Shown: positions 1 to 64,000 of the stretch, one piece after another
How positions within the stretch are numbered: the stretch's first letter is position 1
Layout: every line of letters starts with the position of its first letter
Assembly: GCA_030373145.1 (NCBI GenBank)
Contig: JAUCZK010000014.1
Coordinates: 1 to 64,000 of the forward strand
Direction: 5' to 3'
DNA length: 64,000 nt
Origin: Cyanobium sp. CZS48M
Lineage (GTDB): Bacteria > Cyanobacteriota > Cyanobacteriia > PCC-6307 > Cyanobiaceae
Position numbers and translations under genes: made by a program
Notes under the pieces: model-generated
What the model was told of the DNA's origin: nothing
Database searches by the model: none
What the model saw: the letters and a program-made list of their open reading frames with translations, nothing else

Positions 1-38
1 TGACGAGATTGAGACTAGGTTGTTTGGATTAAGCCGTC

Positions 39-377
39 TTGATCAGAGCTTCCTTTAATGGCCGGCCCAATCTCTATCGCGATCAGCCCATCGCCATTAC
101 CCAGGGACAACGGATTCGCCTCTATCTGCTCAACATGGTGGAGTGGGATGGTCCGCTGACCTTTCATCTGCACGCCAACCTCTTCGAGCTGTTCAGAGGG
201 GGCTACTCCACCCGTGCCGATGAGATCACCGACGTGATCACGATGGGGATGGCTGAGCGCCACATCCTCGAGTTCAGCTACCGCGATCCGGGCCACTACA
301 TGTTTCATCCCCATCAGGATCAGATCGCCGAGCGGGGCTGCATGGGGCAGTTCCGCGTGGAAGCCAGAGGTCGGTAG
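39..377 (+). pseudogene. Multicopper oxidase, C-terminal cupredoxin domain only (5' interrupted)
   Basis: The 112 readable residues match the last cupredoxin domain of a multicopper oxidase. A copper-ligand segment TFHLHANLF is followed by GHYMFHPHQD and a terminal GCMGQF strand. A complete enzyme of this family has two or three such domains and several hundred residues. Here the frame is closed by a TAA at 30-32, and the other two plus-strand frames also hit stops within the first 60 bases. The open frame begins only at a weak TTG. A one-base slip near 50-58 could join an upstream frame to this one, but the window edge hides the rest. The domain assignment is secure; that the gene is broken is an inference. 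It lies upstream of a lipoprotein and an iron-type porin, which suggests a role in metal oxidation. Confidence 0.6.
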
Positions 378-462
378 CTTTGCTCACCCAGGCGGGTCAC
401 TTCTGGTCAGCTGCACCGCTGCCGCGGGGGCACGATGCGCTCCAGTCAACGACGAGAGTCCC

Positions 463-1227
463 GTGATTCCAAGGCGCCGCGCCATTCAGCTGTTTCTGGC
501 CGTGACCTCCACGGCCGCAGTCGCGGTGGCCTGCGGCCAGTCGCCAAGGCCCACCTCTCAGGGGGGCAGCGGAGAGGGCGGAGAGGGAGGCGAAGGGGGT
601 GAGGTGAGCGGTGAGGATCCCATCAGCTATGCCGCCGTGCTCAGTCTGATGAAAGGCCATCTGCTGGTGGCCCGAGAACTGATGGAACTGAAGGATTACC
701 CCGCGGCCGAGAAGCACATCGGCCATCCGGTGGAGGAGCTCTACGGAGATCTCGAGCCGGCGCTGAGCCAGTACGGCGCCCCCGGCTTCAAACAGCAGCT
801 CAACACCCTGCTGGATCTGATTCAGAGCGCGCCCACCTTGCCGCAGACCGAGGCTGCCTTCAGCGCCGCCGAGGAAGGCATCGACAGGGCCCTGGCGGCA
901 CTGCCGCAGGCCAAGCGCAGCGATCTGGCCTTCGTGGTGGCCGTGATCCGTCAATTGCTCGAGAGCGCCAGCAGCGAATACGCGGCCTCGATCACCGAGG
1001 GGTGCTTCGCTGAAACCATCGAATACCAAGACTCCCGCGGCTTTGTGCGCTACGCCGATCAGCTCCGACAAGGCATCGCCCCGGCACTGCAGGCCAGCGA
1101 TCCAGCCCTGAGCCGCCGGCTCAGCGGCGCCATGGCCGCTCTGTTGCCGGTATGGCCCACAACGATGCCCCCGGAGCAACCGATCAAGACCGCCCAGCAG
1201 GTGCAGGCCCTGATCCAGTCGATCTGA
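463..1227 (+). CDS. Predicted helical lipoprotein of unknown function
   Basis: GTG start giving 254 residues. The N-terminus has RRR, a hydrophobic stretch and a lipobox ending AVAC at about residue 24, so the protein should be lipid-anchored on the periplasmic side of a membrane. A flexible Gly/Glu linker (about residues 35-48) follows, then an all-alpha region with regular heptad-like leucines and a single later Cys. The overall form resembles periplasmic helical domains associated with FTR1/EfeO-type iron uptake, but I see no diagnostic metal motif and do not assign a function. It sits between a multicopper oxidase fragment and an iron-type porin, consistent with a periplasmic metal-handling role. 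Confidence 0.7.
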   Translation: MIPRRRAIQLFLAVTSTAAVAVACGQSPRPTSQGGSGEGGEGGEGGEVSGEDPISYAAVLSLMKGHLLVARELMELKDYPAAEKHIGHPVEELYGDLEPALSQYGAPGFKQQLNTLLDLIQSAPTLPQTEAAFSAAEEGIDRALAALPQAKRSDLAFVVAVIRQLLESASSEYAASITEGCFAETIEYQDSRGFVRYADQLRQGIAPALQASDPALSRRLSGAMAALLPVWPTTMPPEQPIKTAQQVQALIQSI

Positions 1228-1269
1228 GCAGGTCCAATCGATCGGAGCAGGCCCTTTCCAGCCGTACCA

Positions 1270-2937
1270 ATGAAACCCATGCAACAGAACGATTATCATT
1301 CCCGCTGTTGTCGTGCTGCCAACGTGCCCAGTTCAGTCGCACCCCTCTACTGGCTCCAGTGCTCTGTCCCCGCCGGTCCAGCCGTCGCCGCCATGCTGGG
1401 CCCGCTGCTGCTGCTGCTGAACCCAGTGGCCGGGGCCAGGGCCGCCGACTTCAATCTCGAAGCAATCCAGCGCTACACCGCTAGCTCCAGCCGTCAGGAC
1501 CAGGTCACCAGCATCAGCCAGTTCTCCGACGTGCAGCCCAGCGAGTGGGCTTACCAGGCACTCTCGAACCTGATCGAGCGCTACGGCTGCGTCGCTGGCT
1601 ATCCCGATGGCACCTTCCGTGGCAGGACACCCCTGAGCCGCTGGGAAGCCGCTGCCCTGCTCAACGCCTGCCTTGATCGGATCAGCGAAGCAACCGACGA
1701 GCTGCGCCGCCTGCTCAAGGAGTTCGAGAAGGAACTGGCGATCCTGCGTGGTCGGCTCGACAACCTCGAAGCCAAGGTCGGTGAACTGGAAGCGCACCAG
1801 TTCTCCACCACCACCAAGCTCAGCGGCCTGGCCACCTTCGTGGTGGGAGCCAATGCCTTCAACGGCACTGCACGGAATCAGCTCAACAGCGCGCAGGCCG
1901 AGGTGGGAGCCACCACCTTCTCCTACGACCTGCAACTCAGCCTCGACACCAGCTTCACGGGCAAGGATCTGCTGCGCACGATCCTGCGGGCTGGCAACTT
2001 CGGCGATTCGGCCTTTGGCGGCGCCGGTCCCACCGGCGGCCTCTCCGCCCTGGAAGTGGCCTTCCAGGAAGCGTCCGGTGCCGATTCACTCGGCATCGAC
2101 AAGCTCTATTACCAAACCCCGATCGGCGGCGGTTTCACAGCCACCGTCGGCGGACGCGTGGGCCAGGAAGACATGCTCGCGCTCTGGCCCAGCGTCTATC
2201 CCACCGACACCATTCTGAACGTGCTCACCCTCAACGGAGCACCCGCGGCCTACAACAAGAACCTTGGCCCCGGTGCCGGTCTGTGGTGGCAGAGCGGTGG
2301 CTTCAGTGTCAGTGGCAACTACGTGGCGGCCAACGGCAGCCTGGGTAATCCCAACGAAGGGGGCCTTGGCACCGCCGCCTCTGCAGGCACCGGCACGGTT
2401 CAGATCGGCTACGCCGGCGAGCAATGGGCCCTGGCCGCGATCTATTCCTCCATCCAGTCTGGAGTGGAGGTGCCCGGCGCCACAGCGTTCACGGCCTCGG
2501 CCTTCGGCAGCCCCGGCAGCCACACCCATGCCTTCGGCCTCAGTGGCTACTGGCAGCCAGCCGCCTCAGGCTGGTGGCCCTCGATCAGCGCTGGCTGGGG
2601 GATCAACAGCACCTCCAGCGATGGCCAGGCTGTGGACGGTGAACTGACCACCAGTCAGTCGTGGATGGTGGGTCTGCAGTGGAGCGATGTGCTGCTCAAG
2701 GGCAACGCCGCCGGCATGGCGGTCGGGCAGCCTGTGTTTGCAACGGCCCTGCAGGGTGGAGCAACGGCTCAGGATCAGAATGTCGTCTGGGAATGGTGGT
2801 ACAGATTCCAGGTCAGCGACTCGATTTCGATCACTCCGGCCCTGTTTTATCTCAGCCGGCCCCTCGGCCAAGGCACCCCATCAGGGGAGAGCTTCAGCCA
2901 GCTGGGAGGCCTGGTGAAGACCAGCTTCCAGTTCTGA
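1270..2937 (+). CDS. SLH-domain carbohydrate/iron-uptake type porin (OprB family)
   Basis: Outer-membrane beta-barrel porin of the cyanobacterial Som type. After a signal region ending ARA-ADFN there is one SLH domain (FSDVQPSEWAYQALSNLIE through YPDGTFRG), which in this family binds peptidoglycan-linked polymer. A short coiled coil (ELRRLLKEFEKELAILRGRL) follows, and then the Gly/aromatic-rich OprB barrel ending in the C-terminal aromatic residue (FQF) typical of barrel insertion. Total length of about 555 residues is normal. The start is uncertain: ATG 1270 gives an unusually long leader, and GTG 1324 or ATG 1393 would give more usual signal peptides. A Fur-like box lies at 1285-1303, which would be upstream of either later start. 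Porins of this group are commonly iron-regulated. Confidence 0.9.
   Translation: MKPMQQNDYHSRCCRAANVPSSVAPLYWLQCSVPAGPAVAAMLGPLLLLLNPVAGARAADFNLEAIQRYTASSSRQDQVTSISQFSDVQPSEWAYQALSNLIERYGCVAGYPDGTFRGRTPLSRWEAAALLNACLDRISEATDELRRLLKEFEKELAILRGRLDNLEAKVGELEAHQFSTTTKLSGLATFVVGANAFNGTARNQLNSAQAEVGATTFSYDLQLSLDTSFTGKDLLRTILRAGNFGDSAFGGAGPTGGLSALEVAFQEASGADSLGIDKLYYQTPIGGGFTATVGGRVGQEDMLALWPSVYPTDTILNVLTLNGAPAAYNKNLGPGAGLWWQSGGFSVSGNYVAANGSLGNPNEGGLGTAASAGTGTVQIGYAGEQWALAAIYSSIQSGVEVPGATAFTASAFGSPGSHTHAFGLSGYWQPAASGWWPSISAGWGINSTSSDGQAVDGELTTSQSWMVGLQWSDVLLKGNAAGMAVGQPVFATALQGGATAQDQNVVWEWWYRFQVSDSISITPALFYLSRPLGQGTPSGESFSQLGGLVKTSFQF
1285..1303 (-). promoter_or_regulatory. Fur-like iron box
   Basis: Read on the minus strand, the 19-mer GGGAATGATAATCGTTCTG matches the classical Fur consensus GATAATGATAATCATTATC at 14 of 19 positions, with an uninterrupted central run of ten matches. 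It is about 90 bp before ATG 1393 and just ahead of GTG 1324 of the porin. The annotated ATG 1270 would place it inside the coding sequence, so the box and that start are unlikely both to be right. Confidence 0.55.
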
Positions 2938-3004
2938 GCCAGGCGTCAGACTGCTGCCACACCCTCTGAGCCGCGGCGCTCCCCTGCGGCACCATTCCTT
3001 CTCC

Positions 3005-4177
3005 ATGACCACCACCGCCACCCCTGCCAGCTCGAGTCAGCCCTCCGCAGCCCCCCTGGTCGCCGGAATTGATCCGGCGGCCCCCTCCCTGCCGGTGACG
3101 ATCCTCACGGGCTTCCTCGGTGCCGGCAAAACCACTCTGCTCAACCACATCCTCAGCAACCAGAGCGGACTGAAGACCGCTGTGCTGGTCAATGAGTTCG
3201 GTGAAATCGGCATCGACAATGACCTGATCATCGCCACCGGCGAAGACATGGTGGAGCTCAGCAATGGCTGCATCTGCTGCTCGATCAACGGCGAGCTGCT
3301 GGAGGCGGTGGAGCGGATCCTCGAGCGCCCCGAACCCGTGGATTATCTGGTGGTGGAAACCACGGGCCTGGCTGATCCCCTGCCGGTGGCGATGACCTTC
3401 CTGGGCAGTGAGCTGCGCGACAGCACCCGCCTGGATTCGATCATCACCCTGATTGATGCCGAAAACTTCGAAGCCAGCAGCTTCGAGAGCGAGGTGGGCC
3501 GGGCGCAGGTGATCTACGGCGACATCCTGATGCTCAACAAGTGTGATCTGGTGCCGGAGCCCCAGCTGCTGCAACTGGAGAGCCTGCTGCGCAACCTCAA
3601 GCCCGACGCCCGCATCCTGCGCTCGGTCAAAGGAGATGTGGCCCTGCCGCTGCTGCTGAGCGTGGGTCTGTTCGAATCCGATCGGGTGGTGGCCACAGGC
3701 GACGCCACCCCTGAGCTCGACCACGGCGACTGTGACCACGACCATGGCCACTGCACCCACGACGACGGGCACGATCACGAGCACAGCCACGGGCACGACC
3801 ACAGCCACTCCCACGATCACGATCACGATCACTCCTCAGGTTCCGCCGAGCATCCGGCCGACCACCTTGCCATTGAGGGCTTCACCTCCCTCTCCTTCGC
3901 CAGCGAAGGGCCCTTCGCCCTGCGCAAGTTCCAGAACTTCCTCGACAATCAGCTGCCCACCGAGGTGTTCCGGGCCAAGGGCATCCTCTGGTTCAACGAG
4001 AGCGAACGCCGTCATGTCTTTCACCTGGCCGGCAAGCGCTTCTCCATCGACGACAGCGACTGGACTGGCGAGCGCAAGAACCAGCTGGTGCTGATCGGCA
4101 AGGATCTCGACCACCAGCGCCTGCGCCGCCAGCTTCAGGCCTGTGTGGCCAAGGACGCGGGCAAGGGATTCGCCTGA
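3005..4177 (+). CDS. CobW/COG0523 family GTP-dependent metal chaperone
   Basis: G3E-family P-loop GTPase of 390 residues. Walker A GFLGAGKTT lies at about residues 36-44. The family metal motif NGCICCSI follows at about 92-99, then the Walker B region and a guanine-specificity NKCD. A very His/Asp-rich loop (about residues 240-280, many HDH and HSH units) separates the GTPase domain from the CobW C-terminal domain. Such loops bind zinc or other divalent ions. Members insert or deliver Zn, Co or other metals; the sequence alone does not fix the metal. It follows the porin after a 67-bp gap on the same strand, so it is plausibly part of the same metal-homeostasis locus. Confidence 0.9.
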   Translation: MTTTATPASSSQPSAAPLVAGIDPAAPSLPVTILTGFLGAGKTTLLNHILSNQSGLKTAVLVNEFGEIGIDNDLIIATGEDMVELSNGCICCSINGELLEAVERILERPEPVDYLVVETTGLADPLPVAMTFLGSELRDSTRLDSIITLIDAENFEASSFESEVGRAQVIYGDILMLNKCDLVPEPQLLQLESLLRNLKPDARILRSVKGDVALPLLLSVGLFESDRVVATGDATPELDHGDCDHDHGHCTHDDGHDHEHSHGHDHSHSHDHDHDHSSGSAEHPADHLAIEGFTSLSFASEGPFALRKFQNFLDNQLPTEVFRAKGILWFNESERRHVFHLAGKRFSIDDSDWTGERKNQLVLIGKDLDHQRLRRQLQACVAKDAGKGFA

Positions 4178-4252
4178 GGCGGCCCGACCGCAGCATCGGG
4201 CACATCAAGGCCATGGAATCTGGCTAGGTTGTGCCATCTACGAGCCCGACCG

Positions 4253-4402
4253 ATGGCTGAACTGCTGCTTGTCTCCAGCGTTCTTGCGCTCTTCGGTCTG
4301 GCGTTCTGGCTCACCACCGACTCCGATGACGACAGCGGTGGCGGCGGCATGATGCAACCGGTTCTGGTGCCGGTGCGCATCAGCCGATCGAGCCGGCGCT
4401 GA
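4253..4402 (+). CDS. Small single-pass membrane peptide, 49 aa (missed by the ORF track)
   Basis: ATG to TGA, 49 residues. A hydrophobic N-terminal helix (LLLVSSVLALFGLAFWL) is followed by an acidic and glycine segment DSDDDSGGGG, and a basic end (RISRSSRR). The order of TM helix, acid/Gly linker and basic tail looks like a genuine membrane peptide and not random open frame. The stop is followed at once by a perfect GC stem-loop and then a second stem-loop. No family recognised. Confidence 0.6.
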   Translation: MAELLLVSSVLALFGLAFWLTTDSDDDSGGGGMMQPVLVPVRISRSSRR

Positions 4403-4411
4403 GAGCCGAAA

Positions 4412-4429
4412 CGCCGCGTTGGCGCGGCG
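4412..4429 (+). terminator. GC-rich stem-loop after the 49-aa ORF
   Basis: Perfect 7-bp inverted repeat CGCCGCG - TTGG - CGCGGCG ten bases after the small ORF stop. The following bases (CTCTTCAGC) are only mildly U-rich, so it may act as a transcript-end stabiliser together with the next hairpin. Confidence 0.5.
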
Positions 4430-4462
4430 CTCTTCAGCCCCAACCAATCCCAGAGCTCCACG

Positions 4463-4493
4463 CCACCGATGCCTTTGGCCATCGGTGGTTTAG
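4463..4493 (+). terminator. Stem-loop with short T tract
   Basis: Perfect 9-bp arms CCACCGATG (4463-4471) and CATCGGTGG (4480-4488) with an 8-base loop, followed by TTTA. It is a better terminator candidate than the preceding hairpin. It separates the metal-homeostasis genes from the Crp-type regulator. Confidence 0.6.
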
Positions 4494-4536
4494 GTCTGTC
4501 TGAGCCCAGACGGCCAAGCAGCCCGAGCTCGACTGA

Positions 4537-4740
4537 TTAACGCGGCTGATCCGGGGAATTGTCGATGCTGTCTGAAGCGGGGTCCCAAAGGGATTCGCAC
4601 GGCTCTACGTTTGCCCCACACCAGAAGGAAGCCTTCCAGGCCGGTTCGTTGCCAACCCGCCCTTTGTTCAGATTTCGGATGATTTCCCCTGCTGTGTTGA
4701 TGTCCAGAGATGCCTCCACCCATGCCTGGACCCTGTCCAT
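4537..4740 (-). CDS. Possible small acidic protein, 67 aa
   Basis: ATG start and 67 residues with a balanced, protein-like composition (MDRVQAWVEASLDINTAGEI at the N-terminus, then PAWKASFWCG and an acidic C-terminus). It fills most of the 307-bp gap 4403-4709, which otherwise holds only the two stem-loops. Its 5' end overlaps the start of the Crp-type gene by about 30 bp on the opposite strand, so one of the two starts may be shorter. No family recognised; it may be spurious. Confidence 0.35.
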   Translation of the reverse strand: MDRVQAWVEASLDINTAGEIIRNLNKGRVGNEPAWKASFWCGANVEPCESLWDPASDSIDNSPDQPR

Positions 4741-5387
4741 CGCTGCAACTCAAGCCCAACTCGGTGCTACCGGCTGGGATGGCCTGGTGCATCAGTGATG
4801 GCTATGTCCGCCAGGTCACCTGGAATGAAGACACCGAACTGATCACGCTGATGCTCTGGGGGCCCGGAGATCTCATCCTCGGTAGCCAGGCCACGTTCGA
4901 ATGCCGCAATGAAACCACCACAATCTCCCATGTCTCCCTTGAGGGCCATACGCCAACGGACTTGGAACGGCATGAAGCGCTCAAGCGCCAGATCAGCCGC
5001 TCGATGGAGATCATGCGCATCAGCCGGATTCGCAAGGCCGATGACCGCCTGCTGACCATGTTGCGCTGGCTGGCCGCCCAGTTCGGGCGGGTCAACAGTC
5101 TCGGCCACAGTCTCTCGCTGGAGGACATGAACCTGACCCATCAGGTGATTGCTGAGCTCACCGGCCTCACCCGTGTGACTGTGACCAAAAGTCTGAATAA
5201 GTTCAAGTCCCTCGCTCAGGCCATCCCGATGGCCCACGGAGATCTGCTGCTCCCCCACCGGGCGGACACCGATGGCTTCAGGCCATGCCGATCTGTGACC
5301 GAGAATTCACGGCATCGGCAAGGGCTTCCGCCCGGCTCATCTCCACATGATCGTGGGGCAGCAGGCTATACACCTTCAAACTCCTGA
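4710..5387 (+). CDS. Crp/Fnr-family transcriptional regulator (short sensor domain)
   Basis: The N-terminal part keeps the reduced cyclic-nucleotide-binding-like fold of small cyanobacterial Crp proteins (ITLMLWGPGDLI). The C-terminal part has a clear helix-turn-helix, with NLTHQVIAELTGLTRVTVTK at about residues 145-165, similar to the NtcA/Crp recognition helix. The sensor domain is shorter than in NtcA and lacks an obvious cAMP-binding arginine segment, so the ligand is unknown. After the usual DLLLP end the frame continues for about 45 low-quality residues into the 3' end of bicA, giving a 110-bp convergent overlap. That tail may be a by-product of a lost stop. Start at 4710 or 4722. Confidence 0.75.
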   Translation: MPPPMPGPCPSLQLKPNSVLPAGMAWCISDGYVRQVTWNEDTELITLMLWGPGDLILGSQATFECRNETTTISHVSLEGHTPTDLERHEALKRQISRSMEIMRISRIRKADDRLLTMLRWLAAQFGRVNSLGHSLSLEDMNLTHQVIAELTGLTRVTVTKSLNKFKSLAQAIPMAHGDLLLPHRADTDGFRPCRSVTENSRHRQGLPPGSSPHDRGAAGYTPSNS

Positions 5388-6978
5388 GACGCTTGAGGGT
5401 GCTGCCTTCAGCCCCCACCACATAAACATTGCGCTCCTTTTCCAGGGCTTCCTTGACGGCATTCTCCAGGGCCAGCGAGGCTGTCACACCCATGTGTGAG
5501 ACCTCACTGAGATCAAAGACGATCGACTCACACTCCTGAATGGCATTGTGCTCTCGAGAGATAGTCTTGGCCAGACCAAAGATCATCGGACCGATCAACT
5601 GGAACAGCAGCACCCTGCCACCGCCTTGATCCAGCAGAGCCTTCTCGTTCTCCGGCAGATTGAGATCGTCATCGGCGGTGCTGATCGCCTTCACCGACTT
5701 GGTCTCGAGTGTGCTCATCTTCTCGATCGTGAGAATGTTGGCCACAAAGATGCCCACCCCCACCGCCGCGATCAGATCCACCAGCACGGTGAGCAGGATC
5801 ACCCCGTACATGATCACCGCCCCCTTGATCGAGACGTGGTGGGCGCGGCGCAGGAAGCTCCAATCGATGATGTCGATGCCCACCTTGAGGGCAATGCCGG
5901 CCAGCACCGCCATCGGGATCGAGGCCGCCAGGCCCGAGGCCCCCAGAATCACCACCATCAGTACCAGGGCGCGGGTGATGCCGGAGAGGGCGGAGCGTGC
6001 TCCCGCCTGAATGTTCACCACCGTGCCCATGGTGGCGCCGGCACCGGCGATGCCACCGAACAGACCAGAGACGATATTGCCCAGACCCTGGCCGATCAGT
6101 TCCTTGTCGGAGTTGTGTTCGGTGCGGGTGATGCTGTCGGCCACCACAGCGGTGAGCAGGGCATCAATGCAACCCAGAAGACCCAGCACCAGGGCATCGA
6201 CCACCATCAGCTGGAACAGACCCGGCTCGAAGTGGGGCACCACCAGCTGGGGGAATCCGCTGGGGATTTCGCCGATGCGGCGGATGCCCTCCACCTCAGC
6301 GCCCTCGCCGCCATTGAGCAGGGTGAGCGAGAGCACGGTGCCGATCACCAGCGCCACCAACTGGGGAGGCGCAAAACGCTTCACCTGGGAGGGCGTGAAC
6401 CAGATGATCGCCACAGTCACCACCGCCAGGATCACCTCCGGCAGCCGAGCGGCGGCGATCAGCTGGGGCAGGGCCGTGAGCGTGCCCATCACTCCGCCCT
6501 TGGGAATGGCCTGTCCCAGGAAGGGCCCGAACTGAAGAATGATCAGGATGAAACCGATGCCGGACATGAAGCCCGAGATCACCGTGTAGGGCATCATCGT
6601 GATGTAGCGGCCCAGCTTCAGATAGCCGAAGACGATCTGAAAGACCCCCGCCATCATCACCACGGTGAAGGCCATGGCCATGCCCTGTTCAGGACTGGCG
6701 GCCTTCGCCGTCAGGCTGGCGATCACCGCTGTCATCACCACCGTCATCGGACCGGTGGGCTCCGAGATCAGGGTGGGAGTGCCGCCGAAGAGAGCGGCGA
6801 ACAGACCCACCAGCACCGCACCCCAGAGGCCCGAAACCGCCCCGGCACCGGAGGCCACGCCAAAGGCAAGGGCCATGGGCAGGGCCACCACCGCCGCCGT
6901 GAGACCGCCGAAGACATCACCTTTGATGTGTTGTGAACTGATCTGGTTCAACCAGCTCATGGGGCGGGCAACAGCCAC
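5278..6978 (-). CDS. bicA: BicA-type sodium-dependent bicarbonate transporter (SulP family)
   Basis: SulP-family permease of 566 residues, very close in sequence to characterised cyanobacterial BicA. Diagnostic stretches are GGLTAAVVALPMALAFGVAS, GGTPTLISEPTGPMTVV, MMPYTVISGFMSGIG and GCIDALLTAVVADS. The first about 430 residues form the membrane domain and residues about 445-560 are a cytoplasmic STAS domain (ECESIVFDLSEVSHMGVTAS). It brings HCO3- into the cell with Na+, for conversion to CO2 inside the carboxysome encoded 32 kb away. GTG 6978 has a weak GGGA upstream; ATG 6960 (MSWLNQ) is an alternative. It is divergent from a CaCA antiporter and convergent with a Crp-type regulator. Confidence 0.93.
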   Translation of the reverse strand: MAVARPMSWLNQISSQHIKGDVFGGLTAAVVALPMALAFGVASGAGAVSGLWGAVLVGLFAALFGGTPTLISEPTGPMTVVMTAVIASLTAKAASPEQGMAMAFTVVMMAGVFQIVFGYLKLGRYITMMPYTVISGFMSGIGFILIILQFGPFLGQAIPKGGVMGTLTALPQLIAAARLPEVILAVVTVAIIWFTPSQVKRFAPPQLVALVIGTVLSLTLLNGGEGAEVEGIRRIGEIPSGFPQLVVPHFEPGLFQLMVVDALVLGLLGCIDALLTAVVADSITRTEHNSDKELIGQGLGNIVSGLFGGIAGAGATMGTVVNIQAGARSALSGITRALVLMVVILGASGLAASIPMAVLAGIALKVGIDIIDWSFLRRAHHVSIKGAVIMYGVILLTVLVDLIAAVGVGIFVANILTIEKMSTLETKSVKAISTADDDLNLPENEKALLDQGGGRVLLFQLIGPMIFGLAKTISREHNAIQECESIVFDLSEVSHMGVTASLALENAVKEALEKERNVYVVGAEGSTLKRLRSLKVYSLLPHDHVEMSRAEALADAVNSRSQIGMA

Positions 6979-7201
6979 ACGGTCCCTGCAATTGATGGGG
7001 AGAACCTAAGAGGGAGGCGCGTCTCGGGTCTGGACCTGGCAGCTGATGGGCCCAGGTTGTGACAATCAATCCAGCCCGTGGCAAGGCTGACCGCCAGGGA
7101 CCTTGGTCTGATGCGGTGGAGGTGGTTGGCCCCTGGAGTCAGGGCCTGATTCGGCACGGTTGCAATCACAAGGCAGAATCTGTGTCCCTGGAGAGCCCAC
7201 C

Positions 7202-8284
7202 GTGCTGAGTGTGATTGAGGTGGTGGTGGGCATCCTGCTGCTCTTCGGAGGAGGCGAACTGTTCGTCCAGGGATCGGTGGCTCTGGCCCTGCTGCTGGGT
7301 GTTCCCCAGCTGGTGATCGGTCTCACCGTGGTGGCCCTGGGCACCAGCGCCCCCGAACTGTTCGTCAGCCTGATCTCCACGCTCAGGGGAGCCGATGACC
7401 TGGCGGTGGGCAACGTGGTGGGCAGCAACATCTTCAATGTGCTGGTGGTGCTGGGCATCAGCGCCGTGATCCTGCCGCTGAGGGTGCACAGCCGCCTGAT
7501 CCGCCGCGATGTGCCGGTGCTGCTGGCCGTGTCGATGGCCGTCTGGGGCATGGCCTCCGCAGGCCGGGTGACCTGGCAGGCCGGCCTGGCCCTGCTCACC
7601 GCCGTGGTGATCAACACCGTCTGGGAAACCCGCACGGCCCGCGAGGAAGGTGAATCCGGTGGCGATGAGATCGATCCATCCGACGCGGAAGGGGGCTACG
7701 GACCGGCCCTGATCCGGTTGGCGGCCGGCCTTGCCCTGCTGGTCTGGGGCTCGCAGATCCTGGTGAAGGGGGCCACCGCCATCGCCCTGAGCCTAGGGGT
7801 GAGTGAAACCCTGATCGGCCTCACGATCGTGGCGGCCGGCACCTCGATGCCTGAACTGGTCACATCGATCATGGCGGCCCTGAAGGGCAAGGCTGATCTC
7901 GCCATCGGCAACGTGGTGGGCAGCAACCTGCTCAACCAGTTGGTGATCCTTGGTGGCTGTGCCTTCATCTCAGGATCACGCGGCCTGAATGTCGACCCGG
8001 CCATGATCCAACGCGATCTGCCGATCATGGTGGCCACCACCCTGGCCCTGCTTCCCATCTTTTGGACGGGCGGGGTGATTTCCCGGAGAGAGGGGGTACT
8101 GCTTGTGGGCCTCTACGGGCTCTACCTGGTGGAGCAGATTCTTCCCCTCACCATTCCGGCCCTGGCCTCACCCCTGCGTTCCTTCACCCTGGTGGTGGTG
8201 CTTCCGGTGCTGGTGCTGCTGCTGGCGGTTCAGGTCTGGCGGCACTGGCGAGAGACCGCCGTTCAGATCAGAGCGGGAAATTGA
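7202..8284 (+). CDS. Calcium/sodium antiporter (CaCA family, YrbG-like)
   Basis: Integral membrane antiporter of 360 residues with the two inverted CaCA alpha repeats: GLTVVALGTSAPELFVS with GNVVGSNIFN in the first half, and GLTIVAAGTSMPELVTS with GNVVGSNLLN in the second. The acidic and serine/asparagine residues in those motifs form the ion-binding site in the family. I chose GTG 7202 because a GGAGAG lies about 8 bases upstream; the ORF track start at 7160 is a TTG with extra residues that look non-coding. Divergent from bicA across about 220 bp, it could help restore the Na+ gradient used for bicarbonate uptake (inference). Confidence 0.85.
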   Translation: MLSVIEVVVGILLLFGGGELFVQGSVALALLLGVPQLVIGLTVVALGTSAPELFVSLISTLRGADDLAVGNVVGSNIFNVLVVLGISAVILPLRVHSRLIRRDVPVLLAVSMAVWGMASAGRVTWQAGLALLTAVVINTVWETRTAREEGESGGDEIDPSDAEGGYGPALIRLAAGLALLVWGSQILVKGATAIALSLGVSETLIGLTIVAAGTSMPELVTSIMAALKGKADLAIGNVVGSNLLNQLVILGGCAFISGSRGLNVDPAMIQRDLPIMVATTLALLPIFWTGGVISRREGVLLVGLYGLYLVEQILPLTIPALASPLRSFTLVVVLPVLVLLLAVQVWRHWRETAVQIRAGN

Positions 8285-8332
8285 TCTCCTCCGCCCGAGG
8301 GTGCGAGGGTGCCCGCAGTTCCTGTGTCGTTG

Positions 8333-9319
8333 ATGGCGTCGATTTTTGCTGACAGCAGCCTGAGCATCGGCCGCACCCCCCTGGTGAAGCTGAACCGGGT
8401 GGTCGGTGACAGCCGCGCCACCGTTCTGGCCAAGATCGAAGGTCGCAACCCCGCCTATTCAGTCAAGTGCCGCATCGGCGCCGCCATGATCTGGCAGGCG
8501 GAAAAGGATGGATTGCTCGGTCCTGGCAAGGAGCTGATCGAGCCCACCAGCGGTAACACAGGCATCGCCCTGGCCTTCGTGGCCGCCTCCCGGGGGATCC
8601 CCCTCACCCTGACGATGCCGGAGTCGATGAGCCTGGAGCGGCGCAAGCTGCTCACTGCCTACGGCGCCAGGCTCGTACTCACCGAGGGCAAACTCGGCAT
8701 GACCGGTGCCGTGGGCCGGGCCCATGAGATCGCCGCCTCCGATCCCGAGCGTTACGTGCTGCTGCAGCAGTTCGCCAACCCGGCCAACCCCCAGATCCAC
8801 CACGACACCACCGGCCCGGAAATCTGGGACGACACCGATGGCCAGGTGGATGTGCTGGTGGCGGGGGTGGGCACTGGCGGCACCATCAGCGGGGTCAGCC
8901 GTTACTTCAAGAGCACCCGGGGCCAGGCACTGGTCTCGGTGGCGGTGGAGCCTCTGAACAGCCCGGTGATCGCCCAGGCCAGGGCTGGTGAGCCGCCCCA
9001 GCCGGGGCCCCACAAGATCCAGGGGATCGGTGCCGGCTTCGTGCCAGAGAACCTCGATCTCACCCTCGTCGATCGGGTGGAGGCCGTGAGCGACCAGGAG
9101 GCCGTGGCCATGGCCAGGCGACTGATGCGTGAGGAGGGAATCCTGGCGGGCATCTCCTGCGGGGCAGCCACCGTGGCTGCCCTGCGGCTGGCGGCCGAGG
9201 AGGCCTTCGCTGGCAAGACGATCGTGGTGGTCCTGCCCGACTCCGGGGAGCGTTACCTCAGCTCGGTGCTGTTCGAGGGGGTTTTTGATGCCGCCGGTCT
9301 GGCCCCGGTTGAGGGCTAA
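8333..9319 (+). CDS. cysK: Cysteine synthase (O-acetylserine sulfhydrylase)
   Basis: PLP-dependent beta-family enzyme of 328 residues. The PLP lysine lies in [11 protein letters not shown], the substrate loop is [11 protein letters not shown], the phosphate-cradle glycine loop is [10 protein letters not shown], and the C-terminal SCGAA matches the family. It makes cysteine from O-acetylserine and sulfide. ATG 8333 (MASIFAD) fits homolog starts better than the upstream 8309. SVKCR, where most CysK have SVKDR, may indicate the CysM-like branch. It is followed by a convergent membrane-protein gene with a 4-nt overlap of the stops. A sulfide:quinone reductase nearby also handles sulfide. Confidence 0.92.
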
Positions 9320-9747
9320 TCGCGCCACCAGCGCCAGGCCTCCCAGTTGATCAGCAGCCCGATCAGCACCAGTACCAGCATCAGGGCCACCTGATCCGCG
9401 CGCGAATCGGGCACCAGGATGTCGGCCGCCAGGTGCGGCACATTCGTGACCGTGTACACCACGCTCAGCCAGAAATGCAGCCGCCGCCAGCCCTGCCAGC
9501 GTTGGGGACGCTGGGGGTCACTGGCGCTGTAGGCCAGCAACACCAGGGCCGCCACCGGCACCAGAAAGTAGATCATCATGCCGCTGAACAGCAGCGGCAG
9601 CAGCGGCTGGCTCACATGGCTCTCGATCTCCGGTGAGAGACCGTGAAACAGGGGCATCAGGCCCAGATCCACGTGAAAGAGCATGCACAGCAGCCAGGCC
9701 AGCCACAGGGCCCGCAGGCGCAGGGCGCGATCGATCGGTGCGGTCAT
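9316..9747 (-). CDS. Four-helix membrane protein of unknown function
   Basis: 143 residues from ATG 9747, with four predicted transmembrane helices: [57 protein letters not shown] and [19 protein letters not shown]. The conserved-looking His residues at the helix ends (FHVD, PLFHG, LHFW, PHLAAD) recall small heme- or quinone-associated membrane proteins of cyanobacteria, but I cannot assign a family. The longer track start at 9810 adds residues overlapping the leader of the divergent acyltransferase. Confidence 0.7.
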
Positions 9748-9905
9748 GGCAAGCAACGGCTGCGCAGGGCGCCGGACCAGCAGGCCTGGGGCCCAGTGGC
9801 CAGCTCCCAAATCAGTCTGAACCTCGACAGAGCGACACGCCAGAGCTCCTTCCGGCGGCGCGACTCACTGCCCCTAAGGTCGGGTCACTCTCAAGATCCA
9901 CTTCC

Positions 9906-10739
9906 ATGAGAGAAGGCCCTGGCACGGGACCTGAACCCGGGGCCGAGCGCGATCCACGGGTGATCCAGCGACTGATGCCGCTCTGGGAGTGGCTCTACAG
10001 CCACTATTTCCGGGTCAGCACCAGTGGCTGGGAGCAGATCCCAGGCGCAGGCCAGATGCTGCTGGTGGGATCCCACAACGGCGGGCTGGCCAGCCCCGAT
10101 CTGCCGATGCTGATGCTCGATTGGTTCCGGCGCTTCGGCCTGGAGCGACGGGTGTATGGCCTGGCCCATCCCAAGGTGTGGCAGGTGTTTCCCCAGGCGG
10201 CGCACCTGGCGGCCCAGACGGGAGCGATCCCCTACTACCCGAGGGGGGCGATGGCCGTGCTGGAGCGGGGCGACAGTCTGCTGGTGTTCCCCGGCGGCGG
10301 CCAGGATGCCTTCCGTCCTCACCGCAAGCGCCAGAGCATTGAGTTCATGGGCCGCACCGGCTTCATCCGGCTGGCCCTCTGGCATGACGTGCCGATCGTG
10401 CCGTTGATCTCCTGGGGCAGCCACGACACCCTGATCGTGCTCGAAGACTGCTACGAGCCGATGCAGCGTTGGCATGAGCGCGGCCTGCCCTGGCTGTTCG
10501 GCATCGACCCCGAGGTGTTTCCCCTCTATCTCGGCCTGCCCTGGGGTCTGGCCGTGGGCCCGCTGCCCAACCTGCCCCTGCCGGCTCGGATCCACACCCG
10601 GGTCTGCCGGCCGATCCGCTTCGAGCGCAGCGGCCATGCCGCCAGCCGCGACCGCGACTTCGTGCAGAGCTGCTACACCCGGGTGGTGGCGGAGATGCAG
10701 GAGCAGCTCGATGAGCTGGCCCGCAGCAGCGGCGGCTGA
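9906..10739 (+). CDS. Lysophospholipid/glycerolipid acyltransferase family protein (PlsC/MGAT-like)
   Basis: 277 residues from ATG 9906. The block SHNGGLASPDLPML corresponds to the catalytic His-Asp motif of the LPLAT superfamily, and LLVFPGGGQDAFRP matches the FPGG substrate motif of the monoacylglycerol acyltransferase-like branch. PIVPLISWGS is the usual fourth block. It probably transfers an acyl chain to a lyso-lipid or glycerolipid at the membrane. The exact acceptor is unknown. The ORF track start at 9633 runs through the leader of the neighbouring minus-strand gene and is rejected. The stop abuts the SQR gene end to end. Confidence 0.82.
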   Translation: MREGPGTGPEPGAERDPRVIQRLMPLWEWLYSHYFRVSTSGWEQIPGAGQMLLVGSHNGGLASPDLPMLMLDWFRRFGLERRVYGLAHPKVWQVFPQAAHLAAQTGAIPYYPRGAMAVLERGDSLLVFPGGGQDAFRPHRKRQSIEFMGRTGFIRLALWHDVPIVPLISWGSHDTLIVLEDCYEPMQRWHERGLPWLFGIDPEVFPLYLGLPWGLAVGPLPNLPLPARIHTRVCRPIRFERSGHAASRDRDFVQSCYTRVVAEMQEQLDELARSSGG

Positions 10740-12041
10740 TCAGCTGGCGGCTGGTTCGCCCTTGTAGGCCAGTCCGAGGGCCTTGGCCAGCGGCTTGAAG
10801 GGCTTGAGATAGCGGCTCTCGTGAGGTTGCCCCTTGAGCATCCGGTTCCAGTAGATCCAGGGCAGGCCCTTGGTCTTCATCAGCCACATGCTCCAGCGCT
10901 CCTTGGTGGGATCCACCAGGAAGGAACTCACCGGCTGGAGGTCGTAGTCGAACTCAGCCATCACCACCCTGTCGTAACCGGTGATCAGCGGGCAGACGCT
11001 GTAACCGTCGTAGCGGGCCTGCAGCGGTTTGCCGTCCAGCTGGGCCAGCAGGTTGGCCACGAGCACCGGTGCCTCACCCCGCACCGCCCCGGCGGTCTTG
11101 GAGGTGGGCAGCGACGACACATCTCCCAGGGAGAAGACATTGGGATAGCGGATGTGCTGGGTGCTGAACTTGTCGACCTCGACCCAGCCCCCGGGGGCAC
11201 TGGTGGCCAGCGGGCTCTGGGCAATCAGTTCCGGCGCCGACATCGGCGGCACCGCATGGATCATCGAGAAGGGAATTTCCGTGCTGGAGGTGTTCCCCTC
11301 AGCGTCACTGACCTCAAAGACCGCCACCTGCTCCTCGGCCCTGATCTCCTTGAGGTTGTGGCGCAGCAGCACCTGAATGCCCCGCTGCTCCACCACCTTC
11401 TTCAGCACCCGGGCATAGACCGGAACACCGAAGAGGCCGGGACCGGCGGTGGCGAAGATCACCTGGGTGTTCACCCCCACGCCGCTGGTGGCCTTGAAAA
11501 TGTCGTCGGCCATGTACATGATCTTCTGCGGGGCCCCGGCGCACTTGATCGGCGTGTCGGGGAAGGTGAAGATCGCGGTGCCGCCCTTGAACGCTCGGAT
11601 GGTCTCCCAGGTGTAGGGGAGGTGTTCCTTGGAGTAGTTGCTGGTGACTCCATGGCGGCCGAGGGCTTGCTCGAGCCCCTTCACCCGCTCCCAGCGCAGC
11701 TGCAGGCCGGTGGCCACCACCAGGGCGTCGTAACTGATGGCCTCGCCGGTGCTGGTGATCACCCGGTTGGACTCCGGATCAAAACCAGCGGCGGCGGCGC
11801 GGATCCAGGTGCAGCCGGCGGGAATCAGCCCGGCCTCATCGCGGCGGGTCTGCTCCTGGGTCATCACCCCACCGCCCACCAGGGTCCAGCCGGGCTGGTA
11901 GTAGTGATCGCTGCTGGGCTCAAGGATGGCCACGTCAAGGCCGCTGCGGGCCAGCAGCAACTGGCTCGCCACCGTGATCCCTGCCGCGCCGCCTCCGACG
12001 ATCAGGATCTGGTGGTGCTGCGACGGACTCGACGAACTCAT
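10740..12041 (-). CDS. sqr: Sulfide:quinone oxidoreductase, FAD-dependent
   Basis: Flavoprotein of 433 residues. The N-terminal dinucleotide fold is ILIVGGGAAGITVA, and ALVVATGLQL and NVFSLGDVSSLPTSKTAGAV supply the remaining FAD contacts. Two cysteines in conserved settings, IKCAGAPQK and VCPLITGYDR, match the redox pair of type II (SQRDL-like) sulfide:quinone reductases. The C-terminal region, rich in W/Y (SMWLMKTKGLPWIYWNRML), is the expected membrane-associating part. It oxidises sulfide to polysulfide or sulfane sulfur and passes electrons to quinone. ATG 12041 is preferred to GTG 12059. A type 2 NADH dehydrogenase is unlikely because of the paired cysteines. Confidence 0.85.
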   Translation of the reverse strand: MSSSSPSQHHQILIVGGGAAGITVASQLLLARSGLDVAILEPSSDHYYQPGWTLVGGGVMTQEQTRRDEAGLIPAGCTWIRAAAAGFDPESNRVITSTGEAISYDALVVATGLQLRWERVKGLEQALGRHGVTSNYSKEHLPYTWETIRAFKGGTAIFTFPDTPIKCAGAPQKIMYMADDIFKATSGVGVNTQVIFATAGPGLFGVPVYARVLKKVVEQRGIQVLLRHNLKEIRAEEQVAVFEVSDAEGNTSSTEIPFSMIHAVPPMSAPELIAQSPLATSAPGGWVEVDKFSTQHIRYPNVFSLGDVSSLPTSKTAGAVRGEAPVLVANLLAQLDGKPLQARYDGYSVCPLITGYDRVVMAEFDYDLQPVSSFLVDPTKERWSMWLMKTKGLPWIYWNRMLKGQPHESRYLKPFKPLAKALGLAYKGEPAAS

Positions 12042-12146
12042 GACATCTGATCTCACCACTCCTGTCTAGGGCGCGCCGGGGCCGCTCGACAACGGCACTG
12101 GAGTGGTCCCCCGCCGGGCCCAAGCCCACGACCTGAGGCCATCCAC

Positions 12147-12449
12147 TCAGCTGAGGGCAGAGACCGCGAACAGGCGCTGATTGCGGCGCATCAGCTCACG
12201 CAGCAGCGCCAGCTGCCAGTGCAGCGGATCCAGCGCCGCCGCCAGCGTTTCGCCATGGCGGCTGAGGGTGTTGGCCTGCAGACGCAATTGCAGCAGGTCA
12301 TGTTCCAGCCGGGTCCGCAGCTGGGGGTTGGAGCAGCTCCTGAGCGCCTGGAGGGCCCCGCGACTGCGCACCCCGAGGCACCAGCAGAGGCGGGTGAGGG
12401 CGGCCAGATCCGTTGGCATGCCGCCAGGGCAGCGGCAATCCTCAGACAT
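12147..12449 (-). CDS. Small helical protein with N-terminal Cys pair, unknown
   Basis: 100 residues from ATG 12449. It begins MSEDCRCPGG and continues with CWCLGVRSRG and a long amphipathic helical region rich in Leu, Arg and Gln. The two CxC motifs hint at metal or redox chemistry. It lies between sulfide:quinone reductase (same strand) and ferritin (divergent). No family recognised. Confidence 0.55.
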   Translation of the reverse strand: MSEDCRCPGGMPTDLAALTRLCWCLGVRSRGALQALRSCSNPQLRTRLEHDLLQLRLQANTLSRHGETLAAALDPLHWQLALLRELMRRNQRLFAVSALS

Positions 12450-12585
12450 GCGATGAAGAGTGATCAAGCTTTGCTGACCCCGAGCCTACGGGGTCTGGCA
12501 TCAGGTTCAGCAGGCCGCTGGGGGGCGGGCTGCCCTGGCGGAAAACACAGCTGTCTTTGTAGGCTGAGCCGAAGCGAGAGACTCC

Positions 12586-13164
12586 ATGGTGATCAGCAAT
12601 ACGACCAGCACCACCAGCCTGAATCCACTGCCGCTGCTGCCAAGGCGGCCCGTGGCCCAGGAGATGGAGGCCGAATTGCACCAAGGCCTCTGCAACCATC
12701 TGCAGATGGAGTTGATGGCCAGCTACACCTACTTCTCCTTGGCGGTGTGGTTCACCCAGAGGGAATTGAATGGTTTTGCCGCCTTCGCCACGGCTGAATC
12801 CGATGGCGAGCGTGCCCATGCCGGGCTTTTCGTTGATTACCTGGTGGCCCGCTCCCAGCCGGTGGAGCTGTCCGCTTTGCCCCAGCCCCGGCAGACCTGG
12901 ACCCATGTGGAGGATGTGCTGATGTCCGCCTTCGAGATGGAAGCGGAGGTCACCACGTCGCTGCAGCAGCTCTACAGCCTGGCGGAGCGCTGCGGCGACT
13001 ACCGCAGTTCGATCTTTCTCGATCCGATGATCAAGAGCCAGGTGGATGCTGAAAGTGAAGTGGCCCATCTGCTGGCCCAGGTGCGGCACTGCGGCACCGA
13101 TTTCGGCGCCCTGATGATCCTGGATCAATCCCTGACCGCAGCTGCCGCTGCCCGGGTGGCCTGA
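12586..13164 (+). CDS. ftn: Ferritin (iron-storage, non-heme)
   Basis: 192 residues with a ferritin four-helix core. The ferroxidase-centre pattern is present: a Glu in helix A (LQMELMASYTY), ExxH in helix B (DGERAHAGLF), a Glu in helix C (AFEMEAEVTTSL), and QVDAESE in helix D. An extra N-terminal tail of about 25 residues (TTSTTSLNPLP) precedes helix A. It stores iron as ferric mineral in the cytoplasm. Length is slightly above the 165-185 typical of bacterial ferritins because of the tail. A second, bacterioferritin-like protein is encoded in the carboxysome operon. Confidence 0.92.
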   Translation: MVISNTTSTTSLNPLPLLPRRPVAQEMEAELHQGLCNHLQMELMASYTYFSLAVWFTQRELNGFAAFATAESDGERAHAGLFVDYLVARSQPVELSALPQPRQTWTHVEDVLMSAFEMEAEVTTSLQQLYSLAERCGDYRSSIFLDPMIKSQVDAESEVAHLLAQVRHCGTDFGALMILDQSLTAAAAARVA

Positions 13165-13179
13165 GGCTGAGGGGGAGAT

Positions 13180-13365
13180 TCAGTCGCGGCCACAGCGGCA
13201 GCGACCCCCCTTCCAGTTGGAGCACTTCTTGGCTTTGCAGCCTTTTCCCTTCGACTTGGCCACGGTCATCACCGGGCAGGTCGCCCGCTCAAGGCAGGCT
13301 TCGATCCAGGGGCAACTCTCGTTCACAGGATGACGGGATGGGTGAAAAATCCTGCAACCATCCAA
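13180..13365 (-). CDS. Small Cys- and Lys-rich protein, 61 aa
   Basis: 61 residues with eight cysteines, arranged as ESCPWIEACLERATCP followed by a basic CKAKKCSNWKGGRCRC tail. The spacing of cysteines and the dense Lys/Arg suggest a small metal-binding or zinc-ribbon-like protein. It is convergent with ferritin across 15 bp. No named family recognised. The regular Cys pattern makes a coding function likely. Confidence 0.55.
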   Translation of the reverse strand: MDGCRIFHPSRHPVNESCPWIEACLERATCPVMTVAKSKGKGCKAKKCSNWKGGRCRCGRD

Positions 13366-13422
13366 GCGCTTCCAGCCAGGGCACTGGGTGCAGGAGTGAC
13401 CAGATCATGTGATCAATGTTAC

Positions 13423-14087
13423 TCAGGCTCTGCGGCGAGGGGACTCCCCCACCAGGGCAAGCCGTCCTGCAAGCCGTCCTGTCCCGACCGCAGACCCCGC
13501 AGCGGCATCGAGGGGCAGGTCGAGGCAGTAGCCGATGCCGTAGATCGTTTTGATGTGAACCGGCCTGTGGCAATCGGGCTCGAGCTTTGCGCGCAAGTGG
13601 CGGACGTGGGTGCGGATGGATTCCACATCGTTGTCGGGCCCGTAGCCCCAGATCTCGTGCAGCAGCACCGCCCAGGGAACCACCGGACCATGGCGTTGCA
13701 GCAGGCAGTGCAGCAGTTCGAATTCGGTGCGGGTCAGCCGCACCGGCTCCCCATGCCAGAGAGCTTCGCAGCTCTCCGGCACCAGGGTGAGGGGGCCTAG
13801 CGGAGTACTTCAACAGCCCGCAGCTGCTGCGGAGTGCTGGCACGGACCCGCAGCAGCGCCTGGAGTCGGGCCAGCAGTTCTTCCGAGGCGTAGGGCTTGG
13901 TCAGATAGTCGTCAGCACCGGTGGTGAAGCCCCGCACCTTGTCGCCGAGGCTGGCCAGGGCCAGTCCCTGGTGACCATCCTCCGCCTCCGCCACCTGGAA
14001 GCCAGCCTCCAGCAACTGGGTGGCCAGGCGATCACGGCCGATCCGATCCTGGTCGATGAGCAAAACGAGAGCGGGCATCGCTGACAA
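13423..14087 (-). pseudogene. OmpR/PhoB-type response regulator with deleted phospho-site and a frameshift
   Basis: The gene reads as two ORFs. The first (13797-14087) is a receiver domain that jumps from GHQGLALA straight to SLGDKVRGF. This omits about 35 residues that normally hold beta-3, the phospho-acceptor Asp and the LPxxDG loop. The later [10 protein letters not shown] block is intact. It ends at VEVLR-stop. The second (13423-13782) is a winged helix ([36 protein letters not shown]). One missing base at about 13797-13800 separates them; restoring it gives [13 protein letters not shown] and a continuous OmpR-type regulator. The C-terminal [11 protein letters not shown] resembles NblR-like cyanobacterial regulators, but that name is tentative. 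It cannot be phosphorylated normally. Confidence 0.8.
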
Positions 14088-14181
14088 CAGTGCGTGATCT
14101 AGGCAACAGCTTGAACGTAGCCAATTTTGCCGCTGTTCCCATCCGCTGACAGCCTTGCAACCTCCACCCGCCAGGACTGGC

Positions 14182-15681
14182 TCAGTCAGGCATCGTCACG
14201 AACTCCTCCGCCACGGTGGGATGGAGGGCCATGGTGCGATCGAAGTCGGCCTTGGTGGCCCCCATGCCAATGGCGATCGCCGCCATCTGAATGATCTCGG
14301 CCGCGTGTTCGCCCACCATGTGGCAGCCCAGCACGCGGCCCGAGGCCACCTCCACCACCAGCTTCAGCAGGCAGCGGGGGCCACGCTGGGGCAGGGCCTG
14401 GGCCATGGAGCGGAAGCGCGCCCGGTACAGGCGCACCCCCTCCGCACCGAGCCGGGCCACGGCCTTCTCCTCACTCAGGCCCACCGTGGCCAGCTCCGGC
14501 TGGCTGAACACCGCACTGGCCACCAGGTCGTGGTCCACCTGGCGGGCCCGCCCGCCGTAGACGCTGTCGGCGAAGGCCCGGCCTTCATCCACCGCCACCG
14601 GGGTGAGGTTGACGCGGTCGGTGACATCGCCCACCGCAAAGATGTGGGGCACGTTGGTGCGCTGGTCGGCATCCACCGGGATGCGGCCGCCCTCCACCAC
14701 CACGCCCGCCGCCGCCAGGTCGAGGCCGGCCAGGAAGGGCTGGCGCCCTGTGGCCAGGAGCACGCCGCCACAGCGCTCCTGGCGACCCTGACAGGTGCTG
14801 GCGATCAGATCGCCGGCCTCAGCAGTGATGGCGGTGAGGGTCTGCGCGAAGTGAAGGGTGATGCCATCGGCCTCCATGCCCTCGTGCACCGCCGCACTCA
14901 GTTCCCGATCGAAGCCCCGCAGCAGGTGATCCCCGCGCACGAACTGATCCACTTCCACCCCCAGGCCGCGCAGGATGCAGGCGAATTCACAGGCAATGAA
15001 GCCGCCTCCCACGATCAGCACCCGCTGGGGCAGGCGCTCCAGCAGAAACATGTCATCACTGACCCAGCACAGCTCGGCTCCTGGAATCGAGGGACGGTGC
15101 GGGCGACCTCCCGTGGCGATCAGCAGGCGTTCACCGCGCAGCAGACGCCGATCGTGATCCGAGCGGCCATCTGAACTGTCAGTCGCGTGGCCTGGGGCTC
15201 CGCCCACTTCCACGTGATGGGCGTCCAGACAGCGGCCCCAGCCCCTCACCAGCTCCACCCCGGCGCGCTCGAGAAAGCCGATGTGCAAGCCATTGAGACG
15301 ATCCACCTCGGCGCGCACCGCCGCCAACAGCCGCGATGGATCGCAGTGGCTCTGGCCCACGCTCCAGCCGTAACTGGCGGCATCGGCCAGCAGGTGTCGG
15401 TAGGCCGAGCCATACACCAGCAGTTTCTTGGGCACGCAACCGCGGATCACGCAGGTGCCTCCCACCCGGTCCCCCTCGATCACCGCGACCCTGGCCCCAT
15501 GGCTGGCGGCGCGCTTGGCGGCAGCCAGTCCTCCAGATCCCGCACCGATCACCACCAGATCGAAACGATCGTGATCAGCGACGGAGAGGGCCTCAGAGCT
15601 GGGGGCTGGATCAGCGATTGTGGTCAAGGCGGGAGCTGCTGCACTGCCCTCAGGATGATCGATCGGTTGCCATGCAGCCAT
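14182..15681 (-). CDS. gor: Glutathione-disulfide reductase
   Basis: FAD/NADPH disulfide reductase of about 499 residues. The FAD fold is [16 protein letters not shown], the redox disulfide is [15 protein letters not shown], the NADPH fold is [14 protein letters not shown], the second FAD site is [18 protein letters not shown], and the C-terminal dimerisation region carries the catalytic His-Glu pair in LHPTVAEEF. It reduces oxidised glutathione. The N-terminus has about 38 extra low-complexity residues before the core, so a start downstream of ATG 15681 is possible. The 5' end overlaps the 5' end of the divergent HD-phosphohydrolase locus. Confidence 0.92.
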
Positions 15682-15781
15682 CACAGCTCGCCGACCTGCA
15701 GCAACGTCTGATCACCACCTACGAGGCTCCTACGGCACGCTCAAGCGGGAGTACGAGGAGATCATCTCCTGAGCGGCTTCG

Positions 15782-16501
15782 ATGGCGCTGGAGAACATCG
15801 CCACCGGTGACGCCCTTTACCACGATGTCGAGCTCACGATCCTGGTCACCCTGGTGGGCCAGCACATGCTCTATGGCAAGCATCTGCGCGAGGGCGGCAT
15901 CACCCCGGATGCCTGGCTGCATTTCACGATTTCACACCTCTGCCACGACATCGGCTACATCAAGGGAGTCTGTCGTGATGACAAAGGCGGTCAGTACGCC
16001 ACTGGGCTCAACGGTGAGTTGGTGAGTCTCAAGGAAGGGGCCACCTGTGCCTCCCTCACGCCTTATCACATTGACCGCGGCAAACTGTTCATCGAAGAGC
16101 GTTTCGGGGGCCATGGTCTGATCGACGCTGACACGCTCAAGCGCAACATCGAGCTCACCCGCTTCCCCGTTCCCGCCTCCACCGATCACCAGTGCACCAC
16201 CCACATGCCCGGTCTATTGCGGGCCTCCGATCTGATCGGCCAGCTGAGTGATCCCCGCGACCTCAACAAGATTCCGGCCCTGTTCTGGGAGTTCGAAGCA
16301 ACGGGCGTGAACAAGGCCCTGGGCTGTGAAAATCCTGGCCAGTTGCTCAAGGCCTACCCCACCTTCTACTGGGGTCAGGTGTTCCCTTACATCAAAGCCT
16401 CCATCCCCTACCTGGAACTCACCCAGGCCGGCATAGACATCCTCGCCAATCTCTACGGCAACATTTTCATGGTGGAGCACGAACTGCTGGAGATTCCTTG
16501 A
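15782..16501 (+). CDS. HD-domain metal-dependent phosphohydrolase, damaged 5' end
   Basis: 239 readable residues with an HD fold: a first His in ALYHDVELT, the HD pair in SHLCHDIGYIKG, then DHQCTTHMPGLLRASDL. Metal-dependent phosphohydrolase chemistry is expected; the substrate is unknown. Upstream coding-like sequence continues to ATG 15672 ([19 protein letters not shown]) but in another frame. A one-base loss near 15728 would restore SYGTLKREYEEIIS, and a TGA at 15770-15772 then interrupts that frame just before ATG 15782. No good ribosome site precedes 15782. It is either a pseudogene or an N-terminally shortened enzyme. Confidence 0.65.
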   Translation: MALENIATGDALYHDVELTILVTLVGQHMLYGKHLREGGITPDAWLHFTISHLCHDIGYIKGVCRDDKGGQYATGLNGELVSLKEGATCASLTPYHIDRGKLFIEERFGGHGLIDADTLKRNIELTRFPVPASTDHQCTTHMPGLLRASDLIGQLSDPRDLNKIPALFWEFEATGVNKALGCENPGQLLKAYPTFYWGQVFPYIKASIPYLELTQAGIDILANLYGNIFMVEHELLEIP

Positions 16502-16564
16502 AGGAATGGGAGGGATCCATCCGGCGACCCATCCAGCCTGGGCTGGTCCAAAGGGCCACGCGGC

Positions 16565-17305
16565 TCAGGCCGTCATCAGGTCGTAGCTCACACCAGGGCG
16601 CGGATCAATCAGCCGGGAGCCTGCCGCCGCAACCTCAGTCGCCTCCTCGATGCTGCCCTTCTGCCAGAGGATGCGGGTCAGTGCACCCTCGTAGTGCACA
16701 TCACCACCGCTGGTGCTGGCCAGCACCACCCGGGGCTGGAAACGTTCCAGCAGCTGGGGCAGCACCTGTCTCCCCTTGACGAAGGCCCCCACCAGGGGCA
16801 AGCCCAGATCCAGCACCGGAGTGATCACCGCATCCAGCGGCTGGGCCGGCAGCTCAGGCGAGAGGAAGCCATGGGGTTCCACGTAAAGGCTGCCGGCAGG
16901 ATGGCGCAGCAGATAGCCGTTCTCCACCTGGGGCACCGGAGCGCCAGAGCTAGCCATGATCGTCAACTCGCCGTGCTCAAACCGCTCTCCAGGAGCAAGG
17001 CTGTGCACGGTCTGAAAGCCCAGGTCGCTGGCTCTGGTGGCCGCACCCGCTGAGCCCACCACCGGCAAGCTGGGATCCAGCAGCGCCAGGGTTGCTGGAT
17101 GACAGTGGTCCGGAAGTCCCTGGGTGAGCAGCAGCAGATCAAGCCCCTCGGGTACAGGCCAGGTCTGGTTCAGCTCGGCGCGAAAGAACCAGGGACCAGG
17201 AGGGAACTCCAGGGGTCCACTCAGCCAGGGATCCAGCAGAACCCGGCAGCCTCCGAAATCCAGCAACCAGCCGTTGGCGCCGAAATAGGTGGCCTGCAAT
17301 GCCAT
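16565..17305 (-). CDS. Metallo-beta-lactamase-fold hydrolase (UlaG-like)
   Basis: 246 residues with the start of an MBL fold (ATYFGANGWLLDFGGCRVLL DP) as seen in UlaG-like lactonases and uncharacterised cyanobacterial MBL proteins. The metal-binding loop reads LLLTQGLPDHCHP, a variant of the usual THxHxDH in which the first His positions are changed to Q and L. Metal binding may therefore be reduced. Later VEPHGF and STSGGDVHYEG could supply other ligands. Function is not assignable from sequence. It is minus-strand; the next minus-strand ORF upstream is a possible small membrane protein. Confidence 0.75.
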   Translation of the reverse strand: MALQATYFGANGWLLDFGGCRVLLDPWLSGPLEFPPGPWFFRAELNQTWPVPEGLDLLLLTQGLPDHCHPATLALLDPSLPVVGSAGAATRASDLGFQTVHSLAPGERFEHGELTIMASSGAPVPQVENGYLLRHPAGSLYVEPHGFLSPELPAQPLDAVITPVLDLGLPLVGAFVKGRQVLPQLLERFQPRVVLASTSGGDVHYEGALTRILWQKGSIEEATEVAAAGSRLIDPRPGVSYDLMTA

Positions 17306-17341
17306 GGCTTCAGGGCTCAGAACCGGCTGCGAGGCCAGACA

Positions 17342-17566
17342 CTAGGCAGGGTTGAAACGGAGCCGTGGCTGGCTTTCGCTTCTGCAGAGCCGCCAGAGCA
17401 GCATCCCCATGGAGCCAGTACGCACCAGGCTGAGAACTGCCAGGCCAACGCAGAGCGGGCAGTGGGCAAGACCCATGAAGAACGCTCGCGCAAACAGCCG
17501 GGTGATGTCTCCAGCCTGACAGTCTCCAGGCGGCTGTGGGGGCGAGCTGCTGGAATACCACCACAA
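17342..17566 (-). CDS. Possible small membrane protein, 74 aa
   Basis: The ORF has a hydrophobic helix FMGLAHCPLCVGLAVLSLV with a CPLC motif, followed by a basic tail. It occupies the 292-bp gap between the MBL-fold gene and the divergent FAD dehydrogenase, where nothing else is seen. The true start may be the internal Met of FFMGLAHC. No family recognised; it could be spurious in this GC-rich context. Confidence 0.35.
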   Translation of the reverse strand: MWWYSSSSPPQPPGDCQAGDITRLFARAFFMGLAHCPLCVGLAVLSLVRTGSMGMLLWRLCRSESQPRLRFNPA

Positions 17567-17598
17567 GTGAAACTCCCACCAGGGAGCAGGCGGGCCCC

Positions 17599-19275
17599 GT
17601 GCTGCGGCTGAGCGAACTCAAGCTCCCCCTTGATCACACCGACGACGAACTGCGTCAGGCGGTGCTGAAGAGGCTCGCGCTTCCGGCCCAGGCTCTGCGG
17701 AGCCTGAAGCTGGTGAGGCGCAGCGTTGATGCCCGCCACAAGGACGCCATCCGCTTCAGCTACAGCCTCGATCTTGACGTGGCCGATCCCAAGGGACTGC
17801 TGCAGCGCTGGCGCCAGGACCCCCACCTGCGGCCGTCCCCCGACACCACCTATCGCTTCGTGGCTCAACTGGAGCCCGGAGCAGCGCGGCGACCTGAGCG
17901 CCCGATTGTGGTCGGCGCCGGGCCCTGCGGCTATTTCGCCGCACTCGTGCTCGCCCAGATGGGGCTGCGGCCCCTGCTGCTGGAGCGGGGCAAACCGATC
18001 AAGGAGCGCACGGCCGACACCTTCGGCTTCTGGAAGGGCCAGCGGCCTTTCGATCCGCACTCGAACGTGCAATTCGGCGAGGGCGGAGCCGGCACCTTCT
18101 CCGACGGCAAGCTCTACAGCCAGGTGCGGGACCCCCGCCACCTGGGCCGCAAGGTGCTGGAGGAGCTGGTGGCCTGCGGGGCCAATCCCGAGATCCTCAC
18201 CCTGCACCACCCCCACATCGGCACCTTCAAGCTGGCCACGGTGGTGCGGGGGCTGCGCAGCCGCATCGAAGCCCTCGGCGGGGAGATCCGCTTTGGCAGT
18301 GAGGTGGTGCGCCTGGACACGGAGGTCGACTCTGGCGGGCAACGGGTCTGCGGCGTGGTGCTCGCCGATGGCTCCTGCCTGGCGTCCCGCCATGTGGTTC
18401 TGGCGGTGGGCCACAGTGCCCGTGACACCTTCGCCAGCCTCCAGCGCGACGGGGTACGCCTGGAGCCCAAGCCCTTCTCGATCGGGGTGCGCCTGGAGCA
18501 TCCCCAGTCCTTGATCGATGCGGCCCGCTGGGGGCCCTGCGCCGGCCATCCCCGGCTGGGGGCGGCGGAATACAAGCTGGTGCATCACCTCGGCGATGGC
18601 CGCAGCGTCTACAGCTTCTGCATGTGCCCCGGCGGCCTGGTGGTGGCGGCCGCCTCCGAGCCTGGACACCTGGTCACCAATGGCATGAGTCAGCACTCCC
18701 GCAACGAGCGCAATGCCAACAGCGGCATCGTCGTGGGCCTGGAGCTGGAGGATCTGCTCCCCTACGGCCAGGGCCCTGACGATCCCCTCGCCGGCGTGGC
18801 CTTCCAGCGCCACTGGGAAGCGAAGGCCTTTGCCCTGGGCGGCGGCAACTACCGGGCCCCCGTCCAGCGGCTTGATGATTTTCTCTCGGGGCGGGGGCTG
18901 AGCCGGCCACCGGGCTCAATCCAGCCCTCCTACGCTCCGGGCACCACTCCGGCTGATCTGAGCGCCTGCCTGCCGGAGTTCGCCGTGCTGGCCCTGCGCG
19001 AGGCGATCCCGTCCTTCGAGCGCAGCATTCCGGGCTACGCCATGGCCGAGGCCCTGCTCACCGGCGTCGAGACGCGCACCTCCTCACCCGTGCGGATTCC
19101 GCGGGGGCCTGACCTGCAGAGCGTGAACACCCGTGGCCTGTACCCGGCCGGAGAGGGGGCCGGCTATGCCGGTGGCATTCTCTCAGCGGGCATCGATGGC
19201 ATCCGGGTGGCGGAGGCGGTGGCCTGCAGCCTGCTCAGCCCTGGGCCACAACGCCGCTCCACTGCACCGCCTTGA
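17599..19275 (+). CDS. FAD-dependent dehydrogenase (COG2509 family)
   Basis: 558 residues from GTG 17599. An N-terminal alpha/beta domain of about 100 residues (LSELKLPLDHTDDELRQAV and on) precedes the FAD fold PIVVGAGPCGYFAALVLAQM. Family-specific blocks follow: NVQFGEGGAGTFSDGKLYS, FCMCPGGLVVAAASE and GLYPAGEGAGYAGGI. This is the arrangement of the uncharacterised NAD(P)/FAD-dependent dehydrogenases of COG2509. The substrate is unknown. The upstream extension to 17536 overlaps a divergent ORF and is rejected. It is convergent with pgeF, whose 3' end overlaps it by 41 bp. Confidence 0.85.
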   Translation: MLRLSELKLPLDHTDDELRQAVLKRLALPAQALRSLKLVRRSVDARHKDAIRFSYSLDLDVADPKGLLQRWRQDPHLRPSPDTTYRFVAQLEPGAARRPERPIVVGAGPCGYFAALVLAQMGLRPLLLERGKPIKERTADTFGFWKGQRPFDPHSNVQFGEGGAGTFSDGKLYSQVRDPRHLGRKVLEELVACGANPEILTLHHPHIGTFKLATVVRGLRSRIEALGGEIRFGSEVVRLDTEVDSGGQRVCGVVLADGSCLASRHVVLAVGHSARDTFASLQRDGVRLEPKPFSIGVRLEHPQSLIDAARWGPCAGHPRLGAAEYKLVHHLGDGRSVYSFCMCPGGLVVAAASEPGHLVTNGMSQHSRNERNANSGIVVGLELEDLLPYGQGPDDPLAGVAFQRHWEAKAFALGGGNYRAPVQRLDDFLSGRGLSRPPGSIQPSYAPGTTPADLSACLPEFAVLALREAIPSFERSIPGYAMAEALLTGVETRTSSPVRIPRGPDLQSVNTRGLYPAGEGAGYAGGILSAGIDGIRVAEAVACSLLSPGPQRRSTAPP

Positions 19276-20047
19276 CCTGATCGCGGCGCCAGGAGTGAAA
19301 CAGCAGCGGCTCCGCCACCGTGCACAGAGGGCAGAGGCTGAGCTGCTCGGGCCCCAGTCCGGCGTTGAGCAGCTGGGTATGGGCGGCCAGGCGGATGTCG
19401 AGGCGGTAGCGATCCCCTGGGGAGCCGGTTGAGTCATCGGGCTTCAGGGCTCCGGCCGCCATCAGGCTTTGGGCGGGGTCTTCCCCCGGGGCGCAGCAGG
19501 CGTTGCCCACCTGCAGGGCCACATCCAGTTGCACCTGGTAGGCCTCACCACGGATGGCAGGGCCCAGGGCCACCAGCAGATCACGGCGCTGGCTGCCTGA
19601 GCGCTCCAGCGCTTCGATCGCAACCGGCAGAATCCGGCCTGCCACCCCGCGCCAACCGGCATGGCAGGCCGCCACCGAGCCCCGGGCCCGATCGGCGATC
19701 AGCACCGGGGTGCAATCGGCACCGCAGACCCACAGCGATTGGCCAGGGGCATCGCTCACCAACCCATCGCCCTCCGGCCAGGGTTCAGCGATCGCTTCCG
19801 TGGCCGCCAGCACCAGGGGGCTGTGGATCTGGCGGGTGCGGTGCACCGAGACACCGGCGCTGAGGGCGGCCGCCAGCTCCTGGGGACCGCGCCCACTCCA
19901 CTGGCGGGTGAAGAAGCCGTGCTCGAACTCCGAGAGCCGATCGCACTGGAGGACGTAGCCGCCATAGGTGCCCACCCAGGTCCAGCCATCGAGGGCGTTG
20001 AAGCCCCGATCGGGGCGATCGAAAGGCGGATCGACGGCTTCAGCCAC
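19235..20047 (-). CDS. pgeF: Peptidoglycan editing factor PgeF (laccase/YfiH domain)
   Basis: 270 residues of the YfiH/DUF152 family. Signatures are HGFFTRQWSG, VHRTRQIHSP, DGLVSDAPG, the Cys-containing GADCTPVLIADR, and CHAGWRGVAGRI, where the Cys and His ligate zinc. In E. coli PgeF removes mis-incorporated L-Ser from peptidoglycan precursors; older annotations call it a polyphenol oxidase. It is the last gene of a minus-strand group with tab2 and the S1-domain gene, 12 bp after tab2. Its 3' end overlaps the FAD dehydrogenase. Confidence 0.9.
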   Translation of the reverse strand: MAEAVDPPFDRPDRGFNALDGWTWVGTYGGYVLQCDRLSEFEHGFFTRQWSGRGPQELAAALSAGVSVHRTRQIHSPLVLAATEAIAEPWPEGDGLVSDAPGQSLWVCGADCTPVLIADRARGSVAACHAGWRGVAGRILPVAIEALERSGSQRRDLLVALGPAIRGEAYQVQLDVALQVGNACCAPGEDPAQSLMAAGALKPDDSTGSPGDRYRLDIRLAAHTQLLNAGLGPEQLSLCPLCTVAEPLLFHSWRRDQVKAVQWSGVVAQG

Positions 20048-20059
20048 GGAACGGCGTCC

Positions 20060-20959
20060 TCAGCAGTCGGGCATGTCGCGCAGAAGCCAGAAGCCATCGA
20101 AGCGCTCGGATTGCGCCTCGCTCTGCACGGCGATGAACTGCAGGCCAGCGGCGGCCGTGCGGGCGGCTGCGAAGGCTTCGGTCACCTCGCTCGCTTCGGT
20201 CTTGGCCAAGGTCGCCAGCCGCCAGCGGTCTTCAAGGCCAGCTTCGAGCACCAGATTGGCGCCTTCCATCTCCAGGCGGGCAGGCTCAAGGCCTGCGATC
20301 CAGCCGGCAATGGCCAGGGAGCGGGTGCGGCTGAACAGGCGCAGGCCCGGCACCATCAGCTCATCGGGCAGTTCAGCGGGCAGGGGAAACAGCCCTTCAA
20401 AGCCGATCTCCCACTCGGGCGCTTCACGCAGGGCGCCGAGGGGCAGCGAGACCCAGTCCCAGGAATCGCCCCGGGCCGCCTCCGGCAGGGGCAGGGGCAG
20501 CGAGCGCATCGGCAACGGCGGCGGCGCCAGGGGGCCAGCCATGTAGCCCTCCTCGGCGGGGTACACCTCCCGTTCCCGTTCACTCAGCCATTCCACCAAG
20601 GCATAACAGCGACGGCTGGGGATCACCTCAAGGCCGATGGCCTCAGCGGCCCGCTGCACCATGGTGCGCATCGTCGCCCGCCAGCAGCGCAGCCGGCGCG
20701 GAGCCCCCAGACCCTGCTCAGCTGCTGCCAGCAGCGCCTCGTTGAGGGCTCCCTGCAGCCACACCGAATTGACCGTGTTGGCCGGACAGTTCTTCGCCCA
20801 GCGAAAGGGCGCCTGGCCGCTGTCTTTGGCGGGGGTGGCCGTGATCAGCAGATCCCAGCGCTTCTTGCCGCCGGGATCGAGCACCGGACGGGAAAAGAAA
20901 TCCAGTTCCCAGTCGAGGGAGAGCTGGGTGCCAGGGGCTGCAGGGGCGGCCTGATTCAT
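20060..20959 (-). CDS. Tab2/Atab2 family RNA-binding protein
   Basis: 299 residues with the DUF1092 (Tab2) pattern: an N-terminal LSLDWELDFFSRPVLDPGGKKRW opening, FRWAKNCPANTVNS, RRLRCWRATMRTM, and the C-terminal FDGFWLLRDMPDC. In plants and algae Tab2/ATAB2 binds psaB mRNA and is needed for photosystem I (and II) synthesis. In cyanobacteria it is likely to have a similar photosystem-biogenesis role. Its start overlaps the 3' end of the S1-domain gene by 4 bp, so the two are co-transcribed and probably translationally coupled. Confidence 0.9.
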   Translation of the reverse strand: MNQAAPAAPGTQLSLDWELDFFSRPVLDPGGKKRWDLLITATPAKDSGQAPFRWAKNCPANTVNSVWLQGALNEALLAAAEQGLGAPRRLRCWRATMRTMVQRAAEAIGLEVIPSRRCYALVEWLSEREREVYPAEEGYMAGPLAPPPLPMRSLPLPLPEAARGDSWDWVSLPLGALREAPEWEIGFEGLFPLPAELPDELMVPGLRLFSRTRSLAIAGWIAGLEPARLEMEGANLVLEAGLEDRWRLATLAKTEASEVTEAFAAARTAAAGLQFIAVQSEAQSERFDGFWLLRDMPDC

Positions 20960-22203
20960 CCCGCCTCCTGCTCGTGCTGACGCAGCAGCAGCCGTGCCCG
21001 GTTGGCCCGGTCCTCAGCTTCGGCCATCACCGTCTCCTTGGCCGTGAGCAGCTCACCGGGCTGGGTTTCGAGCAGGGCGGTGTTGAGGGCGATCCGGCCG
21101 CGGGAGGGATCGATCTGGGTGACCAGGGCCTTGAGCCGCTCCCCTTGGCTGAAGGCCTCACGGATGTCGCGCAGGTGAACACCGGTGATCGACGACTGGT
21201 GCAGCAATCCACTCACCCCGCCGAGGTCCACGAAGAAGCCATAGGGCTTCACCGACACCACCTGACCATCCACGAGCTGCCCCACCTCCAGCCCCGCCAG
21301 CAGGGAGGCACTGGCGGCCCGCTTCTCGGAGAGCACCAGCTTGCGGGTGTCCGCGTTGACCTCCAGGAAGGCCACGGCAAAGGAGGTGCCCACCAGCTGC
21401 TCGTGGTTCTCGCCGTTCAGGAGCTGGGAGCGGGGGATGAACCCCCTGAGGCCCTCCAGGTCACAGGTGACGCCACCGCGGTTGAAGCCACTCACCTTCA
21501 CCTGCACCACCTTGCCGGCGGCCTCCAGTTGCTTCAGCTTGTCCCAGCTCAGGCGCAGGGCCAGGGCGCGGGCACTGATCGTGACCATGCCGTCGGCGTT
21601 CTGCTCGCGGGTGACCAGCACCTCCACGGGCTGACCCTTGGGAAAGCGTTCCTTGAGGTTGCCGATCACCCCGAGGCCTGCCTCGGCCTTGGGCATGAAG
21701 CCCGGCGCCTTGCCGCCGATGTCGATATAGACCCCATCGCTCTCGGCGCTGATCACGGTGCCCGTGACCACATCGCCGGTGGCCCCCACGGGCTCGTTCT
21801 CGTCGAGCGCGGCGAGGAAGGCGTCCTCGTCGAAGTCGAAGTCGTCGACGGTGCGGGCCGGCCGCGAGGACGTGGTGGCGGCGGCAGGGGCACTGCCGGC
21901 GGAGCGGCTGGAGCGGCCCTGACGGGAGGGGCCATCGGCCGCCCCCATCAGGTCAGCCATGGTCATGCCCTCCAGGCTGGCCGTCTCGAAACGTTCGTCA
22001 TCGCTGGCGCTGGCTGCGGCGGGCTGGGGCGCCGTCGCCTCAGCCGGCACGGCGCCGGCCACCGGCGACACCTGCTCCTCCTCGTCCTTGCGACTGAGGT
22101 ACATCAACTGAGGCGGCTTGCGCAACGGCGCCTCCGCCCTGGTGGGAGCGGCCGGCTTGGGGCGGGGGCCTGCGGGAGGAACGGGACGCTGCGATCCAGC
22201 CAT
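20956..22203 (-). CDS. S1-domain RNA-binding protein (ribosomal protein S1 homolog)
   Basis: 415 residues. The first about 140 are disordered and rich in Pro/Ala/Ser with an acidic DDFDFDEDAFLAAL patch. Three S1 OB-fold repeats follow: about 145-215 (GDVVTGTVISAESDGVYIDI), 230-300 (VVQVKVSGFNRGGVTCDL) and 315-385 (GQLVDGQVVSVKPYGFFVDL). Cyanobacteria carry more than one S1 protein with three or so repeats, and this is the kind that binds mRNA during translation initiation. It is directly upstream of and overlapping tab2, so two RNA-binding proteins are co-expressed. The disordered N-terminus is longer than in chloroplast-type S1. Confidence 0.88.
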   Translation of the reverse strand: MAGSQRPVPPAGPRPKPAAPTRAEAPLRKPPQLMYLSRKDEEEQVSPVAGAVPAEATAPQPAAASASDDERFETASLEGMTMADLMGAADGPSRQGRSSRSAGSAPAAATTSSRPARTVDDFDFDEDAFLAALDENEPVGATGDVVTGTVISAESDGVYIDIGGKAPGFMPKAEAGLGVIGNLKERFPKGQPVEVLVTREQNADGMVTISARALALRLSWDKLKQLEAAGKVVQVKVSGFNRGGVTCDLEGLRGFIPRSQLLNGENHEQLVGTSFAVAFLEVNADTRKLVLSEKRAASASLLAGLEVGQLVDGQVVSVKPYGFFVDLGGVSGLLHQSSITGVHLRDIREAFSQGERLKALVTQIDPSRGRIALNTALLETQPGELLTAKETVMAEAEDRANRARLLLRQHEQEAG

Positions 22204-22255
22204 GGCCCAGGTTGATCTGACAGCAGCACACTGTAAGGATCAGCCCGTGGAGCGG

Positions 22256-23050
22256 ATGGGGACACCTGCCAAGCACGCCTTCGAAGGGCTCAGCTGGATC
22301 GCCGCCCAGGAGGCCGCCTCCCGGCCGGGGAGCACGGTGATCTGGCCGTTCGGGGCGGTGGAGCAGCACGGTCCGCAGCTGCCCCTGGGCACCGATGCCG
22401 TTTTCGCTGAACGGGTGCTGCAGGCCGTGCTGGAGCGCTTACCCGCGGAACTGCCGATCTGGCGGCTGCCGCTGTTCCAGCTGGGCTTTTCCCCCGAGCA
22501 TGGCGCCTTCCCCGGCACCCTCAGCCTGCCGGCGGAGGTGCTGCTGCAGGTGGTGATGGCCGTGGGGGCCGACCTGGCCCGGGCCGGGTTCCAGCGCCTG
22601 GTGCTCTTCAACGCCCACGGCGGCCAGATCGCCCTGCTGCAAGTGGCGGCGCGGCAGCTCAGGGCTGCCCATCCCCGCCTGGCAGTGATGCCCTGTTTCC
22701 TCTGGAGCGGGCCGCCGGGGGTGGCCGCGCTGGTGCCGGAGCCGGAGCGTAGCGAGGGGCTGCATGCGGCCCTGGCCGAAACAAGCCTGATGCTGCATCT
22801 GGCCCCCGACCTGGTGGGGCCCGAGCGGCCCAGGGGGGGTCAACTGGATCCGCCACCGCCGCCGGGCTGGAGCCTGGAGGGGGCTGTTCCCACCGCCTGG
22901 CTGACCGCTGATCTCTCCGCCAGTGGCGTGGTGGGAGATGCCCGTGGGGCTGATGCGGCCCTGGGGGAAGCCCTCTACACCGCCCTGGTGGATGGCTGGG
23001 TGACGCTGCTGGGGGATCTGCTCACCAGCAGCTGGCCGCCCCGCCCCTGA
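22256..23050 (+). CDS. Creatininase-family amidohydrolase
   Basis: 264 residues from ATG 22256. Metal-binding blocks of the creatininase superfamily are present: [45 protein letters not shown], and the Glu of [10 protein letters not shown]. Members hydrolyse cyclic amides such as creatinine or formamidopyrimidine-type intermediates; the substrate is not predictable here. The ORF can be extended to ATG 22202, but that start overlaps the start of the divergent S1-domain gene (both use the CATG at 22201-22204), so the later start is preferred. Confidence 0.85.
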
Positions 23051-23108
23051 ACCAATCCCGGCCGGCCTGGTTACAGTCGCCAACACTGATCCCTTAGCCG
23101 CCGACGCC

Positions 23109-23870
23109 ATGCCCAGCCTCGAGACCACCATCGCCGCCAGCACAGTCGATTCCCCTGTCTCCACCCCTGCTGTTGGCAGCAGCGATGACCAGGACCTGGG
23201 CCTGCCTGATTTCAGCAGCAGCACCTACAAGGACGCCTACAGCCGCATCAACGCGATCGTGATTGAGGGCGAACAGGAAGCCCACGACAACTACATCTCC
23301 CTTGGTGGTCTGATCCCCGACCAGGCGGAAGAGCTGGCGCGGCTGGCCCGCATGGAGCTGAAGCACAAGAAGGGATTCACGGCCTGTGCCAACAATCTCT
23401 CGGTGACCGCCGACATGGACTTTGCCAAGGAGTTCTTCTCACCACTCCACGGCAACTTCCAGGCGGCCCTCGCCGAAGGGAAGGTGGTGACCTGCCTGCT
23501 GATTCAGGCCATCTTGATTGAGGCTTTCGCCATCTCCGCCTATCACATCTACATTCCTGTTGCTGATCCCTTCGCCCGCAAGATCACCGAAGGTGTGGTC
23601 AAGGACGAATACACCCACCTCAATTACGGCCAGGAATGGCTGAAGGCCAATCTCGAAACCTCCCGGGCTGAGCTGGAGCAGGCCAACCGGGTCAACCTGC
23701 CGCTGGTGCGCAAGATGCTGGAGCAGGTGGCTGGTGATGCCGCCGTGCTGCACATGGACCAGGAGGATTTGATGGCCGACTTCATGACTTCTTACCAGGA
23801 GGCCCTCATCGACATCGGTTTCACCACCCGGGAAATCGCCAGGATGGCCACCGCCGCGCTGTTGGGCTGA
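23109..23870 (+). CDS. ado: Aldehyde deformylating oxygenase (alkane synthesis)
   Basis: Non-heme di-iron enzyme of 253 residues that turns fatty aldehydes into Cn-1 alkanes and formate. The ferritin-like helices carry the ligand set seen in cyanobacterial [45 protein letters not shown] and [15 protein letters not shown]. The N-terminal tail of about 35 residues is longer and more Ser/Thr-rich than usual. The aar gene begins 60 bp downstream on the same strand, the normal cyanobacterial pairing. Confidence 0.97.
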
Positions 23871-23930
23871 AGCCCATGGCAGGATGTGTCGTCGGCCACA
23901 GCCGTCCCCATCCCGCCTCGCCTCAGCTGC

Positions 23931-24977
23931 ATGTTCGGTCTGATTGGTCACTCCACCAGCCTGGAGCAGGCACGGTCCAAGGCCCTTGAGCTGGGCTTTC
24001 CCGAATACGCCGAGGGTGACCTTGACCTCTGGTGCGTGGCTCCACCTCAGTTGGTGGAAACCGTCAGCATCACCAGCCGGACCGGTAAAATCATCGAAGG
24101 CGCTTACATCGATTCGGTGTTCGTGCCCGAGATGCTCAGCCGTTTCAAGACCGCCAGGCGCAAGGTTCTCAACGCCATGGAGCTGGCCCAAAAGAGTGGG
24201 ATTGATATCACCGCCCTGGGTGGATTCACCTCGATCATCTTCGAGAACTTCAACCTGCTCAAGAGCCAGCAGATCCGCAGCACTGCCCTGGAGTGGGAGC
24301 GGTTCACCACCGGCAACACCCACACCGCCTGGGTGATCGCCCAGCAGGTGGAGCTCAATGCACCGGCCCTCGGCATCGATCTGAGCCAGGCCAAGGTGGC
24401 GGTGGTGGGGGCGACTGGCGACATCGGCAGTGCCGTCTGCCGCTGGCTCAGCCAGAAGACAGGCGTGGCTGAACTGCTGCTGGTGGCCCGCCAGCCCCAG
24501 CCGCTGCTGGATCTGCAGGCCGAGCTGGGCGGCGGCCGCATCCTCAGCCTGGAGGAGGCCCTGCCCGAAGCCGACGTGGTGGTCTGGGTGGCCAGCCTTC
24601 CCCAGGGTCTGAGCATCGAGGCGGACAGCCTCAGATCCCCCTGTCTGATGATTGATGGGGGCTACCCCAAGAATCTCGACACCAAGGTGGCGGGTGGCGG
24701 TGTGCATGTGATCAAGGGCGGCATCGTCGAGTTCTGGCAGGACATCGGCTGGCAGATGATGGAGGTGGCCGAGATGGACAATCCCAGGCGCCAGCTCTTC
24801 GCCTGCTTCGCCGAAGCGATGCTGCTGGAGTTCGAGGGCCTGCACACCAATTTCAGCTGGGGCCGCAACAACATCACCCTGGCCAACATGGAGCTGATCG
24901 GGGCCGCTTCTCTGCGTCACGGCTTCTGCTCCATCGGCCTGAACCAGGTTCCACAGCCCCAGCTGGCGGCCGTGTGA
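23931..24977 (+). CDS. aar: Acyl-ACP reductase (fatty aldehyde forming)
   Basis: 348 residues from ATG 23931 ([15 protein letters not shown]), matching homolog starts; the longer frame from 23886 is not needed. The Rossmann fold for NADPH is [19 protein letters not shown]. The conserved Cys of the acyl-thioester site is likely the one in the last helix region ([10 protein letters not shown]) or [12 protein letters not shown]. It supplies aldehydes to ADO. The operon-like order ado-aar-accA puts a fatty-acid supply gene directly behind the alkane pair. Confidence 0.96.
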
Positions 24978-25001
24978 TTCACCCTCCCTCCCTCCCACGC
25001 C

Positions 25002-25991
25002 ATGGCCCGCCGTCCCCTGCTCGAGTTTGAAAAACCCCTGGTGGAACTGGAGGATCAGATCGAGCAGATCCGCCAACTGGCCAGGGATTCAGAGGTGGAT
25101 GTCAGTCAGCAGCTGCTACAGCTGGAAACCCTGGCGGCCCGCCGAAGGGTGGAGATCTTTCAGTCCCTGAGTCCAGCTCAGAAGATCCAGGTGGCCCGCC
25201 ACCCCCAGCGGCCCAGCACCTTGGATTACATCCAGGTGATCACCGATGAATGGTTCGAGTTGCACGGCGATCGCCGCGGCTCCGACGATCAGGCCCTGGT
25301 GGGTGGTGTCGGCCGCATCGGTGAGCAGGGTGTGGTGCTGATCGGCCACCAGAAGGGCCGTGACACCAAGGAGAATGTGGCCAGAAATTTCGGCATGGCC
25401 TCCCCGGGTGGCTACCGCAAGGCCCTGCGGCTGATGGAGCATGCCGATCGCTTCCGTCTGCCGATCCTCAGCTTCATCGACACCCCTGGGGCCTACGCCG
25501 GCGTGCTCGCTGAAGAGCAGGGGCAGGGGGAAGCCATCGCCGTGAATCTGCGCGAGATGTTCAGTCTGCGGGTTCCTGTGATCGCCACGGTGATCGGTGA
25601 AGGGGGCTCCGGCGGTGCCCTCGGCATCGGCGTCGCCGACCGTCTGCTGATGTTCGAGCACAGCGTCTACACCGTGGCCAGTCCAGAGGCCTGCGCCTCC
25701 ATCCTCTGGCGGGATGCGGCCCAAGCCCCGGCCGCCGCCGCTGCCCTGCGCATCACCGCCAATGATCTGCTGCAGCTGGGGGTGATCGACTCGGTGCTGA
25801 GCGAACCCTCCGGCGGGAACCACTGGGCACCGCTTCAGGCCGCTGAAACCCTGCGTGCCGCCCTGGTGCAGCACCTCAAGGAACTGGCTCAGCTCAGCGA
25901 AGCCGAGCTGCTGGAGCAGCGTTACGCCAAGTTCCGGCGCATGGGGCGGATTCTCGATCCAGAGGCCACAGAACCTGTGTCGAACCCTTAA
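25002..25991 (+). CDS. accA: Acetyl-CoA carboxylase carboxyltransferase subunit alpha
   Basis: 329 residues. The N-terminal coiled coil ([18 protein letters not shown]) and crotonase-type carboxyltransferase domain are typical: [50 protein letters not shown] and [19 protein letters not shown]. With AccD it transfers carboxyl from biotin to acetyl-CoA to give malonyl-CoA. It is 24 bp behind aar. A perfect stem-loop overlaps its stop codon. Confidence 0.97.
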
Positions 25992-25998
25992 GGTTCGA
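25980..25998 (+). terminator. Stem-loop across the accA stop codon
   Basis: Perfect 7-bp arms TCGAACC and GGTTCGA with loop CTTAA. The TAA of accA lies at the base of the loop. A TTTTT run follows about 15 bases later. It could reduce read-through into the next gene, whose start is a weak TTG only 18 bases downstream. Confidence 0.45.
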
Positions 25999-26015
25999 GT
26001 CGAGACGCATCCTTT

Positions 26016-26726
26016 TTGGCTTCTGTATTGATCACCGGTGCCTCCAGGGGCATCGGAGCGGCGGCTGCCAGCCGTTTCGCCGCCGCTGGTTGGGACCTTC
26101 TACTCCTGGCACGCTCCAGCAGCGACCTTGAGACCGTGGCGGCGCCCCTGCTGGCCGGCGGCAGGCGAGTGGAATGGCTGGCCGCCGACCTCACCGATCC
26201 CCAGAGACTGCCAGACCAGCTGGCGGATCTATTGGGCCGCGGTCTGCAGCCCACGGTGGTGATCAACAATGCTGGCGCCGCTTACACCGGTGAGCTGGCC
26301 AGCATGGAGCTCGCCTCGTGGCAGTGGCTGCTTCAACTCAATCTCACCAGCGTGTTCCAGGTGTGTCAGGCGGTCCTGCCTGGATTACGCCAACAGGACT
26401 CCAGCCTGATCATCAATGTGAGCAGTCATGCCGCCAGGAATGCATTCCCCGAATGGGGGGCCTACTGCACCACCAAGGCGGCCCTGGACTCGTTCAGCCG
26501 CTGCCTCGCCGCTGAGGAACGCCGCCATGGCATTCGCGTCTCCACCCTCACCCTCGGCGCGGTTGACACCCCCCTTTGGGGGACGGAAACCGTCCACAGT
26601 TCCTTCAATCGCCATGCCATGCTGGATGCAGATCAAGCCGCGGAAGCTCTGCTGTTCCTTGCTCAGCAGCCTCCGTCCCAGGTGGTGGAGGACCTGACCC
26701 TCATGCCCGCCTCTGGCGCTTTCTGA
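26016..26726 (+). CDS. SDR-family oxidoreductase
   Basis: Classical short-chain dehydrogenase of 236 residues. Cofactor loop TGASRGIGAAAA, NNAGAAYTG, catalytic Ser in SLIINVSSHAAR, and YCTTKAAL (YxxxK) are all in place. It probably uses NADP(H), as the Arg after the glycine-rich loop suggests. The substrate is unknown. The start is a TTG 24 bases behind accA with no clear ribosome site, so translation may depend on accA. In cyanobacteria an SDR is often found next to ado/aar/accA. Confidence 0.88.
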   Translation: MASVLITGASRGIGAAAASRFAAAGWDLLLLARSSSDLETVAAPLLAGGRRVEWLAADLTDPQRLPDQLADLLGRGLQPTVVINNAGAAYTGELASMELASWQWLLQLNLTSVFQVCQAVLPGLRQQDSSLIINVSSHAARNAFPEWGAYCTTKAALDSFSRCLAAEERRHGIRVSTLTLGAVDTPLWGTETVHSSFNRHAMLDADQAAEALLFLAQQPPSQVVEDLTLMPASGAF

Positions 26727-26733
26727 GTCTTTC

Positions 26734-27477
26734 ATGACATCCACCATCCCCTCCAACCCCAGCTCCAGGTCGATCACCCCTGACGCGGCCCCAGGTCCCG
26801 TCAGTGCGCGCATTCGTGAACGCCTGGTCCAGGCCGGCGTGCCCTACTTCGCCAACGACAACGTGGCTGATCACCTCCTCGAGGGAGAACTCGATCAGCT
26901 GGAGATCGAGGTGGCCGGCAAAGTGCGCGAGATGCTGCGCAGCCTCGTCATTGATATTGACAACGATCACAACACCGAGGAGACCGCCGAACGGGTCGCT
27001 CGGATGTACCTCCACGAAGTATTCAAAGGTCGCTATCACAAGCAACCGAAGATCGCCAGCTTCCCCAACGTCAAACATCTGGACGAGATTTACACGGTGG
27101 GGCCGATCAGTATCCGCTCGGCCTGCTCCCACCACTTGGTGCCCATCCTGGGCAACTGCTGGATCGGCATTAAACCCGGTGATCGGGTGATTGGTCTCTC
27201 CAAATTCGCCCGGGTGGCCGACTGGGTCTTCTCCCGCCCGCACATACAGGAGGAGGCCGTGATGATCCTTGCCGATGAGATCGAGCGGCTGTGCAAGCCC
27301 CAGGGTCTGGCGATCCTGGTCAAAGCCCAGCACTACTGCATGAAGTGGCGGGGGGTCAAAGAACCTCAGACCAGCATGGTCAATTCGGTGGTGCGGGGCG
27401 ATTTCCGCCACGACCCCAGCCTCAAGCACGAGTTCTTTGAATTGGTGAAGCAGCAGCAAGCGGTTCTCAGCACCTGA
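26734..27477 (+). CDS. folE: GTP cyclohydrolase I
   Basis: 247 residues. The core carries the zinc and GTP-binding residues: YTVGPISIRSACSHHLVPI, GLSKFARVADWVFSRPHIQE and VLVKAQHYCMKWRG-type sequence near the end (here LVKAQHYCMKWRGV). It performs the first step of folate and tetrahydrobiopterin synthesis, GTP to dihydroneopterin triphosphate. The N-terminal about 30 residues are low-complexity Ser/Pro. SCSHH reads SACSHH here, with the Cys retained. It starts 7 bp after the SDR gene. Confidence 0.96.
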   Translation: MTSTIPSNPSSRSITPDAAPGPVSARIRERLVQAGVPYFANDNVADHLLEGELDQLEIEVAGKVREMLRSLVIDIDNDHNTEETAERVARMYLHEVFKGRYHKQPKIASFPNVKHLDEIYTVGPISIRSACSHHLVPILGNCWIGIKPGDRVIGLSKFARVADWVFSRPHIQEEAVMILADEIERLCKPQGLAILVKAQHYCMKWRGVKEPQTSMVNSVVRGDFRHDPSLKHEFFELVKQQQAVLST

Positions 27478-27502
27478 GTTCAGCCCCTGTCATGCCGTGA
27501 GT

Positions 27503-28150
27503 TCATCCAGGTCGAGGGGCGTCTTCACCCTTCACCACCTGCACCAGAGCGCTCACCAGATCCAGATCCTTGTCGCCTGCTGAGCGCTCAACACCACTGG
27601 AGACATCCAGTCCATCGGGGGCAAAGGCCTCCAGCAGCTCAGCGGCATTGGTTGGTCCCACACCGCCGGCCAGCCACCAGGGCAGGCCTGGGCGAAATCC
27701 CTCCAGCCAGTCGGCTGGAATCTGCTGACCGCTGCCCCCCAGCTGGCCTGCAACCCAGGCGTCCAGCAGTACCGCCTCCACCACATCCCCATACTCGTTG
27801 ACCCGCTCGAGATCCTGGGGGCGGCGAATGCGCAGGGCCTTCCAGATCGAGCAACCGGTTCGTGCCGCCAGCTCCCGGCAGCGGGCGGGGGATTCCCGCC
27901 CATGGAGCTGCAGCACCTGGTGGCCTTGAACCGGATCCAGCTGAGCGTCCAGCTCGTCGCCGGGATCAGCCAGCACCAGCACTCCCCGGCAGCCAGGCTG
28001 GCCGGATCTCATCGCCTCGAACAGCTCCAGCCGCTGATCCGGGGCCAGCCAGCGCGGGGACGACGGCACCGCAATCACCCCGATGGCATCCACCCCCAGC
28101 CGGGCCACCGCCCGAGCCTGGGCGCTCTGGCGCAGGCCGCAGATCTTCAA
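27503..28150 (-). CDS. trpF: Phosphoribosylanthranilate isomerase
   Basis: Small TIM barrel. The core starts LKICGLRQSAQARAVARLG with the catalytic Cys in KICG, continues with GVIAVPSSPRWL, QLHGRE and KALRIR, and ends WWLAGGVGPTNAAELL and GLDVSSGVE, the phosphate-binding end. It performs the third step of tryptophan synthesis after chorismate. The reading frame is open back to 28333, but that stretch is poorly protein-like and overlaps the divergent M50 protease. I placed the start at TTG 28150, just before KICG. No ATG or GTG is well placed, so the exact start is uncertain. Confidence 0.88.
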   Translation of the reverse strand: MKICGLRQSAQARAVARLGVDAIGVIAVPSSPRWLAPDQRLELFEAMRSGQPGCRGVLVLADPGDELDAQLDPVQGHQVLQLHGRESPARCRELAARTGCSIWKALRIRRPQDLERVNEYGDVVEAVLLDAWVAGQLGGSGQQIPADWLEGFRPGLPWWLAGGVGPTNAAELLEAFAPDGLDVSSGVERSAGDKDLDLVSALVQVVKGEDAPRPG

Positions 28151-28247
28151 CAGGGGGGAGGACAGAACGGGTGCCTCAGGGCCTTCCTTTCTAGGATCAG
28201 AGGTACATCGCCCAGGACCTGCCTGGGTCTCGGCAGGACGGCAGCGC

Positions 28248-29474
28248 GTGGGTGAAGGTTGGCAGCTCCTCAAGATCCGTGGCATCCCCCTGCGCATCCA
28301 CCCCAGCTGGTTCGTGATCCTGGTGCTGGCCACCCTGGGCTTCCATCAGCAGTACGGCATGGAGCTGGCAGGACAGGCCAGCAGTGCGGGCCTCTGGCTG
28401 CTGGCACTCTCCACGGCGTTGCTGCTGTTCGTGTCCGTGCTGCTGCATGAGCTGGGGCACTCCCTGGTGGCCATCGCCCATGGGGTGAAAGTGCGCAGCA
28501 TCACCCTGTTCCTGCTGGGCGGGGTGGCCAGTGTCGAGAAGGAATGCAGCACGGCGATGGCGGCCCTGCAGGTGGCCGCCGCCGGTCCCCTGGTGAGCCT
28601 GCTGCTGGCAGCACTGTTTCTGGGCAGCAGCCATGCGCTGGCCCATACCTCACCCCTGCTGGGGGAAATGGTCAGCCAGCTGGGCTCCCTCAACCTGGTG
28701 CTGGCCCTGTTCAACCTGCTGCCCGGCCTGCCACTGGACGGGGGCCTGATCCTCAAGGCACTGGTGTGGCAGTGGACCGGCAGCCAGAGGCGTGGCGTTC
28801 AGGTGGCCGCTGCCATGGGCCGCTTCCTCTCGCTGATGGCCGTGGGCATGGGCACCCTGCTGCTGCTGCGGGGCGGCGGACTGGGCGCCTTCTGGCTGAT
28901 CATGCTCGGCTGGTTCGGGCTGGGGGCCTCCAGAAATCAGATCCAGCTGCTGGCCCTGCAGAAGGCCCTCAGAGATCTCAAGGTCGCTGAAGCCTCCCGC
29001 CGCCGCTTCCGGGTGCTGGAGGGCGATGCCCCCCTGCGGGAGCTTTCGCGGATGCGGCGCGACGACGGCGAGGGTCTTCCTGACTGGGTGCTGGTCTGCG
29101 AGCGGGGGCGCTGGAAAGGGGTGATCGGTGATGACCCGCTGCAGTCGCTGCCGGTTCAGCGCTGGGATCAGGAGCGGGTTCTCGACCATATCGAGCCCCT
29201 GAGCAGCCTTCCCAGCATCCAGCACGACGCGCCCCTCTGGCAGGCCGCCCTTCAGCTGGATGAGCCCGGTGTCGATCGTCTGCTGGTGCTGAGCTCGGCG
29301 GGCCTGCCCAGCGGCACCCTGGAGCGCCCTGAACTCTCGGAGGTGGTGCTGGCCCGTCTGGGCTTGCGGCTGCCGCCACCTTTGCTGGAGGCCGCCCGGC
29401 GTCAGGGCAGCTACCCCCTCGGCCTGGCCCTGGCCCAAGTGGCTCGGGGGATCGCCGAGAGCGGCGAGGGCTGA
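28248..29474 (+). CDS. Site-2 protease (M50 family) with C-terminal CBS-like region
   Basis: 408 residues from GTG 28248. The zinc motif HELGH lies in VLLHELGHSLVA and the second metal site is NLLPGLPLDGG, both within a set of about five to six membrane helices. The C-terminal third (about residues 220-400) is soluble and resembles a degraded pair of CBS domains. Intramembrane proteolysis of a membrane-bound regulator is expected. Earlier in-frame residues overlap the start region of trpF on the other strand. Confidence 0.87.
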   Translation: MGEGWQLLKIRGIPLRIHPSWFVILVLATLGFHQQYGMELAGQASSAGLWLLALSTALLLFVSVLLHELGHSLVAIAHGVKVRSITLFLLGGVASVEKECSTAMAALQVAAAGPLVSLLLAALFLGSSHALAHTSPLLGEMVSQLGSLNLVLALFNLLPGLPLDGGLILKALVWQWTGSQRRGVQVAAAMGRFLSLMAVGMGTLLLLRGGGLGAFWLIMLGWFGLGASRNQIQLLALQKALRDLKVAEASRRRFRVLEGDAPLRELSRMRRDDGEGLPDWVLVCERGRWKGVIGDDPLQSLPVQRWDQERVLDHIEPLSSLPSIQHDAPLWQAALQLDEPGVDRLLVLSSAGLPSGTLERPELSEVVLARLGLRLPPPLLEAARRQGSYPLGLALAQVARGIAESGEG

Positions 29475-29498
29475 TCGCTCCTCACCCCGGACGATGCC

Positions 29499-30260
29499 TC
29501 AAGTGAGCCGAAAACGGTGGCGGCGGCGATCGATCGCCGCCCATTCCTTGCTCCCCAGCGGCTTCACCAGCCATGGTCCTCCCCCCAGGCACTTGGCCGC
29601 CGCGAGGTGCAGTTGCTGCTCCAGCTCCGCCGGGGAGATCGCCTGGGCGGCGGCTGGTGCCGCCGTTGGGGAGCCCAATAACTCGCGCCAGAGGGCAACG
29701 GGTGGCTCGATCAGCACACTGCCGTGCTGCAGCAACTGCCTCCGGCGCCAGAGCTGGGCGCTGCCCACCCGCTTCAGACCATCAGCTCCCACCAGATCAG
29801 CGGCGGTGCTGCTGGCGAAGCAGTTGGCGGAGGACATGGTGGCGGCCTCCTGGCCCGGCGTCAGGGCCAGCCCCAGGGGCGCCAGCGCCTGCGCCAGCCA
29901 GGCGGAGACCAGGCCATAGGCCCTCTGGCGCTGGCGGGGGGCATCGGGCCAGAGCAGGGCGTAGGTGAGGCTGCCGCCATGGAGCACGGCGCCGCCACCA
30001 CTGGGCCGCCGCACCAGCTCAACGCGACCAAGGCTGGCCGCCCGCCGCCAGGCGGGGGCGAGGCTGCGCTGGTGATGGCCGAGGGACAGCGTCGGCCGGC
30101 TCCAGGTGTAGAGGCGCACCACCCCCTGATCAGGCTTGAGCAGCAGCTGATCCAGCAACCAGTCGTCGATCGCCATCTGCCAGTCGCCGCGCAGACACAG
30201 GGGCGGGATCCAGCGCCAGCTGCGCGGGAACTGGGGGTCAGCAGGGGATGCTGGTGCCAC
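29499..30260 (-). CDS. Lipoate-protein ligase A-type biotin/lipoate transferase family
   Basis: 253 residues of the BPL/LPL fold. LYTWSRPTLSLGHHQ, RRPSGGGAVLHGGSLTYAL and VGSAQLWRRRQLLQHGSVLI are the ligand-binding blocks of LplA/LipM-like enzymes; the catalytic Lys seen in many ligases is replaced in GSAQ. It probably transfers lipoyl or octanoyl groups, or may be a relative of cyanobacterial LipM. Start is GTG 30260. The divergent TSUP gene starts 26 bp away. Confidence 0.82.
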   Translation of the reverse strand: MAPASPADPQFPRSWRWIPPLCLRGDWQMAIDDWLLDQLLLKPDQGVVRLYTWSRPTLSLGHHQRSLAPAWRRAASLGRVELVRRPSGGGAVLHGGSLTYALLWPDAPRQRQRAYGLVSAWLAQALAPLGLALTPGQEAATMSSANCFASSTAADLVGADGLKRVGSAQLWRRRQLLQHGSVLIEPPVALWRELLGSPTAAPAAAQAISPAELEQQLHLAAAKCLGGGPWLVKPLGSKEWAAIDRRRHRFRLT

Positions 30261-30286
30261 CGGGCGGCCGCCAATGAGACCCGATC

Positions 30287-31051
30287 ATGCTGAGTGATCT
30301 GCTGGTGCTGGTGCCCCTCGGTGTGGTGGCCGGGCTGCTCTCGGGGCTGCTGGGCATCGGCGGCGGTCTGGTGTTCTCACCGATGCTGCTGCTGGTGGGT
30401 CTTCCGCCCCACCAGGCCCTGGCCACCAGCACCCTGGCGATCGTGCCCACCACCCTGGGGGGGACCTGGGTGCACCTGCGCCAGGGTCGGGTGCAGCCGG
30501 CGGCGGGCCTGGCCATCGGCCTCAGTGCCGCCCTGAGCGGTCTGCTGTTCAGCCAGCTGGGGGGACTGCTCAGCGGCTGGCAGCTGCTGGGCCTGCAGGC
30601 CCTGATGTACGCGACCATCACCTTGACGATCACCCCACGTTCCGGACCTGAGCCGGAGGGGGCGGAGGCGGCAGCTCCGCCATGGCCCGCCCTCGCCCTG
30701 GTGGGAAGCGTGGCCGGCCTGGCGGGGGGTCTGCTGGGGGTTGGGGGCGGCCTGCTGATGGTGCCCCTGATGATGGGAGGCCTGCGGCTGCCCGTGCGCG
30801 AGGCGATCCGGCTGAGCACCCTGGCGGTGCTCTGCTCGGCGACGGCCGCATCGGTGACCTTTCTGGCCCTGGCCAAGGCCCAGGGGGCCATCGCCCTGAC
30901 CCTGGGGGGAACGGCCTCCGTGGCGGCCCGCTGGTCGGCGGCCCGGCTGGATCGGGTGCCGGAGACGCTGCTGGTGCAGCTGCTGCGCGGTCTCACGGCG
31001 CTGTTGGCCCTCGACAGCGGCCGGCGGGCCCTCAGCCTGCTGCTGGGCTGA
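30287..31051 (+). CDS. TauE/SafE (TSUP) family anion exporter
   Basis: 254 residues with eight or so hydrophobic helices. The two internal repeats both begin with the family motif: GVVAGLLSGLLGIGGGLVFSPML and VAGLAGGLLGVGGGLLMVPLM. Family members move sulfite, sulfoacetate or related anions. A link to cysteine and sulfide metabolism in this window is possible but not shown. Its 3' end overlaps the convergent CRR6 gene by 20 bp. Confidence 0.85.
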   Translation: MLSDLLVLVPLGVVAGLLSGLLGIGGGLVFSPMLLLVGLPPHQALATSTLAIVPTTLGGTWVHLRQGRVQPAAGLAIGLSAALSGLLFSQLGGLLSGWQLLGLQALMYATITLTITPRSGPEPEGAEAAAPPWPALALVGSVAGLAGGLLGVGGGLLMVPLMMGGLRLPVREAIRLSTLAVLCSATAASVTFLALAKAQGAIALTLGGTASVAARWSAARLDRVPETLLVQLLRGLTALLALDSGRRALSLLLG

Positions 31052-31523
31052 TCGACTCCCAGAAGCTGGGATCGAGCTCGAAGCCCAGGACTGCGGCCAT
31101 CTGGGCGAGCCCCTGGCGGCAGTTCAATCCCCGCTCCTGGCTCCAGTGATCCAGCAGGAAGAAGCGATGGGTGATCCAGAGCTCCAGGCTCTCGGGTGCG
31201 AAGCGGATCCCCTCATGGCGGCTGAAACCGTGGGGCAGAACCATCGCCACATGGCGGCAGAGCTGACCACCGCTGCGATCGAGCACCAGCGGCAGCCAGG
31301 GGTGAAGGGCATCGGCCCGCAGACTCCAGAGACGCAGCTCCGGCAGTTCGGAGAGCTCGCGGGGATCCTCCGCTTGAAGGGGCCAGTCGAAGGAGAGATC
31401 CAGGGCGCCGGCGGCGGCGAGCAGATCAGCTGGGGCGCATGCGCTCCAGGGCTGCAGAGGCGAGAGATCCAGGCTGCGGACGCTTTCGGCGGAAACAGAG
31501 AGGCTGGAGGGAGGTTGGGCCAT
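31032..31523 (-). CDS. CRR6-family protein (NDH-1/NdhI maturation)
   Basis: 163 residues from ATG 31523 (MAQPPSSLSV). It matches the CRR6 (DUF1817) family: PWSACAPADLLAAAGALDLSFDWPL, LRLWSLRADALHPWLPLVLDR, RHVAMVLPHGFSRHEGIRF and LFLLDHWSQ-type FFLLDHWSQERGLNCRQGLAQM. In chloroplasts CRR6 is required to assemble the NdhI-containing arm of the NDH complex. It fits with the ndhF/ndhD genes found later in this window. The ten residues upstream of this Met look non-conserved. Confidence 0.85.
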   Translation of the reverse strand: MAQPPSSLSVSAESVRSLDLSPLQPWSACAPADLLAAAGALDLSFDWPLQAEDPRELSELPELRLWSLRADALHPWLPLVLDRSGGQLCRHVAMVLPHGFSRHEGIRFAPESLELWITHRFFLLDHWSQERGLNCRQGLAQMAAVLGFELDPSFWESISPAAG

Positions 31524-31612
31524 CAAGAGCTGTGACAGCCCGAAGCCACGCAATGGCTACGGGCGGAACGGAGCCGAACAATGGTGGCGACATCTGTTTC
31601 CCATCGTTGGCC

Positions 31613-31717
31613 ATGGTCACAACACTCAGCCAGGCAGAGATTCTGATCGCCCTGGTGGTCGCCGCCCACGCCGGCATTCTGGCGATTCGTCTCTCCGTCA
31701 GCCTCTACAGGGCCTGA
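31613..31717 (+). CDS. psaM: Photosystem I subunit XII-like peptide (PsaM), 34 aa
   Basis: The 34-residue peptide MVTTLSQAEILIALVVAAHA... continues GILAIRLSVSLYRA. This has the PsaM pattern: a short N-terminus, one transmembrane helix with ALVVA, and a C-terminal RLxxxLY. It is hidden inside a longer spurious ORF in the track. PsaM is a single-helix core peptide of photosystem I at the trimer interface. The similarity is by pattern recognition, and the length (31-34 aa in the family) fits. Confidence 0.75.
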   Translation: MVTTLSQAEILIALVVAAHAGILAIRLSVSLYRA

Positions 31718-31742
31718 ATCCAGAGCCCGCCCTTGGCAGCTC

Positions 31743-32285
31743 GTGCCTGAGCTGCTAGAAGCGGGCCATAACTTCTCCTTCTCCCCCTTGTCCGCCGCGC
31801 AGCAGCTCAGGCCCGTGCCCGCCCCGAGGCATCAGGCCCCATCCAGGCGACGGCCAGCCTCGCGGCCCCCGGTTGCCCAGCCCGTCAGTACGGCAGCGGC
31901 GGCGGCCTTCCGCCAGGGTTCCACCGACCGGCAGGAGTTGCTCTGCAGCGTGATCGGCCTCAGCGTCAAGCTGGGCATGACGTTGCTGGCGGGCCTCAGC
32001 CTGGTGCATCTGGCTGGCGCCTACCAACAGCGCCTGAGCCAGCACGACGAACTGAGTGCCATTCTTCAGATCGAGCAGGCCAAATTGCAGAAGGCCCAGA
32101 CACGCTTCGATCAACTCTTCGTCACCTCCGGCGAGCAACATCTGATCCGCGAACAGGATCAGTGGATCGCCCCTGATCGGCTGCGGGTGGTCTGGAACGA
32201 CCCCAGCGACTCCAAACCCGCCCCAACTTCAACCGCCAGGCCGCTGATCAGCACCAAACCGCTCCCAGCCCAGCTTCCGCGCTGA
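31743..32285 (+). CDS. Bitopic membrane protein with coiled coil, unknown
   Basis: 180 residues from GTG 31743. There is a proline-rich cytoplasmic N-terminus of about 60 residues. One membrane helix (SVKLGMTLLAGLSLVHLAGAY) follows at about 70-92, then a periplasmic/lumenal coiled coil (LSQHDELSAILQIEQAKLQKAQTRFDQLF) and EQDQWIAPDRLRVVW. The arrangement of helix plus coiled coil recalls FtsL/FtsB-type division proteins, but homology is not evident. It lies directly between psaM and por. Confidence 0.65.
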   Translation: MPELLEAGHNFSFSPLSAAQQLRPVPAPRHQAPSRRRPASRPPVAQPVSTAAAAAFRQGSTDRQELLCSVIGLSVKLGMTLLAGLSLVHLAGAYQQRLSQHDELSAILQIEQAKLQKAQTRFDQLFVTSGEQHLIREQDQWIAPDRLRVVWNDPSDSKPAPTSTARPLISTKPLPAQLPR

Positions 32286-32384
32286 TTCAACAGGGGGGTT
32301 CAGCGGTTGCTTCGCTTGAACGTGACCTTGTGTTGAACTTCGCCCAGCCCTCAGCACTGGCTGCTGGCCTTGTCCGTAGGTTGA

Positions 32385-33431
<1,047 letters not shown>

Positions 33432-33441
33432 GGTCCGTGTG

Positions 33442-33957
33442 ATGGTGATGCCCCGTCCTCTTCGCTGGGTTCTCGGTCTTTTGCTCGCCGGTGGATTGCT
33501 GCTGGGGGGGGCGCTGCTGCTGCCCTTCAGCGAGTTGTTGCCCGGTGGAACGGTCGGTGATGTGCCGCTGCAGCAGGTGGTGAACGGCACCAAGTTCAAC
33601 CAGCTGTTTCCAGCTTCGGATCCCGAATTCCGCGTGACGATGTCGCAGGAGAAGCGGGGGTTCAGCGAGGCTCGTCTGAAACAGGGAGACCAGCTGATTG
33701 CCCTGCTGGCCATCTCCGACACGATCACTGCACCGGAAGCCGTGGCCAAGTTTGAGCAGGCCAATGAGCAGCTCAAGGGTTGGCCACTGGTGGAGCAGGG
33801 ACCCCATGCCAGTGCGCTGCTGGTGGCTGATCGCTTCCAGGTGAAGGTGATCGAGCAGGGAAACTCCCTGGATGCTGCCCACCGCCACGACGTGCTGGGC
33901 GAATTTGATCTCCAGGGGCTGGCCTCCCTGGCCACTCCAACCCTCCCCCGCAGCTGA
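33442..33957 (+). CDS. Conserved-type exported protein, unknown
   Basis: About 171 residues. An N-terminal basic stretch and hydrophobic segment (LRWVLGLLLAGGLLLGGALLL) form a signal peptide or anchor. A soluble domain with VVNGTKFNQLFPASDPEF, LKQGDQLIALLAISDT and FEQANEQLKGWPLVEQGP follows. This KFNQLFP...KGWP form suggests a periplasmic or thylakoid-lumen protein. No family assigned. Several closely spaced starts (33439, 33442, 33448) are possible. It follows por by 10 bp and could be co-transcribed. Confidence 0.65.
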   Translation: MVMPRPLRWVLGLLLAGGLLLGGALLLPFSELLPGGTVGDVPLQQVVNGTKFNQLFPASDPEFRVTMSQEKRGFSEARLKQGDQLIALLAISDTITAPEAVAKFEQANEQLKGWPLVEQGPHASALLVADRFQVKVIEQGNSLDAAHRHDVLGEFDLQGLASLATPTLPRS

Positions 33958-33961
33958 GGCC

Positions 33962-34849
33962 ATGGGCACCCCCGTTCTCACCCGCCTGGAGCGCCTGCCG
34001 CGGCGGGGCTTAACCGTGCTCGCACTCCAGGGCCTGAGCCTGCTGGTTCCAGGTGGCTGGAGCAACGTCACCAGCGCTGAAGCCCTGATCGAATCGGTGA
34101 TCGGCAGCAACGATCCAACCCTGATCGCCCAGGTGCGAGCCCGGGCCGACCAACTCAGCCGGGCACGCCATGAAGGCTATGGCCGGGCCCTGAGCGTCTA
34201 CGACGCCGTCAATCGCTCCCAGCACGCCACGGCTGGACTACGGGTGCTGGCGGGTGTGAGCGCCGGCATACCGCTGCTGAAACGCATTGCCGATCTCACG
34301 CCTCCGGGGGACACGCTGCAGGCGGTGGACCTGGGGCTGAAGGTGTCGGCTGAACTGCTGGCCTTCACCCAGGTGAATGGCCTCCCCGGCGACAGCTTCG
34401 CCGACTTCGCCGCCGCCCTGGCTGACTACGGCTCAGAGGCACGGCTGCGCATGGCCGCCCTGGTCACCTTTGATGGTCTGCTGCCCCTGGGAGATCAGGC
34501 CCTGCAGCGCCTGGATGGGCTGCTGGGGCAGGCCAGCGCCAGCCAGTTGCGCCAGCTTCCCGCCTACGGGCGCATGGCCGGCCTGATGCCGGGCCGTGGT
34601 GACCAGGCCCACATGGGCTTCATGCGCCGGGGTGTGGAGCAGTGGGTGGGCTGGGCCGACGGACTGGTGTCGCAGCTGGGGCTCAGTGGCCAGCGCGCTG
34701 TTCAGGCCCTGGAAACCACCCTGGGCCCGTGGCAGGGCCGTATGGATCAACTGGCGGTGTTCCTCGATGCTTTCACTGACACCTATGCCCACACCGGCGT
34801 TCAGGCCGTGGCCCGCCGCCTGGTGGAGCGGGCCGCCGCCGAGATCTGA
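33962..34849 (+). CDS. Helical protein of unknown function
   Basis: 295 residues from ATG 33962, four bases after the preceding gene. A hydrophobic segment lies near the N-terminus (GLTVLALQGLSLLVPGGW). The rest is mainly alpha-helical with many Leu, Ala and Asp and two conserved-looking stretches (SAEALIESVIGSNDPTLIAQ, and DGLLPLGDQALQRL). No catalytic motif seen. Its close spacing with the upstream exported protein suggests they act together. It is convergent with chlL. Confidence 0.6.
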   Translation: MGTPVLTRLERLPRRGLTVLALQGLSLLVPGGWSNVTSAEALIESVIGSNDPTLIAQVRARADQLSRARHEGYGRALSVYDAVNRSQHATAGLRVLAGVSAGIPLLKRIADLTPPGDTLQAVDLGLKVSAELLAFTQVNGLPGDSFADFAAALADYGSEARLRMAALVTFDGLLPLGDQALQRLDGLLGQASASQLRQLPAYGRMAGLMPGRGDQAHMGFMRRGVEQWVGWADGLVSQLGLSGQRAVQALETTLGPWQGRMDQLAVFLDAFTDTYAHTGVQAVARRLVERAAAEI

Positions 34850-34878
34850 AATCCCGCCTCACGCAGCCCGGGCGAGGA

Positions 34879-35844
<966 letters not shown>

Positions 35845-35943
35845 TCAAAGTGCAGCCAGGCAGGCAGATGCTGGCTCTGGCTCAAACCGAAACATCACGA
35901 CAATCGGGATCTTGAAATGCTCACCCGAATCGCGCCAGCCCAC

Positions 35944-39082
<3,139 letters not shown>

Positions 39083-39394
39083 ATGGCGAATGAAACCATG
39101 GGCATCGCCCTCGGCATGATCGAGACGCGCGGCCTCGTGCCGGCCATCGAGGCGGCCGACGCCATGACCAAGGCCGCAGAAGTGCGTCTGATCGGCCGTG
39201 AGTTCGTGGGTGGCGGCTACGTGACCGTTCTGGTGCGTGGCGAAACCGGTGCTGTCAACGCAGCTGTGCGCGCCGGCGCCGATGCCTGTGAGCGCGTCGG
39301 CGACGGCCTCGTGGCCGCCCACATCATTGCCCGCCCCCACCGTGAAGTGGAGCCGGCCCTGAACAGCAGCTTCGGTCTGGGTTCCAAGGACTGA
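39083..39394 (+). CDS. csoS1A: Carboxysome shell protein CsoS1 (BMC-H hexamer)
   Basis: 103 residues, one bacterial-microcompartment domain. Typical stretches are GIALGMIETRGLVPAIEAAD, REFVGGGYVTVLVRGETGAV, and VGDGLVAAHIIARPH, the last near the pore-lining loop. Hexamers tile the facets of the alpha-carboxysome. It is the first gene of the operon, 70 bp before cbbL. The BMC domain of csoS1E 7 kb downstream is nearly identical in protein but differs in many codons. Confidence 0.97.
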   Translation: MANETMGIALGMIETRGLVPAIEAADAMTKAAEVRLIGREFVGGGYVTVLVRGETGAVNAAVRAGADACERVGDGLVAAHIIARPHREVEPALNSSFGLGSKD

Positions 39395-39449
39395 TGTCTG
39401 ACGCGCCCCCGAGGGAGCGCAGCACTCTCATCATTCCCACCCGACCAAC

Positions 39450-39457
39450 AAGGAGAT
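39450..39457 (+). promoter_or_regulatory. Strong ribosome-binding site of cbbL
   Basis: AAGGAGAT seven bases before the cbbL ATG. Most other genes in the window have weak or no SD, so this full match to the 16S tail stands out and fits very high RuBisCO synthesis. Confidence 0.7.
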
Positions 39458-39464
39458 TTTCCCC

Positions 39465-40877
39465 ATGAGCAAGAAGTACGACGCTGGGGTCAAGGAGTAC
39501 AGGGACACGTACTGGACTCCCGACTACATCCCCCTCGACACCGACCTGCTGGCCTGCTTCAAGGTCACCGGTCAGGAAGGCGTTCCCAAGGAAGAAGTGG
39601 CCGCTGCCGTGGCCGCCGAATCCTCGACTGGCACCTGGTCCACCGTGTGGTCCGAGCTCCTCACCGATCTGGAGTTCTACAAGGGCCGCTGCTACCGCAT
39701 CGAAGACGTCCCCGGCGACAAGGAGTCGTTTTACGCCTTCATCGCCTACCCGCTGGATCTGTTCGAGGAAGGTTCGATCACCAACGTGCTCACCTCACTG
39801 GTGGGCAACGTGTTCGGCTTCAAGGCCCTGCGCCACCTCCGTCTGGAAGACATCCGCTTCCCGATGGCCTTCATCAAGACCTGCCCCGGCCCACCGAACG
39901 GCATCTGCGTCGAGCGCGACCGGATGAACAAGTACGGCCGTCCCCTGCTGGGCTGCACGATCAAGCCGAAGCTCGGACTCTCCGGCAAGAACTACGGCCG
40001 GGTGGTGTACGAGTGCCTCCGCGGTGGTCTCGACTTCACCAAGGACGACGAGAACATCAACTCCCAGCCCTTCCAGCGCTGGCAGAACCGTTTCGAGTTC
40101 GTGGCCGAAGCCGTTCAGCTGTCCCAGGAGGAAACCGGCGAGAAGAAGGGTCACTACCTCAACTGCACCGCCGCCACTCCTGAGGAGATGTATGAGCGGG
40201 CCGAGTTCGCCAAGGAACTGGGCCAGCCCATCATCATGCACGACTACATCACCGGTGGCTTCACCGCCAACACCGGTCTGTCGAAGTGGTGCCGCAAGAA
40301 CGGCATGTTGTTGCACATTCACCGCGCCATGCACGCGGTGATCGACCGTCACCCCAAGCACGGCATCCACTTCCGGGTGCTGGCCAAGTGCCTGCGCCTC
40401 TCCGGTGGTGACCAGCTGCACACCGGCACCGTGGTGGGCAAGCTCGAAGGTGATCGTCAGACCACCCTCGGCTTCATCGACCAGCTGCGTGAATCCTTTG
40501 TTCCCGAAGACCGCAGCCGCGGTAACTTCTTCGATCAGGACTGGGGTTCCATGCCCGGCGTCTTCGCCGTGGCCTCCGGGGGCATCCACGTGTGGCACAT
40601 GCCTGCACTGGTGGCGATCTTCGGCGACGATTCCGTGCTGCAGTTCGGTGGTGGCACCCACGGCCACCCCTGGGGTTCCGCCGCTGGCGCCGCCGCCAAC
40701 CGCGTGGCCCTCGAAGCCTGCGTCAAGGCCCGCAACGCCGGCCGCGAGATCGAGAAGGAAAGCCGCGACATCCTCCTGGAAGCCGCGAAGCACAGCCCCG
40801 AGCTCGCCATCGCCCTCGAGACCTGGAAGGAAATCAAGTTCGAGTTCGACACCGTCGACAAACTTGACGTCAACTGA
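39465..40877 (+). CDS. cbbL: RuBisCO large subunit, form IA
   Basis: 470 residues. It carries [19 protein letters not shown] at the N-terminus (form IA hallmark), the carbamylated-Lys loop [27 protein letters not shown] including the loop-6 precursor, and GTVVGKLEG (loop 6). It fixes CO2 on ribulose-1,5-bisphosphate inside the carboxysome. Form IA goes with alpha-carboxysomes and CsoS2; beta-cyanobacteria carry form IB. The cbbL-cbbS gap contains a stem-loop. Confidence 0.99.
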
Positions 40878-40893
40878 TCGGGGCTGATGACCT

Positions 40894-40920
40894 GAGGGGA
40901 CGGAGTTTCTCTCTCCCCTC
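40894..40920 (+). terminator. Stem-loop between cbbL and cbbS
   Basis: Arms GAGGGGA and TCCCCTC pair perfectly over 7 bp with a 13-base loop. There is no T run after it, so it is more likely an RNA stabiliser or processing site at the cbbL 3' end than a terminator. Confidence 0.5.
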
Positions 40921-40977
40921 TGTCACAGCCATCCATCCGGTTTGCCTGCATTCACCTGATTCCCCACAAGGATCCCC

Positions 40978-41319
40978 ATGCCCTTCAAGAGCACCGTGGG
41001 TGACTATCAAACAGTCGCCACCCTGGAGACCTTCGGCTTTCTCCCGCCGATGTCTCAGGACGAGATCTACGACCAGATTGCTTACATCATTGCCCAGGGT
41101 TGGAGCCCGCTGGTGGAGCACGTCCACCCCAGCCGTTCGATGGCGACCTACTGGTCGTACTGGAAACTGCCTTTCTTCGGAGAGAAGGATCTGGGCGTGA
41201 TCGTCAGTGAGCTCGAGGCCTGCCACCGCGCCTACCCCGACCACCACGTGCGTCTGGTGGGCTACGACGCCTACACCCAGAGCCAGGGCTCCTGCTTCGT
41301 GGTCTTCGAAGCACGCTGA
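40978..41319 (+). CDS. cbbS: RuBisCO small subunit
   Basis: 113 residues. ETFGFLPPMSQDEIYDQIAY, SMATYWSYWKLPFFGEKDLG and HHVRLVGYDAYTQSQGSCFV mark a form IA small subunit. It caps the L8 core and contributes to the CsoS2 N-repeat binding site at the L-S interface (known from Halothiobacillus). ATG 40978 has AAGG upstream. Confidence 0.98.
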   Translation: MPFKSTVGDYQTVATLETFGFLPPMSQDEIYDQIAYIIAQGWSPLVEHVHPSRSMATYWSYWKLPFFGEKDLGVIVSELEACHRAYPDHHVRLVGYDAYTQSQGSCFVVFEAR

Positions 41320-41330
41320 TCCCAGCGGTT

Positions 41331-41359
41331 GGCAGGTTTCGGCCACACCGGAACCTGCC
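41331..41359 (+). terminator. Long stem-loop (attenuator candidate) between cbbS and csoS2
   Basis: GGCAGGTTTCGG pairs with CCGGAACCTGCC as a 12-bp stem with one G-U pair and a CCACA loop, beginning 12 bases after the cbbS stop. A pyrimidine-rich TCCCTTCGTCTTCATTCTT follows. It is the strongest hairpin in the operon. Partial termination here would give much more cbbLS than csoS2 mRNA. Confidence 0.7.
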
Positions 41360-41484
41360 TCCCTTCGTCTTCATTCTTCCAGCGGCTCAAGACAACGGTG
41401 TGAGCGGCAGGCCAGGCCCCTGGCCCTCCATTCACCAGTGCTCTGCGGCTGTCTTTGTTCAGGTTGTTTCTTCACAGGGCGGAT

Positions 41485-43899
41485 ATGGCATCTCAATCCA
41501 GTCGCGAAGCGGCCCTTGCGCGCCGAAAGGCGCTCTCCACAGCTGGAAAAACGGCGGAGAAGCGCTATTCCAACGGTGCCAACCGCACCCGCAGCGCCGC
41601 TGAGGCCCGCCCCACCCGCTCGATCACCCCGGTGGCCGCCGCCGTCAGCCGTGAGGCTGAGGCGCCCACCAAGCCGCTGTTCAGTGGCAGTAGCAGTGGA
41701 CACGCACCCTCAGGCCCCTCCCGCCAGCTCAACCGTGCCGCCATCAGCAACCCCAGCCGGGATCTGGTGATGGCCCGGCGGGAAGCCCTGAGCAAGCGGG
41801 GCAAGCGGGCCGACACCAGCAGCGACCGCTGCCGTGACGGCAGCTCCCTGCGCGCTGTCGCTACGCCCACTTCTGCGCCTGTGAGCTCCCCGCCGCCAGC
41901 AGCCAGCCGCCCTTCCCTGTCCCTGAGCGCCCCCCCGTCCACTTCCCTCAGCGATCGCCGCAGCAACGGCAACCGGCCCACAGCCAAGCGCTCCGCCCAG
42001 TTCAACCCCAGCCGCGCCATCGTCATGGCCCGCCGCGAAGCCCTCTCCAAACGCGGCAAGTCAGCCTCCACCAACAGCTCCAGCGGCACCGCCGCCGTGG
42101 TGCGTCAGTCGAACCCCGACATCAGCAGCCGGGAACTGGCCCACCGCATCCGTGATCTCAAGAGCAAGAACGGCGCCGGCGCCATCAGCCGCGGCACCGG
42201 TGTGACCCGGCCGACGGGTCCGAGGCGCGGCCCCAACAAGGTGGCCGGCGCCCAGGACGCCACCTGGAAAGTGGGCGCCAGTGAAACGGTGCGCGGTCAG
42301 GTGGTGACCGGCACCCAGGCCAACCGCTCCGAGAAGACGACCGGCAACGAGGCCAGCACCTGCCGCCCGATCACCGGCACCGAATACATGGGAGCAGACA
42401 TTTTCCGCACGTTCTGCCAGAGCGAGCCTGAAGCGCTCCAGCCCGCCAAGGTGCGCGTCACGGCCACCAGCCACGGCAACCGCGTCACCGGCAACGAAGT
42501 AGGCCGTTCGGAGAAGGTCACCGGCGATGAACCCGGCACCTGCAAGTCCATCACCGGCACCGAGTACATCTCGGCGAACCAGGCGGCGGCCTACTGCGGC
42601 ACCACCTCCGTCAGCCCCCGCAAGGTGGGCCACAGCCAGACCCTGGCCGGCAGGCCGGTGTCGGGTGTGATGGTGGGCCGCTCCGAGCGGGTCACCGGTG
42701 ATGAGCATGGCGCCGGCATCCAGCCCACCGGCACCCAATACCTGGGCTCCGATTCGATCAGCACGCCCGGTCAGGCCCCCCCCAAGGTGGCCAGCGTCCA
42801 GACCCTGAGGGGCACCGGCATCACCGGCACCCTGGTGGGCCGCAGCGACAAGGTCACAGGCGATGAGCCCGGCTCCTGCCGTCGCGTCACCGGCGATGAG
42901 TACATCGGCAGCCAGCAGTACCAGAACTTCTGCGGCGGCCGCCCGGAGCCCGAAGCAGCCAAGGTGGGCTTCAGCCTCACCAACAAGCAGCTGATCGTCT
43001 CGGGCACTAACACCGGTCGCTCCTCCAAAGTCACCGGCGATGAGCCCGGCACCTGCAAAGCCGTCACGGGCACGCCCTACGCCGGCCTGGAGCAGGCCAG
43101 CGCCTGGTGCGATTCCTCAGCTGTGCGCGGCATCCGCCAGCGCACTCCAGCCCGCGCCGGTACCCCCGGGCCGCGCATGAGCGGTCTGCAACCGGGCATC
43201 GGTGGGGTGATGACCGGCGCCTCGAAGGGGGCCTGCGAACCCGTTTCCGGCACCCCCTACGTGGGCGTCGATCAGTACAACGAAGCCTGCAGTGCCGCCC
43301 AGGGCCACGAAGCCGATTTCCCCCAGCCGCTGGAAACCCAGCCCTGGCAGGAGTTCAGCGTGCAGTCACCGGCACGGGCCGCCCATCAGCAGCGGGAACG
43401 CAGCTCAGCTGTCACCGGCACCCGCTACGAAACCAGCGCCAGGATCACCGGCCCTTTTGATCTGGCCGGTGGCAAGGTCACCGGCACCGAGAACGCCCGC
43501 TTCGACCGGCGCGGCCCCGAGCCCCAACCGCTGCCTGCCGTGCGGCGCCAGACCTCCGTGCTGCCCCCTCGCCCCCAGGCGGCACCCCTCCCTGTGCCCA
43601 GTGCCCCGGTCAACGTCGATGAAGAGGCCCGCCCCACCAGCCGGGTCACCGGCGAAGGCATTTCCGCTGGCCTGAACATCACCGGCGACGACTGGGACCG
43701 GGGCAAGCGCGTCACCGGCACTGAGGGGGCCTCGGCCCGCCGCCGCAATCCCACCCGCACCGGGCCGATGACGGCAATGGCCACCATCCCGCCTAAGCGC
43801 AATGAGGAGGTGATGCAACCAATCAGCCGTGTCACCGGCTCGAGCGGCAACACCGACAGGGGCTCGTTGATCACCGTCTCCGGCGGTGCCCGAGGCTGA
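41485..43899 (+). CDS. csoS2: Carboxysome scaffold protein CsoS2
   Basis: 804-residue intrinsically disordered scaffold, start at ATG 41485 (MASQSSREAALARRKALSTA). N-terminal region: three good RuBisCO-binding repeats (LARRKALSTAGKTA, VMARREALSKRGKRA, VMARREALSKRGKSA) and a weaker fourth. Middle region: about six M-repeats with the pattern GRSEKVTGDEPGTCKSITGT. Most have a paired Cys; the third (VTGDEHGAGIQPTGT) lacks them. C-terminal shell-anchoring region ends ITVSGGARG. It condenses RuBisCO and connects it to the shell. The ORF track start at 41455 adds residues that belong to the leader. No programmed frameshift was verified. Confidence 0.97.
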   Translation: MASQSSREAALARRKALSTAGKTAEKRYSNGANRTRSAAEARPTRSITPVAAAVSREAEAPTKPLFSGSSSGHAPSGPSRQLNRAAISNPSRDLVMARREALSKRGKRADTSSDRCRDGSSLRAVATPTSAPVSSPPPAASRPSLSLSAPPSTSLSDRRSNGNRPTAKRSAQFNPSRAIVMARREALSKRGKSASTNSSSGTAAVVRQSNPDISSRELAHRIRDLKSKNGAGAISRGTGVTRPTGPRRGPNKVAGAQDATWKVGASETVRGQVVTGTQANRSEKTTGNEASTCRPITGTEYMGADIFRTFCQSEPEALQPAKVRVTATSHGNRVTGNEVGRSEKVTGDEPGTCKSITGTEYISANQAAAYCGTTSVSPRKVGHSQTLAGRPVSGVMVGRSERVTGDEHGAGIQPTGTQYLGSDSISTPGQAPPKVASVQTLRGTGITGTLVGRSDKVTGDEPGSCRRVTGDEYIGSQQYQNFCGGRPEPEAAKVGFSLTNKQLIVSGTNTGRSSKVTGDEPGTCKAVTGTPYAGLEQASAWCDSSAVRGIRQRTPARAGTPGPRMSGLQPGIGGVMTGASKGACEPVSGTPYVGVDQYNEACSAAQGHEADFPQPLETQPWQEFSVQSPARAAHQQRERSSAVTGTRYETSARITGPFDLAGGKVTGTENARFDRRGPEPQPLPAVRRQTSVLPPRPQAAPLPVPSAPVNVDEEARPTSRVTGEGISAGLNITGDDWDRGKRVTGTEGASARRRNPTRTGPMTAMATIPPKRNEEVMQPISRVTGSSGNTDRGSLITVSGGARG

Positions 43900-43937
43900 T
43901 GTTCTCCCTCCCCTCCACCCTGTCGCCGCACTGAACC

Positions 43938-45500
43938 TTGCCCCGCCCCCGCCGCTACGGCTCCGCCGAGAGGCCCCTGGCTCCTAGGGCCCCTGCCCGC
44001 CGTTCACCGTCACAACCCAACCTCTCCGGCTCAGCGCTGGGGAGAGCCTGCCGACTGAACTCGGCCCTGCTCCAGCACCCGCTCAGCGATGCAACGGCGA
44101 ACGAACGCCTGCAGGCTTATGACAGTGAGGTGAAGCGCTCGTTCGATCGCATCGTGCCGGTGCTCAAGCAGCTCTCGGCCCTGCAGCACGATGATGACTT
44201 CGTGGAGCAGGCCCAGCGCCATGCCCTCAAGGAGCTGGGCCATGGCTTGCCGCCCACGATCCTGGAATCGGCCTGGGTGAGCCAGCTGGACATGCGCAGC
44301 CTGTACGCCTGGTGCCTGTTCGAGGCCTATGAGCAGGTCAGTGCCGGGTTCTTCCGCGACGATCCGCTCCAGGGTCAGGAGGGCAGCGAGAGCGCCGAGG
44401 CCTTCAACGCCTTCCTGCTCTCCTGTGGCTTTCATCTTCTGGATGTGAGCCCCTGCGCGGATGGCCGTCTGGCCCACGCCATCGCCTACGCCCTGCGCCT
44501 TCCCTTCGGCTCCGTGCGCCGCCGGCCCCATGCCGGCGCGATGTTCGATGTGGAGAACACGGTGGATCGCTGGGTGCGCACCGAGCATCTGCGCTACCGG
44601 GAAGCACGGCCCAACGGCGCCCATGAGCCCACCCGCTACCTGAAGGTGGTGGTGTACCACTTCAGCTCCCGCGACCCCGGCCACGAGGGCTGCGCCGCCC
44701 ATGGCTCCAATGACGCCGCCGCCGCCGCCGGCGGCCTGCGCCGCCTGCAGGAGTTCCAGCAGGCCGTGGAGAACAGCTTCTGCTGCGGAGCCTCCGTTGA
44801 CCTGCTGCTGATCGGGCTCGACACCGACACCGACGCCATCCGCGTTCATGTGCCCGATGTCAACGGCCACACCGATCTGGAACGCTGGCTGGATGCCCTT
44901 GACGTCTACGCCGCCACCCAGGATCTGTCGGCTGAGGCCGCCCGCGACCGGGTGCTGGCCCTGGTGCTCTCGGCCCGCTCAGGCAACGGCGACACGATCG
45001 CCGATGGGGCCGTTGATCCCGGCATGGCGCGACTGATCGCCCGCCTGATTGAGCACAACATCTCCCAGATAGATTTTGTGCGCGCGTATCACGCTGGCGC
45101 CTACACCGATGCGGGCCATGCCGAGCGCTTCATCGGTGTCGGGATCGGCTTCAAGGAGATTCATCTGCGCAATCTCACCTACTTCGCCCACATGGACACG
45201 GTCGAGGAAGGGGCCGCCGATCTCGACGTGGGCGTCAAGATTTTCAAGGGACTGAACGTGTCCCGCGGGCTGCCAATCCCCGTGGTGATTCGTTTCGATT
45301 ACCACGGCAGTGTGCCGGGGGCGCGGGAGCGGGCCGTGCTCTATTGCCAGCGCACCGAAGACGCCATCTGCAACCGCTATCCCGACCTGGTGGACAGCGG
45401 TCTGCTGCACACGTTGCTGAGCGTGCGCGATCGCGATCGGCACGTGCCAGCTGAAACGGTCGGTTCATCGATCAAGCTGCACACCAGCGGAGGCCATTGA
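43938..45500 (+). CDS. csoSCA: Carboxysomal carbonic anhydrase CsoSCA
   Basis: 520 residues starting at TTG 43938. Cys/His segments that should contain the zinc ligands of this beta-CA subclass are SPCADGR, DPGHEGCAAHG and FCCGAS. The helical N-terminal domain and the defunct C-terminal duplicate are both present. The first about 40 residues are basic and disordered and likely bind RuBisCO. It turns HCO3- to CO2 in the carboxysome. The older name is CsoS3. It is 38 bp behind csoS2. Confidence 0.96.
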   Translation: MPRPRRYGSAERPLAPRAPARRSPSQPNLSGSALGRACRLNSALLQHPLSDATANERLQAYDSEVKRSFDRIVPVLKQLSALQHDDDFVEQAQRHALKELGHGLPPTILESAWVSQLDMRSLYAWCLFEAYEQVSAGFFRDDPLQGQEGSESAEAFNAFLLSCGFHLLDVSPCADGRLAHAIAYALRLPFGSVRRRPHAGAMFDVENTVDRWVRTEHLRYREARPNGAHEPTRYLKVVVYHFSSRDPGHEGCAAHGSNDAAAAAGGLRRLQEFQQAVENSFCCGASVDLLLIGLDTDTDAIRVHVPDVNGHTDLERWLDALDVYAATQDLSAEAARDRVLALVLSARSGNGDTIADGAVDPGMARLIARLIEHNISQIDFVRAYHAGAYTDAGHAERFIGVGIGFKEIHLRNLTYFAHMDTVEEGAADLDVGVKIFKGLNVSRGLPIPVVIRFDYHGSVPGARERAVLYCQRTEDAICNRYPDLVDSGLLHTLLSVRDRDRHVPAETVGSSIKLHTSGGH

Positions 45501-45501
45501 G

Positions 45502-45786
45502 ATGCTGATCTGTCGAGTTCTCAAGCCCCTGGTGTCCACCAACCGGATTCCCGAATTCGAGCACAAGCACCTGCAGGTGGTGCTGGATGGCAGCTCCCAG
45601 AAGGTGGCTGTCGACGCCGTGGGCTGCATCCCCGGCGACTGGGTGATCTGTGTGGGCAGTTCCGCCGCCCGCGAAGCCGCTGGCAGCAAGTCGTACCCCA
45701 GCGATCTCACGATCGTGGGGATCATCGACCACTGGGATCCGGATGCGGGCAAACCCAGTCCACCGCCAGCTGCGGGTGCGGCCTGA
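45502..45786 (+). CDS. csoS4A: Carboxysome vertex protein CsoS4A (BMC-P)
   Basis: 94 residues, pentameric vertex protein of the EutN/CcmL family: MLICRVLKPLVSTNRIPEF, GSSAAREAAGSKSYPSDLTIVGIID. One base separates it from csoSCA, and csoS4B begins within its stop (ATGA-type overlap). It closes the icosahedral shell corners. Confidence 0.96.
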   Translation: MLICRVLKPLVSTNRIPEFEHKHLQVVLDGSSQKVAVDAVGCIPGDWVICVGSSAAREAAGSKSYPSDLTIVGIIDHWDPDAGKPSPPPAAGAA

Positions 45787-46037
45787 TGGAAATCATGGAA
45801 GTCACCGGCTCCCTGGTCTGCAGCCAACGGGTGGAGGGTCTGCTCCACTGGCAGCTGCGCATCCTGCGCTCCACCAAGGGCAAGTTGATGGTGGCCGTCG
45901 ATCCGGTGGGTGCCGCACCGGGCAACTGGGTGTTCACCGCCAGCGGCTCAGCCGCCCGCTTTGCCACCGGTCAGCCCGACACCCAGACCGACCTGACGAT
46001 TGCTGGGATCATTGATCTCTGGGATCCAGACGGTTGA
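45786..46037 (+). CDS. csoS4B: Carboxysome vertex protein CsoS4B (BMC-P)
   Basis: 83 residues. MEIMEVTGSLVCSQRVEG, GAAPGNWVFTASGSAARFAT and DLTIAGIIDLWDPDG are EutN/CcmL-type. It is a paralog of CsoS4A in the usual tandem arrangement. Translation is coupled to csoS4A by a one-base overlap. Confidence 0.96.
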   Translation: MEIMEVTGSLVCSQRVEGLLHWQLRILRSTKGKLMVAVDPVGAAPGNWVFTASGSAARFATGQPDTQTDLTIAGIIDLWDPDG

Positions 46038-46083
46038 TCTCCCTTCCCTCCCCCTCCTCTCTGCCGTCTGCCCAGCTCGATCC

Positions 46084-46659
46084 ATGGCCACACCCTCCTC
46101 CCGCCAACCCTCCTCCCGGCGCAGCAGCGCCAGCAGTGGTGTGAGCCAAGCCGCTGACGCCAAGGCCCTGCCCGCCTCGGCCACCACCCCAACCCCCTCC
46201 CCTGCGGACACATCCGTGGACCCCCCTCCAGCACCAGGTGCATCCGCCACCAGTGGCAGCAAGCCTGCCGCGGCCGCTCCAGTGGCCTCCAGCCGCGGCC
46301 GCTCCGGTGGCACCCCCCCTCCCTCCAAGTCCTCCTCCCCCTCCAAAGCCATGGCTTCGACTCCGCACGGCATCGCTCTCGGCATGATCGAAACCCGTGG
46401 TCTCGTGCCCGCCATCGAGGCGGCTGACGCCATGACCAAGGCCGCTGAAGTCACGATGATCTCCCGTGAATTCGTGGGCGGCGGCTATGTGACCGTGATG
46501 GTGCGCGGCGAAACCGGTGCCGTCAACGCTGCTGTGCGCGCCGGTGCGGATGCCTGCGAACGCGTGGGCGACGGCCTGGTGGCCGCCCACATCATCGCCC
46601 GCCCCCACAGTGAACTGGAGCCGCTGCTGGCCTTCAGCGGTGCTGAGCGCAGGAGCTGA
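46084..46659 (+). CDS. csoS1E: Carboxysome shell protein CsoS1E (BMC-H with long N-terminal extension)
   Basis: 191 residues from ATG 46084. Residues 1 to about 95 are a low-complexity Ser/Pro/Ala segment with positively charged patches. Residue 96 onward is a complete BMC-H domain, nearly identical to CsoS1 (GIALGMIETRGLVPAIEAAD, GGGYVTVMVRGETGA). Such extended CsoS1 variants occur in some alpha-cyanobacteria, and their role is not established. The disordered part would project from one face of a hexamer. It lies between csoS4B and a bacterioferritin-like gene. Confidence 0.9.
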   Translation: MATPSSRQPSSRRSSASSGVSQAADAKALPASATTPTPSPADTSVDPPPAPGASATSGSKPAAAAPVASSRGRSGGTPPPSKSSSPSKAMASTPHGIALGMIETRGLVPAIEAADAMTKAAEVTMISREFVGGGYVTVMVRGETGAVNAAVRAGADACERVGDGLVAAHIIARPHSELEPLLAFSGAERRS

Positions 46660-46664
46660 GGGCC

Positions 46665-47132
46665 ATGGAGACCGTTCACCCTCGGGTGCTTGGCTACCTG
46701 GGACGGGCTCTGAGCCTGGAACTCTCCGCGGTCCAGCAGTACATGACCCAGGCCGCGCTGCTCGCCCTCTGGGGCGATGGCGGCTCCGCCGAGCGGTTCC
46801 GCCAGGAGACGGTCGAGGAGATGCAGCATGCCGAGCGCCTGGTGCAGCAGATGCTGCGTCTCGGCGTGGCGCCGGCCGCCTCCCAGCTCAAGCCCGTGAG
46901 CGCCGCCCGCGATCTGATCGGACTGCTGCGCTTGAACATCGTCCAGGAGGACGAACTGATCCAGCACTACGCCGAGGCCAACCGCTTCTGCCTGCTGGTG
47001 AGTGATCCGGGCAATGCCCAGTTCTTCCACGACCTCTGGCAGGAGGAAGCCCAGCACGGAGAGGAGCTGCACCAGTGGCTGGCTGCCCTTGGCGCCGGCA
47101 GCCGCCGCGATCTCGAACGCGCCACTTTCTAG
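46665..47132 (+). CDS. Bacterioferritin-like di-iron protein of the carboxysome cluster
   Basis: 155 residues of ferritin-like helical bundle: LSLELSAVQQYMTQAALLA, EEMQHAERLVQQML, IVQEDELIQHYAEAN, and QEEAQHGEELHQWL provide Glu and His ligands in the bacterioferritin spacing. Related genes follow csoS4B in many alpha-carboxysome operons, and their function there is unclear. It starts 5 bp after csoS1E. A separate ferritin lies at 12.6 kb. Confidence 0.88.
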   Translation: METVHPRVLGYLGRALSLELSAVQQYMTQAALLALWGDGGSAERFRQETVEEMQHAERLVQQMLRLGVAPAASQLKPVSAARDLIGLLRLNIVQEDELIQHYAEANRFCLLVSDPGNAQFFHDLWQEEAQHGEELHQWLAALGAGSRRDLERATF

Positions 47133-47206
47133 GCCACCCTCCCGGCTCCGACCTGGCGCCTCATCTCCTCCCTTTGTCCCCCCCTCCCCTAGCCCTGCCT
47201 ATCCAG

Positions 47207-49033
47207 ATGGTCTGGCTGATCCCTCTCTATGGGTTCAGCGGCATGGTGCTGTCGCTGCCGTGGGCTGCGGGCTGGATCAAACGCAATGGGCCCAGACCGG
47301 CGGCCTACCTGAACCTGCTCGTCACGCTGGTGGCTGTGGCCCATGGCAGCTGGATCCTCCAGCAGGTGTGGCAGCTCGGGCCCCAGCACCTGGACTTCGC
47401 CTGGTTCCGCGCCGCCGATCTGAACCTGCGCATCGGCTTCGACCTCTCACTCACCAACCTGGCGGCGCTCGAGCTGGTCACCGGCATAAGCCTGCTCGCT
47501 CAGGTGTATGCGCTCGGCTACCTCGACAAGGAATGGTCGCTGGCACGCTTCTACGCCTTGGTGGGCTTCTTCGAAGGGGCCCTAGCCGGGGTTGTTCTCA
47601 GCAGCAGCCTGTTCATGAGCTATTTCCTGCTGGAGATGCTCACCCTTTCCACCTACCTGCTGGTTGGCTTCTGGTACGCCCAGCCGCTGGTGGTCACGGC
47701 CGCCCGCGACGCCTTCCTCACCAAGCGGGTGGGCGACGTGCTTCTGCTGATGGGCATGGTCGCGCTCTCGGCCTGGGCGGGCTCGATGGAATTCCAGGAT
47801 CTCTACGTCTGGGCCGCCGAGGCCGACGCCAGTGGTGCGCTCTCGCCGCTGGCCGGCACGCTGCTGGGCCTGGGGCTGATCGCCGGGCCCATGGGCAAGT
47901 GCGCCCAGTTCCCGATGCATCTCTGGCTGGATGAGGCGATGGAGGGGCCGAACCCGGCCTCGATCCTGCGCAACTCGGTGGTCGTCACCGCAGGCGCCCT
48001 GGTGCTGCTGAAGGTGATGCCGCTGCTGCGCTTCTCCCCCCTGGCCACCACAGTGCTTCTGGTGGTCGGCACGATCAGCGCCGTCGCCGGCGCCCTGGTG
48101 GCCATCGCCCAGGTGGACATCAAACGAGCCTTCTCCTACTCCACCACCTCCTATCTGGGGCTGGTGTTCATCGCCATCGCCCTGCAGCAGCCGGCGATCG
48201 CGCTCCTGCTGCTGTTCGCCCACGGCCTGGCCAAGGCGCTGCTTTTCATGAGCGTGGGCAGCGTGATCGCCACCACCAACTGTCAGGACCTCACCGAACT
48301 GGGCGGCCTCGGTCAGCGCATGCCGGCCACCACCACGGCCTACCTGGTGGCCGGCGCCGGGCTGGTGGGCCTGCTTCCCCTGGGCTGTTTCTGGTGCTTC
48401 GGCCTGATGGTCGACACCTTCGCTCGGGAGCAACCATTTTTCGCCGCCGTCTGCCTGTTCACCAACGTCCTGACGGCCTTCAACCTCACCCGCGTGTACC
48501 GCCAGGTGTTCCTCGGCCCGGCGAAGCCGAAAACCAAGCGTGCCCCCGAAGTGAACTGGCTGATGGCCCTGCCGATGGTGAGCCTCACTGTGCTGGTGGC
48601 CTTGATGCCGGCCTTGATGGCCCGGCTTGATCCGGAGCCCGGCCTGGCCTCCTTCTCCCTGACCACCGCCATCGCCGTTGGCGCCAGCGGCCTGGTCGGG
48701 GTCACCGCCGGCGCCCTTGTGGCCCTGAACACGTTCAGGTCGCGATCGATGATCCAGCCGTTGAGAGCTCTGCAGGACCTGCTCGCCTTCGACTTCTACA
48801 CCGAGCGGATCTACCGGGTGACGATCGTGGCAGCGGTGGCGGGCCTCGCTCGCCTCACCGACTGGATTGACCGCACCCTGGTCAACGGCCTGGTGAACGG
48901 CATCGGCCGCTTCTCACTCGACAGTGCCGAGGGCCTCAAACTGGGCGTTTCCGGCCAGCTTCAGGCCTACCTGCTCACGGTCATGGTGGCCATCGTGCTG
49001 CTGCTCACATCGCTGCTGTGGCTGCACGGATGA
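47207..49033 (+). CDS. ndhF: NDH-1 CO2-uptake complex subunit NdhF
   Basis: 608 residues from ATG 47207, a many-helix proton-pumping subunit. Conserved segments are GPMGKCAQFPMHLWLDEAMEGPNPASI, the lysine-bearing IAQVDIKRAFSYSTTSYLGL and FAHGLAKALLFMSVGS. The sequence is the NdhF type of the CO2-uptake NDH-1MS module. Together with ndhD and chpX it drives CO2 hydration to HCO3-. It starts 74 bp behind the bacterioferritin-like gene. Confidence 0.92.
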   Translation: MVWLIPLYGFSGMVLSLPWAAGWIKRNGPRPAAYLNLLVTLVAVAHGSWILQQVWQLGPQHLDFAWFRAADLNLRIGFDLSLTNLAALELVTGISLLAQVYALGYLDKEWSLARFYALVGFFEGALAGVVLSSSLFMSYFLLEMLTLSTYLLVGFWYAQPLVVTAARDAFLTKRVGDVLLLMGMVALSAWAGSMEFQDLYVWAAEADASGALSPLAGTLLGLGLIAGPMGKCAQFPMHLWLDEAMEGPNPASILRNSVVVTAGALVLLKVMPLLRFSPLATTVLLVVGTISAVAGALVAIAQVDIKRAFSYSTTSYLGLVFIAIALQQPAIALLLLFAHGLAKALLFMSVGSVIATTNCQDLTELGGLGQRMPATTTAYLVAGAGLVGLLPLGCFWCFGLMVDTFAREQPFFAAVCLFTNVLTAFNLTRVYRQVFLGPAKPKTKRAPEVNWLMALPMVSLTVLVALMPALMARLDPEPGLASFSLTTAIAVGASGLVGVTAGALVALNTFRSRSMIQPLRALQDLLAFDFYTERIYRVTIVAAVAGLARLTDWIDRTLVNGLVNGIGRFSLDSAEGLKLGVSGQLQAYLLTVMVAIVLLLTSLLWLHG

Positions 49034-49043
49034 GGACCCCACG

Positions 49044-50570
49044 ATGCTGAGCCTGCTGCTGCTGATCCCCTTCATCGGAGCCCTGGTGCTGGTGCTCTGG
49101 CCCGGCCAGCCAAGTCCGGGGCGACTGCGGACGATCACCCTGGTGGTGCTGTTTCTGCAACTCGGCTGGAGCCTGGTGGTGCTCAGCCACTTCGATCCCG
49201 GCAACAGCGCCATGCAGCTGCAGGAGTCCCACCAGTGGGTTGGAATCATCGGGCTTGATTACAAACTCGGGGTCGATGGCCTTTCCCTGCCGTTGGTCCT
49301 GATCAATGGCGCGTTGACGCTGGTCTCAGCGATCTGCACCCGCGACATCAGCCAGCGGCCGCGCATTTATTTCGCCCTGCTGCTGGTGATCAGCGGAGCC
49401 GTGAACGGTGCCTTCCTGTCTGAAAACCTTTTGCTCTTCTTCCTGTTCTATGAACTGGAACTGATCCCGCTGTGGTTGTTGATCGGCATCTGGGGCGGCT
49501 CCAACCGGGCCTATGCCGCCACCAAGTTCCTCCTCTTCACCGCGGTGTCGGGCATGCTGATCCTGGGCGCGTTCCTAGGGCTGGCCCTGTTCACCGGCAG
49601 CGTTGATTTCAGCCTCACGCCAATCACCAGCGAACGGCTGGCGCTCGGAAGCCAGTTGGTGCTGCTCGGGGCGTTGCTGGTGGGTTTCGGCATCAAAGTG
49701 CCCCTGTTTCCCTTCCACAACTGGCTGCCCGATGCCCACACGGAGGCCTCCACGCCGGTGTCGGTACTGCTGGCCGGTGTGCTGCTCAAGCTGGGCACCT
49801 ACGGCCTGCTGCGTTTCTGCCTGGGGTTGTTTCCCGAGGCCTGGGCCGTGTTGGCGCCGGGGCTGACGATCTGGGCGGCGGTGACGGTGCTGTTCGGCTC
49901 CCTTGCGGCGATCGCCCAGAAGGACATGAAGCGGATGGTGGCCTACAGCTCGGTGGGCCACATGGGCTACATCCTGCTGGGGGCCGCGGCGGCCACGCCG
50001 GTGGCGATCCTGGGCTCGATCTTTCAGATGGTGAGCCACGGCCTGATCTCGGCGCTGTTGTTCCTGCTGGTGGGAATCGTCTACCGCAAGACCGGAACCC
50101 GCGATCTGACGGTGCTCCACGGTCTGCTCAACCCGGAGCGGGGCCTGCCGTTCACCGGCACACTGATGATCCTGGGGGTGATGGCCAGCGCCGGCATGCC
50201 GGGGATGTCGGGATTCATCTCCGAATTCCTCGTGTTCCGCGGCAGCATCGTTGCCTACCCGCTGGCCACCCTGCTGGGGATGGTCGGCTCGGGCCTGACC
50301 GCGGTGTACTTCCTGCTGCTGGTGAACCGTGTCTTCTTCGGCAGGTTGGCGATCACACCGGCCGCCGATTCGGTGGCCCATCAGCGCCTGGATGTGCGTC
50401 TGGCGGAGGTGGCGCCACGGGAAACCATCCCGGCCATGGCCCTGGCGATCACGGTGGTGGCGATCGGTCTGCTGCCCGCCGGGCTGGGCCGGCTGAGTGA
50501 GAGCACCAGCACGGCGATGGCCCAGCTGCCGGCCCTGGTGTCGGCCCTGCAGGGCGGGGGGCTGGGCTGA
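49044..50570 (+). CDS. ndhD: NDH-1 CO2-uptake complex subunit NdhD
   Basis: 508 residues from ATG 49044. Proton channel-type helices are seen: FYELELIPLWLLIGIWGG, KVPLFPFHNWLPDAHTEASTPVSVLLAGVLLKLG, IAQKDMKRMVAYSSVGHMGY and SAGMPGMSGFISEF. It is the NdhD4-type partner of NdhF in constitutive CO2 uptake complexes. Its stop shares one base with the chpX start. Confidence 0.93.
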   Translation: MLSLLLLIPFIGALVLVLWPGQPSPGRLRTITLVVLFLQLGWSLVVLSHFDPGNSAMQLQESHQWVGIIGLDYKLGVDGLSLPLVLINGALTLVSAICTRDISQRPRIYFALLLVISGAVNGAFLSENLLLFFLFYELELIPLWLLIGIWGGSNRAYAATKFLLFTAVSGMLILGAFLGLALFTGSVDFSLTPITSERLALGSQLVLLGALLVGFGIKVPLFPFHNWLPDAHTEASTPVSVLLAGVLLKLGTYGLLRFCLGLFPEAWAVLAPGLTIWAAVTVLFGSLAAIAQKDMKRMVAYSSVGHMGYILLGAAAATPVAILGSIFQMVSHGLISALLFLLVGIVYRKTGTRDLTVLHGLLNPERGLPFTGTLMILGVMASAGMPGMSGFISEFLVFRGSIVAYPLATLLGMVGSGLTAVYFLLLVNRVFFGRLAITPAADSVAHQRLDVRLAEVAPRETIPAMALAITVVAIGLLPAGLGRLSESTSTAMAQLPALVSALQGGGLG

Positions 50571-51718
50571 TGCCGATCATTCCAGCCGAACTGGTGCACA
50601 GCGGGGGGATGCCCAGCGCGGCCGAACTGGAGGCCAAACTGCTCGGCGGCGAAACCCTGCTGGCCAACACGCCCGACCACCTGATCGAGGTGGTGGATGT
50701 GCTGAACAGTTACGGCGAGGTGCTCGATGCCTACAGCACCAACCTGATCTTCCAGGCCGAGAAGCAGTTCCTGCTGCCCTTCCCGCTGTTCAAATACCTC
50801 GATGGCGACAACAGCCTGGCCAGGATCTGGCGCCACCTCAACCACGATCGAATCAACTTCGAGTACGCCGAGTACTGCATGAAGGCGATGCTCTGGCACG
50901 GCACCGGCGGCCTCGATGCCTACCTGGATTCGGAGGCCTTTGCCGAGAACTGCGCCGCGATCATCCGCTGCAAGACACGCCGCGATCCATTGCTGGCGGT
51001 GCTCCATCCCCTGTTTCCGGGCTTCCTGAGCGAGCTGATCCGCACCGCGGCCACCACCCACGCCCTCGGCCAGTTCTGGCGGGTGATGAGCGATCTGTTC
51101 CTCGATCTGGCCCGCGCCGAGGCCGATGGACGCGTGGGCTCGATCGATGCCGTCGTGGAGTTCCTCAAAGACGGGCTGGTGGCCGCTGCGGCCGACCCGA
51201 TCACCTACGGCGTTGAAGTGGCCGGCGAGCACCACTGGGTACTGCCGCCGCAGGCGGGCCTGACCTTCCTGGTGGATGTGGCCGTGCCCTATGTGGAGGC
51301 GGTGTTCTTGCGGGGCCTGCCGTTCCTGGGCACGGTGAGCTTCAACGCCCAGGCTCACCAGATCTCACCGGATCAGGCCCAGTTCGCCTATGGCGCCCTC
51401 TATGCCGACCCCCTGCCGAGCATGGGGTCCGGGATCCCACCGAGCCTGTTGATGCAGGACATGTACCGCCACCTGCCGGAGCGGTTGCACAGCTGGTACC
51501 ACCAGCGCACCCGGGGCGAGGGCGACGTGCGCGTCAAGATCTGCATGAGCTTTCAGAAGTCGATGTTCTGCGTGACCAATGCCGCCATCCGCGGCACCTT
51601 CCCCCATCCGCTCAGCAGCACCGATCCGGCCCAGCAGGCGGCCAACCGGGCCTACGCCGCCGCCTGGTCCGGCCGGCTGGCGCTGGCCCGCACCGATTGC
51701 CTCGATGCCAGCAGCTGA
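50570..51718 (+). CDS. chpX: CO2 hydration protein ChpX/CupB
   Basis: 382 residues of the ChpX/ChpY (CupA/CupB) family. FQAEKQFLLPFPLFKYLDGD, IWRHLNHDRINFEYAEYCMKAMLWHGTGGLD and VRVKICMSFQKSMFCVTNAA are conserved. The His and Cys residues here are thought to hold the zinc that hydrates CO2. It sits on the NdhF/NdhD arm and captures CO2 leaking from the carboxysome. Confidence 0.93.
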   Translation: MPIIPAELVHSGGMPSAAELEAKLLGGETLLANTPDHLIEVVDVLNSYGEVLDAYSTNLIFQAEKQFLLPFPLFKYLDGDNSLARIWRHLNHDRINFEYAEYCMKAMLWHGTGGLDAYLDSEAFAENCAAIIRCKTRRDPLLAVLHPLFPGFLSELIRTAATTHALGQFWRVMSDLFLDLARAEADGRVGSIDAVVEFLKDGLVAAAADPITYGVEVAGEHHWVLPPQAGLTFLVDVAVPYVEAVFLRGLPFLGTVSFNAQAHQISPDQAQFAYGALYADPLPSMGSGIPPSLLMQDMYRHLPERLHSWYHQRTRGEGDVRVKICMSFQKSMFCVTNAAIRGTFPHPLSSTDPAQQAANRAYAAAWSGRLALARTDCLDASS

Positions 51719-51758
51719 GCCAAGGGCCCTACCCATCGTCTGACCTAGCCTCAACACC

Positions 51759-52016
51759 ATGGACCAGCCCTGGACGCCGCGCCCCAAACCCGAGCAGGCC
51801 GACCGGCTTGAGCGGCGCATCGAGTTCGAGGATTACGCCAGCAACCGCGCCTTCCTCGATCGCCTCAACGATTTCTGTGAACAACAGGGGCGCTTCCCCG
51901 ATCTGAGCTTCGGGCGCACCTACGTGAACATCACCGTGCGCCCTGCCGACGACGACACTCCGATCGCCACCGCTGACCACGACTTCGCCGCGGCCATCGA
52001 TGACCTCCTCGCCTGA
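51759..52016 (+). CDS. Pterin dehydratase-like RuBisCO assembly factor (acRAF)
   Basis: 85 residues of the pterin-4a-carbinolamine dehydratase fold: [20 protein letters not shown], and [19 protein letters not shown], in which the catalytic His pair of true dehydratases is largely replaced. Proteins of this form in alpha-carboxysome clusters help RuBisCO assembly (acRAF). Its 3' end overlaps cbbX by 17 bp. Confidence 0.85.
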
Positions 52017-52968
52017 TTCCATCGGCACCGAGGCGGAAGCCGATGGCTCGGCCACGGAGAACCTCGATGCCCCGGTGAACCTGCAGGCGGCCTATGAAGC
52101 CGCCAATGTGCAGGAGGTGCTCGATCAGCTCGATCGCGAGTTGATCGGCCTGCGCCCGGTGAAGACCAGAATCCGTGAGATCGCGGCGCTGCTGGTGGTG
52201 GAGCGGGCCCGCAAGCAGGTGGGCCTCACCACGGCGGCCCCGAGCTTGCACATGTCGTTCACCGGCCGGCCGGGCACTGGCAAGACCACCGTGGCCGAGC
52301 GCATGTCCGAGATCCTGCACCGGCTGGGATACGTGCGCAAGGGTCATCTCGTGACCGCCACCCGCGATGATCTTGTGGGTCAGTACATCGGCCACACGGC
52401 GCCCAAAACACGCGAAATGCTCAAGAAGGCGATGGGCGGCGTGCTGTTCATCGATGAGGCCTACTACCTCTACCGGCCCGAGAATGAACGCGACTACGGA
52501 GCCGAAGCGATCGAGATTCTGCTGCAGGTGATGGAGAACAACCGCGATGATCTGGTGGTGATCTTCGCTGGTTACAAGGACAAGATGGATATCTTTTACC
52601 AATCAAATCCAGGCCTCTCCTCCCGGGTAGCCAATCACATCGATTTCCCTGATTACACGGCCGTGGAGTTGTTGGCCATTGCCCAGCTGATCCTGGCCGC
52701 CGAGAGCTACCGCTTCGGCGATGAGGCCAAGGCCGCCTTCTACAACTACATCCAGCGGCGCATGCAGCTGCCCTTCTTCGCCAATGCCCGCTCGATCCGC
52801 AATGCCATCGACCGGGCGCGCATGCGTCAGGCCAACCGGCTCTTCAACCACATGGGGCGGGGTCTGACCAAGCTGGATCTGATCACGATCCAGGCCGAGG
52901 ACATCACCGCCAGCCGCGTCTTCCATGGCGAAGTGGAAGGCCTCGACCCCAGCCTGCCGCTCACCTGA
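52000..52968 (+). CDS. cbbX: RuBisCO activase CbbX
   Basis: AAA+ protein of 322 residues. Walker [18 protein letters not shown], the pore loop [13 protein letters not shown], Walker [13 protein letters not shown], sensor [13 protein letters not shown], and arginine finger region [12 protein letters not shown] are intact. It pulls on the RuBisCO large-subunit C-terminus to release inhibitory sugar phosphates (red-type mechanism, also found with form IA). It is the last gene of the carboxysome/CO2-uptake cluster and is convergent with dnaA. Confidence 0.95.
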
Positions 52969-52997
52969 GGCACAACGCTGCCGATCAGAGCGCAGGC

Positions 52998-54431
52998 TCA
53001 GCGCCGACGGCGTGAATCGATCTGCAGCAGGTCCCGCACCTGCTGCAGCTGGCGGGCCAGGGAGGGATCGATCGCCAGTTTCTTCTCGATCTGCTCCACC
53101 GCGTACATCACGGTGCTGTGGTCCTTGCCGCCGAAGACATCACCGATGCGCGGCAGGCTCAGGTCGGTGCTCTGGCGAAGCAGATACATGCCCACCTGGC
53201 GGGCCTGGCTCACCGCCCGCTTGCGGCTGCTGCTACGCATCTCCTCGCCGCTCACCCCGAACACCTCCGCCACCTTCTCCACCACCTGCTGGGGCGTGAC
53301 CGGCACTTCGTTGCCCACCGGATCCAGCATCGGCGCCACCGATTCCACGGTCATCGGCAGACCGGTGATCGAGGCGAAGGCCACCGCCCGGGTCAGGGCG
53401 CCCTCCAGTTCACGGATGTTGGAGGTGAAGCGGCCGGCCAGATACTGGATCAGATCGCGGGGCAGGGCCATGCGTTCCTGCTCAGCCTTCTTGTGCAGAA
53501 TCGCCATGCGTGTTTCCAGATCCGGCGCCTGGATGTCGGCGATCAGGCCCATGGAGAAACGGGAGATCAGCCGCTCCTGCAGCCGCGGGATCTGGCTGGG
53601 GGGTCGATCACTGGCGATCACAATCTGACGGCCGGCCTCATGCAGGGCATTGAACGTGTGGAAGAACTCCTCCTGGGTGTATTCCTTGCCCTCGATGAAC
53701 TGAATGTCGTCCACCAGGATCAGGTCGGCGGCACGGTAGCGATCACGGAACTTCTGCATGCCGTCCTTGCGGATGGCCTGGATCAGGTCGTTGGTGAAGG
53801 TTTCGGTCGACACATAAAAGACCCGCGCTTCCGGATCGATCTCCAGGCGGTAGTGGCCGATCGCCTGCATCAGGTGGGTCTTGCCCAGCCCGACGCCGCC
53901 GCAGAGGAAGAGCGGATTGAATTCACGACCGGGCGCCTCGGCCACCGCCAGGGCCGCTGCGTGGGCCATGCGGCTGTTGGGCCCCACCACGAAGCGGTTG
54001 AAGACATAGCGGGGGTTGAGCCCCGGAGCCGGCCGGCGGGGCGTCTCGCCGCTGGCGGTGGGGCCTGTGGGGCCCGCGGCCGCCCGCAGCACCGCCCCCG
54101 GTGAAGCCCCCGCCACGCCCTGCTGGGCGGCGCCGGGACGCTCGGCCGGAGTGGAGCCGTTCATGGCCCCATCCAGCTCCTGAACCGCGGCGGTGCCCAC
54201 CTCCACAGCGATGGCGTGGCCGGCCAGATCGGTGGCCACCGCGGCGATCATCACCAGGTAGTTCTTGCGCAGCCAGCCGCTGGCGAAGCTGTTAGGGGCC
54301 TCCAGCTGCAGCTGGCCGTCGGCGTAACCGGTGCAACGGGCCGGCCGGATCCAGGTCTCGAAGGTGGGCTTGCTGAGGTTGGCCTGCAGTGCCTCCTGGA
54401 CCCGGTGCCACAGCTCCTGACCCTGCTGCAC
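52998..54431 (-). CDS. dnaA: Chromosomal replication initiator DnaA
   Basis: 477 residues. Domain I ([24 protein letters not shown]) is followed by a Pro/Ala linker of about 70 residues. The AAA+ domain follows with [30 protein letters not shown] and [18 protein letters not shown], then the DNA-binding domain [23 protein letters not shown] 54431 is the start used. It is convergent with cbbX and divergent from htrA. No clear cluster of DnaA boxes was noticed in the short upstream gap. Confidence 0.96.
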
Positions 54432-54494
54432 CGTCCAGTCCCCACTCAGCCAGTGGCCGAATATAGGCAGCTTCCCGGACCGGCACCGTCTTTA

Positions 54495-55691
54495 ATGAAG
54501 CGCTTCGCGGCTCCGCTGGGCTCCCCTGCCATGACTCGCCACCGCGCCCCTGGCTCCCCCTCGCGCCGACGCCTGGCCCTGGCCGCCGCCGGCCTCTGCG
54601 GACTCCTGCTGGGCAGTTGCTCGATCCCGCTGCCGAACCTGCCGGGGCTGCCCAGGCCTGGCCCCGCCGCACCCGGTCCGAGGGTCAGTGACGCCCCCCC
54701 GGCCGCACCACTGCAGGCGGGCAACAATTTCATCGTCAACTCGGCCGAGAAGGTCGGTCCTGCCGTGGTGCGCATCGACACGGTCAAACAGGTGATCAAT
54801 CCCCTTGGGGGCCTGTTCGGTGGCGGTCCCTCGATCCAGCAGCAGCAGGGCCAGGGGTCGGGCTTCATCACCCGTTCCGACGGGGTGATTCTCACCAACG
54901 CCCACGTGGTGGAGGGAACCGCCGAGGTGACAGTGACCCTGCCGGATGGGCGCAGGTTCAACGGCAAGGTGCTCGGCGCCGATCCCCTCACCGACATCGC
55001 CGTGGTGCGGGTGGTCGCCCAGAAGCTGCCGGTGGCGCCGCTGGGGGATTCCTCCCAGGTGCGGCCCGGTGAATGGGCGATCGCCATCGGCAATCCCCTC
55101 GGCCTCGACAACACCGTGACGGCGGGCATCATCAGCGCCATCCAGCGCACCAACGCCATCGGCGAAGGCCAGCGGGTGCCCTACATCCAGACCGATGCGG
55201 CGGTGAACCCCGGCAACAGCGGTGGCCCGCTGATCAACGATCGCGGTCAGGTGATCGGCGTGAACACCGCCATCCGCCAGGCGCCGGGAGCGGGCCTGAG
55301 CTTCGCGATCCCGATCAACCTGGCCAAGCAGATCGCCGCCCAGATCCTGGAGAAGGGTCGCGCTTCCCACCCCTACATCGGTGTGCGCCTGCAGGCGCTC
55401 ACGCCCCAGCTGGCGCGGGAGATCAATGCCACCTCCAGCGAATGCCGCCTGCCGGAAATCGATGGAGTGGTGGTGGTGGAAGTGCTCAAGGGCAGCCCGG
55501 CGGCCCAGGCTGGCCTGAAGCCCTGCGATCTGATCGAGACCGTGGGCGGCAAGAAGGTGAAAAACCCCTCCGAAGTCCAGGTGGCTGTCGATCAGGGCAA
55601 GGTGGGCCAGCCACTGATGATCAGCATCAAGCGAGGCAACGGCAGCCGCGATGTCACCCTCGAGCCGGCGGAGCTGCGCTCCAGCGAGTGA
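54495..55691 (+). CDS. HtrA/Deg serine protease with lipoprotein signal
   Basis: 398 residues from ATG 54495. After a basic N-terminus (RHRAPGSPSRRRLALAAAG) a hydrophobic stretch ends in a lipobox LGSC, suggesting membrane anchoring. The trypsin-like domain has His (TNAHVVEG), Asp (DPLTDIAVVRV) and Ser (NPGNSGGPLIND), and one PDZ domain follows (GVVVVEVLKGSPAAQAGL). It handles misfolded envelope proteins. The downstream glycosyltransferase start (GTGA) overlaps its stop. Confidence 0.93.
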   Translation: MKRFAAPLGSPAMTRHRAPGSPSRRRLALAAAGLCGLLLGSCSIPLPNLPGLPRPGPAAPGPRVSDAPPAAPLQAGNNFIVNSAEKVGPAVVRIDTVKQVINPLGGLFGGGPSIQQQQGQGSGFITRSDGVILTNAHVVEGTAEVTVTLPDGRRFNGKVLGADPLTDIAVVRVVAQKLPVAPLGDSSQVRPGEWAIAIGNPLGLDNTVTAGIISAIQRTNAIGEGQRVPYIQTDAAVNPGNSGGPLINDRGQVIGVNTAIRQAPGAGLSFAIPINLAKQIAAQILEKGRASHPYIGVRLQALTPQLAREINATSSECRLPEIDGVVVVEVLKGSPAAQAGLKPCDLIETVGGKKVKNPSEVQVAVDQGKVGQPLMISIKRGNGSRDVTLEPAELRSSE

Positions 55692-56311
55692 GTCCACTGG
55701 CGTTGAACTGTGGTCGCCAGCAGCTGGTGGTGATGGCCCGCTGGCCTGCGGCGGGCCGCTGCAAGAGCCGCCTGGGGGCCGGCATCGGCCCGGCGGCCGC
55801 CGCCGGCATCCAGCGGCGGCTGAGCGCCCACACCCTGGCAGTGGCGCAGCAGCTGGGCGGGACGGAACTGGTGCTGGCGGTGAGCGGCCTGGGGCCCCGC
55901 GGGGCGCGGCGTTGGGGCCTCAGCCTCGGAGCCCACCGGGCCGTGCTGCAGGGGAACGGCGGTCTGGGCAGCCGCATGGCCCGGCAGCTGGCGCGGGCCT
56001 GGCGCGAAGGCACCCAGCAGGTGCTGCTGATCGGCACCGACCTGCCCCTGTTGGCCCGAGGCGATCTGGAGGCGGCCCTGGCGGCCTTGGCCAGCAGCCC
56101 CCTGGTGCTCGGGCCGGCCAGCGATGGGGGCTACTGGCTGATCGGACTGAGGAGGCCCCAGCCCAGCCTGCTCAGCGGCATCCCCTGGGGCAGCGCCGAG
56201 GTGCTGGGCCGCACCCTGGAGCGGGCCGCTGCTCTAGGGCTGGAGCCAGCCCTGCTGGCCCAGCGCAGCGACCTTGATCGCCCCATGGACCTGGAGCCCT
56301 GGCTGGGGTGA
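55688..56311 (+). CDS. TIGR04282-type glycosyltransferase (cofC-like)
   Basis: 207 residues from GTG 55688, with the nucleotide-binding opening LVVMARWPAAGRCKSRLG and the diagnostic IGTDLPLLARGDLEAAL and GPASDGGYWLIGL. The family (DUF2064) is often named as arsenosugar or rSAM-associated transferase 1. It is coupled by stop/start overlap with htrA upstream and with the next glycosyltransferase. The sugar substrate is not known. Confidence 0.82.
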   Translation: MSPLALNCGRQQLVVMARWPAAGRCKSRLGAGIGPAAAAGIQRRLSAHTLAVAQQLGGTELVLAVSGLGPRGARRWGLSLGAHRAVLQGNGGLGSRMARQLARAWREGTQQVLLIGTDLPLLARGDLEAALAALASSPLVLGPASDGGYWLIGLRRPQPSLLSGIPWGSAEVLGRTLERAAALGLEPALLAQRSDLDRPMDLEPWLG

Positions 56312-57021
56312 AGGTCGTGGCTGCAGCTTCCGCCACCAGCGCCCCCCTGGCGGTGGTGATCCCGGCCCTGAACGAGGCGGGGCACCTGCCGGCCCTGCTG
56401 GCGGATCTGGCCAGGGCTCCCGCCGGTCTGATCGAGAGCTGCCTGGTGGTGGATGGCGGCAGCAGCGACGGCAGCGCCCGCCTCTCGGCCCTGGCGGGCG
56501 CCCGGGTGCTGCAGGCAGGTGGAGGCCGGGGCTGCCAGCTGGCGGCGGGGGTGACCCGCAGCACGGCTCCCTGGCTGCTATTGCTCCATGCCGACCTGCG
56601 CCTGGCTCAGGGGTGGTGGTCGGCGGTGCAGCGGGCCATGGCCGCCCCGGAGGCCCCCTGGTGTTTCCGCCTGGGAATCGAAGGGGCAGACCCCGCCCTG
56701 CGCCTGGTGGAGTGGGGCGTGCGCCTGCGCAGTGGGCCCGGCCAGCTGCCCTACGGCGACCAGGGACTGCTGCTGCCGAGGCGCCTGCTGGAGCGGGCCG
56801 GCGGCCTGCGGGCCCTGCCCCTGATGGAAGACCTCGATCTGGTGCTGCGCCTGCGTCGGCTGGGCCCGATCCGCGACCTGGGACTGCCGGTGCGGGTGGA
56901 CGGGCGGCGCTGGCGGCGCCTGGGGGTGTGGGGAACGGCCTGGCGCAATGCCCTGCTGCGGCAGGCCTGGCGCCGGGGCGCCGATCCAGCGGTCCTGGCG
57001 GCGCGCTACTACCAGCCCTGA
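56308..57021 (+). CDS. TIGR04283-type family 2 glycosyltransferase
   Basis: 237 residues from GTG 56308. The GT-A fold has AVVIPALNEAGHLPALL, VVDGGSSDGSARLSALAGARV, the DXD-like LLHADLRLAQGW, and DQGLLLPRRLLERAGGLRALPLMEDLDL. This is the usual partner of the TIGR04282 gene and is annotated as arsenosugar or rSAM-associated transferase 2. The two form a GTGA-overlapping pair. No radical-SAM gene is present here, so the arsenosugar role is uncertain. Confidence 0.85.
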   Translation: MKVVAAASATSAPLAVVIPALNEAGHLPALLADLARAPAGLIESCLVVDGGSSDGSARLSALAGARVLQAGGGRGCQLAAGVTRSTAPWLLLLHADLRLAQGWWSAVQRAMAAPEAPWCFRLGIEGADPALRLVEWGVRLRSGPGQLPYGDQGLLLPRRLLERAGGLRALPLMEDLDLVLRLRRLGPIRDLGLPVRVDGRRWRRLGVWGTAWRNALLRQAWRRGADPAVLAARYYQP

Positions 57022-57049
57022 GCGCTCCTGAGGACACCCACCAGGGGTG

Positions 57050-57556
57050 TCAGGGGGAATACCAGAAGGCGCAGCGCCGCTGGTGCGGCTCCAGCTCCCA
57101 GCCCTGCGACTGATAAAACCCCACCACCTCCGGATCGGCGAACAGGCTGACCCGGTCCACCTCCATCAGCCTGAGTTGCTCCAGCACGTAGTCCATCAGT
57201 TGCCGCCCCAGGCCTGCCCCTTGGTAGAGGGGATGCACGGCCACATCCCAGACCGTGGCCTCCATCACCCCATCACCGGTGCAGCGGGCGAAGCCCACCA
57301 GACGCGGCACCCGCGGGTCATGGCGCCAGAGCCCCACCCGCAGCAGGCTGTGCTGCAGGGCCTTGCGCACCCGCCGGATCGGCCGGCGGCTCCAGCCGAC
57401 GGCATCACAAAGCTGCTCCAGTTCCACCAGATCGATCTCCCGCTCCAGGCTGAGCACCAGCTCCAGCTGGGGGTTCGGGCTGGGACAATGGCGCCAGCCG
57501 GGGCCGTAGAAGCTGGAGAGAAGCGGGTCTGTATCCAAACCAGACGGCCGAGGCAA
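57050..57556 (-). CDS. GNAT-family N-acetyltransferase
   Basis: 168 residues. The acetyl-CoA loop is VHPLYQGAGLGRQLMDYV, preceded by ATVWDVAV and followed by SLFADPEVVGFYQSQGWE. A Leu-rich lead of about 30 residues precedes it. It resembles the cyanobacterial/plastid GNATs that include nuclear shuttle interacting-like acetyltransferases. The substrate is unknown. It is divergent from an alpha/beta hydrolase 47 bp away. Confidence 0.85.
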   Translation of the reverse strand: MPRPSGLDTDPLLSSFYGPGWRHCPSPNPQLELVLSLEREIDLVELEQLCDAVGWSRRPIRRVRKALQHSLLRVGLWRHDPRVPRLVGFARCTGDGVMEATVWDVAVHPLYQGAGLGRQLMDYVLEQLRLMEVDRVSLFADPEVVGFYQSQGWELEPHQRRCAFWYSP

Positions 57557-57603
57557 CGCATTGGCACGATCCTGCCCGATCGGGTGCGTTTAGGGCCACT
57601 CTG

Positions 57604-58395
57604 GTGGCAGAGCCCCTGAAGGGATTGGCTGTTCTCCCCCAGGCCCTGGAACCCGACCAGAGCGGGATGTTGCTGGTGGCGCTGCACGGCTGGATGCTCT
57701 CCGGCCGGCTGTGGGAGCCGCTGAACGCCGAACTGCAGCAGCGCTGGCGCCTGTGGTGTCCTGATCTGCCCGGCTTCGGCGCGGAACCTCGCCCGGTGGG
57801 GCTGCAGCCGAGCCTGGCCAGCTACGGGCGCTGGGTGAGCGAGGCCTGCCGCAGGATCGCTCCCCACGCCCCCGTGGTGCTGATGGGCCACTCCCTGGGG
57901 GGCAGCATCGCCCTGCATGCGGCCAGCAGCCTGGGGCCCCAGCTGCAGGGGGTGATCCAGATCGCCGCCGGCGGCGGGGTGTATCAGCCTCGGGCCTTCT
58001 CCCGGGTGCGGCGAGGGGGCTCGTTGTTCCTGCGCTTCCGTCCAGGCTGGCTGGCGGAACTGCCGGGCACCGAGGCGATCCGCAGCCCGCTGCTGGCGGA
58101 GGCGCGTGCGGCCCGGGGCCTGCTGGCCTGCAGCACGAACCGCGGCGCCGTCAGCCAGCTGCCCTCGCTCACCGCCGCCCTGCGGGTGCCGAGCCTCTGG
58201 ATCGCCGGCAGCCAGGACCAGGTGATGGCCCCCCGCTATGTGCAACACCTGGCCGGCTATGCCCCAGACCACGAGCTGGCCGTGATTCCCGACTGCGGTC
58301 ACCTGCCGATGCGGCAGTGCCCCCGCCAGCTGGCGGCCCTCATCGATGCCTGGCTGGAGCGGCTGCCCTTGCAGCTGCCTTGCCCTGATCCCTAG
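57604..58395 (+). CDS. Alpha/beta hydrolase
   Basis: 263 residues from GTG 57604. The oxyanion segment is LLVALHGWMLSG, the nucleophile elbow is VVLMGHSLGGSIAL, the acid lies in SLWIAGSQDQVMAP, and the His is in VIPDCGHLPMRQ. Esterase, lipase or thioesterase activity is plausible; no specificity is visible. Its stop overlaps the 3' end of the convergent ABC exporter by 4 bp. Confidence 0.85.
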   Translation: MAEPLKGLAVLPQALEPDQSGMLLVALHGWMLSGRLWEPLNAELQQRWRLWCPDLPGFGAEPRPVGLQPSLASYGRWVSEACRRIAPHAPVVLMGHSLGGSIALHAASSLGPQLQGVIQIAAGGGVYQPRAFSRVRRGGSLFLRFRPGWLAELPGTEAIRSPLLAEARAARGLLACSTNRGAVSQLPSLTAALRVPSLWIAGSQDQVMAPRYVQHLAGYAPDHELAVIPDCGHLPMRQCPRQLAALIDAWLERLPLQLPCPDP

Positions 58396-60191
58396 AGCCT
58401 GGCCAGACCCCGTTCCTGGAGATCGGCCAGCTCGGCGTAGAGGCCCCCGGCTGCCCGCAGCTCCCGGTGGGTGCCCTGCTCGATCAACCGGCCCCGGCGC
58501 AGCACCAGAATGCGATCGGCCGCCTCGACCGTGGCCAGGCGGTGGGCGATCACGATGGCGGTGCGGCCGCTGAGCAGCCGCTCCAGATCCCGCTGCAGGG
58601 TGGCCTCGGTGGAGGGATCCATGAAGGCCGTGGCCTCATCCATCACCAGCACCGAGGGATCGCGCATCGCCACCCGCGCCACCGACAGCAGCTGGCGCTC
58701 ACCCGAAGAGAGGTTGCCGCCCCGCTCCCGCAGTTCCGTAGCCAGGCCATCGGGCAGCCGGCGCAGCAGGGGATCAAGGCCCAGCTCGGCGCAGATGCGC
58801 TCCAGGTCGTGCTGGGCGATCGGCGCATCCAGCCGCAGGTTGTCGGCCACGTTGCCGCTGAACAGGAAGGTGTCCTGGAGGACCACCCCCAGCCGCTGGC
58901 GCAGGGTGGCGCTGGGCAGCTCGCGGATGTCGATGCCATCGAGCAGGATGCGACCGCTCTGGGGTTCGTACAGCCGGCAAAGCAGGCGGATGATCGTGGT
59001 CTTGCCGGAGCCGGTGGGACCCACCAGGGCCACCTGCTCCCCCGGGGCGATGCGGAAGCTCAGCTCGCTGAGGATCGGATCATCGGGGCGGTAGGCGAAG
59101 CTCACCCGCTCGAAGATCACCTCACCGGCGCTGGCGCGCAGCAGCCCTGAGCGCTGGGCGGCACTGCTGCGCAGGGTGTCGTCGAGGTCGGAGATCTCGA
59201 TCGGCTGCTCCATCAGTTCACCGATGCGCTCCACCGCCGTCAGCCCGCCCTGGATCTGGGTGAAGCGCTCCGCCAGCTGACGCAGGGGATCAAACAGGCG
59301 CTGGGAAAAGAGAATGAAGGTGGTGAGAGTGCCCAGGCCAATGCTGCCGGCGATCACCATCCAGCCCCCCAGAGCCAGCACCACGGCCACGGCGGTAAGG
59401 GCCACCCATTCGATGAAGGCCGAGACGGCACTTTCGTAGAAGATCGTGCCGGTGACGGCGCGGCGGTAGGCGTTGGTGGTGACGGCGAAGCGCGCACTGT
59501 TGGTGGCCTCCCGCCGGAACATCTGCACCACCTCCAGGCCCTGAAGGTTCTCCTGCAGGTCGGCGTTGAGCTGGCTGAGTTCTTCGCGCACCCGGTAGTT
59601 GGCCTTGCGGTAGCGGCCCTGAAGCCAGAGGATCACCAGGGTGGCCGGCACCTGGCTGGCCAGCAGCAGAGCACCGAGGCGCGGCTCGATGCTCACCATC
59701 GTCACGCCGATCACCACCAGGGTGACCAGATCGGCCAGCACCCCCACGGCGCCGCTGCCGAACACTTCGGCCAGGGCATCCACATCGCTGGTGAGGCGGG
59801 TGAGCAGTTTGCCCACAGGGGTGCGGTCGTGGAAGCGTAGGGAGAGGGCGAGGGCGTGGCGGAAGAGGTCGTCGCGGATGCGGGCCGTCAGCCGCTGGCC
59901 CACCGCCTGAACGCTGTACGACTGGGCCCCCTGCAGGGCCAGCCGCAGCAGCACCGCGCTGAACAGGATCAGCACCAGGGTGCGCATCGCCTGGGACACG
60001 CTCTGACCCGCCAGCCAGGCGGCTGTGGGCTCACGGCGCAACACAGCGATCGCCTGACCGATCAACAGCGGCTGGATCGCGGCGGCCAGGGCCAGGGGGA
60101 TCAGCAGAATCACCACCAGGATCAGGCGGCGGCGGTCGTGGCGGAGGTAGGGCAGCAGGCGCTTGAGCCGCTGGCGATCGAGGGCGGCCAT
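58392..60191 (-). CDS. ABC exporter (fused permease and ATPase)
   Basis: 599 residues. An N-terminal six-helix exporter domain (to about residue 325) is followed by an ATPase with Walker A VALVGPTGSGKTTIIRLL, Q-loop VVLQDTFLFSGNV, signature LSSGERQLLSVAR and Walker B SVLVMDEATAFMD, and the H-loop IVIAHRLATV. It probably acts as a homodimer, MsbA/lipid or drug type. Its ATG overlaps the stop of hisG (ATGA), so the two are coupled. Confidence 0.93.
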   Translation of the reverse strand: MAALDRQRLKRLLPYLRHDRRRLILVVILLIPLALAAAIQPLLIGQAIAVLRREPTAAWLAGQSVSQAMRTLVLILFSAVLLRLALQGAQSYSVQAVGQRLTARIRDDLFRHALALSLRFHDRTPVGKLLTRLTSDVDALAEVFGSGAVGVLADLVTLVVIGVTMVSIEPRLGALLLASQVPATLVILWLQGRYRKANYRVREELSQLNADLQENLQGLEVVQMFRREATNSARFAVTTNAYRRAVTGTIFYESAVSAFIEWVALTAVAVVLALGGWMVIAGSIGLGTLTTFILFSQRLFDPLRQLAERFTQIQGGLTAVERIGELMEQPIEISDLDDTLRSSAAQRSGLLRASAGEVIFERVSFAYRPDDPILSELSFRIAPGEQVALVGPTGSGKTTIIRLLCRLYEPQSGRILLDGIDIRELPSATLRQRLGVVLQDTFLFSGNVADNLRLDAPIAQHDLERICAELGLDPLLRRLPDGLATELRERGGNLSSGERQLLSVARVAMRDPSVLVMDEATAFMDPSTEATLQRDLERLLSGRTAIVIAHRLATVEAADRILVLRRGRLIEQGTHRELRAAGGLYAELADLQERGLARL

Positions 60192-60862
60192 CAGCGTTGG
60201 GACGCGGCAGCCGATGGGCCTGCAGCGGCGGAGGTGGAGGTGGCGACCCGGTCGATGATGTCCTGCAGCTCGCCGAGATCGAAGCGCAGGGCCAGGGGAT
60301 TGCCGATCAAACGGGCCGTGCTGTGGAACAGTTCATCGAGGGCCACCAGACCGTTCTCGCGCAGGGTGCGGCCGGTGGCCACCAGATCGACGATCGCCTC
60401 AGACATGCCGGTGATCGGACCCAGCTCCACCGAGCCGGTGAGCTGGATCAGCTCCACGGGCAGGTCCAGCCCGGCAAAGAAGGTTTCGGCGCAGCGCACG
60501 AACTTGCTGGCCACGCGGCAGTGGGCCGGCAGCTCCGCCGCCCGGCTATAGCCACTGTTTTCCTTCACCGCCACGGCCATGCGGCAGCCACCGAAGCCCA
60601 GATCCAGCAGCGGCGCCACCGGCAACTTGTGCTCCCGCAGCACGTCGTCGCCCACCACGCCCAACTGGGCCTGGCCGTAGGCCACATAGACGGGCACATC
60701 GCCATTGCGCACCAGCAGGGCCCGGGCCCTGCCGCAAGGGCTGGGCACCATCAGCTGGCGATTGTCGGCATCGAGCAGGGCACTGAAATCAAGGCCGGCG
60801 GCGGCGAAGCAGCGCACCGAATCTTTCAATAGAGCCCCTTTGGCCAGAGCGACGGTGATCAT
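60191..60862 (-). CDS. hisG: ATP phosphoribosyltransferase, short form
   Basis: 223 residues from ATG 60862 ([15 protein letters not shown]). Contains [37 protein letters not shown] and [27 protein letters not shown], the PRPP-binding loop. It performs the first step of histidine synthesis. The short form lacks the C-terminal regulatory domain, so it normally needs HisZ encoded elsewhere. The upstream residues MRCKS in the ORF track are not needed. Confidence 0.94.
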
Positions 60863-60891
60863 GGACTTGCACCGCAACCTGGACTGTACCG

Positions 60892-61653
60892 ATGGACGCG
60901 AGCCACAGCGAGGTGGAGCTGATCCCGGTGCTGCGTGACAACTACGTGATGGTGCTCCACGACGGGGCGCAGGCGGTGGTAGTGGATCCGGCCGTTGCCG
61001 AACCAGTGATCCAGTGGCTGGAGCAGCGGGGGCTGGAGCTGCTGGCGGTGCTGCAGACCCACCACCATTCCGACCACATCGGCGGAACCCCGGGGCTGCT
61101 GCGGCGCTGGCCGGCCGCAGCGGTGCTGGCCTCAGGCGCCGACCGGGCCCGCATCCCCTTCCAGACCGTGGCCCTGCGGGACGGCGACCGACTGGAGCTG
61201 CTGGGGCGCGTTGTGCAGGTGCTGGCGGTGCCCGGGCACACCCGCTGCCACCTGGCCTTCTATCTGCCGCCCCTGGCCGGCGGCCAGGGCGAGCTGTTCT
61301 GCGGCGACACCCTGTTCGCCGGCGGCTGCGGCCGCCTGTTTGAAGGCAGCCCCACGCAGATGCACCAGTCGCTGCAGCGGCTGGGGGCCCTGCCCGGAGA
61401 CACCCGCGTCTGGTGCGCCCATGAGTACACCCTCGCCAACCTGCGCTGGGCGGCGGAAAACAGCCCAGAGCAGGGGGAGGAGCGGCAGGCGATCCATGAG
61501 CGGCTGGCGGCGGTGCAGGAGCTGCGGCGGGCGGGTCAACCGACCATCCCCAGCACCATCGCCCTGGAGTGGGCCACGAACCTGATGCTCAGGGCCGGCG
61601 ATGCAGATACCTTCGCCAGCCGTCGCCGCAGCAAGGACCACTGGCAGGGTTGA
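60892..61653 (+). CDS. gloB: Hydroxyacylglutathione hydrolase (glyoxalase II)
   Basis: 253 residues. The dinuclear metal site is [10 protein letters not shown] plus [12 protein letters not shown] and [17 protein letters not shown]; the C-terminal glutathione-binding helix ends [10 protein letters not shown]. It cleaves S-lactoylglutathione in methylglyoxal detoxification and accompanies glutathione reductase 45 kb upstream. It is divergent from hisG across 29 bp. Confidence 0.95.
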
Positions 61654-61665
61654 CGAGCGAGCGGA

Positions 61666-62940
61666 TCAGGCCGCTTCGGGGCTAGGGGCCTCCGGAGGCC
61701 TCAGGGTCTGGCCCGTGGGGAAGAGCCGGGCGGGCTCACCGGGTCGCAACCAGGGGCGGCAGCGCAGACCCAGGGGATAGTCGCGCTCAAGGGGCAGGCG
61801 AAAGCGCAGGTCCACCGGGGCAGCGGCGCCCTCGGCATCAAGCCGCACCTGGTAAAGCCATTCACGCCCCAGAAACTCCCGCGCCACCACTTCACCGGGG
61901 CCGCTGGGATCAACGCTCAGATCAAAAGCCGACTGGCTCAGCAGCACCTGCCAGGGACCCGGGCCCTCGCCACCGGGCGCCGATCCATTCCGCTCCGGGC
62001 GCAGGGCGCCGAGGGGCGTGAGCAGCTGACCGCCGCTCCAGTGGGCCTCCAGCAGATTGCCCTGCAGCACAAAGCGGCCCACGAAAGCGGAGGCGGGGGC
62101 CCGGACCATCTCGCGCGGACTGCTGCACTGATGCAGGTGTCCCCCCTGCAGCACCGCCACCCGATCGCAGATGGCCAGGGCCTCCTCCGGGTCGTGGGTG
62201 ACGATCAGACCGCTGGCCTGGCAGCGGCTGAGGACCCCGGGCAGCTCCGCCCGCAGCCTCAGCCGCACCTCCACATCCAGGTTGGAGAAGGGTTCATCCA
62301 GCAGCAGCAGCGTTGGCCCCGGGGCGAGGGCCCGCGCCAGGGCCAGGCGCTGGCGCTGGCCACCCGAGAGTTCATGGGGGTAGCGGCGCTCCAGACCGTT
62401 GAGCCCCAGCAGCTCCATGAGCCAGGCGGCCCGGCTGCGGTCCTGGCGGGGCTTGAGGCCAAAACAGACGTTGCTCCAGGCATCGAGATGGGGGAAGAGG
62501 GCGTAGTCCTGGAAGACCATGCCCACCCCCCGGCGCTCCGGCGCCAGCCAGCCGTGGGGGCCGGCCACTTCCTGGCCATGGATCAGCACCCGGCCGCGCT
62601 CCGGACGCTCGAAGCCCGCGATCAGGCGCAGCAGGGTGGTCTTGCCGCAGCCGGAGGGACCCAGCAGCCCCACCAGTTCCCCCTGGTGCAGCTCCAGGTT
62701 CAGCCCCTGCAGCGTCCAGTTCGGCGACTCCTCGCCATGGCTGGCCCCGCGGGCCCTCGGGTAGCGGTGCCAGACGTTCTCCAGCCGCACCGGATCCGGC
62801 CGCCCCTCCAGTTGAGGCGCGATGGACAGAGCCAACGGGGCTGGGGTCAAGGGAGCCGGGGTCAGTGGAGCTGGGATCAGTGGAGCTGGGGTCAGTGGAG
62901 CGATGAAGCCTGGTCCGTAGAGTCCAACCTTCATTTTCAC
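61666..62940 (-). CDS. ABC transporter ATP-binding protein (iron/anion/polyamine-type)
   Basis: 424 residues as an ORF. Walker A LLGPSGCGKTTLLRLIAG, VFQDYALFPHL (Q-loop), signature LSGGQRQRLALARAL, Walker B LLLLDEPFSNLD and IVTHDPEEALAI (H-loop) belong to the FbpC/CysA/PotA group. A C-terminal TOBE-like domain follows. The first 50 residues contain the repeat APLTP, coded by a 15-bp tandem repeat. GTG 62790 (VRLENVWHRYP) is a better start by homology and leaves 155 bp to the divergent ridA, whereas ATG 62940 leaves 5 bp. Without a permease alongside, the substrate is unknown; iron is plausible. Confidence 0.85.
   Translation of the reverse strand: MKMKVGLYGPGFIAPLTPAPLIPAPLTPAPLTPAPLALSIAPQLEGRPDPVRLENVWHRYPRARGASHGEESPNWTLQGLNLELHQGELVGLLGPSGCGKTTLLRLIAGFERPERGRVLIHGQEVAGPHGWLAPERRGVGMVFQDYALFPHLDAWSNVCFGLKPRQDRSRAAWLMELLGLNGLERRYPHELSGGQRQRLALARALAPGPTLLLLDEPFSNLDVEVRLRLRAELPGVLSRCQASGLIVTHDPEEALAICDRVAVLQGGHLHQCSSPREMVRAPASAFVGRFVLQGNLLEAHWSGGQLLTPLGALRPERNGSAPGGEGPGPWQVLLSQSAFDLSVDPSGPGEVVAREFLGREWLYQVRLDAEGAAAPVDLRFRLPLERDYPLGLRCRPWLRPGEPARLFPTGQTLRPPEAPSPEAA
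62831..62905. repeat. 15-bp tandem repeat, five units
   Basis: Five head-to-tail 15-mers. The best units read GTCAGTGGAGCTGGG and ATCAGTGGAGCTGGG; the first two are diverged (GCCAACGGGGCTGGG, GTCAAGGGAGCCGGG) and the last ends CGATG. If translated in the minus strand it gives Pro-Ala-Pro-Leu-Ile/Thr repeats. It lies in the divergent interval between the ABC gene's later start and ridA. Confidence 0.85.
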
Positions 62941-62945
62941 CTGCC

Positions 62946-63347
62946 ATGGTCACGGGTATTCCCGCCGAGGCGATCACCACGGCCGCTGCGCCGGCACCGG
63001 TGGGTCCCTACAACCAGGCGGTCAAGGCGGGGGGTCTTCTCTTCTGCTCCGGCCAGATCGCCCTGGATCCCGCCAGCGGCGTTCTGGTGGGGGGAGGGGA
63101 TGTGGAAGCCGAGACCAGACAGGTGCTCACCAACCTGCAGGCGGTGCTGAGCGCGGCCGGCTGCACGGCCCAGCAGGTGGTACGCACCACGGTCTTCCTC
63201 ACCGACCTAGCCGATTTCGCCAAGGTCAATGCCCTCTATGCAGAGGTGTTCTCGGCCGGGGTCTCGCCCGCCCGGGCCTGCGTGCAGGTGGCGGCGCTGC
63301 CCAAAGGAGCTCTTGTGGAAATCGACTGCATCGCCCTGCTGGGCTGA
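62946..63347 (+). CDS. ridA: RidA-family reactive intermediate deaminase
   Basis: 133 residues. Family signature segments are APVGPYNQAVKAGGLLFCSGQIALDP, TNLQAVLSAAGCTAQQVVRTTVFLTDLADF and ARACVQVAALPKGALVEIDCIALLG; the Arg (ARACVQV) that binds carboxylates is present. It removes 2-aminoacrylate-type enamines made by PLP enzymes such as serine/threonine dehydratase. It is divergent from the ABC ATPase. Confidence 0.94.
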   Translation: MVTGIPAEAITTAAAPAPVGPYNQAVKAGGLLFCSGQIALDPASGVLVGGGDVEAETRQVLTNLQAVLSAAGCTAQQVVRTTVFLTDLADFAKVNALYAEVFSAGVSPARACVQVAALPKGALVEIDCIALLG

Positions 63348-63431
63348 GGGCCGGTGGTCAGCGGCTCAGCCGTCCCCCTTGTGCTCGGAATTACAGCACG
63401 CACCCTTTGAGATGCGTGACTTGTGATGAAG

Positions 63432-63452
63432 GTGACAGTCAACAGCTGTCAC
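63432..63452. repeat. Inverted repeat (operator or RNA hairpin candidate)
   Basis: Perfect 7-bp arms GTGACAG and CTGTCAC around a 7-base centre (TCAACAG). It is 37 bases before the ATG of the next small gene. It could be a dyad for a dimeric regulator; no T run follows. Confidence 0.45.
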
Positions 63453-63488
63453 AGCCGCCACCATGGTGAGGTTGTCGATGTGCGGGCC

Positions 63489-63761
63489 ATGACGTTCTCT
63501 TCCTTCCGTACGGTTTCTGCTGGAAAACAGGTCAATGGGGTGCGGATCTACCGCCTGGTGGACCAGCGCTGCTGCCCCCATCCCGTGCTCGACGACCACT
63601 TCGATTCAATGGATGCCGCCTGGGACGCCGCCCAGGAGTGGTGGCAGCAGCACAGCAACGGCCGCGAGGACCCGATCGGCATCGGCGTCGAGGTGAGCAC
63701 CCCCGGTGGCGACTGGCGCACCCTGCGCTACCCCGGCAACCACTGCGGCATGACGCCCTGA
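63489..63761 (+). CDS. Small conserved-type protein, unknown
   Basis: 90 residues from ATG 63489 (MTFSSFRTVSAGKQVNGVRIYRLVDQ). Later DAAWDAAQEWWQQHS and IGIGVEVSTPGGDWRTLRYPG give a small alpha/beta protein. Four Cys/His near CCPHPV and NHCGM are notable. No family named. The frame extends upstream to 63423, across the inverted repeat, but that leader is less protein-like. It is 141 bp behind ridA. Confidence 0.65.
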   Translation: MTFSSFRTVSAGKQVNGVRIYRLVDQRCCPHPVLDDHFDSMDAAWDAAQEWWQQHSNGREDPIGIGVEVSTPGGDWRTLRYPGNHCGMTP

Positions 63762-63850
63762 TTCCCCGCCGCGACCAAAACGGCGCCGGCCTGGAGCCGC
63801 TGCCCACCTAGCGTCGGCAGCAGGTCGGCCCTGAGGGCGAGCTGCCGCCG

Positions 63851-64000
63851 ATGCGCCTGCTTCACACTTCCGACTGGCACCTGGGCAGAACATTCCATGG
63901 CGCTTCGCTGCTCGAGGAGCAGGCGGCGGCGCTGGCACGGATCGTGGAACTGGCCACGGATGGAGCTGTCGATGCGGTGCTGATCGCCGGGGACCTCTAC
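63851..64000 (+). CDS. sbcD: Exonuclease SbcD, N-terminal fragment (cut by window end)
   Basis: The first 50 codons: MRLLHTSDWHLGRTFHGASL ... AVLIAGDLY. This is the N-terminal part of a calcineurin-type nuclease with the metal motifs DxH (SDWHLG) and GD (AGDLY), as in SbcD/Mre11. The gene runs off the right edge. With SbcC it trims hairpin and protein-blocked DNA ends. Confidence 0.88.
   Translation, partial: MRLLHTSDWHLGRTFHGASLLEEQAAALARIVELATDGAVDAVLIAGDLY

Follow-up and report, generated by a model that had tools for sequence, protein, structure and literature searches.

A conserved hairpin between cbbS and csoS2 that probably bounds the RuBisCO segment of the cso transcript in Cyanobium and its relatives

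We analysed a window of 64,000 nucleotides from Cyanobium sp. CZS48M (contig JAUCZK010000014.1, positions 1 to 64,000); the window features described below lie on its forward (+) strand. Pfam placed the large and small subunits of RuBisCO upstream of the hairpin studied here, and CsoS2_M followed by CsoSCA and two EutN/CcmL vertex proteins downstream of it. The flanking genes are cbbS for the RuBisCO small subunit (40978–41319; RuBisCO_small, E 5e-35) and csoS2 for the carboxysome scaffold (41485–43899; CsoS2_M, E 4e-200). The hairpin itself (41331–41359, GGCAGGTTTCGG-CCACA-CCGGAACCTGCC) is located 11 nt 3' of the cbbS stop (41319) and 125 nt 5' of the csoS2 ATG (41485). According to sequence and fold the 5' arm covers 41331–41342, the loop CCACA 41343–41347 and the 3' arm, which shows compensatory changes in genus relatives, 41348–41359. 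The stem consists of 12 continuous perfect pairs with 8 G-C pairs and 1 G-U pair. The segment 41325–41380 folds with −25.6 kcal/mol (z −5.4), and 0 of 200 dinucleotide shuffles equalled this energy. The stem is followed by a tail (41360–41380, TCCCTTCGTCTTCATTCTTCC) with pyrimidines at 19 of 21 positions, although as a U-tract it is weak with 3 T in the first 8. An earlier note on this DNA had described both the 12-bp hairpin and the pyrimidine tract behind it, and both were borne out.

Being a stable G-C-rich stem-loop close to a gene end, the hairpin has the form expected of a terminator. We compared it with the other gene ends using a terminator score of the d'Aubenton-Carafa type, applied to perfect stems only. 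Of the 61 ends of called genes in the window it ranked first for the score of uninterrupted stems and also had the best terminator score, yet the latter was just positive (+1.1). The simple terminator scan demands 5 T in 8 and hence did not list it. The element occurs at one site only in the 2.77-Mb genome, which rules out an origin as a dispersed repeat. At E 5 no Rfam family matched and a known RNA family was rejected on this basis.

The csoS2 leader (41360–41484) folded at chance level (z 0.00). The roughly 24 nt directly before csoS2 (41461–41484, AGGTTGTTTCTTCACAGGGCGGAT) hardly vary within the genus, whereas the rest of the leader does, and this genus comparison marks them as the likely ribosome-binding region of csoS2. 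The motif GGGCGGA before the csoS2 ATG recurs in more distant relatives. A promoter scan of the sigma-70 type gave no match in the leader or anywhere else in 36–52 kb. A local promoter before csoS2 was dropped as a candidate for this reason, which is weak evidence as the scan covered the sigma-70 type only. The leader also bears on a regulated attenuator that would switch with CO2 or light via an alternative RNA fold, a protein or an sRNA. In Prochlorococcus MED4 the sRNA Yfr10 targets only csoS1 and csoS2 among the genes of the operon, so parts of this message can be controlled separately (PMC6778093). However, the flat leader offers no competing fold downstream of the hairpin, the Rfam search was negative and no leader peptide was seen, and we consider regulation of this kind very improbable.

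The gap between cbbL and cbbS contains a companion hairpin (40882–40930), which is imperfect, has no U-tract and, judged by its fold and by the relatives, is conserved. Its energy is −30.6 kcal/mol compared to −24.2 kcal/mol for the cbbS–csoS2 hairpin in the same calculation. The latter had been called the strongest hairpin of the cluster, which is correct for uninterrupted stems but not by energy. The cbbL–cbbS gap shows a z below −2 in 75% of the relatives, and the cbbL hairpins across relatives are bulged and mostly without a U-run. CbbL and CbbS are required equally, with a subunit ratio of 1:1. As termination between their genes would upset this ratio, the cbbL hairpin is difficult to interpret as a terminator. 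A stronger conserved hairpin at this position suggests 3'-end protection alongside termination, and we regard a contribution of protection as at least as likely as one of termination.

To study the conservation we sampled loci from the genus and the family, plus named genome contigs; part of the loci were chosen by the likeness of their cbbS and the loci are not independent. Among the 107 distinct cbbS–csoS2 gaps from the sampled cso operons of α-cyanobacteria, 103 carry a perfect stem with 8 bp or more, and for 88 of those 103 gaps the stem starts at most 40 nt from the cbbS stop. Strong stems were found in 90% of the gaps compared to 2.6% of the shuffled ones. Two of the four exceptions (L005 and L006) carry the genus hairpin in interrupted form. 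For the first 60 nt past the stop we calculated a median z of −3.9 for cbbS and −3.2 for cbbL, while the gaps after csoS1 (−0.8) and csoS2 (+0.3) showed no folding signal. The conserved cbbS hairpin is located between a gene needed in excess (RuBisCO) and a gene needed less. Several low-GC loci of the family (L103, L111, L096 and others) show a second short inverted repeat just past the first hairpin, e.g. CTTCTCCTTTGAGAGGAG. Two of the records, L020 and L071, are titled Betaproteobacteria bacterium and Bifidobacterium breve; their RuBisCO small subunit is 96–97% identical to that of this cyanobacterium and they are probably mislabelled or contaminated assemblies. A search of open-access papers gave no description of the α-cyanobacterial conservation of the hairpin or of its companion after cbbL.

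The pairing is kept while the sequence changes. Within the genus, a small set, both-sided changes occurred in 3 of 13 pairs; in L005, for example, U-A became G-C and C-G became A-U. For 36 Cyanobium/Synechococcus sequences we observed both-sided changes in 7 of 11 pairs (37 cells), and the covariation score of this set was reached by 0 of 500 shuffles; the set was picked by hairpin sequence and is hence biased to paired sequences, and slid versions give the fairer control. The arms of different clades bear no resemblance to each other (ggtcccggc, atagcctcga, ctttctccaaaa). The compensatory changes and the differing arms together indicate that the RNA fold is what selection keeps, and on these alignments selection appears to maintain the structure while the sequence turns over. 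The earlier note had looked to relatives for the presence of the hairpin and for covariation, and both were found there. An inverted repeat could also be a binding site for a protein in the DNA, and the repeat is indeed palindromic and found on both strands. However, a complete change of the arms between clades with the pairing kept, including one-sided G-U changes, fits RNA pairing, and the genome holds a single copy; a DNA site is extremely improbable.

Terminator-like tails are more frequent behind cbbS than behind cbbL. T-runs of at least 4 follow the core stem in 34% of the cbbS tails and 15% of the cbbL tails, with 8% expected from local shuffles. The paired difference in T-run length has p = 0.003 by a statistic that ignores relatedness, and it depends on counting tails from the core stem: with extended hairpins the tails get absorbed and the difference between cbbL and cbbS vanishes. 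The terminator score was above 0 in 43% of the cbbS gaps, 9% of the cbbL gaps and 0–9% of the gene-end classes in two related genomes; the paired test of this score favours cbbS partly since only perfect stems are scored and the cbbL hairpins are bulged. In L075, L081 and L092 the stem has 6–8 T directly behind it (T7–T8 tails in some lineages), and by their sequence these hairpins are textbook intrinsic terminators, with scores for L075 and L092 far above those of gene ends in general. In the genus of the window the U-run is mostly absent (2–3 T of 8) and most genus relatives score below 0. Efficient termination at the window hairpin is doubtful because this terminator tail is missing. The proposal that the hairpin is an attenuator thus stands in part: terminator-like features are enriched at the cbbS boundary over the cbbL boundary and over general gene ends, but the structureless leader, in which neither an alternative fold nor a leader peptide was seen, and the genus tail without U-run do not suit a regulated attenuator.

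To our knowledge intrinsic termination is the only termination route in cyanobacteria. Cyanobacteria appear to lack Rho (PMC7843447). The textbook terminators in the three loci above and a leader of 125 nt in the window would also agree with a full terminator that divides two transcription units, with a csoS2 promoter in the leader or inside cbbS. We consider this improbable, as the promoter scan of 36–52 kb gave no match (for the sigma-70 type) and as 31 gaps (∼30%) leave at most 40 nt between hairpin and csoS2, which makes a downstream promoter unlikely there. In those gaps csoS2 is probably served by read-through of the hairpin or by a promoter within cbbS, and reliance on read-through implies that the hairpin should be leaky.

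The hairpin could instead be a pure stabiliser of the 3' end without any termination: the message would be cleaved in the cbbS–csoS2 gap, with the hairpin shielding the cbbLS piece from 3'-to-5' decay. The genus tail without U-run and the similar conserved hairpin without U-tract 3' of cbbL agree with this, and differential decay protected by structure is widespread in E. coli operons (PMC5927463). On the other hand T-runs are enriched behind the cbbS hairpin across relatives, up to T7–T8 in some, and protection alone needs none. Synechococcus PCC 7002 transcripts that carry a hairpin with a U-tail outlive those whose hairpin lacks one and those that have no hairpin (PMC7406221), which speaks against the window's version being a strong stabiliser and suits its T-tailed relatives. 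Taken on its own, we consider stabilisation rather unlikely.

The kind of mechanism, a leaky stop or end protection, is already known. The Rhodobacter puf operon has an intercistronic stabilising hairpin and differential mRNA decay. For the cso operon of Halothiobacillus neapolitanus, Cai et al. reportedly proposed secondary-structure elements in 2008. That proposal concerns the same type of operon and the same idea, namely that RNA structure sets unequal levels of the carboxysome messages, but H. neapolitanus is a proteobacterium, whereas position and covariation were worked out here across α-cyanobacteria. Intrinsic (Rho-independent) terminators, including the U-poor 'I-shaped' ones, resemble the cbbS hairpin in their strong G-C-rich stem, short loop and site just past the stop codon; the U-run is shared by the cbbS hairpins of several lineages but not by the genus of the window, and the cbbS hairpin differs in lying inside an operon between co-expressed genes. 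Intercistronic stabilising hairpins of E. coli operons (PMC5927463) likewise sit 3' of a segment needed in excess; the cbbS hairpin differs from them in that the U-runs of some lineages suggest termination too.

The comparison with proteobacteria comprised two plasmid-borne cso operons, too few to draw a conclusion. In the Thiodictyon operon (L120:4229-4454) a longer foldable region between cbbS and csoS2 (whole-gap z −6.0) includes a perfect stem of 21 bp, located further on than the 60-nt scan past the cbbS stop reaches and hence missed by it. The gap of Nitrobacter hamburgensis folded at chance level (z −0.2). An absence of the hairpin in proteobacteria was dropped as a claim given the Thiodictyon stem, and a search of viral contigs yielded no further proteobacterial cso operons. 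In G004 (L122–L141, 400 kb) identical 12-bp hairpins (TCTGATCGCTCAGCGGTGAGCGATCAGG and GATCGCTGAGTTGCCAATTCAGCGATC) with identical tails follow several genes; these are probably copies of mobile elements.

From the structure, position, conservation and covariation described above we infer partial termination, end protection and an effect on the message ratio: the cbbS hairpin probably acts as a leaky terminator and 3'-end protector, delimiting the RuBisCO segment of the cso transcript. It would form as the RNA polymerase leaves cbbS, and a fraction of the polymerases would stop there, many in the lineages with a U-run and few in the genus of the window. The stem would block 3'-to-5' exonucleases on terminated and on nuclease-trimmed transcripts, while the remaining polymerases would carry on into csoS2, csoSCA and the genes for the vertex proteins. 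The outcome would be more cbbLS message than csoS2 message from one promoter. RuBisCO does outnumber CsoS2 in α-carboxysomes, with a RuBisCO:CsoSCA:CsoS2A:CsoS2B ratio of 13:1:2:2.5 in H. neapolitanus (PMC12918739). Three points count against this leaky boundary: the window's score is borderline (+1.1) and most genus relatives are below 0, half-lives in PCC 7002 are shorter with U-less hairpins than with U-tailed hairpins (PMC7406221), and translation alone could give the RuBisCO excess. In the open-access literature we found no report of a measured cbbS:csoS2 ratio in an α-cyanobacterium.

More tentatively, and with slightly less than even confidence, we propose that α-cyanobacteria share a cso module with two hairpins, one after cbbL and one after cbbS, whose structure is kept and which would set the stoichiometry of the carboxysome at the RNA level, the second hairpin now being a true leaky terminator in some lineages. 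The transfer of carboxysomes to other hosts raises the practical question of how one operon yields many RuBisCO but few scaffold and vertex proteins. Should the hairpin set this ratio, it would be a small tunable part that should be kept or replaced deliberately when such operons are rebuilt. The same element is found across picocyanobacteria, some of them with existing RNA-seq data, which offers a ready test.
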